The translations under genes and the position numbers were made by a program. Shown here in pieces: positions 1 to 64,000 of a stretch of DNA of 64,000 nucleotides (the stretch's first letter is position 1; every line of letters starts with the position of its first letter). The notes below the pieces were generated by a model that ran no database searches, was not told where the DNA came from, and was given only the letters and a program-made list of their open reading frames with translations. The DNA is from Inonotus obliquus (taxonomy: Eukaryota; Basidiomycota; Agaricomycetes; Hymenochaetales; Hymenochaetaceae): positions 3,720,001-3,784,000 of the forward strand of contig JAJHTX010000002.1 in assembly GCA_032164295.1 (NCBI GenBank), in the 5' to 3' direction.

Positions 1-2129
1 GTATTGACCGGACAGAAAGGTTATCAAGCCGTGGGTCAAAGCTCGGGATCAGCAGCTACAGCAGGGATGGTCAAAGTTGGCAGGTCGGCGGAGGTAGGAG
101 GATGGGGAAGGGGGCGTTGAGAGGCGCCTTAAATCAAACGGGATACGATTAATAATGTCTCCGATCAGGAAGTTAGGCGTGCTGCATATGAGTAGTGTAC
201 TGAATTTACACGCCCTTCCTGTCGGAATGTAGGCACGCACCACGGGCCGAACGCCTGCACACACAGAAACAGGAGCTACAGCGGTTTCGGCGTAATCTTG
301 GGGCGATTGATTTACCGGAAGCAAGCGGGGGGTGCACAAACGGTGGCTGGAAAGCAGCGTGAAGCAACACAACGAGGGAATAATACCTGAAGCATCAAAT
401 TTCCACCTGCTTTTAAGCACTCTGCTTAAGCCAGCTGGTCCACCGAGGGAAATTCCCGCAAGTAACATACAGGGGGCAATGCAACAAAAGGCCGTATCGC
501 ATGATCAGGATGAGGGTAGACAGAGACAAACCTGACCGAATGGTTTTCTATTGGAAGCCGAGTACACAGGTATAGTAATTAGGCGAGCGACATGCAACGG
601 TTTCTTGGCCTTTAGATTGTTCGGCATGCCGGCTCAGAAACGTGTTTCTGCAGCTGTTTCAATTCAGATCTCGTGCACGAGCAGACAGATTAGGATTGGA
701 AGCGTCAAGATAACGAGACGACTTACAACGAGGAAAACTCGAACATGATGTATCTGAGAAGCAGTTGAGACCATGCACTGTAATCACTGAATTCTCGTGT
801 GTTCTAGAGCATGAAAGTATCAATGAATGTGGGTCTCCACCTGACCTTCCCAAAATTTGGCGCACTAACTCGGTTTACGCGGTTTTGCGCATCCCCATGT
901 TGGAAATTAGATATTTATTCAAACTTCGACTGCCCGGGAAGCCAAAGCCATAGTACTCGAACAATTCGATGAATTCGTTATTCTCGAAATACCTGTTCAT
1001 CTCCGAGGCGTTGATATCAAGTTTGATCTTCGAAGCGATTACGGATTGAGAAATACGCGGACGAGGCTGTGCAAGACTTATGCAAGCGGACTGTACGACA
1101 ATCGGCTATGTGGTAGAATAGAGGGGGGAGACAAAGAATCGAGGATCCACAGGTGACGCATGATCCTTACTTTCCGGGTCAACAAGAGCAGACAAGAGCA
1201 TACCTGACTACATGTGTCGATAGGAGTAACAAAGTTTCGGTGCGCTAATACACTGGTCCCAGTGTTAGTCACCAGAGAAATTGATGTTATCACATAGCCT
1301 ATATTGGGAATCAACATACCATAAGAGGTAAAAAGTCCCATCCCGCTCCGCTCTAACCTTTCTGGACGGGAGAACAAATAAAGTCAGCACATTGAACTGA
1401 CTTATATTTCCATACAGCTCAATGAAAGCGGAACGTAGCGCCCGGCCGCAGGGACCATCACCCGATCGATTACGATCAGACAAGTTAATAATCTCTACGA
1501 GGTGAAGGAATACTAACTACGCACCAGTCGGACACCGGTCTACGAACGTTCAAGTCGGCGGTAGATAGGGCCACATGTTTTAATGTGCTTGGTCCCGCAG
1601 TACTACACCCGGTGAACAGTCGCGTAACATGCATAACATGCACGTTGAATCGGGGATTGAGAAATGGCGCCCCTTATTCATATTGATCGACGATGAAACA
1701 ACCGCTCTAGCAACTGAATGGCGTCGAGTATGATACATTATCCTTACCAGAAAGAATTTGAAAAGAGGCACGTTCCAAAAAAAATAGGTTCAGACGCCCA
1801 AACTCGGTAGCAATTATCAAGCAAGCTTGAAACGTAGACTCCAAAGACCGAATCATTTTGATTTTCTTTCTCGAAAGACTTGCCCCTTCGGCGTACGTTC
1901 CGGAGCCCGTATTTCTTGTCTCCCGCTGAGATCGCCATAACCCCTCAAACTGATGAGAAAGATTGGATCAGCCAACCTGCCAGCTCAATCAGGAAGTTTA
2001 GTCCAACGATCATTAATATCCTGGGCCACGCTAGTGGTATTCTAGGGTCCTGATTCGTAGCAAGATGCTATTCTTGCGGATAATCACAAAGTGGATTCTT
2101 GGCGTATTACTGTAAAGGATTCGGTCATC
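1..2129. other. No gene recognised
   Basis: Only short unrelated open frames on both strands, none with a recognisable domain or convincing splice chain. I see no tRNA, rRNA or repeat shared with the rest of the window. Confidence 0.5.
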
Positions 2130-3416
2130 CTACATCAGTGCTGTAGTAGTTTTACTGATCTGAGCAAAGCAAGTGTCAAACCATCTGCTTTCCTTCAGTA
2201 TCAATACCTCCTCCCTTTGTGGAGCCTGTAGCTTTAAGGAGGCAGTCTTACGGCTGAGATCAGAGATCGCTTCTGTATCGCCTTGGCTTTCCTGCTTGCC
2301 AGTCACGAGGCCAATGGTCACCAGCTCGGAACGCATTTCATCGAAAAGTACCTCAAGGTCCTTGGATTTGATAGAAACCGTATCCCGAATCTGGGGGATG
2401 TAGAGCGCGTGAACAAGGTCGTCCGATGCTTTGAGGAGCTTATCTGCAGTGGAGAGCAGTTCGTCAAGTTGTCTTGGGGAGGTTGAAGGCAAAAGTGAAG
2501 ATGGCCGCAAGATAATGAGATCCACGCGTTTTACCAGTGCACACGCAAATTTGAATAGTGAGTGCGCCTGGAAGATTAAATCAGTATTCGAAAGGCATGT
2601 ATACATATCACAACTGAACGAACCAGTTTCAGACGCGCAAGCTCCTCTCGAGAAGCAGCGACACCTTCTCCTGGATCCCCCATGGGCCCAACCAGTCCAT
2701 CAACTCCATAGAAATCGTTGAAGTCAGAACATTCTTCAGATTTTTCATCGTCGCTCCCTTCGCCTTCTTCTATCATTTCTTGCGTCTCCTCCTCGCAGTC
2801 GTGAAGACCACCGAGGATTCCGTCCCATCTCTTCTTGACTGCCTCTCGATTTGTTCGTGGGATCCCACGAGCACGATCAATCGCCTCGTGAACAACACCC
2901 GTCCTGACGAGATATGGTTCCCCTGGTCCAGTCTCTGATGCATTGCCTTGGCCGTGAGCGTCGGAGGTATAAAATCCGAGGAGGGATTCTATAGCGCTTA
3001 GGACGTCGCCTGCCGACCAACGTACTTCAGATGAAAGTGTGCGTCCGTGTTCCGCCTCATTTAAACTGCATGCGCAAGATGCAAGTGCGTTGACCTGGGC
3101 CGTGATCTCCTTGACCGGTGTGATAACAGCAGAATATTCTATGCTACTCGGTTTGAGTGCAATGGCAAGCTTTGTAGAGTTGTGGTAGAGTAGAGATAGA
3201 ATGGAGACATAATCATTCAGCCTGGTATCCAGGGGTGCCCCGGCGACATGGTCCGGGGTCTGAAGTGTCGCATTCGGGTCTCGTAATGCCTTCAACGCGA
3301 TCGAGCACGTTTCAGATGCAACCTGCAGGACAGCAACGGCTGCGCTGGACGAAAGGGTTGAGATTTCGACGACAAACTACTTTACCATTTCCCATACCTT
3401 TCTCTTTGTTAGACAT
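2130..3416 (-). CDS. GCIP / cyclin-D1-binding protein 1-like
   Basis: Resembles the GCIP family (CCNDBP1, Grap2- and cyclin-D-interacting protein), an all-helical regulator that in animals binds cyclin D and HLH proteins; its fungal role is poorly defined. Exons on the minus strand: 3416-3398, 3339-2615, 2567-2130, giving 393 residues. The 47-nt intron 2568-2614 is GT-AG in phase 0. The first exon encodes only about six residues (M-S-N-K-E-K) and is joined by a 58-nt intron (3340-3397); no other methionine lies near the N terminus, which is why I chose this start. A helical N-terminal half (near LNDYVSILSLLYHNS) is followed by a very acidic stretch (E/D-rich, around residues 185-205) and a second helical half, the usual GCIP layout. 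Family assignment is by recall of fungal homologues; the tiny first exon is the least certain part. Confidence 0.7.
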
Positions 3417-5085
3417 ATATTCAGCAAAGCAGTACTTGATCGGTAAAACAATAAAGTGTTCGAATTCGAAGAGTGCCTATGACAACTTTGAAAGTAGCGA
3501 AAAGTAGCGACGAGGAACGAAATCAAATCACCCAGGCGAAGCGAATGTCCGAGAATCTGGGAAATGCCGAAACGCGTGATCGACACCCAGTTTCAACTCA
3601 TCCGCCGGCCGTATTCTTTCATTCTTTGAACGATTGGGATGCTGAACTATGGACTCTGGTTGCTCTGCTAACAGCGCTCCCCGAGAATCGCCTACTGCGA
3701 ATTTACAGACGTAATCAGAAGCAAGCGAACCATTTATTCCAGTACCAGTGCCACCCTTATTTCTCCTGGGTTGAAGCGTATGGTCTACGAGGCGGTTTCG
3801 GGGTCGCTTGCGAAAGCCTGGAATAGCCATAACGGCAAATGATGAAAGTCTCTGTTGTCGTAGCAGCAGCGGGAATAAGGCGGAGCAACCCACATAACTC
3901 ATTTCGCTATAATTCATTCTATTAATGATCGTGTTCATACACCTCACTGACCACGCCCTTGCTTGCAGACACACGTGTTCCTAATCAACTGGAACGTTAT
4001 AGATGAGGATAAAAAATGAAAGCCATCTGCCGCAGGTATGGCGAGTTCTCGAGACTCATAACGAAAGAACTTCCGTCGTTAAAGCAAGTTACGTACAGAT
4101 CAGGGGAGCTTGAAACCTCGTTGAATGGACATTGTGGATGCGGCTGTTTTGTTCTGTCAGGTGAGCATGTTATACGGGTACATTCCAACCTTACCCTCGG
4201 CCCTGTGGAGATCCAGTTGGTCAGTAGGCTCCACTGTGTTCTTGGTGCCCTTGACATGAGCGATTTCGCTCTTGCGCAACTATCCGACATCGATCTCGGC
4301 AGCGCAGGGTGGTAATTGCACCATCTGGTCATGCAAGGTTCGGGAAAGCACCGAGTCTACCTCGACTGGGTATGGTATTCTCAGCGGCCCGGAGAGTCCT
4401 CATGGCCGTGGTGAGCGTGGTGACAGAATAATCTGAGCCTCCAGACCAGGGTGGAGTAGTTATCTCAACGTTCAAGCGCGCCGCCGCTCGTCATTAGCAG
4501 TTCGGTATAGAACCCGGAGTGATGTTTCGCCGACTATTAAAGTCAGGGGAAAGTCCGAGCCACGGTTAGTTTTTGGTGAGGAATCCCGTCCTCCGGTTCC
4601 ACACCAGTACTCCATAGTCCAGAGATAGCTCCCCTGCCTGGTTTCTACATCTGTACATCTAGCAGTCCTACTGGAACGCAGGTTGCAGTCATTAAGGCTG
4701 AGCCCCAGGTTGATTGAAATCAGCTCGCCAACTCTTAGGTTGACCTCCGCTAGACTGAGAGTGGCTAGGTTAAGTTTTTCCGGGAAAACGGCGTAGAAAA
4801 TTTCAAGGGTGCCTGTGAGTTGGTAGTCCGACCCGGTAACTAAAGGAGAGATGTGACTCAGTCCAAGCAGTGTTTGATTGAACAAGGAAACAATGGAAAC
4901 TCGAGCAAAGGTCTGATGCTCTAAAAGGAAAGTGATGTTGTGACACTAGCCACGTGCTCACCTAAGCTCAAAATGTCACGGACCCATAAGTCACACGACG
5001 CGTCGGTACACTCCGACGACTCTGATCAGCACATTCATCGCCTACCGTTTCCCTTTCTTTTCAGCTTGCCGGGAGGAATGTTGGC
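3417..5085. other. Intergenic, no gene recognised
   Basis: Lies between the divergent starts of the GCIP-like gene and SEN34. Open frames of 99-148 codons occur on both strands (for example 3528-3974 and 4472-4885, minus) but show no family resemblance and no splice partners. Probably promoter sequence for both genes. Confidence 0.45.
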
Positions 5086-6197
5086 ATGTCGGAAAGACTA
5101 TTGTTACGCGTGTCTCATCAACGCGCTTACGTGTGGGATGTTGAGGGTACATTGCTTACTGTTTCACCCTAAGAATTGCTGACTTGTTTTCTTTACTTCT
5201 TACAGACATAAGAGCTCTGCGATCCCAACATCGCGTCTGTGGCCTTCTTGGAGGAACTCTTCCTCATATGTCACAGCAAAACATATTCCTTGGAGTTCCC
5301 CTTATGCTAATGCCCGAAGAAGTGGTTCTTCTGGTGGAAAAAGGTGCGCAGAAATGGATGAATTTTTTTGGATTTGATTCTCATATACGCTTATTCAGGC
5401 ATCTGTGCCATTGTAGACGATGTACACGCTCACGAGGAACCGTCTGGTACTGAAAAAGAGGAATGGAATCTAATGCGAAGACAGGAGCAACAACAAGAGA
5501 TAGCACGGAAGAGTGGCATCACAGAATTTTCCTCACGGAAAAGCATGACTGAGGAAGCTATCGCGAAAAGACGGGAGCGAGAGGAACGCCGTTTAGCAGC
5601 ACTTGCTAAAATCTCCGGAGATGGTGATAATATCGAGAAGTCATCTCCGGAACCGGCGCAAAGTCCAAGACCGTCTACTCCGACTTCTGTTACGGGCCCT
5701 TCTACACCACACACGGTCAAGATTCCAACATCGTCAACTTCTTTCAAGTGGTACAAACCTTCGCAACATTGCTTCTACGACATCTCCGCTGCGCGAGATG
5801 CCAATGTCTGGACATATCCCTCTACGTCCGAGGAGCATGCAAGGTGCGGTGTATACCGCTCGCTGTGGGAGAAAGGATACTACATGGGCTGTGGTATTAA
5901 ATTCGGCGGTGATTATCTCGTCTACCCCGGTAAGTCCTCAATCAACGAATCCCAGCGTCGCAAAGTTCACCACTTCAACTGAATACCAACATGATATATT
6001 CAGGGGATCCACTTCGGTACCATTCACACTTCGTCGCTTCTGTGCTGGATTCGTCGTCTTCGCCATTACGACCTATGGAAATTGTTGCTCACGGACGTCT
6101 TGGGACCGCCACGAAGAAAGCACACCTTCTGTGCTCGTGGGACGAAAAGGCTCAAAAAGCAGAAATCTTCTCAATTGAATGGGCCGGGTTTGGCTAA
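5086..6197 (+). CDS. SEN34: tRNA-splicing endonuclease subunit Sen34
   Basis: Catalytic subunit of the nuclear tRNA intron endonuclease, which cuts the 3' splice site of pre-tRNAs. Exons 5086-5146, 5206-5343, 5399-5929 and 6004-6197 give 307 residues; introns are 59, 55 and 74 nt, all GT-AG. The N-terminal domain reads RVSHQRAYVWDVEDIRALRS and then a CGLLGGTLPHMSQQN block typical of the family. A charged linker (about residues 85-190) precedes the C-terminal nuclease fold. The expected triad aligns as Tyr242 (DYLVYPG), His250 (first His of RYHSHF) and Lys281 (GRLGTATKK); all three are present, so the enzyme looks active. The start was chosen because the ATG at 5086 opens the only exon that splices in frame to the family N terminus. 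The 3' end faces the IAH1-type gene, with 101 nt between the stops. Confidence 0.93.
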
Positions 6198-6298
6198 TCC
6201 TGTTCAGTCTCCGCATCCTACACAATACAATGTAACTCATTTCGCGAACCGGTTATCATCTACACATACAGCCTGTGACCCAATCCCGCTGGTCCTTG

Positions 6299-7339
6299 CT
6301 ACTTCGACGCATTCACCTTTCTCTTTCCCAAGAATGGACCCGGATTTCTCGGATCAATCTCATCCCATCTGAAAAAGAGCCAAGTGATCAAGGGTTCATG
6401 AATGACATTGTATCATTGTAAGAAGCGCCAGCATACCTGATAAACACTTCTTGCAGGTTCTCGTAGTACAATTCAGGCGTACGCTCTTTGATCATCTTGA
6501 TAAGTTCCCCGTAAACCACCTTAGAACGCATAAAGTTCTCGGATCAGGGACATCCTTCCAGACGGAAAAGTTTGGTGATCATATCCTTACTGAGTATCCC
6601 TCAGCAGTGAGGTGTAAACCATCCGACAGATATTTGTTCAATCCATCTTCTTTCCTATCCGCGGCGTCCCACAATGCTTGCCACACATCAACGACAGGAA
6701 CCTTCTCCCGTGTTCCTACATCTCGGACCTTTTGAGCATACTGCGCAGTCACCTCGAAATCACGGTCCTTTTGACGCGGAGTACCGTCTGAGTTTCTTCC
6801 GGCGACCCATTGCTGCAGGTTGAATGGTGGAGGTGTGATGAGGAATACTTTCGTTTCAGGGGAATACCATTCCGATGAGGGGTCTTGCACCATTTGTATG
6901 AGATGTGTGAGGTTCGAACCGTATTTCTCAAGAGGGACGTGTTGACTGAAACCCGGAAGAGATGCATCGTTTGCGCCGTACCATATAGTTAGCAGTCGGA
7001 TCTTCTGCACAGATTCTTGTTCACTCCGTCGAGCGAGACACTATAGCTCGACGTTCAATGATAAGAACCCATTCAAAAGCAAAAAATAAACAAAATGAAT
7101 CAAGTACCTGTTCGAAAACAGGGATAACCCACTCCGTATTATATCCCGAAAATCCGCGATTGATAATGTCAAACTTGCGAACATACACAGCTATCAAACG
7201 CAAACATCTCAGTATCACTACAAACTTAGTCCTATCGAAACTTGCAGGCTAGACGCTGAGCAAAGCCGTTAGGTTCCCAGCCACCTTGAGTTAACGAGTC
7301 TCCAAGCAGAACGATAGCATCTTGGACAGGCGTCGACAT
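6299..7339 (-). CDS. IAH1: GDSL esterase, isoamyl acetate-hydrolysing type
   Basis: SGNH/GDSL hydrolase of the Iah1 family, which cleaves short acetate esters. Exons (minus): 7339-7246, 7190-7108, 7004-6591, 6519-6437, 6368-6299; 247 residues, close to the family length. Block I is LLGDSLTQGGWEP with nucleophile Ser15; block III is WYGANDAS (Asn71); the acid-base pair is in LSDGLHLT (Asp187, His190). NRGFSGYNTEW, typical of Iah1, is also present. Intron 1 (7191-7245) only works with a GC donor (GCAAGT): the one GT nearby shifts the frame, whereas GC-AG joins LA-S-VYVRKFD perfectly. The other introns are GT-AG. No signal peptide is seen, so it is probably cytosolic. Convergent with SEN34. Confidence 0.92.
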
Positions 7340-8307
7340 AACGCCTAGTCTTTCTTGAGTCGAGTTGAGATAAGAATCAAAAGGATCGATAGACTGATTC
7401 GAATGGCCACGTGGAATTCACATCTGTGAACTGACAAACTCCTGGTGGGAAAGAGAGAAAACGAAAACTGATAATTGCTGCGAAACTTCCGAGTCGTCCT
7501 GCTCAAGTACTGCATGGTTACTACAGCGCTACAGGCAAAATTTAATGATAGGATAGCGAATAGAAACAATATGTACTGGTCGGTCCCTTGAGAGTTGAGT
7601 GTTCTGATGCCGTTGTGTATGTGCAGACAATAGATAAGTAGGCGAGGGAAAAGGGGGAAAAACGAGAAACGAGGATGATTGTGTGAATGGGAAGTTCGGC
7701 ATCCGACGGCAATATTGAGCTATACGGCCAAAACTGCTGAGCCAACGAAAAAACGGATGCAATGCACGAATAATCAAAACGCAAACAGATCCTTATGCGA
7801 ACGTGCGCGTGGTGCAACACAAAACAAGAAAAGCAACAAATAGTGAATACGATCCTGGACGAGATTGCAAAGAAATTAGTTCATGTGCATTGCTAGAAGA
7901 CGTGTAAAGAAAACAAGAATAACCGACTTATGCAGTGGTATGCATAAGCGGTGACAGATGAAGCAATAAAGCAAGGAAGCGAAGGAAAACTGTCCGGCTA
8001 AACGGCAAAGCCATGGAAAGACCAGCGATGTCAGCAGGTTTACGGAAGTAACCCTATTCTCGGAGTCTCCTGAAACAAAAAACGCATGATGGATTAATAG
8101 TAGATAATGTTGACCAAATTGCGGAGAGATGTTAGGGCGTGTCGTTGAGGGGTACAGTAGTCCTCGTGCATCATGCGGGTCCGGACAGTTCCTGATGAAA
8201 AGTTAGAGTCGAGCTTCTTTCTTCTAGTTGCGGTGAAAATGCGTTAATGTGGTTCGGTGAGTACGTTGGACCCATGATCGAACGTTTAAACAGGACATTC
8301 CGGTAAT
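7340..8307. other. Intergenic, no gene recognised
   Basis: Lies between the start of the IAH1-type gene and the stop of the Cdc25 gene, both on the minus strand. Minus-strand frames at 7345-7820 have no domain and no Kozak-quality start. Probably the IAH1 promoter plus the Cdc25 3' untranslated region. Confidence 0.45.
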
Positions 8308-10831
8308 TCAACGGATTTGAGCGACGGTTTGGGCTCTTTGCAGGGGACCACGTCCTGCATTATTCCGCCTAGCATTTGACATGCCCATCAAGCCCTTGCT
8401 GAACCTTGCGGTAGGTGGTGGGCAGGGGCTCTTGTCAACGCCTTCAAGTATGCCGCTCTCGTCGCTGCTCATGCTTGTCATTCCAAGCATCGAGTCCTCT
8501 TCCAAGGTCGACAAATATGAAGCGTCCTCCCCAGAACGTCTTGGGCGAGAGATGCCTGCAGCAGCCATAAGGGATGGGGCATTCGGAGCAGAGTTTCTTT
8601 GATGATGCGAGAAAGGATTCGTTGGCTGCAGGTCCTTCTGTCCCGAAGAAGCTTTGAAAGCCTCTCCATACGCGTAACTTCTCGTTCGCCCGAAGCGCGA
8701 CTTGGTCCGGAACTGGTCAAGATCTTGACGTCGATCGCGAGCGTACTGGGGATCGTCCATACGTACATAGCCGTGAGGCTCGCAGTTCCTTGCAGATTCG
8801 GAGAAGTATTGATAATAACCACCTTTGAGGATGTATACCTCGGGATAATGGATGCGCGGGTAAACGTGATTATTCATCGCACGGTCCTTTGCTCGAAGAT
8901 GCTTAGCACTAAAACACGTTGAGTAACTGTTGGAAGCCAATGTGTTGCAAATGACGTACAAGGTTGGCGCTCGTTTAGCACTAAATTCGCAGTGAAAAAT
9001 TAGAACAGTTTTCTTAACCTGGTCTCCGCTACACGTTGGTGTAGGTTTTGGGACGTTGCTTCCCAACAAGATTTCTTCAATTTCCGCCGTTGTGTTGATG
9101 TTCACAGCACCTTTGATATGACCGCCCTGATACTCGTAATCAAAACGACAGTCAACGACCTTATAAGAAGCAATTCTGTTGTCGAAGGCTCCAGATATAA
9201 GGGCGTCCAGCTGTAAGACGTTCAATGCATCAGTCGGCCAGATCACTCAAAATAAAAAAAGCCTTACCGTTCGAACATCGATGCGCATCAAACCATCCTC
9301 GGCAACTTTCTCGCATGGAAGTACCTTGCCATGTGCTTCGTTATCGCCAAAGCCCGGAATCCCCGTTCCTTTGAGCCACCGAGTACTTGGACTTTCATTC
9401 ATGGTGACAAGCTCTGCATTTCTCAGAGGGGACTGTACGACGGGTGTCGCGTCGCGCTGCCGCAAGATCCCGCCCACTGCAAAAGGCCTAAAGTCATCAG
9501 TTCCATCCCGCCTACGGATGGTGCGCAAAGTTTGTTTCTTCGCAAGCGCGTGAGCTGCGGGAGATGACAACTCCGGACCTGCTTCTGATCCGTCCTCCCC
9601 GGGACTCGAAGGCATAGGTGGAAGGGTACTAGAAAACGCACGCCGCGGAGGGGGCATTTCCATAAAGCCCTCATCACTCGGTTCCAAGACAGCAAACGCC
9701 GACTGTGCATGGCCTTCGTGAGGAATCGGTCCTGGACGCCTCGCTCTTTTAGGACCTTCGGAAATTGAAGCACCACCAGCTAAAGCGGTCAAGAAGGAAG
9801 GCGCCTTGGACTTGCCGAACAGAGCAGCCGAACTCGCAACTCGTTCCAACTTCCGAGCAGATGGAGAAGAAGGAGGCGCTGGCGATGAGGATTCTTGAAG
9901 TGCACTTTGCAGGAACGTTTCGCTGTCATTACCAAATCTCTGCTTGAGACCACCGTCAAGCCGAGGAGAACCTTCGGGAGATAGTGACCGGCGCTTCGTT
10001 ATAGGTGGCGAGGACATCCCATCAAAGAATAGATTTGAGAACTCCTTCGCGCCCTGAGCGGGTGCGAATTCGAGTATTGGTTCTTCAACCGTCGGTCGGG
10101 TTAGGGATTCGGGAAGAATACAGTCGTCAACGTCCATGGCGTCGGAATAACCAGCGTCCTCGTGGTCGTCGTGCAGCTAAAATTGCAACGACACCAAGGA
10201 AATCGCGATGTTAGTCCGAGACACAACGAACGATCCAGTTGGTCAGGATTGAAATGAAACTCACCATCTCCTGAGCATCCGACGACATTAAGCCAGACAG
10301 CCATTCTGCAGGGAGAGGAGCACGCTGCGAACCTTTACCACTGGGTCTTACCGAAGCACTTTCGACATGCGACGCCGACGACAAATGATTCCCAAGTTCC
10401 CTTCCGAACGAACGAGCAGACGTCAAACACCGCCGCCCTGGTCTACTCTCAGAAGGGTCACCTGTCTTCTGATGAGGCGCGGGAGAGATGTCCATAGCCA
10501 TCGGAGACTGAGCATCAGGAACGCTGGACGGCGCGAATGTATCACGCTTCGGGGAACCTGGAGGGGAGTTGATGGACATGCTCGAGGCGAAGGAGTTTTC
10601 CAGGTCAGAGGAGATAAAGTCATCAAGGTCATTCGAGGGACGCTGCAGGCGCTGAGAAGGCTTCCGACTCGGGGCTGGCGGAGGTTGCAGCGTCCTCGCC
10701 GACAGCGACTGGAAGAACGACGGCATATCGTCAAACGAACTATCCAGATCACGGCGCTTCCGCTTCTTCGTGTTGGGTGCACGAACCTCCCTGTTGAAAA
10801 ACCGAACGATGCTACGCTTGCTGAACATCAT
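8308..10831 (-). CDS. Cdc25/Mih1 M-phase inducer phosphatase
   Basis: Dual-specificity phosphatase that removes inhibitory phosphates from Cdk1 to trigger mitosis. Exons (minus): 10831-10265, 10176-9268, 9210-8960, 8908-8308; 775 residues. The long N-terminal region (about 1-470) is Ser/Pro-rich with many SP sites, as expected of a regulatory tail. The catalytic rhodanese-like domain runs from about IDVRTLDALISG to YILKGGYYQYF. The P-loop reads HCEFSAKR (Cys566, Arg572) and DCRFDYEYQGGHI is the usual upstream signature; all catalytic residues are present. Introns are 88, 57 and 51 nt. The last one (8909-8959) is a multiple of three without a stop, so a naive frame runs straight through the catalytic domain; splicing restores the family sequence RAPTFAKHLRAKDR. 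The start is a double ATG at 10831. Confidence 0.94.
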
Positions 10832-12336
10832 GGTTGTAGGAAGTCAACGTGTTGGTCAGTTTATAAGGCGAAATCAACATAGAGAAGGCCACTGACGAGT
10901 ATCTGATGTCAAGCCGGTATCAACTGTGGTCTCCTAGCGGAGAGATGCAAGATATGGTTGAAGTTCAACTTGACGCCACGCGCCTGACCACGGTTCGTCA
11001 AGCCACGTTTCGGCTCGCTTCGCCGGAGGGGAAAGTACTCACGGTAAGAGATACTGCCTTGCAAGGAAGTTGAGCCTCCCGGTAATAGAATAAACAATAG
11101 GCCTCACAGCCGAAACAATGGCGACAGGAATACAAGGCCAAAGGACGCCTTACAGAAACGGAATTCGGAGAAGTTATGTACCCGTCTGTAGGTCCACTCC
11201 CGAGAAACACCTGATGCAACCAACGACCAGCGTGCTTTGGACGAGCTTGTATGGAAGCCAATCGGTCAGACCGTCCTAGAGCCTAAAATGAGCGTCGCTG
11301 TGGATATTCAAGAGGAGTTGGGAGGAGGAGAGGGGACCGAATGAAGGGAAATGAAAGACAACTGATATTTGTGCATTGTTTGGCGGTAGTTGAATTCTAT
11401 GACATAATAATCGCGCTCGCGTGTCGCGTATTTAAAACGTGATCGTGTCAAAGCCACATCCCACCTTCAACTCTCCCTCCAATCCAGCTTTTATCCAGAC
11501 CCAAATCATATCTGAACTCGAATTTACGATCGATCTTATGCCCATGATGGCTCGGAGGCAAATGGCCTGTATATCCGCACGCCAATCTCAAAAATTGATT
11601 AGAGCCTCGAATCGGAGCGCAGTGGCTCATTCGTAGTAACCCCATTTAAGTCCCCCGCTCAACCTCCAGATGAAAGCAACTGGCAAATCTGTCGGACCCT
11701 TTCTCTGCAAGCGTTTCATCAAGGCTACATGTAAGAAGCGAAATGAAAGGCAATGTATCGTAACGATTCGCACGATAAGCCTCGATACGGCCTCAAATCT
11801 GGCTCATAAAGTCGTCGGCCCTCGTATATTTGAATCTCATACTCTTAGACTCATCGAACGCGGGTCCTGATGTCGTTCCTCGATCTTATCATCCACGATA
11901 TAAGTACTTTCCTTACCAAAGCACCTGCAGCCACATTCCTTCCAATGTTCTCAACAGGACTGCATCCTGCCGTAGCAGATCATGCAATGCCGTTCATACA
12001 CTTCCCTTTCATACCGTTTCATTACAATCTCTATTGCTGCTACATTTGCCAATGCGTGAAGCACTTAATCCTGTGACCATCTCATATTTCTGTGGTCTCT
12101 TACTATGAAACTATCGCTTAGCAAATATGACAATCTCATGGCTCGTGCCAACTGTAACTAGCATCTCCCCGAGAAGGAGGACTTCGTAGACAAATGAACT
12201 TGTTGGGACTGTAGGTGTGGGATTGGATCACAGACTTGTCGGTTGCCCAGAAAGGAAAGGCGCGAGTTGGCACACCTCCCGCCTTCTTCCAGTACCACCA
12301 CCGAGCAACCACATACATATATGTTCACTCTCTTCA
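10832..12336. other. Divergent promoter region, no gene recognised
   Basis: 1.5 kb between the divergent starts of the Cdc25 gene (-) and the EI24 gene (+). Short frames only (for example 11670-11870, 11830-12108, plus). Nothing I can assign. Confidence 0.5.
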
Positions 12337-14031
12337 ATGAGGCCCCGAGTTAACATCGCCAGCCCACAATCTGAAAGGCCCCCTGAATCGCTTCGCTCAT
12401 ATCCTACAGCGGCTCATTCCCATGCACATCGCGTCCCAGGTCCAAGTCCAGTCCCACTCCCAGCGCCTGGTTCAACCTACTATTCACCATCAATCGCACA
12501 AGCTAGAGATGCCTACCCTTCGTTCCTATCCCTTCAAGAGACGCTATTACTCCAGATCTCATGGTTATGGCGAGGATTCGTAGATGCTTTCAGATGGGAT
12601 ATCGTTGTTTCTACCGTAGCCAGGTGTGCGTCCTCGTATCCTCGCAATTCGTCATTTGTTTTCTTATCTTATCTCCATGTCCGATGAAAGTGATGCAGAG
12701 ATCAGAGCGAACATGTTCAAGTCGCTCTTATTAAATTCATTATCACTTTTGTCGATATACGTGTTTGACTTGCTGCTACAGCCGCTCGTACGAGACCAAC
12801 AGAAATGGTTACACCGCAATATGGGTTGGTTTTATAAAGTACTTTGGTTATTCCCGGTAGTCGGGGCATCACTCTATCTAAACGTGAGTTCCTCAAGTAT
12901 ATTTTGCTCGCTCCCTATGCATATCAATTGTGTCACGTAGAGCTCGTGGTGTTCAATCGTGGCGAATCGCGTGTACAGCCTTCGACACGGCAGTCGTAAA
13001 GCTGCGCCATCCACGTACACCGGTATCTTGACAGCCCTTGCTACGTCAGCCTATCGTGCAGTTATGATCTGCACTTCGGTTGTAATTGCCTTTGCGCTGG
13101 GATACGTGCCGGTAGTCGGATATACAGCCGGATTTATTTTCTTCTGTTGGGTCGATGCGTGAGTTCGTATTTTAGTCATGACGTGCTGTGTGTCTCGGCT
13201 AACTAAGTTGGTGAATAGCTATTATTGCTTTGAGTATGTTACCATGCCTTTTCGTCTACGTGATACTCATAGATTTACAGGTTTATTTGGGTTGCTCGAG
13301 GATTATCGCTTGCCCAGCGGATAGGACATCTTGAGGAACGATGGGCTTATTACCTTGCCTTTGGTGCGCCTCCCTTCTCGTCATTTCGCCGGGTAGTAAT
13401 GAATAACTCTCGCAGGTTTTCCCTCTTCTGCCCTTTGTATGTGGGGTAGCACCTTAGCAAACGCTGCAATCTTCGCTTTGGTCCTCCCGTCCGTACGTCT
13501 CTCTCTTCTCCAAGATCTCTCGCACAGTACAAATTGTTACGTTTCCAGTACATTATCATGGCAATGCACGCCAGACCTGTCCCATCAAACCCATACAACC
13601 CTCTCCCATCACCTCCATCCTCCTCCAGCACACCTTCAAATACAAATCACCAAGCGATCCGATACCCATCCCCATTCATCCCAATCCGAATACCCATCTT
13701 CGCTCTAGTCATCTGGATAAACGATCATATAGTTCGATTATTAAGTGTTAGCAGTGGAGGGAGGATCAAGAGTCGACAACAGTATCAACAGTATTCTCCT
13801 CGAGGCGGCGGAGGCGGTGAAGGGGGGATGGGAGGAGTAAATGTGAATGGGATGGGGGGTATGGGGGGTATAGGGAGGAGGAAGGGAATGGGATTAGGAT
13901 TGAGGGATGATGCTGTTGTTGAGAGCGTTGAAGAGGGGAGCGGGGATGGTGTTGTTGTTAATGAAGCTATGAGGTCTGCTGCTAGAAGTGGGATTCGGGT
14001 TACGGGGAGTAGGAGGAGGAAGGTTGAGTAG
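12337..14031 (+). CDS. EI24-domain ER membrane protein
   Basis: Matches the EI24 (PIG8) family, multi-pass ER membrane proteins linked in animals to autophagy. Exons: 12337-12623, 12691-12883, 12941-13158, 13219-13233, 13281-13363, 13416-13492, 13549-14031; 451 residues. The family core is clear: FIWVARGLSLAQRIGHLEERWAYY (about 239-262) and the following FPSALCMWGSTLANAAIF, ending in YIIMAMHARPVP. Hydrophobic segments sit near 107-125, 142-160, 200-235, 268-297 and 328-347. Exon 4 is only 15 nt; without it the frame and the WVDAYYCFEF join are lost. The C-terminal tail (about 365-420) is a low-complexity Gly/Met run. Convergent with the SHR3-type gene. Confidence 0.88.
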
Positions 14032-14563
14032 AATCGGTATAATTGATCAACTTGACCGTTTGTGGGTGCGAGATGAGATGAGACGAGGCAGGGGGTTAGT
14101 TTATTTCGAGCAATCTGATGTCAGGTATCAGCTATCATTCAGTCCAATAGACCAAAACCTGATTTCCAACCGTGACAGCAGATTTCAATTGGATTGGATT
14201 GGATTGGAAAGTGAGGGATACATCACATAGACGTAGACAACGAATTAACTGATACACGGTAAATAAAAAATGAGAGCCGTCAAGAACCATCCAACGAACA
14301 ACGAGAGCAGACTAACGATGTCAGGAGTCACCATTCAGGAATCAGGAATAAGCAAGACAGGATGGGGGAGAGACATGACGAGACCGGTTGAGACATGACA
14401 AACGGAAGGGAAGTTGGAGGGAATATGACACATATGAAATCAACTAGCGGCCGTTAACGACACGAAAATAGAGCGGGGATGATGAGTTACTTTTAAGCGG
14501 GAGTACGACATGACACGGCATGAAACTCGAGTTTTCCTCTTTTTTTATGTAAAGAATCAAGAA
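14032..14563. other. Intergenic between convergent genes
   Basis: Shared 3' flank of the EI24 and SHR3-type genes. No open frame of note; presumed untranslated ends and terminators of both. Confidence 0.5.
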
Positions 14564-15491
14564 TCAAGAATGTGAACGAGCATCAAGTGAAACACCATGA
14601 CCATGCTTAGGAGCTTTAACCGTCAACCTACTAGCAGGATTCATACCCTCTCCAGGCCGTCTTTTCACCTTCCTTGACATTCGTCGTTGACTTCTATCAT
14701 CCAATCCCAATCCAGACACACTCGCACCTTCATTTCCAACTCCATTTCCAACCCCACTCCCAACCCCACTCCCACTCACATCTCCGTCAAAATCACCATC
14801 TTCAGCATCAGCTCTTTCAGCCCACCACCTAGCAGCCTGTAAAGCCATAACACCTGTTAAAGAAACACTCGCTACGAGATTGGCTGTTGCGAAATTGAGG
14901 ACTTCTGATTTGAGGATGTTTGATGGTGCTTGGGTATCGGGTTCGGAAGGGATGGGTGGAGGGATGGATGTGAAGACGGCGTCGAATGCTATACAAAAGT
15001 AAAATTAGAAAGAGGATAAATAGGAGAAGAGCTGAGAGAAATGTGAGGAGACGTACTGGGGATGATTTTGTACAAATAAACTGAAATGGCCGTCCCATAT
15101 AAAACTATCATCATCGTCAGCTTGCCAGTTCCAGCCACATCTCACCATGCAAAAAAGACACGTACAGATACTAGCTCCATCAAACATCAAATTCCCCGCA
15201 GCGCCATCACCAAAACTCCAGAGGATCGTAGCGGCTCCTAACGTAACGATAGCAGCCAAAACGTAACCCAGCTCTGAAGGTGCTCGAGAGAATAAAGAAT
15301 AGTAGATCGCTGCTGTCCATATGTTTTCACTTGTAACTGATGGTTTCCAGAGTGTTAAACCATCTGCGATCCAGTGTACGAACAGGATGCCTATTTTTTT
15401 TTTGAATGTAGTGTCAGAGATGTTTTGCATGAATAGACGTACCGAGGAGAAAAGAAGTGATACAGATTATAGCTGCTACACGTAAAGCCAT
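14564..15491 (-). CDS. SHR3-type ER membrane packaging chaperone
   Basis: Shr3-domain protein; in yeasts Shr3/Psh3 is an ER membrane chaperone that lets amino-acid permeases fold and enter COPII vesicles. Exons (minus): 15491-15443, 15390-15166, 15104-15057, 14988-14564; 248 residues; introns 51, 61 and 68 nt. Four hydrophobic segments are seen: residues 4-22 (VAAIICITSFLLGILF), about 48-82 (two helices around ELGYVLAAIVTLGAATILW), 92-107 (LYGTAISVYLYKII) and about 140-160 (ANLVASVSLTGVMAL). The segment ending in TLWKPSVTSENIW is the part I associate most with the family. The C terminus is acidic then basic and soluble, containing short Gly-Ser-Val repeats. The ATG at 15491 is the only start that puts a hydrophobic helix first. 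Confidence 0.82.
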
Positions 15492-17590
15492 TGGTGGTGG
15501 TGGAGGGAAGCCAAGATGGATGGTTGAGGCGTATTTTTGAATGATGGTAATGACATGATGCATGATTATTTTTCACGTGCAAAGTTTTTCCGAGGTCGTC
15601 TGACACGAGATTTTGAATCCGTCGCGTCGCCCTCTTTCGGCTTTGTCAACTTACTCCTTGCCGCCATGACGAGCAAGTATTATAGTCTCGGGGCTACGTG
15701 TGCAAGGTAGTCGGAACATCTTATCAAATAGTTGTCGTGGTCTGCGTCTCGGGTCTTGAATGACGGTCATGGCGTAATTAGGAAGATTAATATTACATTG
15801 CATGACCGCAGATTGATACCTCAGAATGTCGGATCGACTTGAAGGCCTACTATTGGCAAACGGTCGGTAAGCCCGAGCTATGTCTCTCGTCGTCTTCGAA
15901 TGCGACAGTCTGACCGATGTGCCCCATTCCCTTCCCAGAATCACACACTAGTATCAGCAGCTGTATACTGTGATCGATTGTAGCCACAGAGGAACATTAC
16001 ACTCCGCGTTTCCAGAAACTCAAGCCACAATACTGCACCCGCGTGGAGCAATTCGGAGGAGTCCCAGAACCAACACTTACCCGAAATCCATGCAACAAAC
16101 CCTCTGTTACACATTACTGAAGCGACGCAAACAGTGTCGCAGCGTTTTGCTTTATCGAGTCGGTTACAGTAGGTTCCGCGATGATCCGACTGAGCAACTT
16201 CGCCGTCCGTTGAACTGCAGCAAGCTAATGCACTTTTGGACATGAGATTAACTTCTGCGGCTGGCACTTTATTTCAATGGTGTATTCAACGAATACAATG
16301 TGGCTGCAACGCGGAGCCTACTCGATCCAACGCACTTCATCGTGCTTGCCAAGCATAGAAATGAAAGAGATGTCACTTTCCCCTCCGCTGCGACTGTGTA
16401 TAGTTTCGACTGTGCATACAGAACGTAACATCGGTACTGAAGTGCTCTACTTGAGCGTGTTGCTAGTCACAATGCACCTCGCTGCCATGGCTCGAAGAAC
16501 CCTCAGACTGAAGGTCCCTGACTACGGTCGGCTGATCAATGTCTGGATTGAGATTGACAGAACTAGGAGACGGTCTGCACATCTACGAAAACTTTTCAAG
16601 GTCAGGTCTCGAATTTGACGTGCATGCGTCTGCTTGGTCGTATTATTCCGCAATTGTCGTAAGAGTGTAATTTCTCATTGACGGCAAATCCACATCAATT
16701 GATTCCACTTGCCCGCTAACGCGGCGGATTGCATGGCTCCTTTATGACGCAGTAGGCTGACATCGGGCGCGGGCTTGGCAAGCACTACTTGAATGTCTAT
16801 CCTGGCCATGATCTACTGCGGTCGACTGCGCGGAATGTGGCATTCATTCATTTCCTCCTTTCGTATCTAAATGCCGCCATCGCGCAGCAGGATGTCTGAG
16901 TGCTTTGCATAGCATCGATAAAGAAGGTCCATTCGAGTTTACGGCGTGCCTCAATGAGCGTTGGATCGTGGATTCGGATATAAAAGCTGCTATTTCAGCC
17001 CCATCCTATCTCTGTCGGTATCTTTTTCAACTGCTGAATCGCTTAGAGTACAGTATAAGAGGCTTCCTTCGGACACCCCCCCTCCTTTGGACACTCAACA
17101 TTTTTACCACAACCATCCATCCTACACACTTTAAAAAAATTACACAATAAGACACTTATCATAGCTTACTATGTTTCAAATTTGACGGTGTGATATTTTG
17201 TATTGCAATTATTATCGATGAAATAGTCAAGATACCATGTGACTTCAAGTCAGACAGAACATGCCGGTAACTCAATATCAATCCTTTTCGCCACAGATAA
17301 AATGCAAGAACTATGTATCCATAAAGTACAGGTCCTAAACTACAATCCTAGAATTTTTGTTGCACGAATATGTTATAAAGTACAATTTATTCATGGAAAT
17401 ATGTACAATGTGTGACAAAACATCGGTTTGTCACACCTTTAATCCGTGGCTGCAATTTTTAATCTGGTCGTTGTAGCTGCTACACTCTTGCACCCCACCC
17501 CATCTACTACTCAAATGGTCAGACGAGCATTGTCTGAGTCTCTCAAGTCACTCTGTCAGCAAAAAGCTAAGGAATCCAAGGTTGCGGAAG
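15492..17590. other. Intergenic, no gene recognised
   Basis: Separates the host gene block from the transposon nest. Frames of about 100 codons (15941-16267 minus, 16277-16618 plus) have no recognisable domain. AT content rises toward the right. Confidence 0.45.
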
Positions 17591-17781
17591 TGTTATGCGA
17601 AACGACGGGTTCGGGGGTACTCGAACGGAGTCGGGGTCTCTCACACCAGAGCTTAGGGTACGCTGCCTCAAACGTCGAAGACTTGCACAACGACGGAGAC
17701 GATCACGCAGGCTAAGGGATGGTGGTGGTAAGAAGATATATTTAAGTTAGTACAAACAATGAGTAAATACCTAAGGGATGG
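17591..17781 (-). repeat. Truncated LTR of family C (target of LTR B)
   Basis: Begins TGTTATGCG and matches, in reverse complement, the solo LTR at 41479-41919 from its CA end back through the U5 region and the repeat-bounded intron. The match resumes at 30638 after the LTR B insertion and stops at 30652, where element D begins, so only about 200 bp remain. Its left flank is GGAAG; the matching right flank is not in the window, because the rest of this LTR was lost at the left end of element D. Confidence 0.8.
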
Positions 17782-18075
17782 TGAAAGGATTGTGCTGAAA
17801 TTTTGATTCGATTAGGAACGCCGATCGAAACTACCCCGGATGGGACCGGTTAATTTCACTGGCCGGAGACGATCAGGATCGACAGCGAGAAGCGAAGAAC
17901 ACGCACGGCTAATACAATCCGAAGCCGACGATCAAGAAGCATCGGCTAGCAACGCTAATCCCAACGATCACACTAAACCTTCGCAAACGATGCAGCAAGT
18001 ACAGCAACCTCCAACGGCTTGCCATAAATGCAGAAGAGTGCGACAGATCATCGAAGACCTACACAAGATAATACT

Positions 18076-18080
18076 ACGGG
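18076..18080. repeat. Target-site duplication of element A (left)
   Basis: ACGGG immediately before the 5' LTR; the same five bases occur at 29350-29354 after the 3' LTR. Confidence 0.93.
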
Positions 18081-18123
18081 TGTTAGAAAGGTAGTATTAT
18101 CCATCATTAATAAGCCAATAACT

Positions 18124-18885
18124 ATGAGCGTCCTACGTTGGATACAAGAGCGGTTAGCGGCAGTAATACAAGTACTAGAACAGCCTATCGTTCCACCGAC
18201 ACCGCGAAGCAATATACTACGATGTTGCAACACGTGCCGCCCAGCTAAAGAACTAGCTGGAGGGCTAATGCGAGAATTAATCAGAGAGATCACGTACGGG
18301 GACATAATGAACGGACAAGCCGATATAATGATACGACGTCGATTTGTAGAACTAACCTACGACCCTAACCAACAAATACAAAAAGCTTATGAAAGGGAGA
18401 TACGAGTATTATCCTACGACGCCAGACACTTTGTAATGATGGTCGGAATACGAAACGTAGCACAGGAAGGAAGACACGAACAATGCGACGCAGCTATAGT
18501 AGATGTCGACATTGCCTACAAGCGAGACCAAGCCGGAACGAATGAGAGAACTGCATATGCTTGGGGGCATTGGATAATGAATTACATAAGTCGAGGATTA
18601 CCTTATGGATATACCATAATGGAAATAAAGGTAGAACAGTACGGCGGAGTAATACACCTACAAGGAGTACAAGGGGTAAACCTACAACGTGCCAGGACAA
18701 CGCTAGGATATACACGAGTGCAAACTATTCGAAACTGGCTGACTGTACCACGACCGATACCAACGAGACCCGAAATACAAGGACAGATGACTCAGCAATT
18801 ACCTAGAATAGCTGAATTAGATCAAGTGCCGTTACCTATACAAGAATCAAACCTATCTGCGAGATGGTACCGCCCACTGCACTAA
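18124..18885 (+). CDS. U3-encoded CxxC protein of element A (5' copy)
   Basis: 253 residues from the ATG at 18124, wholly inside the LTR and upstream of its TATA box. The 5' copy is therefore not in the element's own transcript; the twin in the 3' LTR is. Visible: a Cys cluster CCNTC at about residues 33-37, a helical LMRELIREIT segment, HFVMMVGIRN near 102-111, and a basic, aromatic C terminus. No signal peptide or membrane helix. I do not recognise the family. Its length, coding composition and a related frame in LTR B argue that it is a real gene of this LTR group. Confidence 0.6.
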   Translation: MSVLRWIQERLAAVIQVLEQPIVPPTPRSNILRCCNTCRPAKELAGGLMRELIREITYGDIMNGQADIMIRRRFVELTYDPNQQIQKAYEREIRVLSYDARHFVMMVGIRNVAQEGRHEQCDAAIVDVDIAYKRDQAGTNERTAYAWGHWIMNYISRGLPYGYTIMEIKVEQYGGVIHLQGVQGVNLQRARTTLGYTRVQTIRNWLTVPRPIPTRPEIQGQMTQQLPRIAELDQVPLPIQESNLSARWYRPLH

Positions 18886-19032
18886 ACTAATCAAAGAGAG
18901 GCTAGTAATACAGAGGTAGTGAAATAAGGAAGGAAGTAAAGAGAAAGCACGGACCAGGTATCATGGAGGAAGAAACAGATAAATACCATAAACAGTAAGT
19001 AACAAGGTAGTAACGTCACACATGTAAATTAG

Positions 19033-19076
19033 TATATAAGGAGGCCATCGTAGAGCCGACCTAGCAGTTTAATCCA
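19033..19076 (+). promoter_or_regulatory. TATA box and predicted RNA start of element A
   Basis: TATATAA at 19033-19039; 33 nt after its first base begins AGTTTAATCCA (19066-19076), the exact complement of the primer-binding site at 19538-19548. This places the likely RNA 5' end at 19066. Confidence 0.7.
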
Positions 19077-19537
19077 AGTCAAGGGACCCTACCATAAGTC
19101 CCTAAGTTAAATCGTAACATCAATTACTTGCGAGCCAGTAAATTACCAGTAGCGACACGGCTGAACTGAACCGATTGTGTGAAATCGAAGTAAAGCTAAA
19201 AATACGGATTGCAACTAGATTGTTCTCCCTATTGTCTGCACGGTACGAGCTACTCACAACGTAGTGCGATTCCCGATATTCCCTTATCGTGAATACCAAT
19301 CAGTATAACAATCGCGTATTCCCGCCGACTTAATACTGTACGATTATAGTATCAGGTTCAACTGCAATATTAGTTAGTTGCTAGTTGTTTCAGATCGGAT
19401 CAGCTACACAGTCCACTAAGGTGATTAGCAATTCCATAACCAGTATTGTAGAATTTGGATTAACCCCTCAAACCGAGGAATTAGCCAGATTGGTCCGTCG
19501 ATCAAGAATCAACGAACCCTCCACGGAGATAAACATC

Positions 19538-19548
19538 TGGATTAAACT
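19538..19548 (+). other. Primer-binding site of element A (self-priming type)
   Basis: TGGATTAAACT, two bases after the 5' LTR. It pairs over exactly 11 nt with the predicted 5' end of the RNA (19066-19076) and not beyond on either side. This is the arrangement known from Tf1 of fission yeast, where the RNA's own first 11 nt prime reverse transcription. Confidence 0.7.
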
Positions 19549-19637
19549 CCCTTCTTGGCAAGCTTAAAGGAACAAGCGCAGACTATTGCCAATAAAGGTA
19601 ATTGTGATAGCACGAACTAGTCATTCAAATAGACTGA

Positions 19638-20027
19638 TTGAATAATTCCCTTATCCAATCAGTAGGCCACCTGGAACGGCAAATAGACATCAGTAACAAC
19701 CACCGAAACCTAGAACCACAGGTCGGGTTAACATTGGAGCGTGCAAAACAAACGCAGGAACGAGAACAAGGAGCGCCGAAAGATATAGACGCGTGGAAGC
19801 TAATAGCGAGGCAACCAATTTGGCAAGATCTCTACTGGGATCATTTCAAGACAGGAAGGGTTATAGGCAAAGTGTCACCTACACCGCACGAGAGTGTATT
19901 TAAGAAAGCACTAGAAAACGGAGGAGGAACGTTGTACTCCGCGCAAGCACACGCCAACCTATTACACCGAATACTACTAGCCCTACTCAACGGAAAGAAA
20001 GAGAAAGCAAAAGCAAGTAAAGTATAA
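19638..20027 (+). CDS. Leader ORF 1 of element A, no ATG
   Basis: An open frame of 129 codons between a TGA (19635) and a TAA (20025), with no methionine codon. The product would be hydrophilic, Gln/Glu-rich and basic at its end (GKKEKAKASKV). No domain recognised. Translation would need a near-cognate start or splicing. It is in the same frame as leader ORF 2, separated from it by two TAA codons, so the two could once have been one gene. Whether it is translated is unknown. Confidence 0.4.
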   Translation: MNNSLIQSVGHLERQIDISNNHRNLEPQVGLTLERAKQTQEREQGAPKDIDAWKLIARQPIWQDLYWDHFKTGRVIGKVSPTPHESVFKKALENGGGTLYSAQAHANLLHRILLALLNGKKEKAKASKV

Positions 20028-20048
20028 GCGCAAAAACCGAATACATAA

Positions 20049-21653
20049 TTAAATATAACTATAGTGGCTTACGAAGGAATATACGCGGGGCTGGTTACAG
20101 TATTCATATTTGGTACGATCTACTATAGGACAGCGATCGCAAGTGCGCTCAGACGAGGAACAAGACTACTTCAATACCTGTCTATTTACGAACCCTACGC
20201 AACGCAGTGGGGGATATATCACTACTCAACTGCCATTGGAACGCAAGTGGACCGATTGGCCGGAAGGATCGAACTAATCCTCAACACACAGGCTGAAAAG
20301 GATCAAGCGTTGGGAGTGTACCTAGACCATCAGTTCAATCAACATATCGAGAAACATAGCCGCTGGCACAGGAGTAACGACGAGGCACACCATATCACCA
20401 GAACGTTAGTAAGGTACAACCAGACAGAGCTAGGCATCCTCCGGACTATAACGAGAGAAGTACAACACACCTTCGAGACGCTACAGCGAAGACAAGAAGA
20501 GCACATAGAGCGGTGGACTGCCCGAGAACACCGAGACGCTGAATTTCAGCGCGAATTATTAGATAAAGTAAGCCGCATCGAGACAAACTTCCTACGCCTA
20601 AGGAATCAAGTGTCGGATATCAGAGTCGCACTCGCCGCGTGGGAAGGAGAAGAAAGACAGCGAGAGGAAGCGGAAATCCAACAAGACTGGAACACCGTCG
20701 GATCGTTATTAGGAGACGATCAAGATCAACCAACGCCGGAACTAACTCAGTCCGAAGCCAGTTGGGAATCACCGAACGAATCGGAGCAGAACGGAGGAGA
20801 GTGGGGAACAGGGAGCCGTTGGGCAAATTCAGAGCCAAACGGGTTTAGGGACTTCAACGGAGACGAAAGTTACAGGCACCCAGACTCGCCAATTCCCACT
20901 ATTTCAGACGAGGAACCGGAAGAAGGAGAGATACAATTACACGTAGTCGACTTCAGGGCCCAGAACGAAAGTGAGAACCTAACTACCATCACGGAAGAAG
21001 AAGAAGGCATTAACCAAGAAAGTAGTACCTCCGGGATTACATTTGATAACGGGAGAAGACTACCAAGCGGCATTAACGTTACTCGAGATCAGGCAGGGAA
21101 CGTCCGCATAGACCTGCGAGGATTGGCTAGGTTAAACATAAACGAGATAGTCGAGGAAGTAATTACAGAGCTACAAGAAGAACTAAAACCGACAAACGAA
21201 CAAATCCCAACAATAACCATTAGTCGCAAATATCATCGAAAAGCAGATCAGGACAGAATAGCTAAAGGAATCATAGGTCGAATCCGAGAACAAAGGGAAG
21301 CAAACAATAGGAAAGAAGAAACCAGAGAAGTCCAAACCGAACGAGAACAGGGGATCATTGAAGAGGTAGAAACGAGAGGAAGGTTGGTATTGTATTATTC
21401 CCCAGGATCCACGACCAGTGGCAATTCAGAAGAATTCTCCAGCCCATTCAGCAACGTTAGTCAAGCCCACAGTAGCAATACCACAGAAGACGAATACCTA
21501 GAAGACAATTATCGAAGGCATTTAGCGTTACTAGAATTCGACCCGGCAGAACTCGAAATCTCGGAACAAGAACTGAGAGACCGATTGACTTGGGATTCAA
21601 GCGAAGATGACGAGCCTACAAATGAGTATGTCGCAGAAACCACCGAAGTTTAG
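20049..21653 (+). CDS. Leader ORF 2 of element A: Met-free membrane/coiled-coil protein
   Basis: 534 open codons without a single ATG. A GTG at 20064 in a good context (A at -3, G at +4) is the best candidate start, giving 529 residues. Near the N terminus is a hydrophobic segment IYAGLVTVFIFGTIYY (about residues 6-21), then a helical, probably coiled-coil region (about 60-200; ARE, LRN and EEERQREEAE-like heptads), then a long acidic Ser/Glu/Asn-rich tail. The last 47 nt overlap gag in a different frame. Not related to any gag, protease or envelope protein that I recognise. Such a long open frame is hard to explain without translation. Confidence 0.5.
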   Translation, partial: LNITIVAYEGIYAGLVTVFIFGTIYYRTAIASALRRGTRLLQYLSIYEPYATQWGIYHYSTAIGTQVDRLAGRIELILNTQAEKDQALGVYLDHQFNQHIEKHSRWHRSNDEAHHITRTLVRYNQTELGILRTITREVQHTFETLQRRQEEHIERWTAREHRDAEFQRELLDKVSRIETNFLRLRNQVSDIRVALAAWEGEERQREEAEIQQDWNTVGSLLGDDQDQPTPELTQSEASWESPNESEQNGGEWGTGSRWANSEPNGFRDFNGDESYRHPDSPIPTISDEEPEEGEIQLHVVDFRAQNESENLTTITEEEEGINQESSTSGITFDNGRRLPSGINVTRDQAGNVRIDLRGLARLNINEIVEEVITELQEELKPTNEQIPTITISRKYHRKADQDRIAKGIIGRIREQREANNRKEETREVQTEREQGIIEEVETRGRLVLYYSPGSTTSGNSEEFSSPFSNVSQAHSSNTTEDEYLEDNYRRHLALLEFDPAELEISEQELRDRLTWDSSEDDEPTNEYVAETTEV

Positions 21654-22545
21654 AGGAAGAGATAAGGAGAACGTGGATGTATTTATAAATAAAATGATTA
21701 GTAATTTTGCATGGATGGATGCGCAAAATCAGAGCAACAAACAAGCGGCACTAACAGATAGTAACAAAGCCTACATCATGTGCCAATGCATGGAAGAGAA
21801 GGCTGCCACGTGGGTAAGCACAGCGTTAAAAACAAATCCGCTAGATATGATAGGAAAAGGGCAAGTATGGGAAACGTTTGAAGAATTCTTAACCTACATA
21901 AGGAGCAACCACAAACAATACTATGACCCTGTAGAAGACGCAACGAATAAATTAGTAAATATTGTACAAGAAGGCTCCATATTGCAGTACAATAGTGATT
22001 TCGGAAAGATAGTATCAGAATTAGATAAGGCAGTATGGCCGGATAAGGCACTTACAGTATTATACAGAAGAGGGATGAAAGATTATATTTATGCGCAGTT
22101 AGCAGGACAAACGGAAAGCGCGAAATGGACACTAGCAAACTGGATGAGCCGAGCAGTAGCACTAGAAGGCGCAAGATATGGCGCCAAGGCAAGGACTAAG
22201 ACCTTCACGAGCAACTGGGAAAAACCCCAGAGGAGAAAAGACGATGTAGTCCCAATGGACGTAGACGTACGAAAATTCAGAAAGAGGACTAATAAAGGAA
22301 AACCCAGGTACCGGAGTAACCAAAAACCGAAGAATACGACGGGTTGTTACAGATGTGGTAAACCAGGTCACATTGCCAGAGAATGCAGAGTGAAACCACG
22401 AGAAGGAAAACCTCCGAGTAGACCGGGCTATCAAAAATTCAAGAGAAGATTGATAGGAGAAGAATCGGAATATGAAGGCTCCAACGAGGCTAGCGATAAT
22501 GAGAAAGAAAGAGAACCTAAAGAGGATTTTCAAGAAAGCGACTGA
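21607..22545 (+). CDS. gag: Gag of element A
   Basis: 312 residues. The ATG at 21607 is the first ATG after the predicted RNA start. A helical retrotransposon-gag domain (about 30-200; AATWVSTALK, WETFEEFLTYIRSNHK) is followed by a basic linker and one CCHC zinc knuckle CYRCGKPGHIAREC (about 247-260), then an acidic tail. It packages the genomic RNA into the particle. Ends at TGA 22543; the downstream pol frame is -1 relative to gag. Confidence 0.88.
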   Translation: MTSLQMSMSQKPPKFRGRDKENVDVFINKMISNFAWMDAQNQSNKQAALTDSNKAYIMCQCMEEKAATWVSTALKTNPLDMIGKGQVWETFEEFLTYIRSNHKQYYDPVEDATNKLVNIVQEGSILQYNSDFGKIVSELDKAVWPDKALTVLYRRGMKDYIYAQLAGQTESAKWTLANWMSRAVALEGARYGAKARTKTFTSNWEKPQRRKDDVVPMDVDVRKFRKRTNKGKPRYRSNQKPKNTTGCYRCGKPGHIARECRVKPREGKPPSRPGYQKFKRRLIGEESEYEGSNEASDNEKEREPKEDFQESD

Positions 22546-25500
22546 TCGAATCGGCTGATCAGCGCGCAAGGAAAGGGACCATAACGAAACCAGAAGGAAG
22601 ATGGTCGCGGGTAAAAGCGAAATGGAAACGCCGATGGACGACCCCGGTAAAACCAAATACCGATCATCCAAAACTGAGGATATACCTCAGTCAGGGGGGA
22701 AAGAGAAACCTGCCAATAACAGCAATGATCGACTCAGGATCAGTATTAACAACGATTAGTCCTAATACCGTCAAACGATATGGACTAGATACAATAAAGA
22801 AACAGAATCCTGCCCAAATTAGAAATGCAGATGGAACGCTAACGAATAACGGGTGGAAGGAAAGCGTTAGAGCATGGGTGGATACCGGAGCATCAAAGGG
22901 AAATATGGAACTCGCAGTAGTAGAAACTACAGGAGACAAATTTTTATTAGGAAATGATTGGATAGCTAACTATAAGCCAGTCATAAACTGGGAAACGGGT
23001 AAGGTAACAACTAGATTTGGGGAAGCCAAATTGTTAGGAACTCGGAATATGATAACGATGGAAAGAATGGCTCGATATCAACAGAAAAGAAGAAGAAAAT
23101 CCCGTAGAATTAGATCTCCACTGCGAAGAGACTCCGAAGAAGGGTCCGAATCCGAAGGAGACACGGGATTAACAATAAGGTGGAATACCATGGGAAAGGC
23201 AAGCTTAGGGAATCTACCGACACCACCACCAAGGTCCGTACAAACCGCGGTGATTGTGGTGCCTCCAGAAGGAATACGGCCAACCACACTAACGCCTAAG
23301 GACGTCACAGTATTGCCAGCACCAGTAATGCAGTATAGGGAGTCGCAAGAAGGAATCGAATCCGACCCAGAGGAAGTCGAAGAAATAGAAGAAACTACGG
23401 AAGAAAGGGACGAATTCCAAGAACAAATCTTGAGAAACTTTGGGAAATTAGCTGAAGAACTGCAAAGACTAGAGGAAACAAATCTCGAAGACCCGCCGAG
23501 ATCACCAGAAAGAACGGAAATAGCACTCCCAAGCATAGAACAAATAATATCCGGGGAAACACCGAGTAAGAGATTACCACCGCAACCACCGCCAAAGATG
23601 CACCAAGTAGGGCAAGGCGGAAGTAGAATAACTAGAGAGAGGAAAACGAGTTACCAAAAGGCCCGGGAAAACAAAACTAAACCAGAAGAAGTGGTATACG
23701 ACCGAAACATGAGAATAACTGTACAAGTAAACGATCAAGAACCCCAAAACCGAGATTATAGCCGAAACAGCAGGATGAAAAGGGAAAGGACCGAGCAGGA
23801 AACAACCGCAATTAAGAAATTAAATAAGTATAGCAGTATGGCACAAAAGTACTCCCAAGAAAAAGCAAGGGAACAAGGACGATCACAAATAGGAACGACT
23901 AAGCATTGGAAATCCTTGGTGCCTAAGGAGCTATGGGATTTCGGGGAGATATTTAGCGAGAACAATTCAAAACGACTACCGAAGCACAATCAATGGGATA
24001 TGAAAATAGTGTTTAAAGAAGGACAGGAACCAACAGCGAAACGAACCATTTATCCGCTAACGCCACTGGAACAAAAAGCAGTGGAAGAATTCATAGAAGA
24101 CAATTTGGCAAAAGGATGGATCAGGAGATCCACTTCAAAGTACGCAATGCCGGTATTCTTCGTCGGAAAGAAGGATGCAGGGGCAAGAATGGTAATAGAT
24201 TACCGACCAGTAAATGCAGTTTGTGAAGTAGATCAATACCCGATACCCATTATGCACACGCTACCCGACAATTTGGGAAAGGCCAAATGGTTCACCACGC
24301 TAGACCTTCGGTCAGGATACAATAATATACGAATCCAAGAAGGAGACGAACATAAAGCCGCATTCCGAACACATAAAGGAGTATTTGAACCATTAGTAAT
24401 GCAATTCGGAATGATGAATTCGCCAGCAGTCTTTCAACGAGCTATGAACGAACTATTTGGAGACATGTTGAACCATGGAGTGATGATTTATCTAGATGAC
24501 ATCATTATCTATGCTGAAACAAAGGAAGAACTGTTACAAAAAACGAGGAAGGTACTAGCTCGGATACGAAGAGCAGACTTCTATCTGAAACCGGAAAAAT
24601 GCTTCTTTAACAAGCAAGAATTAGACTACCTGGGATTCATAGTAAACAAGGACGGATTGAAAATGGACCCGTACAAACTCAAAGCAATAGAAGAATGGCC
24701 AGTACCGCAAAACAAACGGGATATAAAGAAATTTACAGGATTTTGTAATTTCTATAGGAAATTCGTCAAGGACTATGCAGCAATAGCAAGGCCGATGAAG
24801 AAACTAGAATCCAAGAAACAAGCCTTTGTATGGGGAGAAGAGCAACAAAGGTCGTTTGAAGCCCTGAAAAAAGCCGTAATCACAGGACCAATATTAAGAA
24901 GACCAGACTATGACAAAGCCTTCGTAGTAGAAACCGATGCGTCAGACTATGGCATGGGAGCAGTATTATCACAAGAACACGAAGGAAAACTACATCCTAT
25001 TGCCTATCTCACGAGATCCTTTACAACAACTGAAAGGAACTGGCCAGTATCCGAAAAGGAGCTGTACGCAATTGTGATCGCCCTAACTACTTGGAGACAC
25101 CATTTAGAAGGAGCGAAACATACTATTTTAGTACTATGCGACGCGTTGAACCTGAAGACCTTCATGAAAGCGCAACGAGTCGGACGAAAACAGGCCCGAT
25201 GGGTCACGGACGTACTAAGTAGATATCAATTTAAAATCGATTATCGACCAGGAAGCAAGAACACGAGGGCCGATGCGCTATCCAGGAGATCAGGATATGA
25301 CGAAGGAAAGAATGATAACAAGGACGTGATCGTATTACCGAGCGAAAGATTCGTCAACCCAAAAATATTTGATCGACAAGCTAGAAACAGCGTAAGCGAA
25401 GGAATGGTACCACCAAACGATAAATTAATACCCGGACAGGACCGAAAAAGAGATGTATTATATACCTTCCACGACTCACCAATGAGCGGACATCCAGGAA

Positions 25501-27086
25501 CAGACAAGACGATAGCGGCAATAGAAGAAATCTATTGGTGGCCGGATATGAAGGAAGAAATTAGGGAATACGTTGCCTCATGCCACATTTGTCAAAAGAA
25601 CAAACCTAGGAGGGGACGAACACAACCACCGCTGAAACCATTGGAAATACCAACGGGACCATGGAAACATATCACCATGGATTTCATTACAGGACTTCCA
25701 GAAAGTGAGGGCTATGATGCGGTACTAGTGGTAGTAGACCGGTTTTCAAAAATAGCAACGTTTATTCCCTGTACTAAAGAAACAGACAGTAAGAAAACAG
25801 CGAAGATGCTATTGGACCACGTATTCACGAAACACGGACTACCAGAAAGAATTACTAGCGACAGAGGCCCACAGTTTACAAGCAACTTTACACAAGAAGT
25901 ATATAAAGCCATGAACATTGACAATGCGCTTAGCACGGCACATCACCCACAAACAGATGGGCAAAGCGAAAGAGTAAACCAGGAACTAGAACAATACCTA
26001 AGGCATTACGTAAACACAGCGCAAGATAACTGGGCGCAGTACATCCACATGGCAGAGTTTGCTTATAATAATAGAGTACACGCAGCAATAAAGAAGTCAC
26101 CATTTGAACTCCTTTATGGAAGAAAATTGGAAATATTGCCCATGGGGCAGGCGAACGCACCAGACGCACAGGAATATATTAAAAAGGTATGGGAGATACA
26201 GAAACAAGCAGAACAAGCGCTGATGGCGTCAAATGAACAGATGAAGAGATACACCGATAAACATAGGAGGGCAGAATTAGAATTCAAGGTAGGAGATAAG
26301 GTAATGATAGATGCTAGAAACTACAATATAGTAGTACCCAGCCGAAAGATAGGGCCGAAGAATTTAGGACCATATAGAATAATCAAACAACATGGGCCAT
26401 TAAATTACGAACTAGAATTACCAAAGAAGATGCGCATACATCCAGTATTATATGCAGGTAATCTTATTAAATATCAAGATAGAATAGTAGATAACACCAC
26501 GGAAGACCAAGAAGTACCTTCGAATCCAGTCATTGTAGAGGATGACGAATACGAAGTAGAAAGGGTACTAAATTCAAGGAAAACAGGACGGAAATATTAC
26601 TTCTTAATAAATTGGAAGGGATACGGGGCAGAACACGATTCATGGGAGCCATTAGGGAACCTAGGAAACGCCACGGAAAAGATCGAGGAATACTATCAGA
26701 AACACCCACAAGCGGAGAAACCAAATTACATCGACGGATGGATTAGAAGGAATAACGAAAACGAAGAGAAAGGAAAACGAACAGCCAAGAGAAGGATGAT
26801 AAATACCAGGAACCCGATAAAAATAAAGGATTTCGCGTATGACGAAAATAACCCATTACACACCAATCCTAGTGGTTCATCGAGAACGGATAATCTAGAA
26901 GAAACATACCAGAGAGTCAAAAGTCCACTATCCAAGGAACAACATTGGGAGGAAGACGACGACAACATCAGGAGGAATCCTGATCATGCCATAAAAAGGG
27001 ATGAGAACGGAGGCCGCATCCGGCAAAGAAGTAGACGGTTAACGAAGCGAAAACCTACGGGTTCACACGAGGAACAGGGTATATAA
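22521..27086 (+). CDS. pol: Pol of element A (protease, RT, RNase H, integrase, chromodomain)
   Basis: Frame -1 to gag, opening right after a TAA at 22518, so it can be reached by a -1 frameshift within the last seven gag codons. The first pol ATG is at 22725, already inside the protease. Domains, counted from that ATG: aspartic protease (MIDSGS at 1-6, with the domain's start just upstream), reverse transcriptase (about 450-640; catalytic YLDD near 590), RNase H (VVETDASDYGMG near 735), integrase (HHCC finger ending CHICQ; D in MDFITGL, D in SDRGPQF, E in SERVNQELE) and a C-terminal chromodomain (EYEVERVLNS..NWKGYG..DSWEP, about 1273-1320), which in such elements steers integration toward marked chromatin. 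No stop or missing catalytic residue seen. Confidence 0.92.
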   Translation, partial: RGFSRKRLIESADQRARKGTITKPEGRWSRVKAKWKRRWTTPVKPNTDHPKLRIYLSQGGKRNLPITAMIDSGSVLTTISPNTVKRYGLDTIKKQNPAQIRNADGTLTNNGWKESVRAWVDTGASKGNMELAVVETTGDKFLLGNDWIANYKPVINWETGKVTTRFGEAKLLGTRNMITMERMARYQQKRRRKSRRIRSPLRRDSEEGSESEGDTGLTIRWNTMGKASLGNLPTPPPRSVQTAVIVVPPEGIRPTTLTPKDVTVLPAPVMQYRESQEGIESDPEEVEEIEETTEERDEFQEQILRNFGKLAEELQRLEETNLEDPPRSPERTEIALPSIEQIISGETPSKRLPPQPPPKMHQVGQGGSRITRERKTSYQKARENKTKPEEVVYDRNMRITVQVNDQEPQNRDYSRNSRMKRERTEQETTAIKKLNKYSSMAQKYSQEKAREQGRSQIGTTKHWKSLVPKELWDFGEIFSENNSKRLPKHNQWDMKIVFKEGQEPTAKRTIYPLTPLEQKAVEEFIEDNLAKGWIRRSTSKYAMPVFFVGKKDAGARMVIDYRPVNAVCEVDQYPIPIMHTLPDNLGKAKWFTTLDLRSGYNNIRIQEGDEHKAAFRTHKGVFEPLVMQFGMMNSPAVFQRAMNELFGDMLNHGVMIYLDDIIIYAETKEELLQKTRKVLARIRRADFYLKPEKCFFNKQELDYLGFIVNKDGLKMDPYKLKAIEEWPVPQNKRDIKKFTGFCNFYRKFVKDYAAIARPMKKLESKKQAFVWGEEQQRSFEALKKAVITGPILRRPDYDKAFVVETDASDYGMGAVLSQEHEGKLHPIAYLTRSFTTTERNWPVSEKELYAIVIALTTWRHHLEGAKHTILVLCDALNLKTFMKAQRVGRKQARWVTDVLSRYQFKIDYRPGSKNTRADALSRRSGYDEGKNDNKDVIVLPSERFVNPKIFDRQARNSVSEGMVPPNDKLIPGQDRKRDVLYTFHDSPMSGHPGTDKTIAAIEEIYWWPDMKEEIREYVASCHICQKNKPRRGRTQPPLKPLEIPTGPWKHITMDFITGLPESEGYDAVLVVVDRFSKIATFIPCTKETDSKKTAKMLLDHVFTKHGLPERITSDRGPQFTSNFTQEVYKAMNIDNALSTAHHPQTDGQSERVNQELEQYLRHYVNTAQDNWAQYIHMAEFAYNNRVHAAIKKSPFELLYGRKLEILPMGQANAPDAQEYIKKVWEIQKQAEQALMASNEQMKRYTDKHRRAELEFKVGDKVMIDARNYNIVVPSRKIGPKNLGPYRIIKQHGPLNYELELPKKMRIHPVLYAGNLIKYQDRIVDNTTEDQEVPSNPVIVEDDEYEVERVLNSRKTGRKYYFLINWKGYGAEHDSWEPLGNLGNATEKIEEYYQKHPQAEKPNYIDGWIRRNNENEEKGKRTAKRRMINTRNPIKIKDFAYDENNPLHTNPSGSSRTDNLEETYQRVKSPLSKEQHWEEDDDNIRRNPDHAIKRDENGGRIRQRSRRLTKRKPTGSHEEQGI

Positions 27087-27180
27087 AGAAAAGAGTCGCC
27101 GACGAGATACCAGTATCCTTATCAATTCCTTTCACCACCGCCATCAAAACCCTAAACACGAATACCAACGCCGAACAGAA

Positions 27181-27808
27181 ATGTCGAAAACCGTAGAACT
27201 CGTACTCGCGATAGTAGCATTTGGATTGGTAATCATGATGAGTCTGATAATACAATGGAGACTGCAATTTTGGATATGGAGACAGGTGCGCAGTCATTAC
27301 AATAGAGAGGTAGCAACCGTTAACCAGCTATCAGGAATTAAATCACCCGCCTGAAGAAGGCGTAGACCAAAACCCGATAGCGTTCGCGCACGGAAATGAA
27401 GATGAAGATGAAGATGAAGATGAAGATGAAGATGACGATTACATCCCGATGCCGTTCATCCCCTGGCCAGCCGAGCAACAAATGGCGCAACAAGAAGAAC
27501 TATGGGCAAACGTAACAGCGCCCTCAAATGAAGATTGGGGAGACATCTCTACGTGGGGAGCAAGCTGGTCAGCAACGAACGACCCAGATCACGAAACGTT
27601 CTGGACGGACGACGAGTTTATTTGGGACAACTGGACGCCGGAACAATTAAACGAAATCTACGAGATAAGAAGGACCGCGAGAGAACAAATGAGAAACGAG
27701 TTAGTGAATCGAGCAGCGCTGGAGAGAGCGCTAGAAGAAGAACAGAACGCAGACGACGAAATATGGGTGGACATTCAGTTGTGGTCGTCAAATGTAGAGG
27801 AATTTTAG
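27181..27808 (+). CDS. Membrane-anchored acidic protein of element A (spliced model)
   Basis: Lies between pol and the 3' LTR. An ATG at 27181 opens a frame with a hydrophobic helix LVLAIVAFGLVIMMSLII (about residues 7-24) followed by WRLQFWIWRQ. Unspliced, it ends at TGA 27352 (57 residues). A 49-nt GT-AG intron, 27286-27334 (GTGCGC...CTATCAG, TAAC before the acceptor), would join it in frame to the acidic ORF ending at 27808, giving about 192 residues: one membrane segment, an Asp-Glu repeat run (encoded by repeats of GAAGAT at about 27397-27432) and a Trp/Glu-rich tail. Without splicing, the acidic part could start at ATG 27449 (119 residues). No family recognised. Confidence 0.5.
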
Positions 27809-27883
27809 CTCAAAATGGGCTTAAGAATTATGAATAAAGAATATGTGTCATGCATTCCTTATGATTATGTCAGATGCATTCCT

Positions 27884-27894
27884 AGAAGGGGGAG
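27884..27894 (+). other. Polypurine tract of element A
   Basis: AGAAGGGGGAG directly before the 3' LTR; the expected primer for plus-strand DNA. Confidence 0.85.
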
Positions 27895-29349
27895 TGTTAG
27901 AAAGGTAGTATTATCCATCATTAATAAGCCAATAACTATGAGCGTCCTACGTTGGATACAAGAGCGGTTAGCGGCAGTAATACAAGTACTAGAACAGCCT
28001 ATCGTTCCACCGACACCGCGAAGCAATATACTACGATGTTGCAACACGTGCCGCCCAGCTAAAGAACTAGCTGGAGGGCTAATGCGAGAATTAATCAGAG
28101 AGATCACGTACGGGGACATAATGAACGGACAAGCCGATATAATGATACGACGTCGATTTGTAGAACTAACCTACGACCCTAACCAACAAATACAAAAAGC
28201 TTATGAAAGGGAGATACGAGTATTATCCTACGACGCCAGACACTTTGTAATGATGGTCGGAATACGAAACGTAGCACAGGAAGGAAGACACGAACAATGC
28301 GACGCAGCTATAGTAGATGTCGACATTGCCTACAAGCGAGACCAAGCCGGAACGAATGAGAGAACTGCATATGCTTGGGGGCATTGGATAATGAATTACA
28401 TAAGTCGAGGATTACCTTATGGATATACCATAATGGAAATAAAGGTAGAACAGTACGGCGGAGTAATACACCTACAAGGAGTACAAGGGGTAAACCTACA
28501 ACGTGCCAGGACAACGCTAGGATATACACGAGTGCAAACTATTCGAAACTGGCTGACTGTACCACGACCGATACCAACGAGACCCGAAATACAAGGACAG
28601 ATGACTCAGCAATTACCTAGAATAGCTGAATTAGATCAAGTGCCGTTACCTATACAAGAATCAAACCTATCTGCGAGATGGTACCGCCCACTGCACTAAA
28701 CTAATCAAAGAGAGGCTAGTAATACAGAGGTAGTGAAATAAGGAAGGAAGTAAAGAGAAAGCACGGACCAGGTATCATGGAGGAAGAAACAGATAAATAC
28801 CATAAACAGTAAGTAACAAGGTAGTAACGTCACACATGTAAATTAGTATATAAGGAGGCCATCGTAGAGCCGACCTAGCAGTTTAATCCAAGTCAAGGGA
28901 CCCTACCATAAGTCCCTAAGTTAAATCGTAACATCAATTACTTGCGAGCCAGTAAATTACCAGTAGCGACACGGCTGAACTGAACCGATTGTGTGAAATC
29001 GAAGTAAAGCTAAAAATACGGATTGCAACTAGATTGTTCTCCCTATTGTCTGCACGGTACGAGCTACTCACAACGTAGTGCGATTCCCGATATTCCCTTA
29101 TCGTGAATACCAATCAGTATAACAATCGCGTATTCCCGCCGACTTAATACTGTACGATTATAGTATCAGGTTCAACTGCAATATTAGTTAGTTGCTAGTT
29201 GTTTCAGATCGGATCAGCTACACAGTCCACTAAGGTGATTAGCAATTCCATAACCAGTATTGTAGAATTTGGATTAACCCCTCAAACCGAGGAATTAGCC
29301 AGATTGGTCCGTCGATCAAGAATCAACGAACCCTCCACGGAGATAAACA
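27895..29349 (+). repeat. 3' LTR of element A
   Basis: 1455 bp, apparently identical to the 5' LTR; followed by the TSD copy ACGGG at 29350-29354. Confidence 0.93.
27938..28699 (+). CDS. U3-encoded CxxC protein of element A (3' copy)
   Basis: Same 253-residue ORF as at 18124-18885. This copy lies within the full-length transcript, downstream of pol, so it is the one the element's promoter could express, for example from a spliced RNA. Its own start codon is the first ATG in the LTR. Confidence 0.6.
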   Translation: MSVLRWIQERLAAVIQVLEQPIVPPTPRSNILRCCNTCRPAKELAGGLMRELIREITYGDIMNGQADIMIRRRFVELTYDPNQQIQKAYEREIRVLSYDARHFVMMVGIRNVAQEGRHEQCDAAIVDVDIAYKRDQAGTNERTAYAWGHWIMNYISRGLPYGYTIMEIKVEQYGGVIHLQGVQGVNLQRARTTLGYTRVQTIRNWLTVPRPIPTRPEIQGQMTQQLPRIAELDQVPLPIQESNLSARWYRPLH

Positions 29350-30220
29350 ACGGGAGGCAACGGGCATGTTGACATATCATGTGTCCAGCGAACGAGCAAC
29401 AGCTTATCGAGAATACCACAATCCCCCGGAGGTCGTTCGAAATCGCACGAGGTCAACAATAGCAATGGATACGGCAATAGGCATGCAACCAAAGACGCAC
29501 TGGACAATAGTAGGAATCCACGACATATTAGCACTCGAGTGCCCAAGCACATTCGTGGAGATCAGTGCAGACTATGTTACGAACCGCCGCTCACCAATAA
29601 CAGCGGCATGGGTTGCAAACACACTCAGGGAACTATGGGCATACTGCAAAGTTATTCGACTACAAGGAGACCTATACCTAGGCTGGAGAATACCTTCGAA
29701 CGATACTCGACGAAGTGTACGGCTACTCATCGCCATAGGCACATACGTTAAACCACCTTGGTTTCCCCACGATGATATCCGATGTCGAATCACACTTGAC
29801 GGCCCCGAACAAGAGTCCCGAGGCGACAAGCAAATCACAGCCTTCATAGCCCCAGATGCTATACAACGGAACCCCGACGGAATTCCTTAAATGCACGAGC
29901 AACTGCGGACGAGCGAACTTTAACTACGGCGCAGCCATGCAAAACCAATGGCATACGAACACGCATTCAATGACTCACTCACTGACTCACTCTATGCACA
30001 GGGCGCAGCACAAGACCGACCCCGAGCATAGGTTTCAATTCAGTTCAAGTCAAGATGAGTCAACGCCGAGTCATCGCCTTGCACAGGGCGCAGTCGATGA
30101 GTCAATCCGCAGAAGAACAATGGAATTACCAGACGAGTTAGGAAGCTAGAACAATGAATCAGATCGAGAGTAGGAACTACGGAGCGTAGGAAGTGGTCCG
30201 TCCACAACATGAGGAAAAGG

Positions 30221-30228
30221 TATAAATA
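30221..30228 (+). promoter_or_regulatory. TATA box of LTR B
   Basis: TATAAATA in the right part of LTR B, downstream of its ORF, as in element A. Confidence 0.6.
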
Positions 30229-30911
30229 GTTGTAGACTTAGACCGTAGCTCCCTATCTTTCTTTCGATCGTCTTGTACATCGAGTCCTCTTAGGCATCTA
30301 GCTTCTAATCTGAAGACCACCTAATCTGCTTAACCTCCCTTACTCTACGGCGTGGAACGATTGATTAGTCGTCCACCGACTAGAGAAGCTTGCGAACGGC
30401 AACCTACCTGTGTTTAGCTGGGTACTTGTCCTACTAGCCTGTCAACGAGGTTGAGGCCCGACTTGATCAGTTAAACGAAAACGTCCGAGGCAACGCTTAT
30501 TATACTTGGGAATCTGCCCTGCTTGTGAAAACCGAGTAGGCTCCGGAAACTCTTAGAAAAGCATCGCCGAACCCGTAACACTGAGGCCGTCCTATTGTGG
30601 TTACTGTATAGTCCCGTAGGGCGAGCGTTTTCTAACAGATGGTGGTGGTAAGTGTTACGACGTCTTTTTCCTTTCTTCCTCATACGGCCTTTCTTTTTCT
30701 ATTTTCGTCGATGCATATTTACTTTCATTTTAACCACGTTCTTTCACTTAATCCCTACTGGCTTAGCTAATCACAATCTATAACAACTTTATCCCGCCAT
30801 TCCCTTTCTTCCTTTGTTTCTGTTTGTCTTTGTTTATACTGTATAGTTTATGTAAAGCTTTCCCACGACGTCTGTGTATATAAGGCTGGATCAGAGAGTT
30901 AGGGATTCCCC

Positions 30912-30922
30912 ACTCTCTTGTT
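30912..30922 (+). promoter_or_regulatory. Predicted RNA 5' end of element D (self-primer)
   Basis: ACTCTCTTGTT, 35 nt after the start of the TATA box, is the exact complement of the PBS at 31110-31120. Confidence 0.65.
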
Positions 30923-30946
30923 CTAGTACTATCACCTACGTCGCAG

Positions 30947-31013
30947 GTAAGTCGTATTCCCCTTGTATATTATATAGACGTGCTAAATTCTAGTACTATC
31001 ACCTACGTCGCAG
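30947..31013 (+). other. Putative repeat-bounded leader intron of element D
   Basis: CGCAG|GTAAGT follows the first copy of a 26-bp direct repeat, and the second copy ends in the acceptor CGCAG. The span is 67 nt, with GCTAA near the 3' end as a possible branch site. Splicing would leave exactly one repeat copy. The same structure is seen at 38368-38433 and in both LTRs of element F. Confidence 0.5.
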
Positions 31014-31109
31014 ACTCCGGTCTCTTGTGATTAAGTGGTAGCTCGTCTTCTTGCTCGTCGACGTTTCTGATCCTGTGATCGACGTCTCTGACTGCGCAAG
31101 GCGTAACAT

Positions 31110-31120
31110 AACAAGAGAGT
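31110..31120 (+). other. Primer-binding site of element D (self-priming type)
   Basis: AACAAGAGAGT, one base after the 5' LTR, complementary over exactly 11 nt to 30912-30922. Confidence 0.65.
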
Positions 31121-31477
31121 CTCTTAACTCGTGTCGTTGTTGTCGACGTTAAAACAACAAACTCGTACGTGTCTCTGACATCCTCCGTTCCACCTCTGTT
31201 TCTCTCGTTGTCGACGTTGGTCAGTGGATAGTTGTCAGACTCCTGAGACGATCGTATACCTATTGTTGGTGAAGTGTCGTCCCACGTCCTTACCCGACGT
31301 TTGACTTAGACACCTCTCTCCGACAACGCTACCGTCGGTTGTCGCTTGCGGCAAGAAAGCCCAGTAGTGTCTTGTGGATACGTTTCGTTGGAAAGTCGTT
31401 TGTCAAAGTGTTGCTGAACCTCCTGAGACGACGTGAGAGTTCACGTGCTATCTGAGCGTCGAGTCGATCGACATTAC

Positions 31478-31699
31478 ATGTCCGGTGTACCACGTTCCCT
31501 CCGTGAGTATATCGGGTTTCTCGAGTGTTACCCCACCTACGCGATCGTCGGTTATTACCTCGACGATAACGATCATCTTGTTCCTTTCGAAGTCGGAGCT
31601 TATTTTGAGGTCGTCGGTCACTTCCACCGCGCGCTCATTACCTGGGTACCGACCGTCCGCATCTACGAGTTGTGGACGCCTCTAACCCGTCGACGTTGA
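31478..31699 (+). CDS. Conserved leader ORF of element D
   Basis: 73 residues from ATG 31478 (MSGVPRSLREYIGFLEC...). The open frame is conserved with one amino-acid change in element F (49881-50102). No domain recognised. It overlaps, in another frame, an ATG-less ORF (about 31690-31988) with a Trp-rich part (WWSPTSKSWVSW) and a Pro-rich end just before gag. It may be a small upstream protein or a regulatory uORF. Confidence 0.45.
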   Translation: MSGVPRSLREYIGFLECYPTYAIVGYYLDDNDHLVPFEVGAYFEVVGHFHRALITWVPTVRIYELWTPLTRRR

Positions 31700-32012
31700 C
31701 AAACTGCCTTTAACACAAGAGCAGTTAGTGGCGCTCCCCTCCAACTCCGTCGTCGACGAGCAGGACAACGTTACAGTCACCGACAAACAAGGCAATAAGT
31801 TCGAATCCTGGTGGTCTCCGACTAGCAAGTCCTGGGTGTCGTGGGATAACGACGAACACACAAAGACTTTCAGGTGGAAGCCGAGAAATCCGCCACCACC
31901 GACAGCCGCCCCCACACCACCGCCTCGATCTCCCGTTCCCTCGTCGCCGTCTCTACCTTCGACGTCGACTGCCTTTGGACTGACATGAACTTCGTCGAAC
32001 CCTCGAACGACG

Positions 32013-33083
32013 ATGTCATCCCTCACCGCCGAACAAATCCAGGACTTCGCCGCTTTGGTCGCGGCGGCGATGTCTGTTCAACAGAGACAAGCGCCTAAAC
32101 AGTCGACGATGAAAGATCTTGGGATCGCACCGCCGACGCCTTTCGCTGGAGGCAAAGACTACCTCCGATTCCGTCGAGAATGTTTGGCGTACATTAGCGC
32201 CGACGATACTGGCTCGATCTTCGTCAACGACAAGAAGAAGATCTCCTTCGTACTGTCGTACATGAAGGAAGGCACAGCATCGACGTGGGCTCAAAACTAC
32301 TACGACGGAATAACGAATGACCAGGGTGCGATAACGATCGTCGACACCTTTAAGAAGTTCCTTGAAAAGATCGACCAGTCCTTTAAGGACCCTGGCGAGA
32401 AGGACCGAGCGTACACTCGGTGGACGGAGATGCGCCAAGGAAACGCCGACGCCGGTGTTTTCCTCGCCAATTTTGAGATCGCAATGAGTCAAGCAGGAGT
32501 CAAAACGACGGACGTCAATGTCGTGCTTCCGCAGCTGAAGAAGGCTCTTCGTGAGGAAGTAGCGACGGCGATCATTCGTCTCCCGACGAAGCCGACGAAT
32601 TATGACACGATGAAGGGGTACGCCATCATGTTTGACGCGAACGAGCGCGAAGTTCGTCAACTGCGTAGCCAGAAGACACCGACGCAACCACTACCGCGTC
32701 GACAAGTCCACCCGCCGGCACCACAACAGCCGGCCCTGTTCGATCCTTCGCGCAGCGACAAAAAGGATGCGACGGGAATTACCTTCGGGGGCCAAGGCGA
32801 ACCGATGCAGGACATCCTTCGACGGCTTCGTCGCGAAGGAAGGTGTTTCCAGTGTGGCAAACAAGGCCACATTTCCGCAAACTGTCCGACACCGACGACC
32901 AAACAACAAGTTCGTGCGGTCGTCGCTGAATTATCCGAGCAGGCGAAGGAACTGCTTCGTGAGGTTTTGTTTGCGGACGCTGACGTGGAAGCGGCAAGGG
33001 CAGCAGCGGCTCGTCGATTGCAAGAAGAAGAAGTCGTCGAAGAAAGCAATCCCGACGACGAGGATTTTTCGATCAGCCAGTAG
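32013..33083 (+). CDS. gag: Gag of element D
   Basis: 356 residues with a retrotransposon-gag domain (about 45-215; FLANFEIAMSQ, LPTKPTNYDTMKGYAIMF) and a CCHC knuckle CFQCGKQGHISANC (about 290-303). Ends EDFSISQ at TAG 33081. pol follows in the -1 frame. Nearly identical to the gag of element F. Confidence 0.9.
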   Translation: MSSLTAEQIQDFAALVAAAMSVQQRQAPKQSTMKDLGIAPPTPFAGGKDYLRFRRECLAYISADDTGSIFVNDKKKISFVLSYMKEGTASTWAQNYYDGITNDQGAITIVDTFKKFLEKIDQSFKDPGEKDRAYTRWTEMRQGNADAGVFLANFEIAMSQAGVKTTDVNVVLPQLKKALREEVATAIIRLPTKPTNYDTMKGYAIMFDANEREVRQLRSQKTPTQPLPRRQVHPPAPQQPALFDPSRSDKKDATGITFGGQGEPMQDILRRLRREGRCFQCGKQGHISANCPTPTTKQQVRAVVAELSEQAKELLREVLFADADVEAARAAAARRLQEEEVVEESNPDDEDFSISQ

Positions 33084-33148
33084 ATGACGTCGGTGTCGCT
33101 GGCTTAGGTTTCTCGAACTCTTCTTTTCGATCCCCAGTAAATTATAGT

Positions 33149-36100
33149 TTGCCAAATGTACAATTATTAGATGCGATGTCTGCAAATAAAATTGGCGAAT
33201 TAAAAGATCAGATCGAAAGCAAACTGTTCGAAGAAAATGAATCCGACAATGATGACTTTGAGCTTCTCCTCGACGAACTCGTCAAAGGCCCGGTCGTCCG
33301 AAAGATAAATGAGGAAACCCCGGCAAAGGCTCGAGATGAACTGGACCTCTACGTCGATATGATCCTAGATGATGGAAGAGTGTTAGATGCCCATGCGTTG
33401 GTAGACTCGGGTTGCACAGACTCGTATATCGACGCTGGCTTCGTTGAACGGTACCAAATTCCAACGATGAAACTTCCAATCGCGACGAATGTCATGAATG
33501 CCGATGGAACACCGAACGAAGGAGGCAAGATGATGCAATATGTCAAACTTAACCTTCGGATTGAGAATCATGAGGAAAGGATACGTCTACCTGTCCTTAC
33601 CATCTCGACGTCAAATCTGTTCCTAGGCTACTCGTGGCTAAGCCGACACAATCCATCGATTGACTGGAAACAAGGACAAATTGATTTCAACGAATGCCCG
33701 ACATCGTGTAAACGATACGACGCTCCTAAGGCTCGCTACGTCATTCCTCAGCGCAGGCCATCGTCGGAACTGCCGTACTTGAAGGAATACTACGATGTCT
33801 TTAGTGAAGAAAACTTTGAACGGTGAAGAGAACTACGTGCGGCTGAGCTCGGTATCGAGCCCGGTATCCCATTCTACGCTTATCCCATGCTACGGTACTG
33901 TCCCATCTACACCTTCCAGTATCCACCAGCACACCCAGAGAAACTGCCGGTCCCATTTCTCGAAGTACCGAATGCCGAGAGTACCGGTACCGAGCGCCAA
34001 GAAACCCGGTACCGAGAATACCGAGAGTACCGAGTGCCGAGAAACCCGGTACCGAGACAAATTGACTATTCGACATGCTCTCATGACATGGATCAGACGT
34101 CTCCCTCTCTGGTATTCATTCCTGATGGTTGGACTATGCATGCTGGTTCTTTGGGAAGGCTCAGGGTCAGTGTCCATTAAGGTTTTCAGGTCCGGTACCA
34201 CCAGGAACGTGTCGGTATCAATCAGCAGGGGTGCAGATCTCTTGTCCTGAGGACTTTTCATCCAGGGGTACTATATGCTACATTTTCATTGGTATCTTGT
34301 CCTCCCTAACCCTTTCTTGTTGTCCTCCTGATGGCGCTGCAATGTTCACTTTCCTTGTTACAATTTTCTTCAGACTTTTCTTTGTTTTGATCTTTCTTTC
34401 TACTTTCTCCTTTTGGATTTATGAGCTAACTACGGTACAGTAGTATAAATATCTCCTCCTGTACGTAGTAGCTCTCCAGGTAATCTTAGGAGCTAGCCTC
34501 TAGTGTGAGGGCTCAGGTTTCCTCACCCCCTTCTCAGTCTCATCTCAGCTTCATCTCAAGTTCTGTCCCAGTTCCGTCTCAAGTGAACCTCAGGAGTTAG
34601 CCTCCCGTGCGAGGGCTCAGGTTTGCTTCCCAGTCCAGTCGACACCTTCATCTACCAGTCTCCCTCATTCTGTTTCTTGCTATACCACCCCGTGCTAGCT
34701 GTTTCCTTGCAGTACCGACCTGTACCGACGTTTTTCCCACGGTACCGACGTTTTGTTATCCTTCGTATTCTGCACATCATCCTTTTGTTTCTGTACTGAT
34801 CTTCTTGTTTGACAACATACCTTCACGTACCGACCCCTTTCTTTCTGTACCGACCTGTACCGAGGTTTTTCCCACGGTATTAGACTCTTGTTTTGCTACG
34901 TTCTCTCTCATACCGACCTGTACCAAAGTTTTTCCCACGTTCTAAACTGTCCTTTTCATACCAGAATCACATACTCTTCGCTTCTAGCCCATCCATTCAC
35001 TCCCCCATTTCATAGACAACAAGTACCGTGACCGTACTGGTTAAGTACCGGCACATATTAGCCCTCCCCCACTTAAAACCATACACCCCTCGTCTCGGTA
35101 CCTCCGGTACCGGACGCGATCACGCACATTTAACGGTTACCCGAACATAGAGTGTGGGACCACGTCATCGACTTGAAACCGGACTTTAAACCGTCCGATT
35201 GTAAGGTCTACCCCTTGAGTGTGAAGGAACGCGAAGAACTACGCGCCTTCATCGACGAAAATCTCAAGTCAGGACGTATACGTGAATCATCATCTCCTAT
35301 GGCATCCCCTTTCTTCTTCATCAAGAAGGCCGATGGTTCGTTAAGAGCTATCCAAGACTACAGGAAGCTCAACGAAGGAACGATTAAAAACAAGTACCCT
35401 CTACCGCTCATTGGTGAACTCGTCGACAAGGTTAAAACGGCTAAGATTATCTCGAAACTCGACGTCAGATGGGGATACTACAATATCCGTATCAGAGAAG
35501 GCGACGAATGGAAGGCGGCTTTCAGAACAAACGAAGGACTCTTCGAACCCACCGTCATGTTCTTTGGCTTATGCAATGCCCCAGCAACCTTCCAGACGTT
35601 CGTCAACCATATCTTCAGAGACCTGATCGGGCAAGGGAAGATCGTCATTTACCTCGACGACATCCTCATTTTCTCGGAAAATGTCGAAGAACACCGACGG
35701 CTGGTTAAACAGGTGCTCAGCGTGCTGAGGGAGCACAAGCTATACCTGAAATCGACGAAATGCGAGTTCGAAGTGTCGACAGTGAAGTTTCTCGGGTATA
35801 TCATCGGTAATGGTGAGATACGCATGGATCCTGCAAAGATCGATGCCATCGCCGAATGGCCGGTCCCAAAGAACAAAAAACAACTACAACAGTTTCTGGG
35901 GCTCGGCAATTGGCTTCGACGATTCGTCAAAGGTTACAGTGCTGTCATCAAGCCACTTACTCGTCTGACCGGAGATGTCGCATGGGAATGGACTCCACAG
36001 GAGCAGGCAGCTTTTGAGGAAATCAAACAAAGGTTGACCAGCGCTCCCGTCCTAGCGATCCCAAATGACGACGACCCGTTCCGAGTAGAGACCGACGCGT

Positions 36101-38007
36101 CAGACTTTGCGACTGGAGGTGTTCTACTCCAGAAGCAGGATGACGTGTGGAGGGTAATCGCCTACAGGTCCCAAACGTTGTCGCCGGCCGAACGAAATTA
36201 CCAGATCTACGACAAAGAACTTCTCGCAGTCGTCCAAGCACTGACGGAATGGAGGCAGTACCTCCTAGGCGCCAAACACCCCGTCGAGCTTTGGACAGAT
36301 CATGCGAACCTAACGTACTTTAGGAAGCCGCAAGATCTAAATCGTCGACAAGCTCGTTGGTCCCTGTTTTTGTCGGAATTCGATCTCACGTTCGTTCACA
36401 AACCAGGTACAACCATGACAAAGGCGGATGCTCTCTCCCGTCGGTATGACTACGACGAAGGAAAGGAGGACAACCAGGGGCTGATGCTGTTGAAAGACGA
36501 ATGGTTTAAGGCTAGGGCTGTCGTGGAAACGACGCGGACAATGCTGGAACAACGGATCAAGGATGCTGGCGAAGGACTGGAACCCAGGATGGATGGCCGA
36601 CTTGTCGTACCGATCGAATTGATCGAAGAAGTCTTAAAGGAATACCACAACTCGCCGTTAGCAGGACACCCAGGTCAGACCAAAACTTGGAGGTCCATCG
36701 GTCAGAAGTTCTGGTGGCCGGGACTAATCCAAGACGTTGTCAAGTACGTCAAGGGTTGCGACGTTTGCCAAAGGACTAAACCGTCTAGACAACCAAAACG
36801 ACGTACTTTACATCCACACGACGTCCCTGAAGGTCCATGGCAAACGATATCGGTCGATTTCATCGGTGAACTCCCTGAGTCAAATGGTTACAACGCGATC
36901 TGCGTCATTGTCGACAAGTTTTCAAAGCAAATACATGCGATTCCGACGACGACGAAGATAACGGCTCAAGGAACGGCGAGACTCTACAGAGACCACGTTT
37001 TCAGGTTACACGGACTCCCCAGAAAGATCGTCCATGACCGAGGTCCCCAATTCGACGCCGACTTCATGAAAGAGCTTTACAAGCTTCTTCATATCGAAGG
37101 AAACCCGTCGACGGCTTATCATCCTCAGACTGACGGACAGACTGAGCGAGTTAATCAAGAACTCGAACTGTACCTGAGGATGTACGTAAACCATCGACAG
37201 TCGGATTGGTCTGAATGGCTGGCGCTTGCGGAGTTCGCTTACAACAACCGGGAACATTCGTCGACAAAGATGTCTCCTTTCTTCGTCAATACGGGCCTCA
37301 ACCCCCTTAACCCAGGAACAATCCATACGACGTCGAGTAACCTGTCAACCGAGGAATTCGCCAAAGAACTCAAGGAGATACACACTCAAGTAAAAGAGAA
37401 CCTTGAGAAGGCAAATGACGCGATGAAAAGAGCACACGATCGACAGGCATCCGATGTCGTTGAGTATCACGTAGGAGATAAAGTTATGCTGGACGGACGA
37501 AACGTTACAACGGTCAGGCCCACTCGAAAGTTCGCAGACAAATGGTACGGTCCTTTCGACGTTATGGAAAAAGTGGGCGCAGCTGCGTATAAACTTAAGC
37601 TGCCCAAGACGTGGAAAAAGGTACACCCCGTCTTCAACGAGGTACTCCTTAAGCCGTACGTCGAACCGTCTTTCGAAGGACAGAAGAAGCCACCTCCACC
37701 TCCGCCAGAACTCGTCGACGGTGAGGAAGAGTACGAAGTCGAAGAAATTCTAGACTCGCGCGAACACCGAGGAAAGCTTCAATTCCTCGTCCGCTGGAAG
37801 GGCTACGACGAAACCACCTGGGAACCTCGTGATAATCTCGTCCCAAACTCTAACGAGGCTATCGACGACTTCTACAAGCTACATCCAGGGGCTCCTCGAG
37901 TCCTCGCCGCACGTCTAGGTCTTTCGACGTTTAAACCGATTTTTCGCTACACGGAGCCGGATCGAACCCATGGTTGGTCGGGTCGCCCAACCTTAAGGGG
38001 GGGGTGA
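33149..38007 (+). pseudogene. pol: Pol of element D, interrupted by a solo LTR
   Basis: The part before the insertion (to 33823) has the aspartic protease (ALVDSGCTDS; YSWLSRHNPSIDW) and the N-terminal RT approach, ending EENFER; ATG 33176 is the first in frame, but the frame is open upstream toward gag. After the E-family LTR it resumes (35133-38007) with RT (YLDD near 35652), RNase H (RVETDASDFATGG), integrase (HNSPLAGHPG...CDVCQ; D, D, E in SVDFIGEL, HDRGPQF, TERVNQELE) and a chromodomain (EYEVEEILDS...WKGYDETTWEP). No other stop is visible, so the insertion is the only lesion. Confidence 0.9.
33824..35132 (+). mobile_element. Solo LTR of family E in element D pol
   Basis: About 1309 bp, TGAAGAGAAC...CACATTTA, flanked by ACGG (AACGG if the last A is shared). 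The reading frame on both sides matches the uninterrupted pol of element F. A TATA-like TATAAATA lies near 34443. It is rich in the motif TACCG/CGGTA. Two imperfect copies of a repeat ending GAGGGCTCAG (ending at 34516 and 34620) lie downstream of the TATA box. Confidence 0.82.
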
Positions 38008-38531
38008 TGTTACGACGTCTTTCTCATTTTCCTTACACGGCCTTTTTTCCTATTCGTCGATGCATATTTACTTTCCTTTCATCCACATTCCTTACCTAAT
38101 AATTAACGGCCTAGCTAATTACAATGTATAACAACTTTATCCCGCCATTCCCCTTTCTCTTCTTTCCATTTTATTATTCTTTCTTTTTCCGTCATGTGAC
38201 TTCTATGCTTTGTGCAAAATGCGATTTGCACAAAGCGTCTCTGTTTACCCTTGTTTATACTGTACAGTTTAGGTAACACTTTCCCGCGGCGTCTGTGTAT
38301 ATAAGGCTGGACCTGAGAGTGATCGCTTCCCCACTCTCTTGTTCTAGTACTATCACCTACGTCGCAGGTAAGTCGTACAAATACTTGTATCTTAGTTAAA
38401 TGTGCTAATCTAGTACTATCACCTACGTCGCAGACTTCGGTCTTTTGTGATTAAGTGGTAGCTCGTTTCTTTTGCAGCCGTCGGCGTCTCTGATCTGCGG
38501 ATCGACGCCTCTGACAGCGCAGAGCGTAACA
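38008..38531 (+). repeat. 3' LTR of element D
   Basis: 524 bp, TGTTACGACG...GCGTAACA, preceded by the polypurine run AAGGGGGGGG. Much diverged from the 5' LTR. Contains a 12-bp-stem hairpin GCTTTGTGCAAA...TTTGCACAAAGC near 38217-38247 and the repeat-bounded intron 38368-38433. Confidence 0.88.
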
Positions 38532-41322
38532 TGTTCAAGTTCCTGGTTTACTCGCTCTGTCTGTCCATCCATCTGGGGGTGATATGCTGTCGACAGATTT
38601 CCTTGGATGCGTAGTAACTTGTACAATTCCTTCATCATTTTTGCCTCGAACTGAGTTCCCCGATCATGGATGATCTTCTGCGGTAGCCCATGAAGCCTGA
38701 AGACGTGATCTCGATAGATCTTCGCCATCCCTTCTGAGGTCAACTTTGTCGTTGTCGGAATCGCATGCATTTGTTTACTGAACCTATTCACTATGACGCA
38801 GATCGCATTGTGTCCGCTCGACTCCGGAAGTTCCCCAATCAGGTCTACTGTAACCACTTGCCAAGGTGCCTCGGGTATTTCATTTGGGTGTAAGACACGT
38901 CGTTTCGCCGTTCTGACTGCTTTCGTCCATTGGCACTTGTCGCATCCTCGTACGTAGCTTCTAACGTCTGTAAACATCGTTGGCCACCAGAAGTCACGTC
39001 TGACCAGTTCGACCGTCTTTGATGAACCCGGATGTCCTGCCCATGGTGAGTCATGACAAACCTGGAAGACCTTGTCTCGCATCTCATCCGGCACAAAGAT
39101 CCTTCCATCCTTCTGCAGCATTCCACCTTCCGTCGTTGCTCCTCTTGGCACTTCCTCCCTCGGCAGATCCTCCTGTGCTTCCTTAATCTTTTCCCTCAGA
39201 GTCGTCAGATTGCCAGTGGTAAGGGCCCGAACTAGCCATTCTTCTTTGATAAAGACGATGTCCTTGTTATCCTCCTTGCCTTCATCAAACCCTGCTCGCC
39301 GTGATAATAAATCAGCCTTTCCCATTGACATTCCTGGTTTGTGCACTAATACGAAGTCGAATTCGGCTAGCTCCGTTCTCCAACGTGCTTGGCGGTAATT
39401 GAGCTTGTGCGCCTCCTTAAAGTACATGAGATTCAGATGATCCGACCAGACTTCAAAGCGATGTTTAGCGCCCAAAAGGTACTGTTGCCAGTCTCGAAGT
39501 GCTTCAACAATTGCCAACATCTCTTTGTCATAGATCTCATAGTTCCGTTCTGCATCACTGAGTGCCGCCGATCGATACGCCACTGGTTTCCATTTGCCAT
39601 CCTCCTGTTGCTGTAGCAAGACTGCTCCTGTAGCGTAGTTTGATGAGTCGGCTTCCACTCGATAAGGTCGATCGTGACTTGGGATAGCAAGCACGGGTGG
39701 ACTACATAAATGCTCCTTTAATCCTTCGAATGCCTCCCGCTGTTCCCTTCCCCACTTCCACTCCACCTTGCCTGTCAATGACGTTAGGGGCTTGACGACT
39801 TGACTATAGTCCTTGATGAATCGTCGCAACCAGTTTCCGAAGCCTAAGACCCTTTGTAGCTTAGTAACATTCTTCGGCGCCGGCCAGTTCCTCACCGCTT
39901 CGCTTTTCTTCAGATCTACCTTGAGCTCTCCACACCCAATAATATGTCCTAGGTATTTGACTCGGTCGACCTCGAATTCGCATTTCTGTGGCTTAAGGAA
40001 CAAGCGATTATCACGAAGTCGTTTGAACACTTCCCGTACCAGCTGATGATGCTCGGCGTTGTTGGTGGAGAATATCAGAATGTCGTCAAGGTAAATGATG
40101 ATTCTTCCTTCGTGTATTAAGTCCCTGAAGATGTCGTTCATAAAGCCTTGAAACGTAGCTGGTGCATTGGTTAACCCAAAGAACATAACCGTAGGTTCGA
40201 ATAAGCCTAGGTTCATCCGAAAGGCAGCCTTCCACTCATCTCCTTCTCGAATACGTATGTTGTAGTACCCCCAATGTACATCTAGTTTGGTGAAGATCCT
40301 CACCTCCTTGACTTTATCGATTAATTCTTGAATGAGCGGGAGAGGGTATTTGTTTTTGACCGTTCCCTCGTTAAGCTTTCGATAATCTTGGATTGCACGG
40401 AGCGAGCCGTCTTCCTTTTTGATGAAGAAGAAGGGCGATGCCATTGGTGACTTTGATTCACAGATTCGTCCAGAGGCTAAGTTTTCTTCAATGAAATCCT
40501 TCAGTGCCGCTTGCTCCTTCGGGTTCAAAGGGTACACCTTGCAATCGTTAGGCTTAAAATCCGGCTTTAGATCTATTGCATGATCCCAAGGGCGATGTTC
40601 GGAAAGCTTTTCAAAGCTCTCTTCACTGAATACGTCCTCAAAATCATCGAGGTAAGTCGGCCAAGCTTGATCAGATGTGGTCATACGATTATGCACAACT
40701 GCAGTTGCCTCTGGGATTCGATTCTGCTGACAGCCAAGGGGGCAATGTGTAAACTCGATCTTCCCCGTAGTCCAATCTATCTCCGGATTGTGCTTTGTAA
40801 GCTAGTCATGTCCTAGGAAGACGTCGCAGTGAGCCAAGCAAGTAACGGCTAGGCGAATTGCTTCAGTGTGTTGTCCAAAAACCATTTCCAGCTCAACGTA
40901 GTGCGTCATCATCCCTCCTGTATTGAGAGTTCCGTCCGCATTGAAGACCATCATAGGACGTATGTACCTGGTCCTGGGAAGATCATGCTTGAGCACAAAT
41001 TCCTCATCGATACAGGAGCCGGTGCAACCCAAGTCGACTAGAGCTCGCGCTTTCTCTAAGAAGTCCCCCTCATATCTAGGCAGGCTGACCATGGATAAGA
41101 TCACCTCTATCTCCAATTGACGCCCATTTGATCCTCGTATAAATCGTGGGTGTGCCCGGAAGTAAGCTTCTTCAAAGACCTCCACTCCATCTTCTGTTAG
41201 ATCTTCTTCTGCTCTTGTTGGTATCACGTCGGTCAAGATTTCGTAGTAGGGTGCAGCATCATCGTGTTTCAAATCTCTAATGTAGTATACAGACGATGAG
41301 TCATGGAATACGCGCTAAAGAG
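38532..41322 (-). pseudogene. Element G: truncated gypsy pol
   Basis: Minus-strand pol with protease, RT (YLDD near 40092), RNase H (RVEADSSNYATGA) and the first part of the integrase (CHDSPWAGHPG...CDKCQ), cut off after QTERVNQELE where the LTR at 38531 begins; the last integrase part, any chromodomain and gag are missing. Two decay marks: the protease motif reads LVDLGCTGS instead of D-S/T-G, and one in-frame TAG (40802-40804) stands where the family has Trp (LGHD-stop-LTKHNPEIDW). A sister lineage of D/F, not the same element. Confidence 0.85.
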
Positions 41323-41478
41323 TAATACTGGAGGCTACGATCGATATGGGCTTAATTCTGCGATTCTACCGCTTCTTCCAATAAACAATACTTCTGCAAT
41401 TCTACCACTTCTTACTTCTCTTCGGACCACGGTACTTCTGCCGTCCTATCTACGCCTGCAGTTCCAACAGAGTACGAG

Positions 41479-41919
41479 TGTTAGGACTTGAACTTTCCCT
41501 TTACTTTCGCTTACTTAATTCTTCATTGGTCATATTCCTTTTTCCGTTCATGCTTACTCATTCTTATTATTCATCTTGCTTAGTCGCTCTTTACCGGAAC
41601 GTTCCGTAATATTCTATTCCCACCCTTACTAATATTCTTCTTAGAGTAATACCTTCCCACGTCTGGTGTGTATATAAGTAGATAGTCTGACTCATTTGTA
41701 CCCCGTCTCACTATTCTTCTTACCACCACCATCCCTTAGGTATTTACTCATTGTTTGTACTAACTTAAATATATCTTCTTACCACCACCATCCCTTAGCC
41801 TGCGTGATCGTCTCCGTCGCTGTACAATTCTTCGACGTTTGAGGCAGCGTACCCTAAGCTCTGGTGTGAGAGACCCCGACTCCGTTCGAGTACCCCCGAA
41901 CCCGTCGTTTCGCATAACA
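41479..41919 (+). mobile_element. Solo LTR of family C
   Basis: 441 bp, TGTTAGGACT...CGCATAACA with TGTTA/TAACA ends, flanked by ACGAG (41474-41478, 41920-41924). TATATAA at 41671. Two perfect 24-bp direct repeats (41716-41739, 41775-41798) bound a putative intron. Confidence 0.9.
41740..41798 (+). other. Putative repeat-bounded leader intron of LTR C
   Basis: CCTTAG|GTATTT after the first 24-bp repeat; a perfect TACTAAC branch consensus at 41758-41764; the second repeat ends in CCTTAG as acceptor; 59 nt. Same layout as in elements D/F, but with unrelated sequence. Confidence 0.5.
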
Positions 41920-41924
41920 ACGAG

Positions 41925-43955
41925 GCTTCTGCGATTTGACAAGGCTAAGAACGATTGAGAACTGGTCCACTTCTGCGCCAATACCGAATCACCAATCCCT
42001 ACGCCCGTCTTCCATCACAGTACCGAACCACCAGACTTCGATACCGATGATACCGATACTGTACCGCCCACCCATCCTGATACCGACGCTTAATAGTCCA
42101 CATCTAGTCGGTACTACGCCCTCGACAGCCCATACCAGAGGGAAAGGCTCACAAAGCTACGATCGGTCTGCCATACGTTGCTGCGAAGAGTTGGATCATG
42201 GTCGAAGCTCCCAGTCCGACGGTATGCCCTTCTGAACCGCCATGCATCGATACCGACGAATACCGGTGTTGATACCGATGGTCCGCTCCCGTACCGGAGT
42301 TCGTAACGTGTGCTAGGTCGAGACCACGCCCTCGGAGATCTACGTCGAGAGGAAGGTTGGGAAATGAATCAAGTCCGCCATACGCTGCTTCGATCTCAGA
42401 GGAGGCCATCGATCCGACTCGGAGGGGAAGCCAAGCAATGCCCAGTCAAGTCAGGCAACGCGTACCGATCGATATCGAGGGGCTCGAGCGATCTCGTTGA
42501 TGCTCAGGGACGATCCCAGGGTACTGATTGGTACCGAGCGGTAGAGTACCCCATTGCCAAGGTTGGGTTGTACCGACACGTCAACATCGGAGCACGCCGT
42601 CCGATCGATCGGTAGACGCCCAGACTGATGCCGCACGGATCATGATACCGGAACAAAGGTAAATCAGGATGACGTGCTTCTCCTACGACAGGGACATCGC
42701 CAGGAGCGCCCATGCGTGTTAGGACGGACTCGGTGGCAGTGCACGTTCGAGGCCTGTTCTCACGAAGGTCGTCTAGTGACAACCTCTACTGCGTCTTGGG
42801 GAAAGTATACAGTCGTCGGCGACGTACGTCTAGGGTGGATGACCTTGAGTAATGCACGCGTCTAGGAACAGTATACGACTAAGACATCGTGGTGGTAAGT
42901 AGAAGAGTCGAGTGGGGAAGACAAGACAAGATCTATCTACTTATATACACCTGGATTGTGGGAAGGTATTACTCTAAGAAGGTGCTGCGCAGCAGCATAA
43001 CAATATAACCAAACAAGCAACGGGGCCCGACGAGTCAGCAAGAATGAGTAAGGGTGAGTAAGCGTCATCGGGTTGGGGCGGAATTAGTCATAAGGTATTA
43101 GTAATGAAAGGAACTTAGTAATATAATGGAATATGAAAAATAAGAAAGGACAAAAAAGGAAAAGTGTTCTTACAATGCGGTAGCTTGAGACACGTCCTTA
43201 TTTTAGCGCTGGTCGACGTCGGTATCGCCGCCCTACCTCGGTATCACTCGTCATGAGTTTTCATTGGGTTCTTGTCTCGTCCCACCCTATTCTTAGCTAC
43301 CCCCTGATAAAACTTCTTATTCATTCATCATCTTATGTTTCCCCTGATTATAATTTTACATTCAATTCGACTTTATGTTCCATTTCTTGTACCGGATTAC
43401 GGTACGATTCGACTTGTAAAAACCCCCCATTTGGTATCTTGAATGGCTACGGTATTATGGTATTTATAGCCTGCATGTTCTACTGTAGCAAACCAGCTAA
43501 TCTGAGAGGAACTTCCAGAGTGAAGGTCTAGGTTTTGCTCATCTCGTTCAAGTCCCCGTCCGTTCGTCTCGTCTCGTAGTCACCGGTATCGATACCGGTA
43601 GTCATCGTTATCGTCTTCGTCGCCCTCGCCTCTCGTCTCACGACTAGTCCCATCAGAAACACCCCCTCAGCTCGCTTTCTCTACTGCTTCGTTCTCTCTA
43701 CCGTGATACCGGACACCAGACGACTCGGTATCGACGGATTCATCTCAGTATCGATCGTCTCCTGATACCTCGCCTCTTGAGCGGTCACCTATAGCCTCCT
43801 GTACTCTTCAATCCAGCCAGGCCCTACTATTCTCTCTTGATGACTTGTCTGTGACTGTACGACTTAGTACCGCCACGTACCGGCCCTCCCAACGCATCTA
43901 AATTGTACCCCCCTCGTCCGGTACTTCTGATACCGGCCGCGTTCTCGCACATTCA
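41925..43955 (+). repeat. Diverged E-family-like LTR region
   Basis: Full of TACCG, ATACCG and CGGTATC motifs and ending in the E-family terminus (GGTACTTCTGATACCGGCC... CGCACATTCA at 43955), which keeps a canonical CA. Its left edge is not clear. Split by the C-type solo LTR at 42717-43174. A partial internal duplication links 42120-42230 and 42310-42420. No coding frame recognised. Confidence 0.5.
42717..43174 (-). mobile_element. Solo LTR, variant of family C, without the repeat duplication
   Basis: 458 bp between TGTTAGGACG and TGTTCTTACA, flanked by ATGCG (42712-42716, 43175-43179). Its reverse complement shares the TATATAAGTAGATAG region and the ACTTACCACCAC...CTTAG segment (about 42879-42905) with LTR C, but has this segment once only, so no intron can form there. 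Confidence 0.82.
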
Positions 43956-44248
43956 GTGCACAACACTCTGTGATAGAGACGAAGGAGCACCTCAGAAGGT
44001 CTGCCCAGGAGGTCTGGGACAAGCTCACTATCGAGCAAATCAACAGACAAGTGGAATCCATGCCCCACCGGGTCCAGGCTGTCCTTTTTGCAGAGGGTGG
44101 AAATACAGGTTATTAATGGCATTTTTTTCTGCATAATTTATTCTGTATATATTCATACATTAGACATATGTAAATATTCATAGCTTACAGTGACATTTAA
44201 TAATTTTTGTGGCAAGTTTTTACAGTGAGTGAGCATGAAATGACGCGA
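43956..44248 (+). pseudogene. Tc1/mariner transposase, C-terminal remnant
   Basis: Frame ending at TAA 44114-44116 reads KEHLRRSAQEVWDKL... QVESMPHRVQAVL..GGNTGY, the typical C terminus of Tc1-like transposases (after the last catalytic residue). The rest of the gene is absent; the left edge is the end of an E-family LTR. The AT-rich piece up to 44248 is presumably the transposon's 3' end. Confidence 0.75.
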
Positions 44249-44478
44249 TGAAGAGAACTACGTGTGGCTGAGCTCGGTATCGAGCCTGGTATCCCATTCT
44301 ACGCTTATCCCATGCTACGGTACTGTCCCATCTACACCTTCCAGTATCCACCAGCACACCCAGAGAAACTGCCGGTCCCATTTCTCGAAGTACCAAACGC
44401 CGAGAGTACCGGTACCGAGCGCCAAGAAACCCGGTACCGAGAATACCGAGAGTACCGAGTGCCAAGAAACCCGGTACC

Positions 44479-44885
44479 TGTTACGCCTTGCGCAGTCAGA
44501 GACGTCGATCACGAGATCAGAGACGTCGACGAGCAAGAAGACGAGCTACCACTTAATCACAAGAGACCGGAGTCTGCGACGTAGGTGATAGTACTAGATT
44601 TAGCACACCTATATAATATACAAAGAGAATACGACTTACCTGCGACGTAGGTGATAGTACTAGAACAAGAGAGTGAAGAGACGATCACTCTCGAGTCCAG
44701 CCTTATATACACAGACGTCGCGGGAAAGCTTTACATAAACTGTACAGTATAAACAAAGGTAAACAAAGAACGCTTTGTGCAAATTGCATTTTGCACAAAG
44801 CATATAAGTCACATGATGAGAAAAGGGAAAAATAAGAAAATGGGAAAATGGCCGTATGAGGAAAAAAGGAAAAGACATCGTAACA
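44479..44885 (-). repeat. 3' LTR of element F
   Basis: 407 bp. Contains the hairpin 44773-44802 (12-bp stem) and the putative intron 44576-44641. The polypurine tract lies next to it (C-run at 44889-44896 on the plus strand). Confidence 0.93.
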
Positions 44886-47800
44886 TCACCCCCCCCTTAA
44901 GGTTGGGCGACCCGACCAACCGTGGGTTCGATCCGGCTCGGTGTAGCGGAAAATCGGCTTAAACGTCGAGGAACCTAGTCGTGCGGCGAAAACTCGAGGG
45001 GCTCCTGGGTGTAGCTTATAGAAGTCATCGATAGCCTCGTTAGAATTTGGAACGAGGTTATCGCGGGGTTCCCAGGTAGTTTCATCGTAGCCTTTCCAAC
45101 GGACGAGGAATTGTAACTTTCCTCTATGTTCGCGCGAGTCTAGGATTTCTTCGACTTCGTATTCTTCTTCACCGTCGACAAGTTCTGGCGGAGGTGGGGG
45201 TGGTTTCTTCTGTCCTTCGAACGATGGGTCGACGTACGGTTTAAGAAGTACCTCGTTGAAGACGGAGTGTACCTTCTTCCACGTCTTTGGCAGCTTGAGT
45301 TTGTACGCTGCTGCGCCGACTTTCTCCATGACGTCGAAAGGACCGTACCATTTATCCGCAAACTTCCGAGTTGGTCTGACCGTCGTAATGTTTCGTCCGT
45401 CTAACATAACCTTGTCTCCAACCTGATATTCAACGACATCGGCCGCCTGTCGATCGTGTGCTTTTTTCATAGCGTCGTTTGCCTTTTCAAGGTTCTCTTT
45501 TGCTTGAGAATGTGCCTCCTTGAGTTCTTTGGCAAACTCTTCCGTTGACAGGTTCTTTGACGTTGTTTGAATCGTTCCTGGGTTAAGGGGGTTAAGGCCC
45601 GTATTGACGAAGAAAGGAGACATCTTTGTCGACGAATGTTCCCGGTTGTTGTAGGCGAACTCCGCAAGCGCCAGCCATTCCGACCAATCCGACTGTCGAT
45701 GATTGACGTACATCCTCAAGTACAGTTCGAGTTCTTGATTAACTCGCTCTGTTTGTCCGTCAGTTTGAGGATGATAGGCCGTCGACGGATTTCCTTCGAT
45801 ATGAAGGAGCTTGTAAAGCTCTTTCATGAAGTCGGCGTCGAATTGGGGACCTCGATCATGGACGATCTTTTTGGGGAGTCCGTGTAACCTGAAGACGTGG
45901 TCCCTGTAGAGTCTCGCCGTTCCTTTAGCCGTTATCTTCGTCGTCGTCGGAATCGCATGTATTTGCTTTGAAAACTTGTCGACAATGACGCAGATCGCGT
46001 TGTAACCATTCGATTCAGGAAGTTCACCGATGAAATCGACCGATATCGTTTGCCATGGACCTTCAGGGATGTCGTGCGGATGTAAAGTACGTCGTTTCGG
46101 TTGTCTAGACGGTTTAGTTCTTTGGCAAACGTCGCAACCCTTGACGTATTTGACAACATCTTGGATTAATCCAGGCCACCAGTATTTCTGACCAATGGAT
46201 CTCCAAGTCTTGGTCTGACCTGGGTGTCCTGCTAACGGCGAGTCGTGGTATTCCTTTAAGACTTCCTCGATCAATTCGATCGGTACGACAAGTCGGCCAT
46301 CCACCCTGGGTTCCAGTCCTTCACCAGCATCCTTGATCCGTTGTTCCAACATTGTCCGCGTCGTTTCCACGACAGCCCTAGCCTTAAACCATTCGTCCTT
46401 CAACAGCATCAGCCCCTGGTTGTCCTCCTTTCCTTCGTCGTAGTCGTACCGACGGGATAGAGCGTCCGCCTTTGTCATGGTTGTACCTGGTTTGTGAACG
46501 AATGTGAGATCGAATTCCGACAAAAACAAGGACCAACGAGCTTGTCGACGATTTAGATCTTGCGGCTTCCTAAAGTACGTCAGGTTCGCATGATCTGTCC
46601 AAAGTTCGACGGGATGCTTGGCGCCTAGGAGGTACTGCCTCCATTCCGTCAATGCCTGGACGACTGCGAGAAGCTCTTTGTCGTAGATCTGATAATTTCG
46701 TTCGGCCGGCGACAACGTTTGGGACCTGTAGGCAATTACCCTCCACACGTCCTCCTGCTTCTGGAGCAAAACACCTCCAGTCGCAAAGTCTGATGCGTCG
46801 GTTTCTACTCGGAACGGGTCGTCGTCGTTTGGGATCGCTAGGACGGGAGCGCTGGTCAACCTTTGTTTGATTTCCTCAAAGGCTGCCTGTTCCTGTGGAG
46901 TCCATTCCCATGCGACGTCTCCGGTTAGACGAGTAAGCGGTTTGATGACAGCACTGTAACTTTTGACGAATCGTCGAAGCCAATTGCCAAGTCCCAGAAA
47001 CTGTTGTAGCTGTTTCTTGTTTTTTGGGACGGGCCATTCGGCGACGGCGTCGATCTTTGTAGGGTCCATGCGTACCTCACCATTACCGATGATATACCCG
47101 AGAAACTTCACTGTCGACACTTCGAACTCGCATTTCGTCGATTTCAGGTACAGCTTGTGTTCCCTCAGTACGCTGAGCACCTGTCTAACCAGTCGTCGGT
47201 GTTCTTCGACATTTTCCGAGAAAATGAGGATGTCGTCGAGGTAAATGACGATCTTCCCTTGTCCGATCAGGTCTCTGAAGATGTGGTTGACGAATGTCTG
47301 GAAGGTTGCTGGGGCATTGCATAAGCCAAAGAACATGACGGTGGGCTCGAAGAGTCCTTCGTTTGTTCTGAAAGCCGCTTTCCATTCGTCGCCTTCCCTG
47401 ATACGGATATTGTAGTATCCCCATCTGACGTCGAGTTTCGAGATAACCTTAGCCGTTTTAACCTTGTCGACCAGTTCACCAATGAGCGGTAGAGGGTACT
47501 TGTTTTTAATCGTTCCTTCGTTGAGCTTCCTGTAGTCTTGGATAGCTCTTAACGAACCATCGGCTTTCTTGATGAAGAAGAAAGGGGATGCCATAGGAGA
47601 CGACGATTCACGTATACGTCCTGATTTGAGATTTTCGTCGATGAAGGCGCGTAGCTCTTCGCGTTCCTTCACACTCAAGGGGTAGACCTTACAATCGGAC
47701 GGTTTAAAGTCCGGTTTCAAGTCGATGACGTGGTCCCACACTCTATGCTCGGGTAACCGTTCAAAGTTTTCTTCGCTGAAGACATCGTAGTATTCCTTCA

Positions 47801-48404
47801 AGTATGGCAGTTCCGACGACGGTCTGCGTTGAGGAATGACGTAGCGAGCCTTAGGAGTGTCGTATCGTTTACACGATGTCGGGCATTCGTTGAAATCAAT
47901 TTGTCCTCGTTTCCAATCAATCGACGGGTTGTGTCGGCTTAACCACGAGTAGCCTAGGAACAGATTTGACGTTGAGATGGTAAGGACCGGTAGACGTATC
48001 CTTTCCTCATGATTCTCAATCCGAAGGTTAAGTTCGACATATTGCGTCATCTTGCCTCCTTCGTTCGGTGTTCCATCGGCATTCATGACATTCGTCGCGA
48101 TTGGAAGTTTTATCGTTGGAATTTGGTACCGTTCAACGAAGCCAGCGTCGATATACGAGTCTGTGCAACCCGAGTCTATCAACGCATGGGCATCTAACAC
48201 TCTTCCATCATCTAGGATCATGTCGACGTAGAGGTCCAGTTCATTTCGAGCCTTTGCCGGGGCTTCCTCATTTATCTTTCGGACGACCGGGCCTTTGACG
48301 AGTTCGTCGAGGAGAAGCTCGAAATCATCATTGTCGGATTCATTTTCTTTAAACGGTTCACTTTCGATCTGATTTTTTAATTCGCCAATTTTATTTGCAG
48401 ACAT
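44886..48404 (-). CDS. pol: Pol of element F
   Basis: 1172 residues from ATG 48404; the frame is open further upstream and is -1 relative to gag, so the natural product is likely a Gag-Pol fusion. Order: protease (ALIDSGCTDS, about 75-85; YSWLSRHNPSIDW), RT (from about residue 230; YLDD in IVIYLDDILIF), RNase H (RVETDASDFATGG), integrase (HDSPLAGHPG...CDVCQRTK; D in SVDFIGELP, D in HDRGPQF, E in TERVNQELE) and a C-terminal chromodomain (EYEVEEILDS... WKGYDETTWEP). It ends at the polypurine tract. All catalytic residues are present and no frame break is seen. Confidence 0.94.
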   Translation of the reverse strand: MSANKIGELKNQIESEPFKENESDNDDFELLLDELVKGPVVRKINEEAPAKARNELDLYVDMILDDGRVLDAHALIDSGCTDSYIDAGFVERYQIPTIKLPIATNVMNADGTPNEGGKMTQYVELNLRIENHEERIRLPVLTISTSNLFLGYSWLSRHNPSIDWKRGQIDFNECPTSCKRYDTPKARYVIPQRRPSSELPYLKEYYDVFSEENFERLPEHRVWDHVIDLKPDFKPSDCKVYPLSVKEREELRAFIDENLKSGRIRESSSPMASPFFFIKKADGSLRAIQDYRKLNEGTIKNKYPLPLIGELVDKVKTAKVISKLDVRWGYYNIRIREGDEWKAAFRTNEGLFEPTVMFFGLCNAPATFQTFVNHIFRDLIGQGKIVIYLDDILIFSENVEEHRRLVRQVLSVLREHKLYLKSTKCEFEVSTVKFLGYIIGNGEVRMDPTKIDAVAEWPVPKNKKQLQQFLGLGNWLRRFVKSYSAVIKPLTRLTGDVAWEWTPQEQAAFEEIKQRLTSAPVLAIPNDDDPFRVETDASDFATGGVLLQKQEDVWRVIAYRSQTLSPAERNYQIYDKELLAVVQALTEWRQYLLGAKHPVELWTDHANLTYFRKPQDLNRRQARWSLFLSEFDLTFVHKPGTTMTKADALSRRYDYDEGKEDNQGLMLLKDEWFKARAVVETTRTMLEQRIKDAGEGLEPRVDGRLVVPIELIEEVLKEYHDSPLAGHPGQTKTWRSIGQKYWWPGLIQDVVKYVKGCDVCQRTKPSRQPKRRTLHPHDIPEGPWQTISVDFIGELPESNGYNAICVIVDKFSKQIHAIPTTTKITAKGTARLYRDHVFRLHGLPKKIVHDRGPQFDADFMKELYKLLHIEGNPSTAYHPQTDGQTERVNQELELYLRMYVNHRQSDWSEWLALAEFAYNNREHSSTKMSPFFVNTGLNPLNPGTIQTTSKNLSTEEFAKELKEAHSQAKENLEKANDAMKKAHDRQAADVVEYQVGDKVMLDGRNITTVRPTRKFADKWYGPFDVMEKVGAAAYKLKLPKTWKKVHSVFNEVLLKPYVDPSFEGQKKPPPPPPELVDGEEEYEVEEILDSREHRGKLQFLVRWKGYDETTWEPRDNLVPNSNEAIDDFYKLHPGAPRVFAARLGSSTFKPIFRYTEPDRTHGWSGRPTLRGG

Positions 48405-48496
48405 CGCATCTAATAATTGTACATTTGGCGAATCATAATTTACTGGGGATCGAAATGAAGAGTTCGAGAAACCTAAGCCAGCGACACCGACGTCAT

Positions 48497-49567
48497 CTAC
48501 TGGCTGATCGAAAAATCCTCGTCGTCGGGATTACTTTCTTCGACGACTTCTTCTTCTTGTAAACGACGAGCCGCCGCTGCTCTTGCTGCTTCCACGTCTG
48601 CGTCCGCAAATAAAACCTCACGAAGCAGTTCCTTCGCCTGCTCGGATAATTCGGCGACGACCGCACGAACTTGTTGTTTGGTTGTCGGTGTCGGACAATT
48701 TGCAGAGATGTGGCCTTGTTTGCCACACTGGAAACACCTTCCTTCGCGACGTAGCCGTCGAAGGATGTCTTGCATCGGTTCGCCTTGACCCCCGAAGGTA
48801 ATTCCCGTTGCATCCTTTTTGTCGCCACGCGACGGATCGAACAGGGCCGGCTGTTGTGGTGCCGGTGGGTGGACTTGCCGACGCGGTAGTGGTTGTGTCG
48901 GTGCCTTCTGGTTACGCAGTTGACGAACTTCGCGCTCGTTCGCGTCAAACATGATGGCGTACCCCTTCATCGTGTCATAATTCGTCGGTTTTGTCGGGAG
49001 ATGAATGATCGCCGTTGCTACTTCTTCACGAAGAGCCTTCTTCAGCTGCGGAAGTACGACGTTGACGTCCGTCGTTTTGACTCCTGCTTGACTCATTGCG
49101 ATCTCGAAATTGGCGAGGAAAACACCGGCGTCGGCGTTTCCTTGGCGCATCTCTGTCCATCGAGTGTATGCTCGATCCTTCTCGCCGGGATCCTTAAAGG
49201 ATTGGTCGATCTTTTCAAGAAACCTCTTAAAGGTGTCGACGATTGTTATCGCACCCTGGTCATTCGTTATCCCGTCGTAGTAGTTTTGAGCCCATGTCGA
49301 CGCTGTGCCTTCCTTCATGTACGACAGCACGAAGGAGATCTTCTTCTTGTCGTTGACGAAGATCGAGCCAGTGTCGTCGGCGCTAATGTACGCCAAACAT
49401 TCTCGACGGAATCGGAGGTAGTCTTTGCCTCCAGCGAAAGGCGTCGGCGGTGCGATCCCAAGATCTTTCATCGTCGACGGTTTAGGCGCTTGTCTCTGTT
49501 GTGCAGACATCGCCGCCGCGACCAAAGCGGCGAAGTCCTGGATTTGTTCGGCGGTGAGGGACGACAT
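48497..49567 (-). CDS. gag: Gag of element F
   Basis: 356 residues; retrotransposon-gag domain and CCHC knuckle CFQCGKQGHISANC as in element D, with only scattered differences. Stop TAG at 48497-48499. Five codons before the stop lies GAT TTT, the likely zone for the -1 shift into pol. Confidence 0.93.
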   Translation of the reverse strand: MSSLTAEQIQDFAALVAAAMSAQQRQAPKPSTMKDLGIAPPTPFAGGKDYLRFRRECLAYISADDTGSIFVNDKKKISFVLSYMKEGTASTWAQNYYDGITNDQGAITIVDTFKRFLEKIDQSFKDPGEKDRAYTRWTEMRQGNADAGVFLANFEIAMSQAGVKTTDVNVVLPQLKKALREEVATAIIHLPTKPTNYDTMKGYAIMFDANEREVRQLRNQKAPTQPLPRRQVHPPAPQQPALFDPSRGDKKDATGITFGGQGEPMQDILRRLRREGRCFQCGKQGHISANCPTPTTKQQVRAVVAELSEQAKELLREVLFADADVEAARAAAARRLQEEEVVEESNPDDEDFSISQ

Positions 49568-49880
49568 CGTCCTTCGAGGGTTCGACGAAGTTCGTGTCAG
49601 TCCAAAGGCAGTCGATGTCGAAGGTAGAGACGGCGACGAGGGAGTGGGAGATTGAGGCGGTGGTGTGGGGGCAGCTGTCGGTGGTGACGGATTTCTCGGC
49701 TTCCACCTGAAAGTCTTTGTATGTTCGTCGTTATCCCACGATACCCAAGACTTGCTAGTCGGCGACCACCAGGATTCGAACTTATTGCCTAGTTTGTCGG
49801 TGACTGTAACGTTGTCCTGCTCGTCGACGACGGAATTGGAAGGAAGCGCTGCTAACTGTTCTTGTGTTAAAGGCAGTTTG

Positions 49881-50102
49881 TCAACGTCGACGGGTTAGAG
49901 GCGTCCACAACTCGTAGATGCGGACGGTCGGTACCCAGGTAATGAGCGCGCGATGGAAGTGACCGACGACCTCAAAGTAAGCTCCGACTTCGAAAGGAAC
50001 AAGATGATTGTTATCGTCGAGGTAATAACCGACGATCGCGTAGGTGGGGTAACACTCGAGAAACCCGATATACTCACGGAGGGAACGTGGTACACCGGAC
50101 AT
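49881..50102 (-). CDS. Conserved leader ORF of element F
   Basis: Counterpart of the 73-residue ORF at 31478-31699 in element D, differing by one residue (Asn for Asp in YYLDDN). Lies in the leader between PBS and gag. Function unknown. Confidence 0.45.
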   Translation of the reverse strand: MSGVPRSLREYIGFLECYPTYAIVGYYLDDNNHLVPFEVGAYFEVVGHFHRALITWVPTVRIYELWTPLTRRR

Positions 50103-50459
50103 GTAATGTCGATCGACTCGACGCTCAGATAGCACGTGAACTCTCACGTCGTCTCAGGGGGTTCAGCAACACTTCGACAAACGACTTTCCAACGAAACGT
50201 ATCCGCAAGACACTACTGGGCTTTCTTGCCGCAAGCGACAACCGACGGTAGCGTTGTCAGAGAGAGGTGTCTAAGTCAAACGTCGAGTAAGGACGCGGGA
50301 CGACACTTCACCAACAATAGGTATACGATCGTCTCAGGGGTCTGACGACTATCCACTGACCAACGTCGACAACGAAAGAAACAGAGGTGGAACGGAGGAT
50401 GTCAAAGACACGTACGAGTTTGTTGTTTTAACGTCGACAACAACGACACGAGTTAAGAG

Positions 50460-50470
50460 ACTCTCTTGTT
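50460..50470 (-). other. Primer-binding site of element F (self-priming type)
   Basis: On the minus strand AACAAGAGAGT, one base from the 5' LTR, complementary over exactly 11 nt to the predicted RNA start ACTCTCTTGTT (plus-strand 50657-50667), which lies 35 nt after the TATA box near 50702. Confidence 0.65.
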
Positions 50471-50471
50471 A

Positions 50472-50878
50472 TGTTACGCCTTGCGCAGTCAGAGACGTCG
50501 ATCACGAGATCAGAGACGTCGACGAGCAAGAAGACGAGCTACCACTTAATCACAAGAGACCGGAGTCTGCGACGTAGGTGATAGTACTAGATTTAGCACA
50601 CCTATATAATATACAAAGAGAATACGACTTACCTGCGACGTAGGTGATAGTACTAGAACAAGAGAGTGAAGAGACGATCACTCTCGAGTCCAGCCTTATA
50701 TACACAGACGTCGCGGGAAAGCTTTACATAAACTGTACAGTATAAACAAAGGTAAACAAAGAACGCTTTGTGCAAATTGCATTTTGCACAAAGCATATAA
50801 GTCACATGATGAGAAAAGGGAAAAATAAGAAAATGGGAAAATGGCCGTATGAGGAAAAAAGGAAAAGACATCGTAACA
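50472..50878 (-). repeat. 5' LTR of element F
   Basis: 407 bp, apparently identical to the copy at 44479-44885. Putative repeat-bounded intron at 50569-50634. Confidence 0.93.
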
Positions 50879-52639
50879 GTACCGAGACAAACTGACAATT
50901 CAACATGCTCTCATGACATGGATCGGACGTCTCCCTCTCTGGTATTCATTCCTGATGGTTGGAGTATGCATGCCGGTTCTTTGGGGAAGCTCAGGGTCAG
51001 TATCCATTAAGGTTTTCAGGTCCGGTACCACCAGGAACGCGTCGGTATCGTTTGGCAGGGGTTCAAATCTCTTGTCCTGAGGACTTTTCATCCAGGGGTA
51101 CTATATGCTACGTTTTCATTGGTATCTTGTCCTCCCTAACCCTTTCTTGTTGTCCCCCTGATGGCTCTACTGTAATCATTCTTCTTATGACATTTTTCTT
51201 TGTTTTGATCTTCCTTTTTACTTTCTCCTTTTGGACTTATGAGCTAACTACGGTACAGTAGTATAAATATCTCCTCCTGTACGTAGTAGCTCTCCAGGTA
51301 ATCTTAGGAGCTAGCCTCTAACGTGAGGGCTCAGGTTTCCTCACCCCCTTCCCAGTTCTGTCTCAGTCTCATCTCGAGTTCCATCCCAGTTCCATCCCAG
51401 TTCCGTCTCAAGTGAACCTCAGGAGTTAGCCTCCCGTGCGAGGGCTCAGGTTTGCTTCCCAGTCCAGTCGACACCTTCATCTACCAGTCTCCCTCATTCT
51501 GTTTCTTGCTATACCACCCCGTGCAAGCTGTTTCCTTGCAGTACCGACCTGTACCGACGTTTTTCCCACGGTACCGACCCTCTCGATTCCAGACAAGAAC
51601 ACATTCCCCCCAACATCTAGCTGATCCAGCACCCCTTTCTATTATTCCTTTGGCTCTCTTTACGTCCCCCTTCTACAGACAACAAGTACCGTGAGCGTAC
51701 TGGATAAGTACTGCCTCATTTGGCCCTCCCCATATTCTTATACCATACACCCCTCGACCGGTACCTCCGGTACCGGCCGCGATCTCGCACATTTAGCGCG
51801 CGCCGGCATGACGCGGCATGGACCGTGAGAAGTCTCTTTCTTCATTAGGGATTGCCACACCCCACACGAAGCACGTGCAACACGTATCTTGGGTAATTAT
51901 TGCTAGCTAAGGTAATCATATACGCGCGTCTCGGTAAAACCTTGGGGGTCGGCAAATCCCAAGTTCAACGCGCACGCGTGATTTTCGTCAGAGCTTGAAA
52001 ATTTCCCTTATTCGGTCAAATCACGTACATCACATTTACAGTAAAATACTTTGATGTTCACATCCCTTTGTCTGACTCTCATCCTGGGCAAAATGCGACT
52101 ATATGCTGTAGTTCCACTCTTTTGTCCTCAATATATGCTTACTTGATTGCCTAAACATGAAGTTTCGCCCGAAATAACGCGTCAGGAGTTCTGGTAATAA
52201 CTCGAACTCGTACTTCGAGTACGCGCGAAGTACGCGTTCGAATCTGTGCTTCGAGTAGGGAACCGCATCGTACCGTAAAGTACGGAAACGGACCGTACAT
52301 ATACGATCACGCTCTGTAGTCGTATCGTGCTGTTGGAGGTTCAGACCTACGAAGGTGTGTCTTATACGGGCTCTTGGTCTTTTATGCTCGAGGATGATGA
52401 ATTGACGAATCGTGTCGTTGTAGGCTCATTTCCTGTATACCATGAAGTGGCTCGTGCTACAATATGTCGTTGTTCGTCACTCTGCGTCAATAGTCGCTCT
52501 TCTATCTAAGCATACAGGCTAACCGATGCTCTGTACCCGGGACGAATACAGTGGTATCAATAGCAGGAATAATCTGCCAAGCGTACAAGGTACTCTGTGT
52601 ATCTGAGGGCCTAACGCACTTCGAGTTTGCGTATGTCTA

Positions 52640-52972
52640 CCTGTCTATTGTGGATTTTATTAGCATCTCGTGAGTCTCTTACCTCGTTTCTCTCGATATT
52701 TGCATTCATTTGACATTGCCCGGACTATTCATGTAAGGGTGTCATTATACGGGCTGTTCATATTTTACGAGTTGACGAAGGAAGAGCTGAAGGGTCGGCG
52801 TCCGCGTGCAAAGTTCATGTGCATCAAGTTGATCGTGACGTTTACATTCTATCAGACGTTCGTCGTATGTTATACTTTGCTACTCCATCTTATCTGAATA
52901 CTACTGATCAGCTACGTGCCTTATCGACAATGACACAGTTTGGACTGCAGTCGTATGGAGGAATAGCTATGT
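52640..52972 (+). pseudogene. Fragment of a TMEM184/Ost-alpha family gene
   Basis: The frame around 52735-52862 reads VSLYGLFIFYELTKEELKG, then RAKFMCIKLIVTFTFYQTFV, the sixth-to-seventh helix region of the TMEM184/organic-solute-transporter-alpha family. A GT-AG intron (about 52865-52938) would join it to FGLQSYGGI, similar to the family's FSALQS-like continuation. No start, no N-terminal helices and no C terminus recognised. It lies inside the TIR element, so it looks like a captured and decayed host fragment. Confidence 0.5.
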
Positions 52973-53318
52973 GTTTACGGATCTGTATTGTACGTCCCGT
53001 TCTCCGTTACCAGTTGTCCAGACAAATCCGTATACCCTAACTTCGAGTGCCAGTTCGTTCCGCAGCACGTATGACGTCGCCCACAAGTCACTCAAGTCTT
53101 TACTTGGATTTTTGATCAAAGTAAAGTCTTGGGTGGATGGCATCTTATTGTATTCGGTTTTTTTAATGAGAAGTAATTCTTTTCGGTGAGTACGCCAATC
53201 GATCTTCTCACAGTCAAGTATACTCACATTGATTATTCTCAGAGTGCCCCTATATTGTACTCAGCTGATCTGGCAGGGAATATACATGTCTATGGGTCAC
53301 AGGTGCGCAAATCTATTA

Positions 53319-56300
53319 CTACTGGTCTTCTCGTGTACTGATTTCTTTGATTCCAAGCTGTTCAAATGCCTTTCGCAGCTCCTCACGACGTCGGAGCTTG
53401 TTTAGCTTCGACGTCGTGGGGATTTCCTTATCGTACCGCTTCAGTTTCTCAAGCAGGAGGCGGAGACTCTCAGACGACATGGTATCAAGTCTCTCGGTGT
53501 TGGACTCGATTTCAATCCCATCCAACATCCTTTCCTTTTCCTTCCACTTCTCGTCTCGCTCCAGATCTTTACGTCGTTTCGTGAGTACCTGCTCCTCATT
53601 CTCGTCTGTGATCTCACGAAGGTGCTTCCTTTCAAGCCCCTTTTCCTGCTTCAAACGTGCTTCCTTCATCAAAAAAGCGTTGTTTTCTGGCCCGGTGAGT
53701 ATTGTATCTCGAAATTCTGCTGTTTTATTTCTTTTGAACCGGTAGATCGCATTGAACAGGTCCAATGAACCGGTAGGGTTCTTTCGAGAGAACACGCGCC
53801 AGGCACCGAGTGCCCCTTCGTTGGCATCGTTTGTTGTAGGGATCCATGCCAGCTCACGTTCAGCTTCTGTAAGTGCCGCAATTTCTCCGTCATCCTTAAA
53901 CTCGGCGCTGAACCTTTCCCAGGTTGTGAGAGCACCCTCAAGGAATGCTATAAAGAGCTCCTTGAGGTGGGGAATTTGTGGAGATAGAGTGTGGATTGCG
54001 CAGATTGCATCTGCGCAATCCCACTCTTCCCGTCCCGTCAGTGTTGCTTCCTTCGGTTTTGCGGATGGCGAAAGAATGACGTGTGGCTCATTAATGAGCT
54101 TTTTGACGTGAGTTCGCAGCTTCTCGTGCAGAGGCCCCAGTTCTAATGCATTGAGGTGCTCCAGTCCTTTACCGCGGACCGAGGCAAAGTAAGGTATCGA
54201 AATGGCTTCGTGGTAAAGGGCCAATACTGCCAACTCTGTCAGTGTTGGCAAGTCATGTAAGCCCTTCCAAACATTTTCCTCCATGTGATTGAAATGACGT
54301 TTTGTCTTGAAGTCTCGAATATAGCACATGAAGTCAGTGTAGAATTCGAGGTGAGCAAGGGTTTCTGAAGCCGCATCGAGGTACGAGGAATATCGTGTGT
54401 TCGAGGTATCTGGGTACGTCCCAGTAGTTCTGAGTTTCTTTCTCCGGTACGTCCTAAATACTTCGTGGTACCCCTTCTTATCGTCCGCATTATTCAATAG
54501 GCTCCCCATCAACCCCAGAAGCTTTATGGCCCCGCCCTGAGTCTCGTTTCGCGCCCGATGCACAACGGCATCCACAGAAACACTTTGTTGTTGCTGTTGT
54601 TGCTGTTGTTGCTGTTGCAGCGGCAGCATCAGAGCATCGGCTTTGCGTTCCGTATTGTCCATGGTCTCATCAGTAGCATCTGCATTCTGTCCGATAGTAT
54701 CGAGGACGGCAGCGTTGTCCTTGTTCGCAAGGGGTACAGGTGAGGTGTCCAGGTCTTTCCACTTTTCCCTCATCGCTAAGTCCCCGCCCTTTACTGAATT
54801 CAGCTCCTTATGCATTCCACAACCGGCCCAAACCCACATCCTCATCTTCCGCTTCTCCAAGTCAGACAGACTCTCGAGTCCTTCAGGAGCGAGGGAGTTA
54901 TATACATCTGTAAGTATCGTGTCTTCTGATTTTTTCTTTTCTTCTTCGCTCAATGAATCCCATGCCTCTTGACCATTGTTTGCTTCAATAAATGCGCGTC
55001 TAGCTTCGTCGATGATTTTCACCTGGTCTTCTATGGGCTTCGAATGTAGGCATCGTTCTCCAACTCCGCGTATCATAAGTGATTCCTTCCACTCTCCTAA
55101 TTTTTTGTGCTTCGCTTTCTGGTCTTCGGCATGGTCTCCATGGGACCCTACATATTTCATGGCAATAGACGCTTCAGTGAGCGGCTGGCATGCGGTACTG
55201 TAGGTGTTAGCCAGTGGGCTATTGTTGAACACCTCGATTGCATCGCGAAGACCCTGAACAAAGGTCTTTGTCTGCGTTTCTGCTTTGTGGTTCGCAGAGC
55301 GCTCCACTTGCAGAAAGCGGACCTTTTTTTTGGTATTACGCACGACTTGACCCAGCTCCTTCGTCTCGAATGTCTCCACCTCCAAGTTAATATTAGACGA
55401 CTCATAGTTCAAACTTCTATGAGTCGTCCCATCCCCTCCACTTGTCAAAGCTTTGTAAAGTGAGTTCCAACATCAAACTTATTAAAATAACTTGGTACTT
55501 ACATGGTGTGCGCACCAAATCATATCCAAGTTGTATTTTAGTCATCAGATCGATCTCTGCTGCGATTCTGCCAGCAGTGTGCCCTGAGAGCGCTCTTGAC
55601 TTCATCTTGTAGCGGCTTGGACCAAGGAGAGGGCAAACAAGTTGAACAAAAGCGTTCATAGCCAACCCTACATTCGCAGCGGGCATTCCCAGCTCCATGA
55701 ATCGAAAGCAAATATTCCGGGCATCGCGAGTGTATGCTCCTTTGGCAGTGAGCCGTAAACACTTAATGACATTGCTTCTGATATTTTCTAGCTTCCTTAT
55801 GCATTTCCTCGCTCGAACAAGTTGGTATCGTTTCGTCTGATTCATCTTGCGCGATTCCTCAAGGGCATTTTGTAAGTTTGCTGCAGTGCTCGTTGCAGTG
55901 GACATACTATTCAGTAGCACAGAGTTCTGACTCTGTGCTACTGAATAGTATGTCCAGCTTGCCTGTACTTGTACTTTCGAATTATCGAGCTGGCGAGTTA
56001 ACAAGTCCAATTGAGATCGAAGGAGGCTCTGAGCGTCTCGACTACCGGAAAGTGCTCCTGTAAGTGTAGAAACTTCATTTTTCAATGATTTATTCATTGC
56101 CTTTGTGTCCTTTAGTATCTTGTGAGTGCGGTGGGCCATTTTCTGAGAGTTGAAGTACAAGTTCATGTACTTTTGCGTTCTTGCTCTGGACGCTCGTAGC
56201 TGGCGTGTAATTCGTAAGTTCTTGCTTGTTTGTGCCTTCAACTCAGCCTCCAGGGACTCGACAGTCTTCCTGAGAGAAAGGACGATTTCTTGAGATCTCA

Positions 56301-56517
56301 AGGCGCTACGTCTGGCCTGCTAGATGACAAGTGAGTATTTTCGTACGTTGGTAAGATTTCCTTCGGTTCTTACTCCGATACCACGGTCATTACTTCCTGA
56401 TGTCCTATTCTCTGAGGTGGGGGCATTTTCTGCATTCGTCTTATCCCCGAATGGTATGCGCGGATAGGTACCCAGATTTTGAAGTCGACTCTGTTTGTAA
56501 GTCGTTTTCTTTGTCAT
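53319..56517 (-). CDS. Transposase-like protein of an agaricomycete transposon family
   Basis: Exons (minus): 56517-56374, 56319-55503, 55450-53319; introns of 54 and 52 nt (GT-AG); 1030 residues. Residues 1-48 are basic and polar; about 50-210 is coiled coil (SLRKTVESLEAELKAQ). The C-terminal two thirds resemble a protein family that I recall as abundant in Agaricomycetes, with the conserved blocks WAGCGMHKELNSVKGG (Cys and His near 531 and 534), LANKDNAAVL (Asp near 565), TYPDTSNTRY and TNDANEGALG (Glu near 865), compatible with an interrupted DDE nuclease. A Gln run encoded by CAG/CAA repeats (about 54586-54620) lies between. Its position between matching inverted repeats supports a transposase role. 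No stop or frameshift found. Confidence 0.65.
55899..55956. repeat. Perfect 27-bp inverted repeat inside the transposase gene
   Basis: Arms 55899-55925 and 55930-55956, loop TCTG. Both strands encode a similar peptide around WTYYSVAQS and SVLLNSMS. It lies in exon 2. Confidence 0.9.
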
Positions 56518-57100
56518 TCTTTCTACAAAAAGCTCAATTTATCTTCTAAGAGCTCAGATGTAGCAGTAAATTACCTTTTTGAATTGCTATGAGGCCTTAT
56601 TTACACCCTGGAAGGCAAGGTCGACCCTATTCATTGAAAATTCAACCATCGGTTCTCCCGATCACGTGACAGGTTTATATACTTTTCGGCTAAGAAGCAC
56701 AACTCGCTGATAAATACCCAGCCTGGTACATAACATCTTATAACTCTTCCACACATCCAAAAATCATCCTTTTTTTTGTATTTATGATGTATCACACATG
56801 GCTTATACAATCCTATGGAGCCGGATTTTTTTTTTTTTCGTCCTTGTCCTGAAGATCTATTCATTATTTCACAAACTATGGAGCAATCTGAAAATCTAAG
56901 ACCATAGAAATGTAGAAACACATATAAAAATGCTTTGTACAAAACACCAGAGAAATCTATGGACTGAGGAGCAAGTTATAAGACGGTCGAGTAATGCACA
57001 CTTTTACTGTAAATGCAGTTGAAACTCCGACACAGGCGACGCTAGCCGAGACCGTGGGAGGACGCGAGTTGGACTTGGGCATTGCCGACCCCCAAAAACC

Positions 57101-57794
57101 TCATCCTTTTGCGGCCAGGTTCAGGAAGGAAGATGTGAGTTTATTGTAACTCATCTCTCAGCGGAATCAATTTAAGGGCTACTTTTCTAAGTGCAACCAT
57201 AAACAGCTACAATCCCTCCTAATTTGATGACCTTGCCTGTCCTCCCTCGCCGCAGCATAGGAACGATCTTCCTGCTAAGATCTTGGCCCCTGAAGAGGCA
57301 GGCAGAAGAACCATCCGTGCGAAAAGGTTAGGACATTCCGCGTCCAGAAGTTGAGATGCCCACCTTCACGGTTCATCTAATCTGAAACTTCAGTCCTGGC
57401 ATTGTGACGGGGTTCTGTCTCTAACTGAAACCCCTAACCTAGTAAAGGCCACTAGGTCAAGTCCAAACCTTGGTCGTCATGCGTGCTCGTCAGTATGCCC
57501 AAGGGGTTTATATCCATGTCTTCCGAGAAAGGTTCACTCTCTATTCTATTCTCGGACTGAATCGAATGCATATATTCTTGGAGGTCTCTTCTCATCGATC
57601 GAAAGCACGCTCATGACTTCCTAAATAAGAGAGATAGTCCGCCCCCCCCCCCCCCCCCTCTCTTCACCCGGCGCGTGCGAACGATTCAGTTGCACAAGCA
57701 TAAATAACATCTCTCAACAAGGTTGTTATTTAGGGCACTCCTATCTCTCAGATTCCGCTCGGTAGTCGGGAACTCGAAGGACAAGCTTAATAAG
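57101..57794. other. Intergenic, with a 17-bp C run
   Basis: Between the TIR element and the FAD monooxygenase gene. C17 at 57642-57658 is the only notable feature; no gene recognised. Confidence 0.6.
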
Positions 57795-59452
57795 ATGGCT
57801 AGCGCAGAGACGAATGAAAACAAGAGACCACTAAAGGTAGTTATAATTGGGGGTGGGATGTGCGGCCTAGCTGCCGCTATTGGATTGACGAGGGCTGGTG
57901 TGGACGTTGACATCTATGAGTCTGCTGTGAGTCGTCTTCTCCTTCTGATCAACTTGAGGAATCGTCTCTTACAACGATGCTGCAGGCAAAGTTGGGTGAA
58001 ATTGGTGCAGGAGTCGGTCTTGGTAAGTCGATTACTCCCCAAATTTTATACTTGCTGTTGAGATCAAGGGGTGGCCCACCACAGGTCCAAATGATATTCC
58101 GGTCCTTAAAGAGCTCGGTATTCTCGACGAAGCCACCAATGCATTACGCCCGGAAGTGCTTTCCTCACGTCGTTACCTATTTGGTACCGGAGAGAAGGAG
58201 ATAATATATGATGTACGTCCCATGTGGAGTAGTATGCTCTGTACTGAAATAAATAATCTATATGTCAGCGTCCTGTCTCCTCCGAAGACTATGGTTTAAA
58301 CATCCACAGGTATCGGCGCCTTGAAAAATCGCACACCTGATTTTCTAAATTTATGTACAGGGCGGTGTTCCTCGAGGCTCTTGTCCACCTCATTGAACCA
58401 ACGAGAGTCCATTGTAACAAGCGCTTCACGGGTCTTCGAGCCATTTCCTCACAGCGCACACAGATCTTCTTCGCTGACGGAACTTCTACCGAGGCCGACG
58501 TGGTTGTCGGCGCAGATGGCGTTCGTTCCGCCGTCCGAACATACGTATTGGAAGGAGAGGAACAAACGGCCAATGGTGTTGTGAATGGTAGCCATGAGCA
58601 TGAAGATGAAGATATGGAGTTGAAGAAAGCGCCGAGGTCAAAGATTTTACGTGCAAAGTTCACGAATCATACCGCCTATCGTGGACTCGTCCCCGTCGAA
58701 CGGCTGAAGAATGCTGGGTGCAAGATTGACTTGAGCGAACGGCTTCACTGCTTCATTGGGGATTGCAAGGTGCGTATGTTCATTCGTCTATTTTGTCTAT
58801 TCACCAGCACTGACCTGGTTGTTCTTAGCATGTTCTCACATTCCCCATCAAAGAGAATACGGTCATCAACGTGGTTGCATTCGCATGCGACTATTCCGTT
58901 CCCTGGGGTGGAAAGCCCCTCCCTCCTGGTACACCATGGGTTACACCACGAAGCAGAGAAGAGCTCCTCTCGCAGTATGAAGGATGGTCCGAGGACGTTC
59001 TTCTCCTACTCGGATGCATAGATAATCCGAGAGTGTGGTCCATACATGCCATAGACCCGCCATTGGAGAGTTATGTGAGAGGAAGAGTTGCTTTGGCGGG
59101 AGACGCAGCACACGCGATGTTACCATACTTAGGTGCAGGAGCGGGTCAAGCACACGAAGACGCTTTGGTTCTTGTTAAGCTTTTGACACATCCTAGTACG
59201 AATACGGGGAACATTGAAGAAGTTCTCAAGGCATACGACTCCGTGCGTCGTCCGCGTGCGAATATGGTGCTTACGTGGAGCACGTTAATGGGATTGATTT
59301 ATGACTCACTTGGTCCAAGCGGAACGAGTAAGGAAGGGATCAAGAAGGATTTGGAAGGGAAGTGGGATGAGGTGTGGTATTATGATGTTTTGAAGGATGT
59401 TGATAGAGCTGTTTCGAGTCTTGAGGAGGCCGGAGTGTTCCAATTCATGTAG
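57795..59452 (+). CDS. FAD-dependent monooxygenase (salicylate-hydroxylase-like)
   Basis: Flavoprotein aromatic hydroxylase family, using FAD and NAD(P)H to hydroxylate a small aromatic compound; substrate unknown. Exons 57795-57926, 57986-58022, 58085-58212, 58269-58309, 58361-58769, 58829-59452; 456 residues. FAD-binding GGGMCG (residues 19-24) lies in a Rossmann start; the DG motif VVVGADGVRS is near 160-168; the second FAD motif GRVALAGDAAHAM has Asp341. AKLGEIGAGVGLGPND is the usual block after the first exon. No membrane helix or signal peptide, so probably cytosolic. Exon 2 is 37 nt and exon 4 is 41 nt; all introns are GT-AG. The ATG at 57795 puts the dinucleotide fold near residue 15 as expected. 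Confidence 0.92.
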
Positions 59453-60693
59453 TCTAAACACATGATGAGGGCCTGCAGGCCGTGAAGGAGATGAGGAGAG
59501 GATGAGCGGGAGGGTAAATAAAATTCCATCGAGACATACAAAGTAAAAACGGAACGGACAAAACATAGGATATGGGCGTGTGTACATCCAACTGGGTAAT
59601 GTGAATGTGACGTTGAATTTTCCGGGATTGGTGTCGAGTGTGCACAATGTGTGGCCTTTCCCGCGGTTCTCAGGTAGATGGGACAGGGTTACATGAGATT
59701 GACCAAAATATTAACTTTCCGTATAAAGTTTCCCTGTCCCTATTGCCCTTCGAGGTAAAACTGGCTCCGTGTCAAAGTCGTATAAAAAAATAAGTGTGCC
59801 ACCTTACCAAGTCGATCCACCCACAGATCAAACCGAAATCTCTGGACCGTTTCGGGCCGACGTGAATTACATAATCGAAGATTGAAAAAAAATCAGAGAC
59901 GAATCGTCTTCGCAGATGGAAGAGCTAGTCGTATTTTATCACTGATCACTGTTAGAGGATATAATTTCAGACAATTTTCACCTTACTTACTTTTCCAGCT
60001 AAGCAGAGTAGAAATAGAATTGCGATCGGCCACTGGCAGAAGGAGCAAGTTAACGCAGCCTGAGGCTGATGATTGATCAGCGTTGGCCATCCTTCTGCGT
60101 CTGACTCCTCTATCTACATTGTTTGCAGCCTGAGATTCAGCACACCGAATGTCTCTAACGAGAGTCAACATCCAAACCTATGTTGGAATTCACCGCTACA
60201 CTGCAGGGCACAGCGCACAGCAGGTCAGGCTAATTGTACCCAATACTACGCTAAGCGAACGAAGTTTAGAGCCGCCTAACCCTCATCTCACCCAGTGGTT
60301 CTGTTGGAAAACGGGCTTGATGGTAAGGGATATAAATCGTAAGTCCATTTCTTTGACTCTTTCTTTTCCTGATTATAGTATTCCTGGACTCATTCGACAA
60401 AGCTATTACACATTTCTTTACTCTTCGGGTTGAGACAGTTTCAAGTTCTGTACTAGACTGAAAACAGAAAACCGTAACGAGCAACAGAGGGTCGGTTGCA
60501 TCCTACAGACTTTTTGCAACACTCTTGCAGCTTCAACGCTTGCAGTGAGTATGCAGCATGCGATTATATAGTTTGTCCGTATTTATTTGCACTCAAACGT
60601 GGTCTTAGTATCTCACGATCACGCGCCGCGAAGGACCTCGGCTCGAGGCTTCCGGTGGCACCTTCTTTGAACTTTAGTTCTTCAAGACACACA
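59453..60693. other. Intergenic, no gene recognised
   Basis: Small frames only on both strands; presumed 3' flank of the monooxygenase gene and promoter of the RsfS-domain gene. Confidence 0.5.
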
Positions 60694-61460
60694 ATGCTCA
60701 GACCAGCGCGGCCTTGGAGGACCATTGCTGAAGTTTGTAGAGGTGCAAGAAGAGTGTTAAGCTCGTCCGCTACAAGCAATCCGAGGCCTTGGTTCGTGGA
60801 CCAAGATTTTACTCAGACGCGACAGCCTCCGCCTCACTTTTCCTTCCAGGCTGGTCTATACGAAAAGCCACTGCCACCCGACTTGCCGACTTGCCTCGTG
60901 TCTCTTTATTCTGAGCTATCAGAGTCGCCTCATCTTGAGAGGGGGAGCGTAGAAGTACGTCCTCCACCACCCACCGAACCGGGTCCACCTCTGCCCAATT
61001 CCATACCCAGAGGGAAGCGACAGAGGGGGCGTACAGAATTTGGCTTGGGAGTCCCCGATTTGAGTGGCGGTCTGTGGAGATGGATTTTGGTCGCCCAGGT
61101 ACGTGAAGCATTTTGAAATGTGCACTTCAGGGCACTGATGTGGATACACGTTGATCAGGTAAAGGATGGAACCGAGAATCGTGGTGCAATTGAGTCTGTC
61201 ATGCGAATTGTACGAAGAACGGTAAGCATCCAGGCTTCCTTAATTTATTCTCGGCCTCCATCGCGACCTATATTGATTTTTTCCTCTGCTAGTTGCTCAA
61301 ATCCGAGCCTCCATTGGTTCTCCCTCCGAACAGGAAACACCGAGTGCAAGATGGGTGGGGGATGCTTGATGCCGGCGATTTTGCAGTCCACGTTTTAAGC
61401 CGTTCCGCTCGAGAAAAGTACTTCCCACCGAGTTCCGAAGCGCGACGTTGGCAGTGGTAA
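60694..61460 (+). CDS. Mitochondrial RsfS/Iojap-domain protein
   Basis: Exons 60694-61098, 61159-61221, 61293-61460; 211 residues; introns of 60 and 71 nt. The first about 28 residues (MLRPARPWRTIAEVCRGARR...) are basic and lack acidic residues early on, as in a mitochondrial presequence. The C-terminal part has the RsfS pattern: LWRWILVAQVKDGTENRGAIESVMRIVRRT, then GWGMLDAGDFAVHVLSRSAREKYF. RsfS proteins bind the large ribosomal subunit (uL14); in yeast the domain is the N-terminal half of Atp25. Here the protein stops right after it, so the second half of Atp25 is absent. The middle region is Pro-rich. Domain call from motif recall. Confidence 0.72.
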
Positions 61461-63183
61461 ACATACTATTATTGAGGATCAAGAGCTTCTCAACAGATAG
61501 AGTTTTTACTCCACATCTCACGAACAGACATACAACGGCCATTTCCGATGTGCATTACGAGAGTCGCATTACGAGAGTCCAAAAATCTTCAGCTCAGTTC
61601 TTCTCATGCAATATGAACTATCGGGTGCAGCACAAGTCCTGACTTGGATCGTTTACGACATTCGCATGGAGCCCGCTCCTCTTTCTGATGGAACTGCAGC
61701 GAGCGGATGCTCATCTTGCTACTCTCTGGAATTTTCTATCCCGCTCTCACCCCTTTTACCGGTTACTTGGCAGCCCTCGTCTAAGAATTGCATTGACGAT
61801 CGGTCGGTAGATCAATGCCTTTTCCTGCAGTCCTGCGGCGTTCACACGTAGCCAGGTGTCGGGAATTCTTTATCTTCTCTGGGCGCTTCGTTTCGACTCA
61901 ATCTGGTACGGCTAGAATCGATTGCGGAAATCGGTGCTGCTAGCGTCAGCAGATCAGTGCGAAGTCCTCTGTCAACCGCCCAATGGGCCCAAGTTATATA
62001 TGATACTACATCATGGGCATTGAAATTTTCGTCGCTCAGAACGCATCATTCAGAGAGAGAATTTGCATTCGCTCGTCGTCCGCGCTTGGAACACGTTCAA
62101 GATTAAGGTTCTTTGATCCTGCTTTGAAGGTCAGACGGCAAGGAATGACGCTGCTTCTGTGAACTTTGTCTAAGATTGTCTGCATGTGGGAGCAAGGGAT
62201 GGAGTGTTGACGGTCAGGCGACAGAGTTACAGGTATTCTGATGGTACTTACCTCGGTTACTTTTCATCAGGAAGGCAGCCAGTTATGTCAAACTCCGGAG
62301 TGTGGTATCGTCGTTTTCGACACGCACGCTATGGCCCATGGGTAGTGTACTCCCAAGGGCAGGAGGTGATTAATTTACACTTGCCCGCGGAGGTGTCGTA
62401 AAGTCGACTATATCCGCGCTAAGCACTTTTGATTGTAATGGTGCCGCGACGGACAATTCGATGTCTCGTAATTCGGGTAGACGCGATAGAGCTTCTGCGC
62501 CGAGACGAAGAGACCATGGGGTGCTTGGAGCTCTCAAACTGTAGAGTGAATTAGGGGTGCTCTTTCCTGGACGTCCACGTCAATTGACGTTAATGCTGTC
62601 TGCATGGCCATTGACTGTTTTTACACATTTACCCCCAGCTTCCTCCGTTTCACGCGGTCCGTGTATCGGATGCGACACTGGCGTCAGTACAATGGTGATC
62701 CAATCAGCTTTGTACTCGTTCTTGTTCGTGTTTGGCACCCCAAGCGCTTCGGCCGCGGCTTGGCCGTAAAAGTGAGAAGAGACCGGGAGGGAAAGGGCCA
62801 GCAGGCGCGGCCTAGGATTTACGATGCTATCAAGGAGAGATCAGTAGAAGGGAACAGACGGAAAGGGCTGGAGAGTGAAAGGAAGATTCAGAGAGAACGC
62901 GTAGTTATGCGAGCGGCTGTTTAAATCACAATATCCGCCGGCCGGAGAGAGGAAATGCCCTGGATTTTCCAACGCATGGGTGCAACCGCATGGCACGTGC
63001 AGCATTTCTTCCATATAAGTTCGCCTTTTACATCTTTAGAGGCACTGGCCATTTGGCGCCTTTTCATTTCTGTCCACGCCTTGGTGGCCTGGCCTAATCG
63101 GCTGGAACATTAATAAGGACACGACTGCTGCTTAGCCCGGCTTACAGCTTCCCGTTCCCACCTCCCGTCTTACGCGATGTGCA
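61461..63183. other. Intergenic, no gene recognised
   Basis: The frame 62604-62924 (plus) is basic, without a domain, and lacks a convincing gene structure. Probably promoter of the next gene. Confidence 0.45.
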
Positions 63184-64000
63184 ATGGCAGACGAGCTTCG
63201 CCCTGCTAACTCTGCCGGACCCGGCCACTCGTCACCACGGGTTAAGAAACGACAAAGACAAAAGACGAACCAGCAAAAGAGACAACACGCTCACGATGCT
63301 CTGATTGCGTTTGAACAGGTATGTATTTAATCATGATTTCGATTTTACTATCAGCACGGCCACTGTATAATCTGTCCATTTGCTGAAGACTTTTTTTTGC
63401 ATAGAATCGATCCTTTGGTAATGCGTTCAGAGCTTGGCTTGCGCATGTAGAAGAGGTACTCTCGGCGGAAGAACTGAGATCGGCATACAAATTCACAAGG
63501 GCCTTGAGAACATTTAGCTCGAGAGGGTCTGGTAAGCCAACGTCTGTTTGCGTGGAAATATTTCTTTTAATAGTCATCCTTGTTCTCCATATAGGTGAAC
63601 CCGACTACCCAGAAACGGCACGGATCTCAGCCGAAACGCTTGCGAGCTGGGTGGACGACCTGGCGTGGTCATTGAACGGTGAGTTGAGTTATAATGTTGT
63701 GGCTGATGTGACATGTTATAACAATGGAATTTTGTAGTTAAATTTACGGTTAACGAGAATGCGGGGAAAGAAAAGACGCCGACTGCCCGGATCGGTTGTA
63801 ATTTCCGGTCATTGATCGAGTTCCTTGGGCGAACCCACGCGTTCGGGCAGGAAGACGTGAGCTACTTGCAGGACGAATGCAGGGCACTCGAGGTTGACCT
63901 AAGCCGAACTGCACGTGTGAATCGAATCATGGAGGAGTATACTGTGTATATACAGGAAGCATATTTCGATACTGGACGGACTGTCGACGAGACGTACCAG
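63184..64000 (+). CDS. Unidentified gene, 5' part
   Basis: Exons 63184-63318, 63405-63531, 63595-63678 and 63738 to the window end stay in frame for 203 residues. The N terminus is basic (PRVKKRQRQKTNQQKRQ), possibly a nuclear signal. Then follow helical segments (NAFRAWLAHVEEVLSAEELRSAY; ETLASWVDDLAWSL) and TARIGCNFRSLIEFLGRTHAFG. Introns are GT-AG (86, 63 and 59 nt). I do not recognise a family; it could be a basidiomycete-specific protein. It is cut off by the window edge. Confidence 0.6.

Follow-up and report, generated by a model that had tools for sequence, protein, structure and literature searches.

An LTR retrotransposon in the 64,000-nt stretch of DNA analysed here (the window) carries 2582 nt without a single ATG in any forward frame, running from just upstream of its TATA box to the start codon of gag. 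About 1.95 kb of this zone consists of two open frames, ORFa and ORFb, that lack methionine. We consider it likely that this element, which we call element A, makes a polycistronic RNA on which ORFa and ORFb would start at non-AUG codons and gag would be reached by leaky scanning. Element A spans 18081-29349 in window numbering, and its features are as follows.

18076-18080 (left) and 29350-29354 (right): target-site duplication ACGGG, 5 bp
18081-19535, plus strand: 5' LTR with TG...CA ends, same sequence as the 3' LTR
27895-29349, plus strand: 3' LTR
18112-18882, plus strand: U3-encoded ORF inside the LTR, 257 codons, ATG start; second copy at 27926-28696
19033-19039, plus strand: TATA box TATATAA; the nearest ATG upstream of it is at 19022
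19025-21606, plus strand: ATG-free region, 2582 nt, no ATG in the three frames
19638-20024, plus strand: ORFa, 129 open codons, no methionine; omega-like ratio 0.32
20049-21650, plus strand: ORFb, 534 open codons, no methionine; omega-like ratio 0.27
20064-20066, plus strand: candidate non-AUG start codon for ORFb, a GTG flanked by A at -3 and G at +4, within the 12-mer ATAGTGGCTTAC
21607-22542, plus strand: gag, whose AUG (A at -3) is the first on the predicted RNA; its 5' end overlaps the 3' end of ORFb in a different frame
22521-27083, plus strand: pol open frame, -1 with respect to the gag frame, with protease, RT, RNase H, integrase and chromodomain

Element A is a Ty3/gypsy LTR retrotransposon with a chromodomain (a chromovirus) and a recent insertion. 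The insertion is recent because the LTRs are identical, with the first mismatch between them only at 19536/29350, and because they have TG...CA ends and are flanked by the 5-bp duplication ACGGG. The chromovirus assignment rests on these LTR ends with their short duplication, on a gag with a Ty3-type capsid (Pfam PF19259, 1.1e-09) and a CCHC zinc knuckle (PF00098, 7e-07), and on a pol in which the domain order PR-RT-RH-IN is followed by a chromodomain (PF00385, 5e-12). A protein search with gag returned two relatives, 55% and 39% identical, and a scan of viral contigs using gag found nothing.

A sequence-only reading of the window had reported no ATG from 19025 to 21606, and our counts agree: ATGs stand at 19022 and 21607 with none between them. 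The resulting start-to-start gap of 2585 compares with 878 for the next largest in the 64-kb window. The same reading expected about 40 ATGs by chance, which is too high because it used a uniform rate of 1/64; shuffles preserving dinucleotides gave 24.1 ± 3.7 (minimum 13 in 2000), and zero is still far outside chance. It was right that ATGs are frequent on either side, with nine in the 500 nt upstream of the TATA box and 17 in the 500 nt that begin with the gag ATG. The ATG-free run begins 8 nt upstream of TATATAA, and ATG density is ordinary until roughly 10 nt before the box. Between the RNA start predicted in that reading (19066) and 21606, A precedes TG in 0 of 70 cases, compared with 112 of 209 in gag-pol. 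CTG, GTG, TTG, ATT, ATC and ACG occur in the zone at or above expectation, and ATA slightly below it (54 vs 62.8). Since these near-cognate triplets are mostly undepleted, the avoidance concerns AUG specifically. ATG on the opposite strand is not depleted, with 31 CAT observed against 36.8 ± 4.9 expected. The ATG-free region is also A-rich.

This A-richness, together with the share of CpG transitions among variants found in single copies (25 of 89), is what would favour mutational bias or chance composition as the cause of the missing ATGs. However, CAT is present in normal numbers, shuffles of the zone never gave zero, and the U3 and gag of element A itself have ordinary ATG numbers. We find this explanation scarcely credible. 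We also considered whether low structure might aid scanning through the leader, which was unsupported: predicted structure in the zone is ordinary rather than low (mean MFE per 120 nt, uncorrected for composition, of -20.4 in ORFb, -19.4 in PBS-ORFa, -23.2 in R-U5 and -18.0 in pol).

The variation among copies of element A bears on the same question. A search of the 36.07-Mb genome (30 contigs) yielded 16 copies of ORFb at 97-100% identity, all 19 candidates having been scored. Two of these, L025 and L026, have their leader in two separated pieces and were excluded, which left 14 copies including that of the window. Nine have no leader ATG, and five have one private ATG each, all five being CpG transitions. 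Among private variants, 5 of 89 create an ATG where 7.3 would be expected under neutrality, whereas none of the 77 variants shared by at least two copies does so against an expectation of 4.3 (P = 0.014, a rough Poisson value for which the direction of change is not known). The shared variants have probably passed through transposition, and the private CpG-transition ATGs fit decay after insertion. At the shared sites 19318, 19320 and 21374, alleles are present that could complete an ATG in another combination; such a combination was seen only as the private ATG of copy L019, at 21372-21374. Of the five ATG-bearing copies, L013 and L019 have a pol frame that is otherwise open, so the five cannot simply be taken as dead copies.

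The sequence-only reading treated the interval as a leader, with no mention of the two long open frames. In the 14 copies, most biallelic sites are third positions of codons, the counts at first, second and third positions being 26/13/67 in ORFb and 4/6/19 in ORFa. We expressed this as an omega-like ratio, in which the ratio of changing to silent variants is divided by its expectation on the codons of the window copy. The ratio was 0.32 for ORFa and 0.27 for ORFb, compared with 0.37 for gag, or 0.27 over a slightly shorter stretch of gag, and with 1.5-3.4 when ORFa and ORFb were read in the wrong frames. Removing CpG sites left it at 0.25-0.29 in the two ORFs and at 1.5-4.1 in the wrong frames. 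ORFa is open in all 14 copies and ORFb in 13, the exception being a TGA in L023, and only L019 has a methionine in either. These patterns of variation indicate that ORFa and ORFb evolve as protein and that the zone is not a plain untranslated leader.

Out-of-frame ATGs were then counted with the protein held fixed. Synonymous-codon shuffles of the 519 ORFb codons that precede the gag ATG gave a mean of 11.1 such ATGs, and none of 5000 shuffles was free of them; for ORFa the mean was 2.5, and zero was reached in 3.1%. Elsewhere in the element, observed numbers were close to the shuffle means, with 15 vs 14.0 in gag, 48 vs 48.8 in pol and 8 vs 8.3 in the U3 ORF. The low omega-like ratios and the loss of out-of-frame ATGs at fixed protein therefore argue for two kinds of selection, one on the protein and one against AUG in all three frames. 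The simpler proposal would be an untranslated leader, AUG-free solely for scanning to gag and with incidental open frames, for which an ATG-free state that ends at the TATA box on one side and at the gag AUG on the other needs nothing further. Considering that the omega-like ratios are 0.27-0.32 in ORFa and ORFb but 1.5-3.4 in the wrong frames, and that a diverged relative keeps both ORFs without methionine at 31-34% identity, we regard this proposal as improbable.

That relative, B, is one of three groups compared with element A, all in this single genome. Leaders were read in both listed copies of relative B, in two of the 17 copies of family C listed at 49-50%, and in one element of family E. 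Copy C6 of relative B is 72% identical to element A in pol, 54% in gag, 33.5% in ORFb and 31% in ORFa; the U3 ORF homologue of relative B is 44% identical, and the core sequence 3' of the TATA box is also found there. Both ORFs of C6 are kept without methionine, and its leader has two ATGs in 2631 nt against 24.3 expected. The older copy, C13, carries stops in its pol, ORFa' and ORFb' frames, two methionines in ORFb', and eight leader ATGs against 27.5 expected. One leader ATG is common to C6 and C13, at a CpG site that is also mutated in one copy of element A. By parsimony, the ancestor of relative B would have had about one leader ATG.

Family C is 50% identical to element A in RT. Its copy C3 has one ATG in 1817 nt, located 835 nt upstream of the gag ATG, and copy C8 has two in 1903 nt (15.8 expected for a 1904-nt leader). 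One of the C8 ATGs lies at the same 835-nt spacing, has T at -3 and opens an ORF of 293 codons extending into gag; the other, also with T at -3, opens an 11-codon uORF and is missing from C3. The family C upstream ORF has no sequence match to ORFb. Family E, on the minus strand of the window, is 43% identical in RT and has one ATG in 1135 nt of leader (9.0 expected in 1159 nt). This ATG has T at -3 and opens a 73-codon ORF, after which comes a gag AUG with A at -3, as at the gag AUG of A, B and C. From their contexts, we take the recurring or lone leader AUG of families C and E to be the weak start of an upstream ORF. A weak upstream AUG followed by a gag AUG in better context matches the prediction of leaky scanning.

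Three further sequences were noted. Locus L067 was rejected as an additional family C copy, since the stretch taken from it is not a leader and its position had been extrapolated from a pol frame of different length. A relative at C12 is 56% identical and has stops in RT. The window also contains a second minus-strand element, with RT at 39284-40660.

Together, the shuffles, the diverged relatives and the difference between private and shared variants give good support to the view that AUG is selected against on the RNA strand, from the TATA box to the gag AUG. The sequence-only reading had proposed selection for scanning to gag along a leader. AUG avoidance stands on the shuffles, relatives and variants, but the plain leader does not, as ORFa and ORFb evolve as protein. 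Of the findings which that reading had named as weakening its idea, an ATG in the interval was looked for and is absent.

We propose that the genomic RNA of element A would begin just below the TATA box and carry ORFa, ORFb, gag and pol in that order. A minority of scanning ribosomes would initiate ORFa and ORFb at near-cognate codons. The 12-mer ATAGTGGCTTAC at the ORFb start is common to A and B and identical in all 14 copies of A, and the GUG at 20064 within it, in strong context with A at -3 and G at +4, is probably where ORFb starts. ORFa has no conserved start codon, and the A and B frames differ just upstream of its conserved part. The other ribosomes would scan about 2.5 kb beyond the RNA start to the gag AUG, the first that they meet, and -1 frameshifting after gag would give pol. 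A new AUG anywhere in the zone would trap ribosomes upstream of gag, which would explain why AUG is removed in all three frames and why the upstream proteins are without methionine. Scanning to gag is the simplest reason for AUG avoidance. In yeast leaders of 50-500 nt, lengthening has a modest effect if the added sequence is unstructured, and structure inhibits, according to the accessible text of PMC12415969; the path in element A would be about 2.5 kb, longer than any leader covered there.

The main alternative to this leaky-scanning polycistron is a spliced RNA for gag or ORFb, either through an intron that takes out most of the zone or through a junction that forms an AUG for ORFb. A junction splitting the triplet as A/TG or AT/G would supply such a start. 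Yet a gag translated solely from spliced RNA would not require AUG to be avoided across the whole zone. No intron-like deletion appears among the zone matches listed (40 of 113 candidates scored), which comprise 14 whole-zone matches, two copies in two pieces that jointly cover the zone, and LTR pieces. As of 2005, moreover, no introns 5' of gag had been reported in LTR elements, according to the accessible text of PMC1142308. We therefore regard splicing as unlikely.

The junction between ORFb and gag suggests other routes. Their open frames overlap at 21589-21650, and the ORFb stop lies 44 nt past the gag ATG in A and 23 nt before it in B. Such proximity would suit termination-reinitiation after ORFb or, with it, an internal ribosome entry site as the source of gag. 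However, the gag AUG precedes the upstream stop in A and C, so forward scanning from that stop misses it. Rfam gave no match at E <= 0.1 in 18081-22000, and neither route accounts for the absence of AUG over the whole 2.5 kb. We consider this pair of routes quite unlikely. The same overlap of open frames could allow a frameshift fusion of ORFb and gag, but this would need a +1 shift in A and a -1 shift in B. Gag also starts at an AUG of its own (A at -3), and the loss of out-of-frame AUGs would be left unexplained. Such a fusion is very hard to believe.

The N-terminal part of ORFb contains a hydrophobic segment, with Kyte-Doolittle values of 1.86 in A and 2.26 in B over 19 residues. A low-confidence structure model (mean pLDDT 43.7, with 45 of 534 residues at 70 or above) places a long helix after this segment. 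The ORFb product could be a membrane-anchored coiled-coil accessory protein, a role that is a guess. The model of the U3 ORF is poor (mean pLDDT 39.9). No ORFb homologues outside the host genome were found at E <= 0.01 in a protein collection (best 7995 candidates per search), ORFa, ORFb and the U3 ORF had no Pfam match at E <= 1, and a search of PDB sequences with the ORFb alignment gave no match. NCBIfam returned a lone meaningless match (E 0.46), to the ORFb of relative B.

The closest likeness to the leaky-scanning polycistron is with rice tungro bacilliform virus (RTBV). In RTBV and badnaviruses (Caulimoviridae), consecutive long ORFs have short overlaps, ORFs I and II have no internal AUG, and in RTBV the first start is AUU and the downstream MP-CP-RT ORF is reached by leaky scanning over 900 nt, as described in the accessible text of PMC5902531. 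The upstream ORFs of element A are similarly AUG-free in all frames, which would imply non-AUG starts; GUG is a candidate for ORFb, with no clear candidate for ORFa. At the sequence level, the AUG-free state holds in 9 of 14 copies, with one private ATG in each of the other five, and the variant pattern and conservation indicate that the ORFs are coding. There are also differences. Host, element class and proteins are not the same, and the path to the downstream ORF would be about 2.5 kb in element A compared with 900 nt in RTBV. In RTBV, ribosomes begin by shunting over a structured leader downstream of a short AUG uORF, whereas element A has no AUG before gag; a shunt of this kind is ruled out by the lack of any AUG in 19025-21606. 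ORF II of RTBV has an AUG, while ORFb of A and B has none at its start; an upstream ORF with a weak AUG like the RTBV middle ORF is present in families C and E, not in A and B. With this in mind, we lean towards the view that a group of fungal Ty3/gypsy elements uses caulimovirus-style polycistronic translation, with two conserved genes of about 130 and 530 codons that would be wholly non-AUG and gag as the first AUG some 2.5 kb in.

Near-cognate starts are also used by basidiomycete ribosomes, as in Cryptococcus, where LeuRS starts at ACG, ArgRS at AUU and an upstream CUG precedes eIF5 (accessible text of PMC7049704). What those starts produce are isoforms or uORFs of cellular genes, whereas ORFb is a gene of about 530 codons inside a zone free of AUG. 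In murine leukaemia virus, glyco-Gag starts at a CUG upstream of the gag AUG and yields a membrane-anchored accessory product. Glyco-Gag is an in-frame extension of gag, however, and ORFb is a separate protein in a separate frame. Ogre elements belong to the plant Tat lineage, which is without a chromodomain. Element A has a chromodomain (PF00385, 5e-12) and a fungal host with hydrophobin genes, and so falls outside the Ogre/Tat lineage. Hydrophobin genes gave 14 matches in the host genome and none in 14 control genomes, which marks the host as a fungus. The likeness is that Ogre, a plant Ty3/gypsy element, carries an ORF of 550 codons, its function unknown, in the interval from the 5' LTR to gag (PMC1142308, accessible text), where element A also has a long ORF. 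We found no statement on AUG absence in the accessible text of that paper.

The mechanism is already known in pararetroviruses; its use and length in a fungal LTR element would be new. To our knowledge, the proposed path of about 2.5 kb would be the longest AUG-free scanning path known. The longest that we found in print is the 900 nt of RTBV (PMC5902531, accessible text). Among the titles and abstract openings listed by a literature search that covered subscription journals thinly, and in the accessible text of its sources, we found no report of an AUG-free gag leader or of non-AUG upstream genes in an LTR retrotransposon, and the main text of 'LTR Retrotransposons in Fungi' (PMC3248453) contains none of the terms 'upstream', 'leader', 'additional ORF' and 'AUG'.

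Element A offers a natural test of scanning distance and of starting a 530-codon gene without AUG. Gene finders that require an ATG would miss ORFa and ORFb, and therefore retrotransposon genes located 5' of gag may be overlooked. The presence of A, B, C and E in one genome provides a graded series, from no AUG to one weak AUG, that lets the trade-off between upstream gene and gag be measured.

The two Met-less open frames of element A's leader, ORFa and the part of ORFb ahead of the gag ATG, also lack Cys across 19638-21606 (0 in 648 codons). This may be because A-TG junctions are avoided. Unlike element A's ORFa, its counterpart in the diverged relative B (ORFa') contains a few Cys.

More distant relatives also have leaders with few ATGs:
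C3:3684700-3686800, locus L068, with the family C leader at 165-1982 of the locus
about 50900-44200, minus strand, element E, a further Ty3/gypsy element with 300-nt repeats and a pol frame

The L068 leader has a single ATG, at 1147, which lies 835 nt upstream of the gag ATG. The C8 copy of family C has an ATG at this spacing too, and the upstream ORF that begins there overlaps gag. In element E a 300-nt repeat occurs in two identical copies, at 44479 and 50472; the element also has a pol frame of 1214 codons and an ATG-poor leader of 1.1 kb. This leader holds a 73-codon upstream ORF starting at a weak-context ATG (50102), and an in-frame Met-less open extension of 109 codons precedes the gag ATG (49567).

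Element A's LTRs themselves encode an ORF in U3:
18112-18882 and 27926-28696, U3 ORF, 257 codons, ATG start

It has 125 matches genome-wide, fragments counted, and a homologue in relative B with 44% identity. Its omega-like ratio (changing to silent variants over expectation on the window copy's codons) was 0.36 in the stretch 18549-18882. The U3 ORF matched no Pfam family.

Downstream of pol, at 27080-27805, element A carries a TATA-like motif and two open frames; beyond them lies the 3' LTR with its U3 ORF:
27080, TATA-like TATATAAAG, 3' of pol
27181-27351, 57-codon ORF with a hydrophobic stretch, 3' of pol
27314-27805, acidic open frame, upstream of the U3 ORF in the 3' LTR

This arrangement may represent a second promoter for putative 3' accessory genes.
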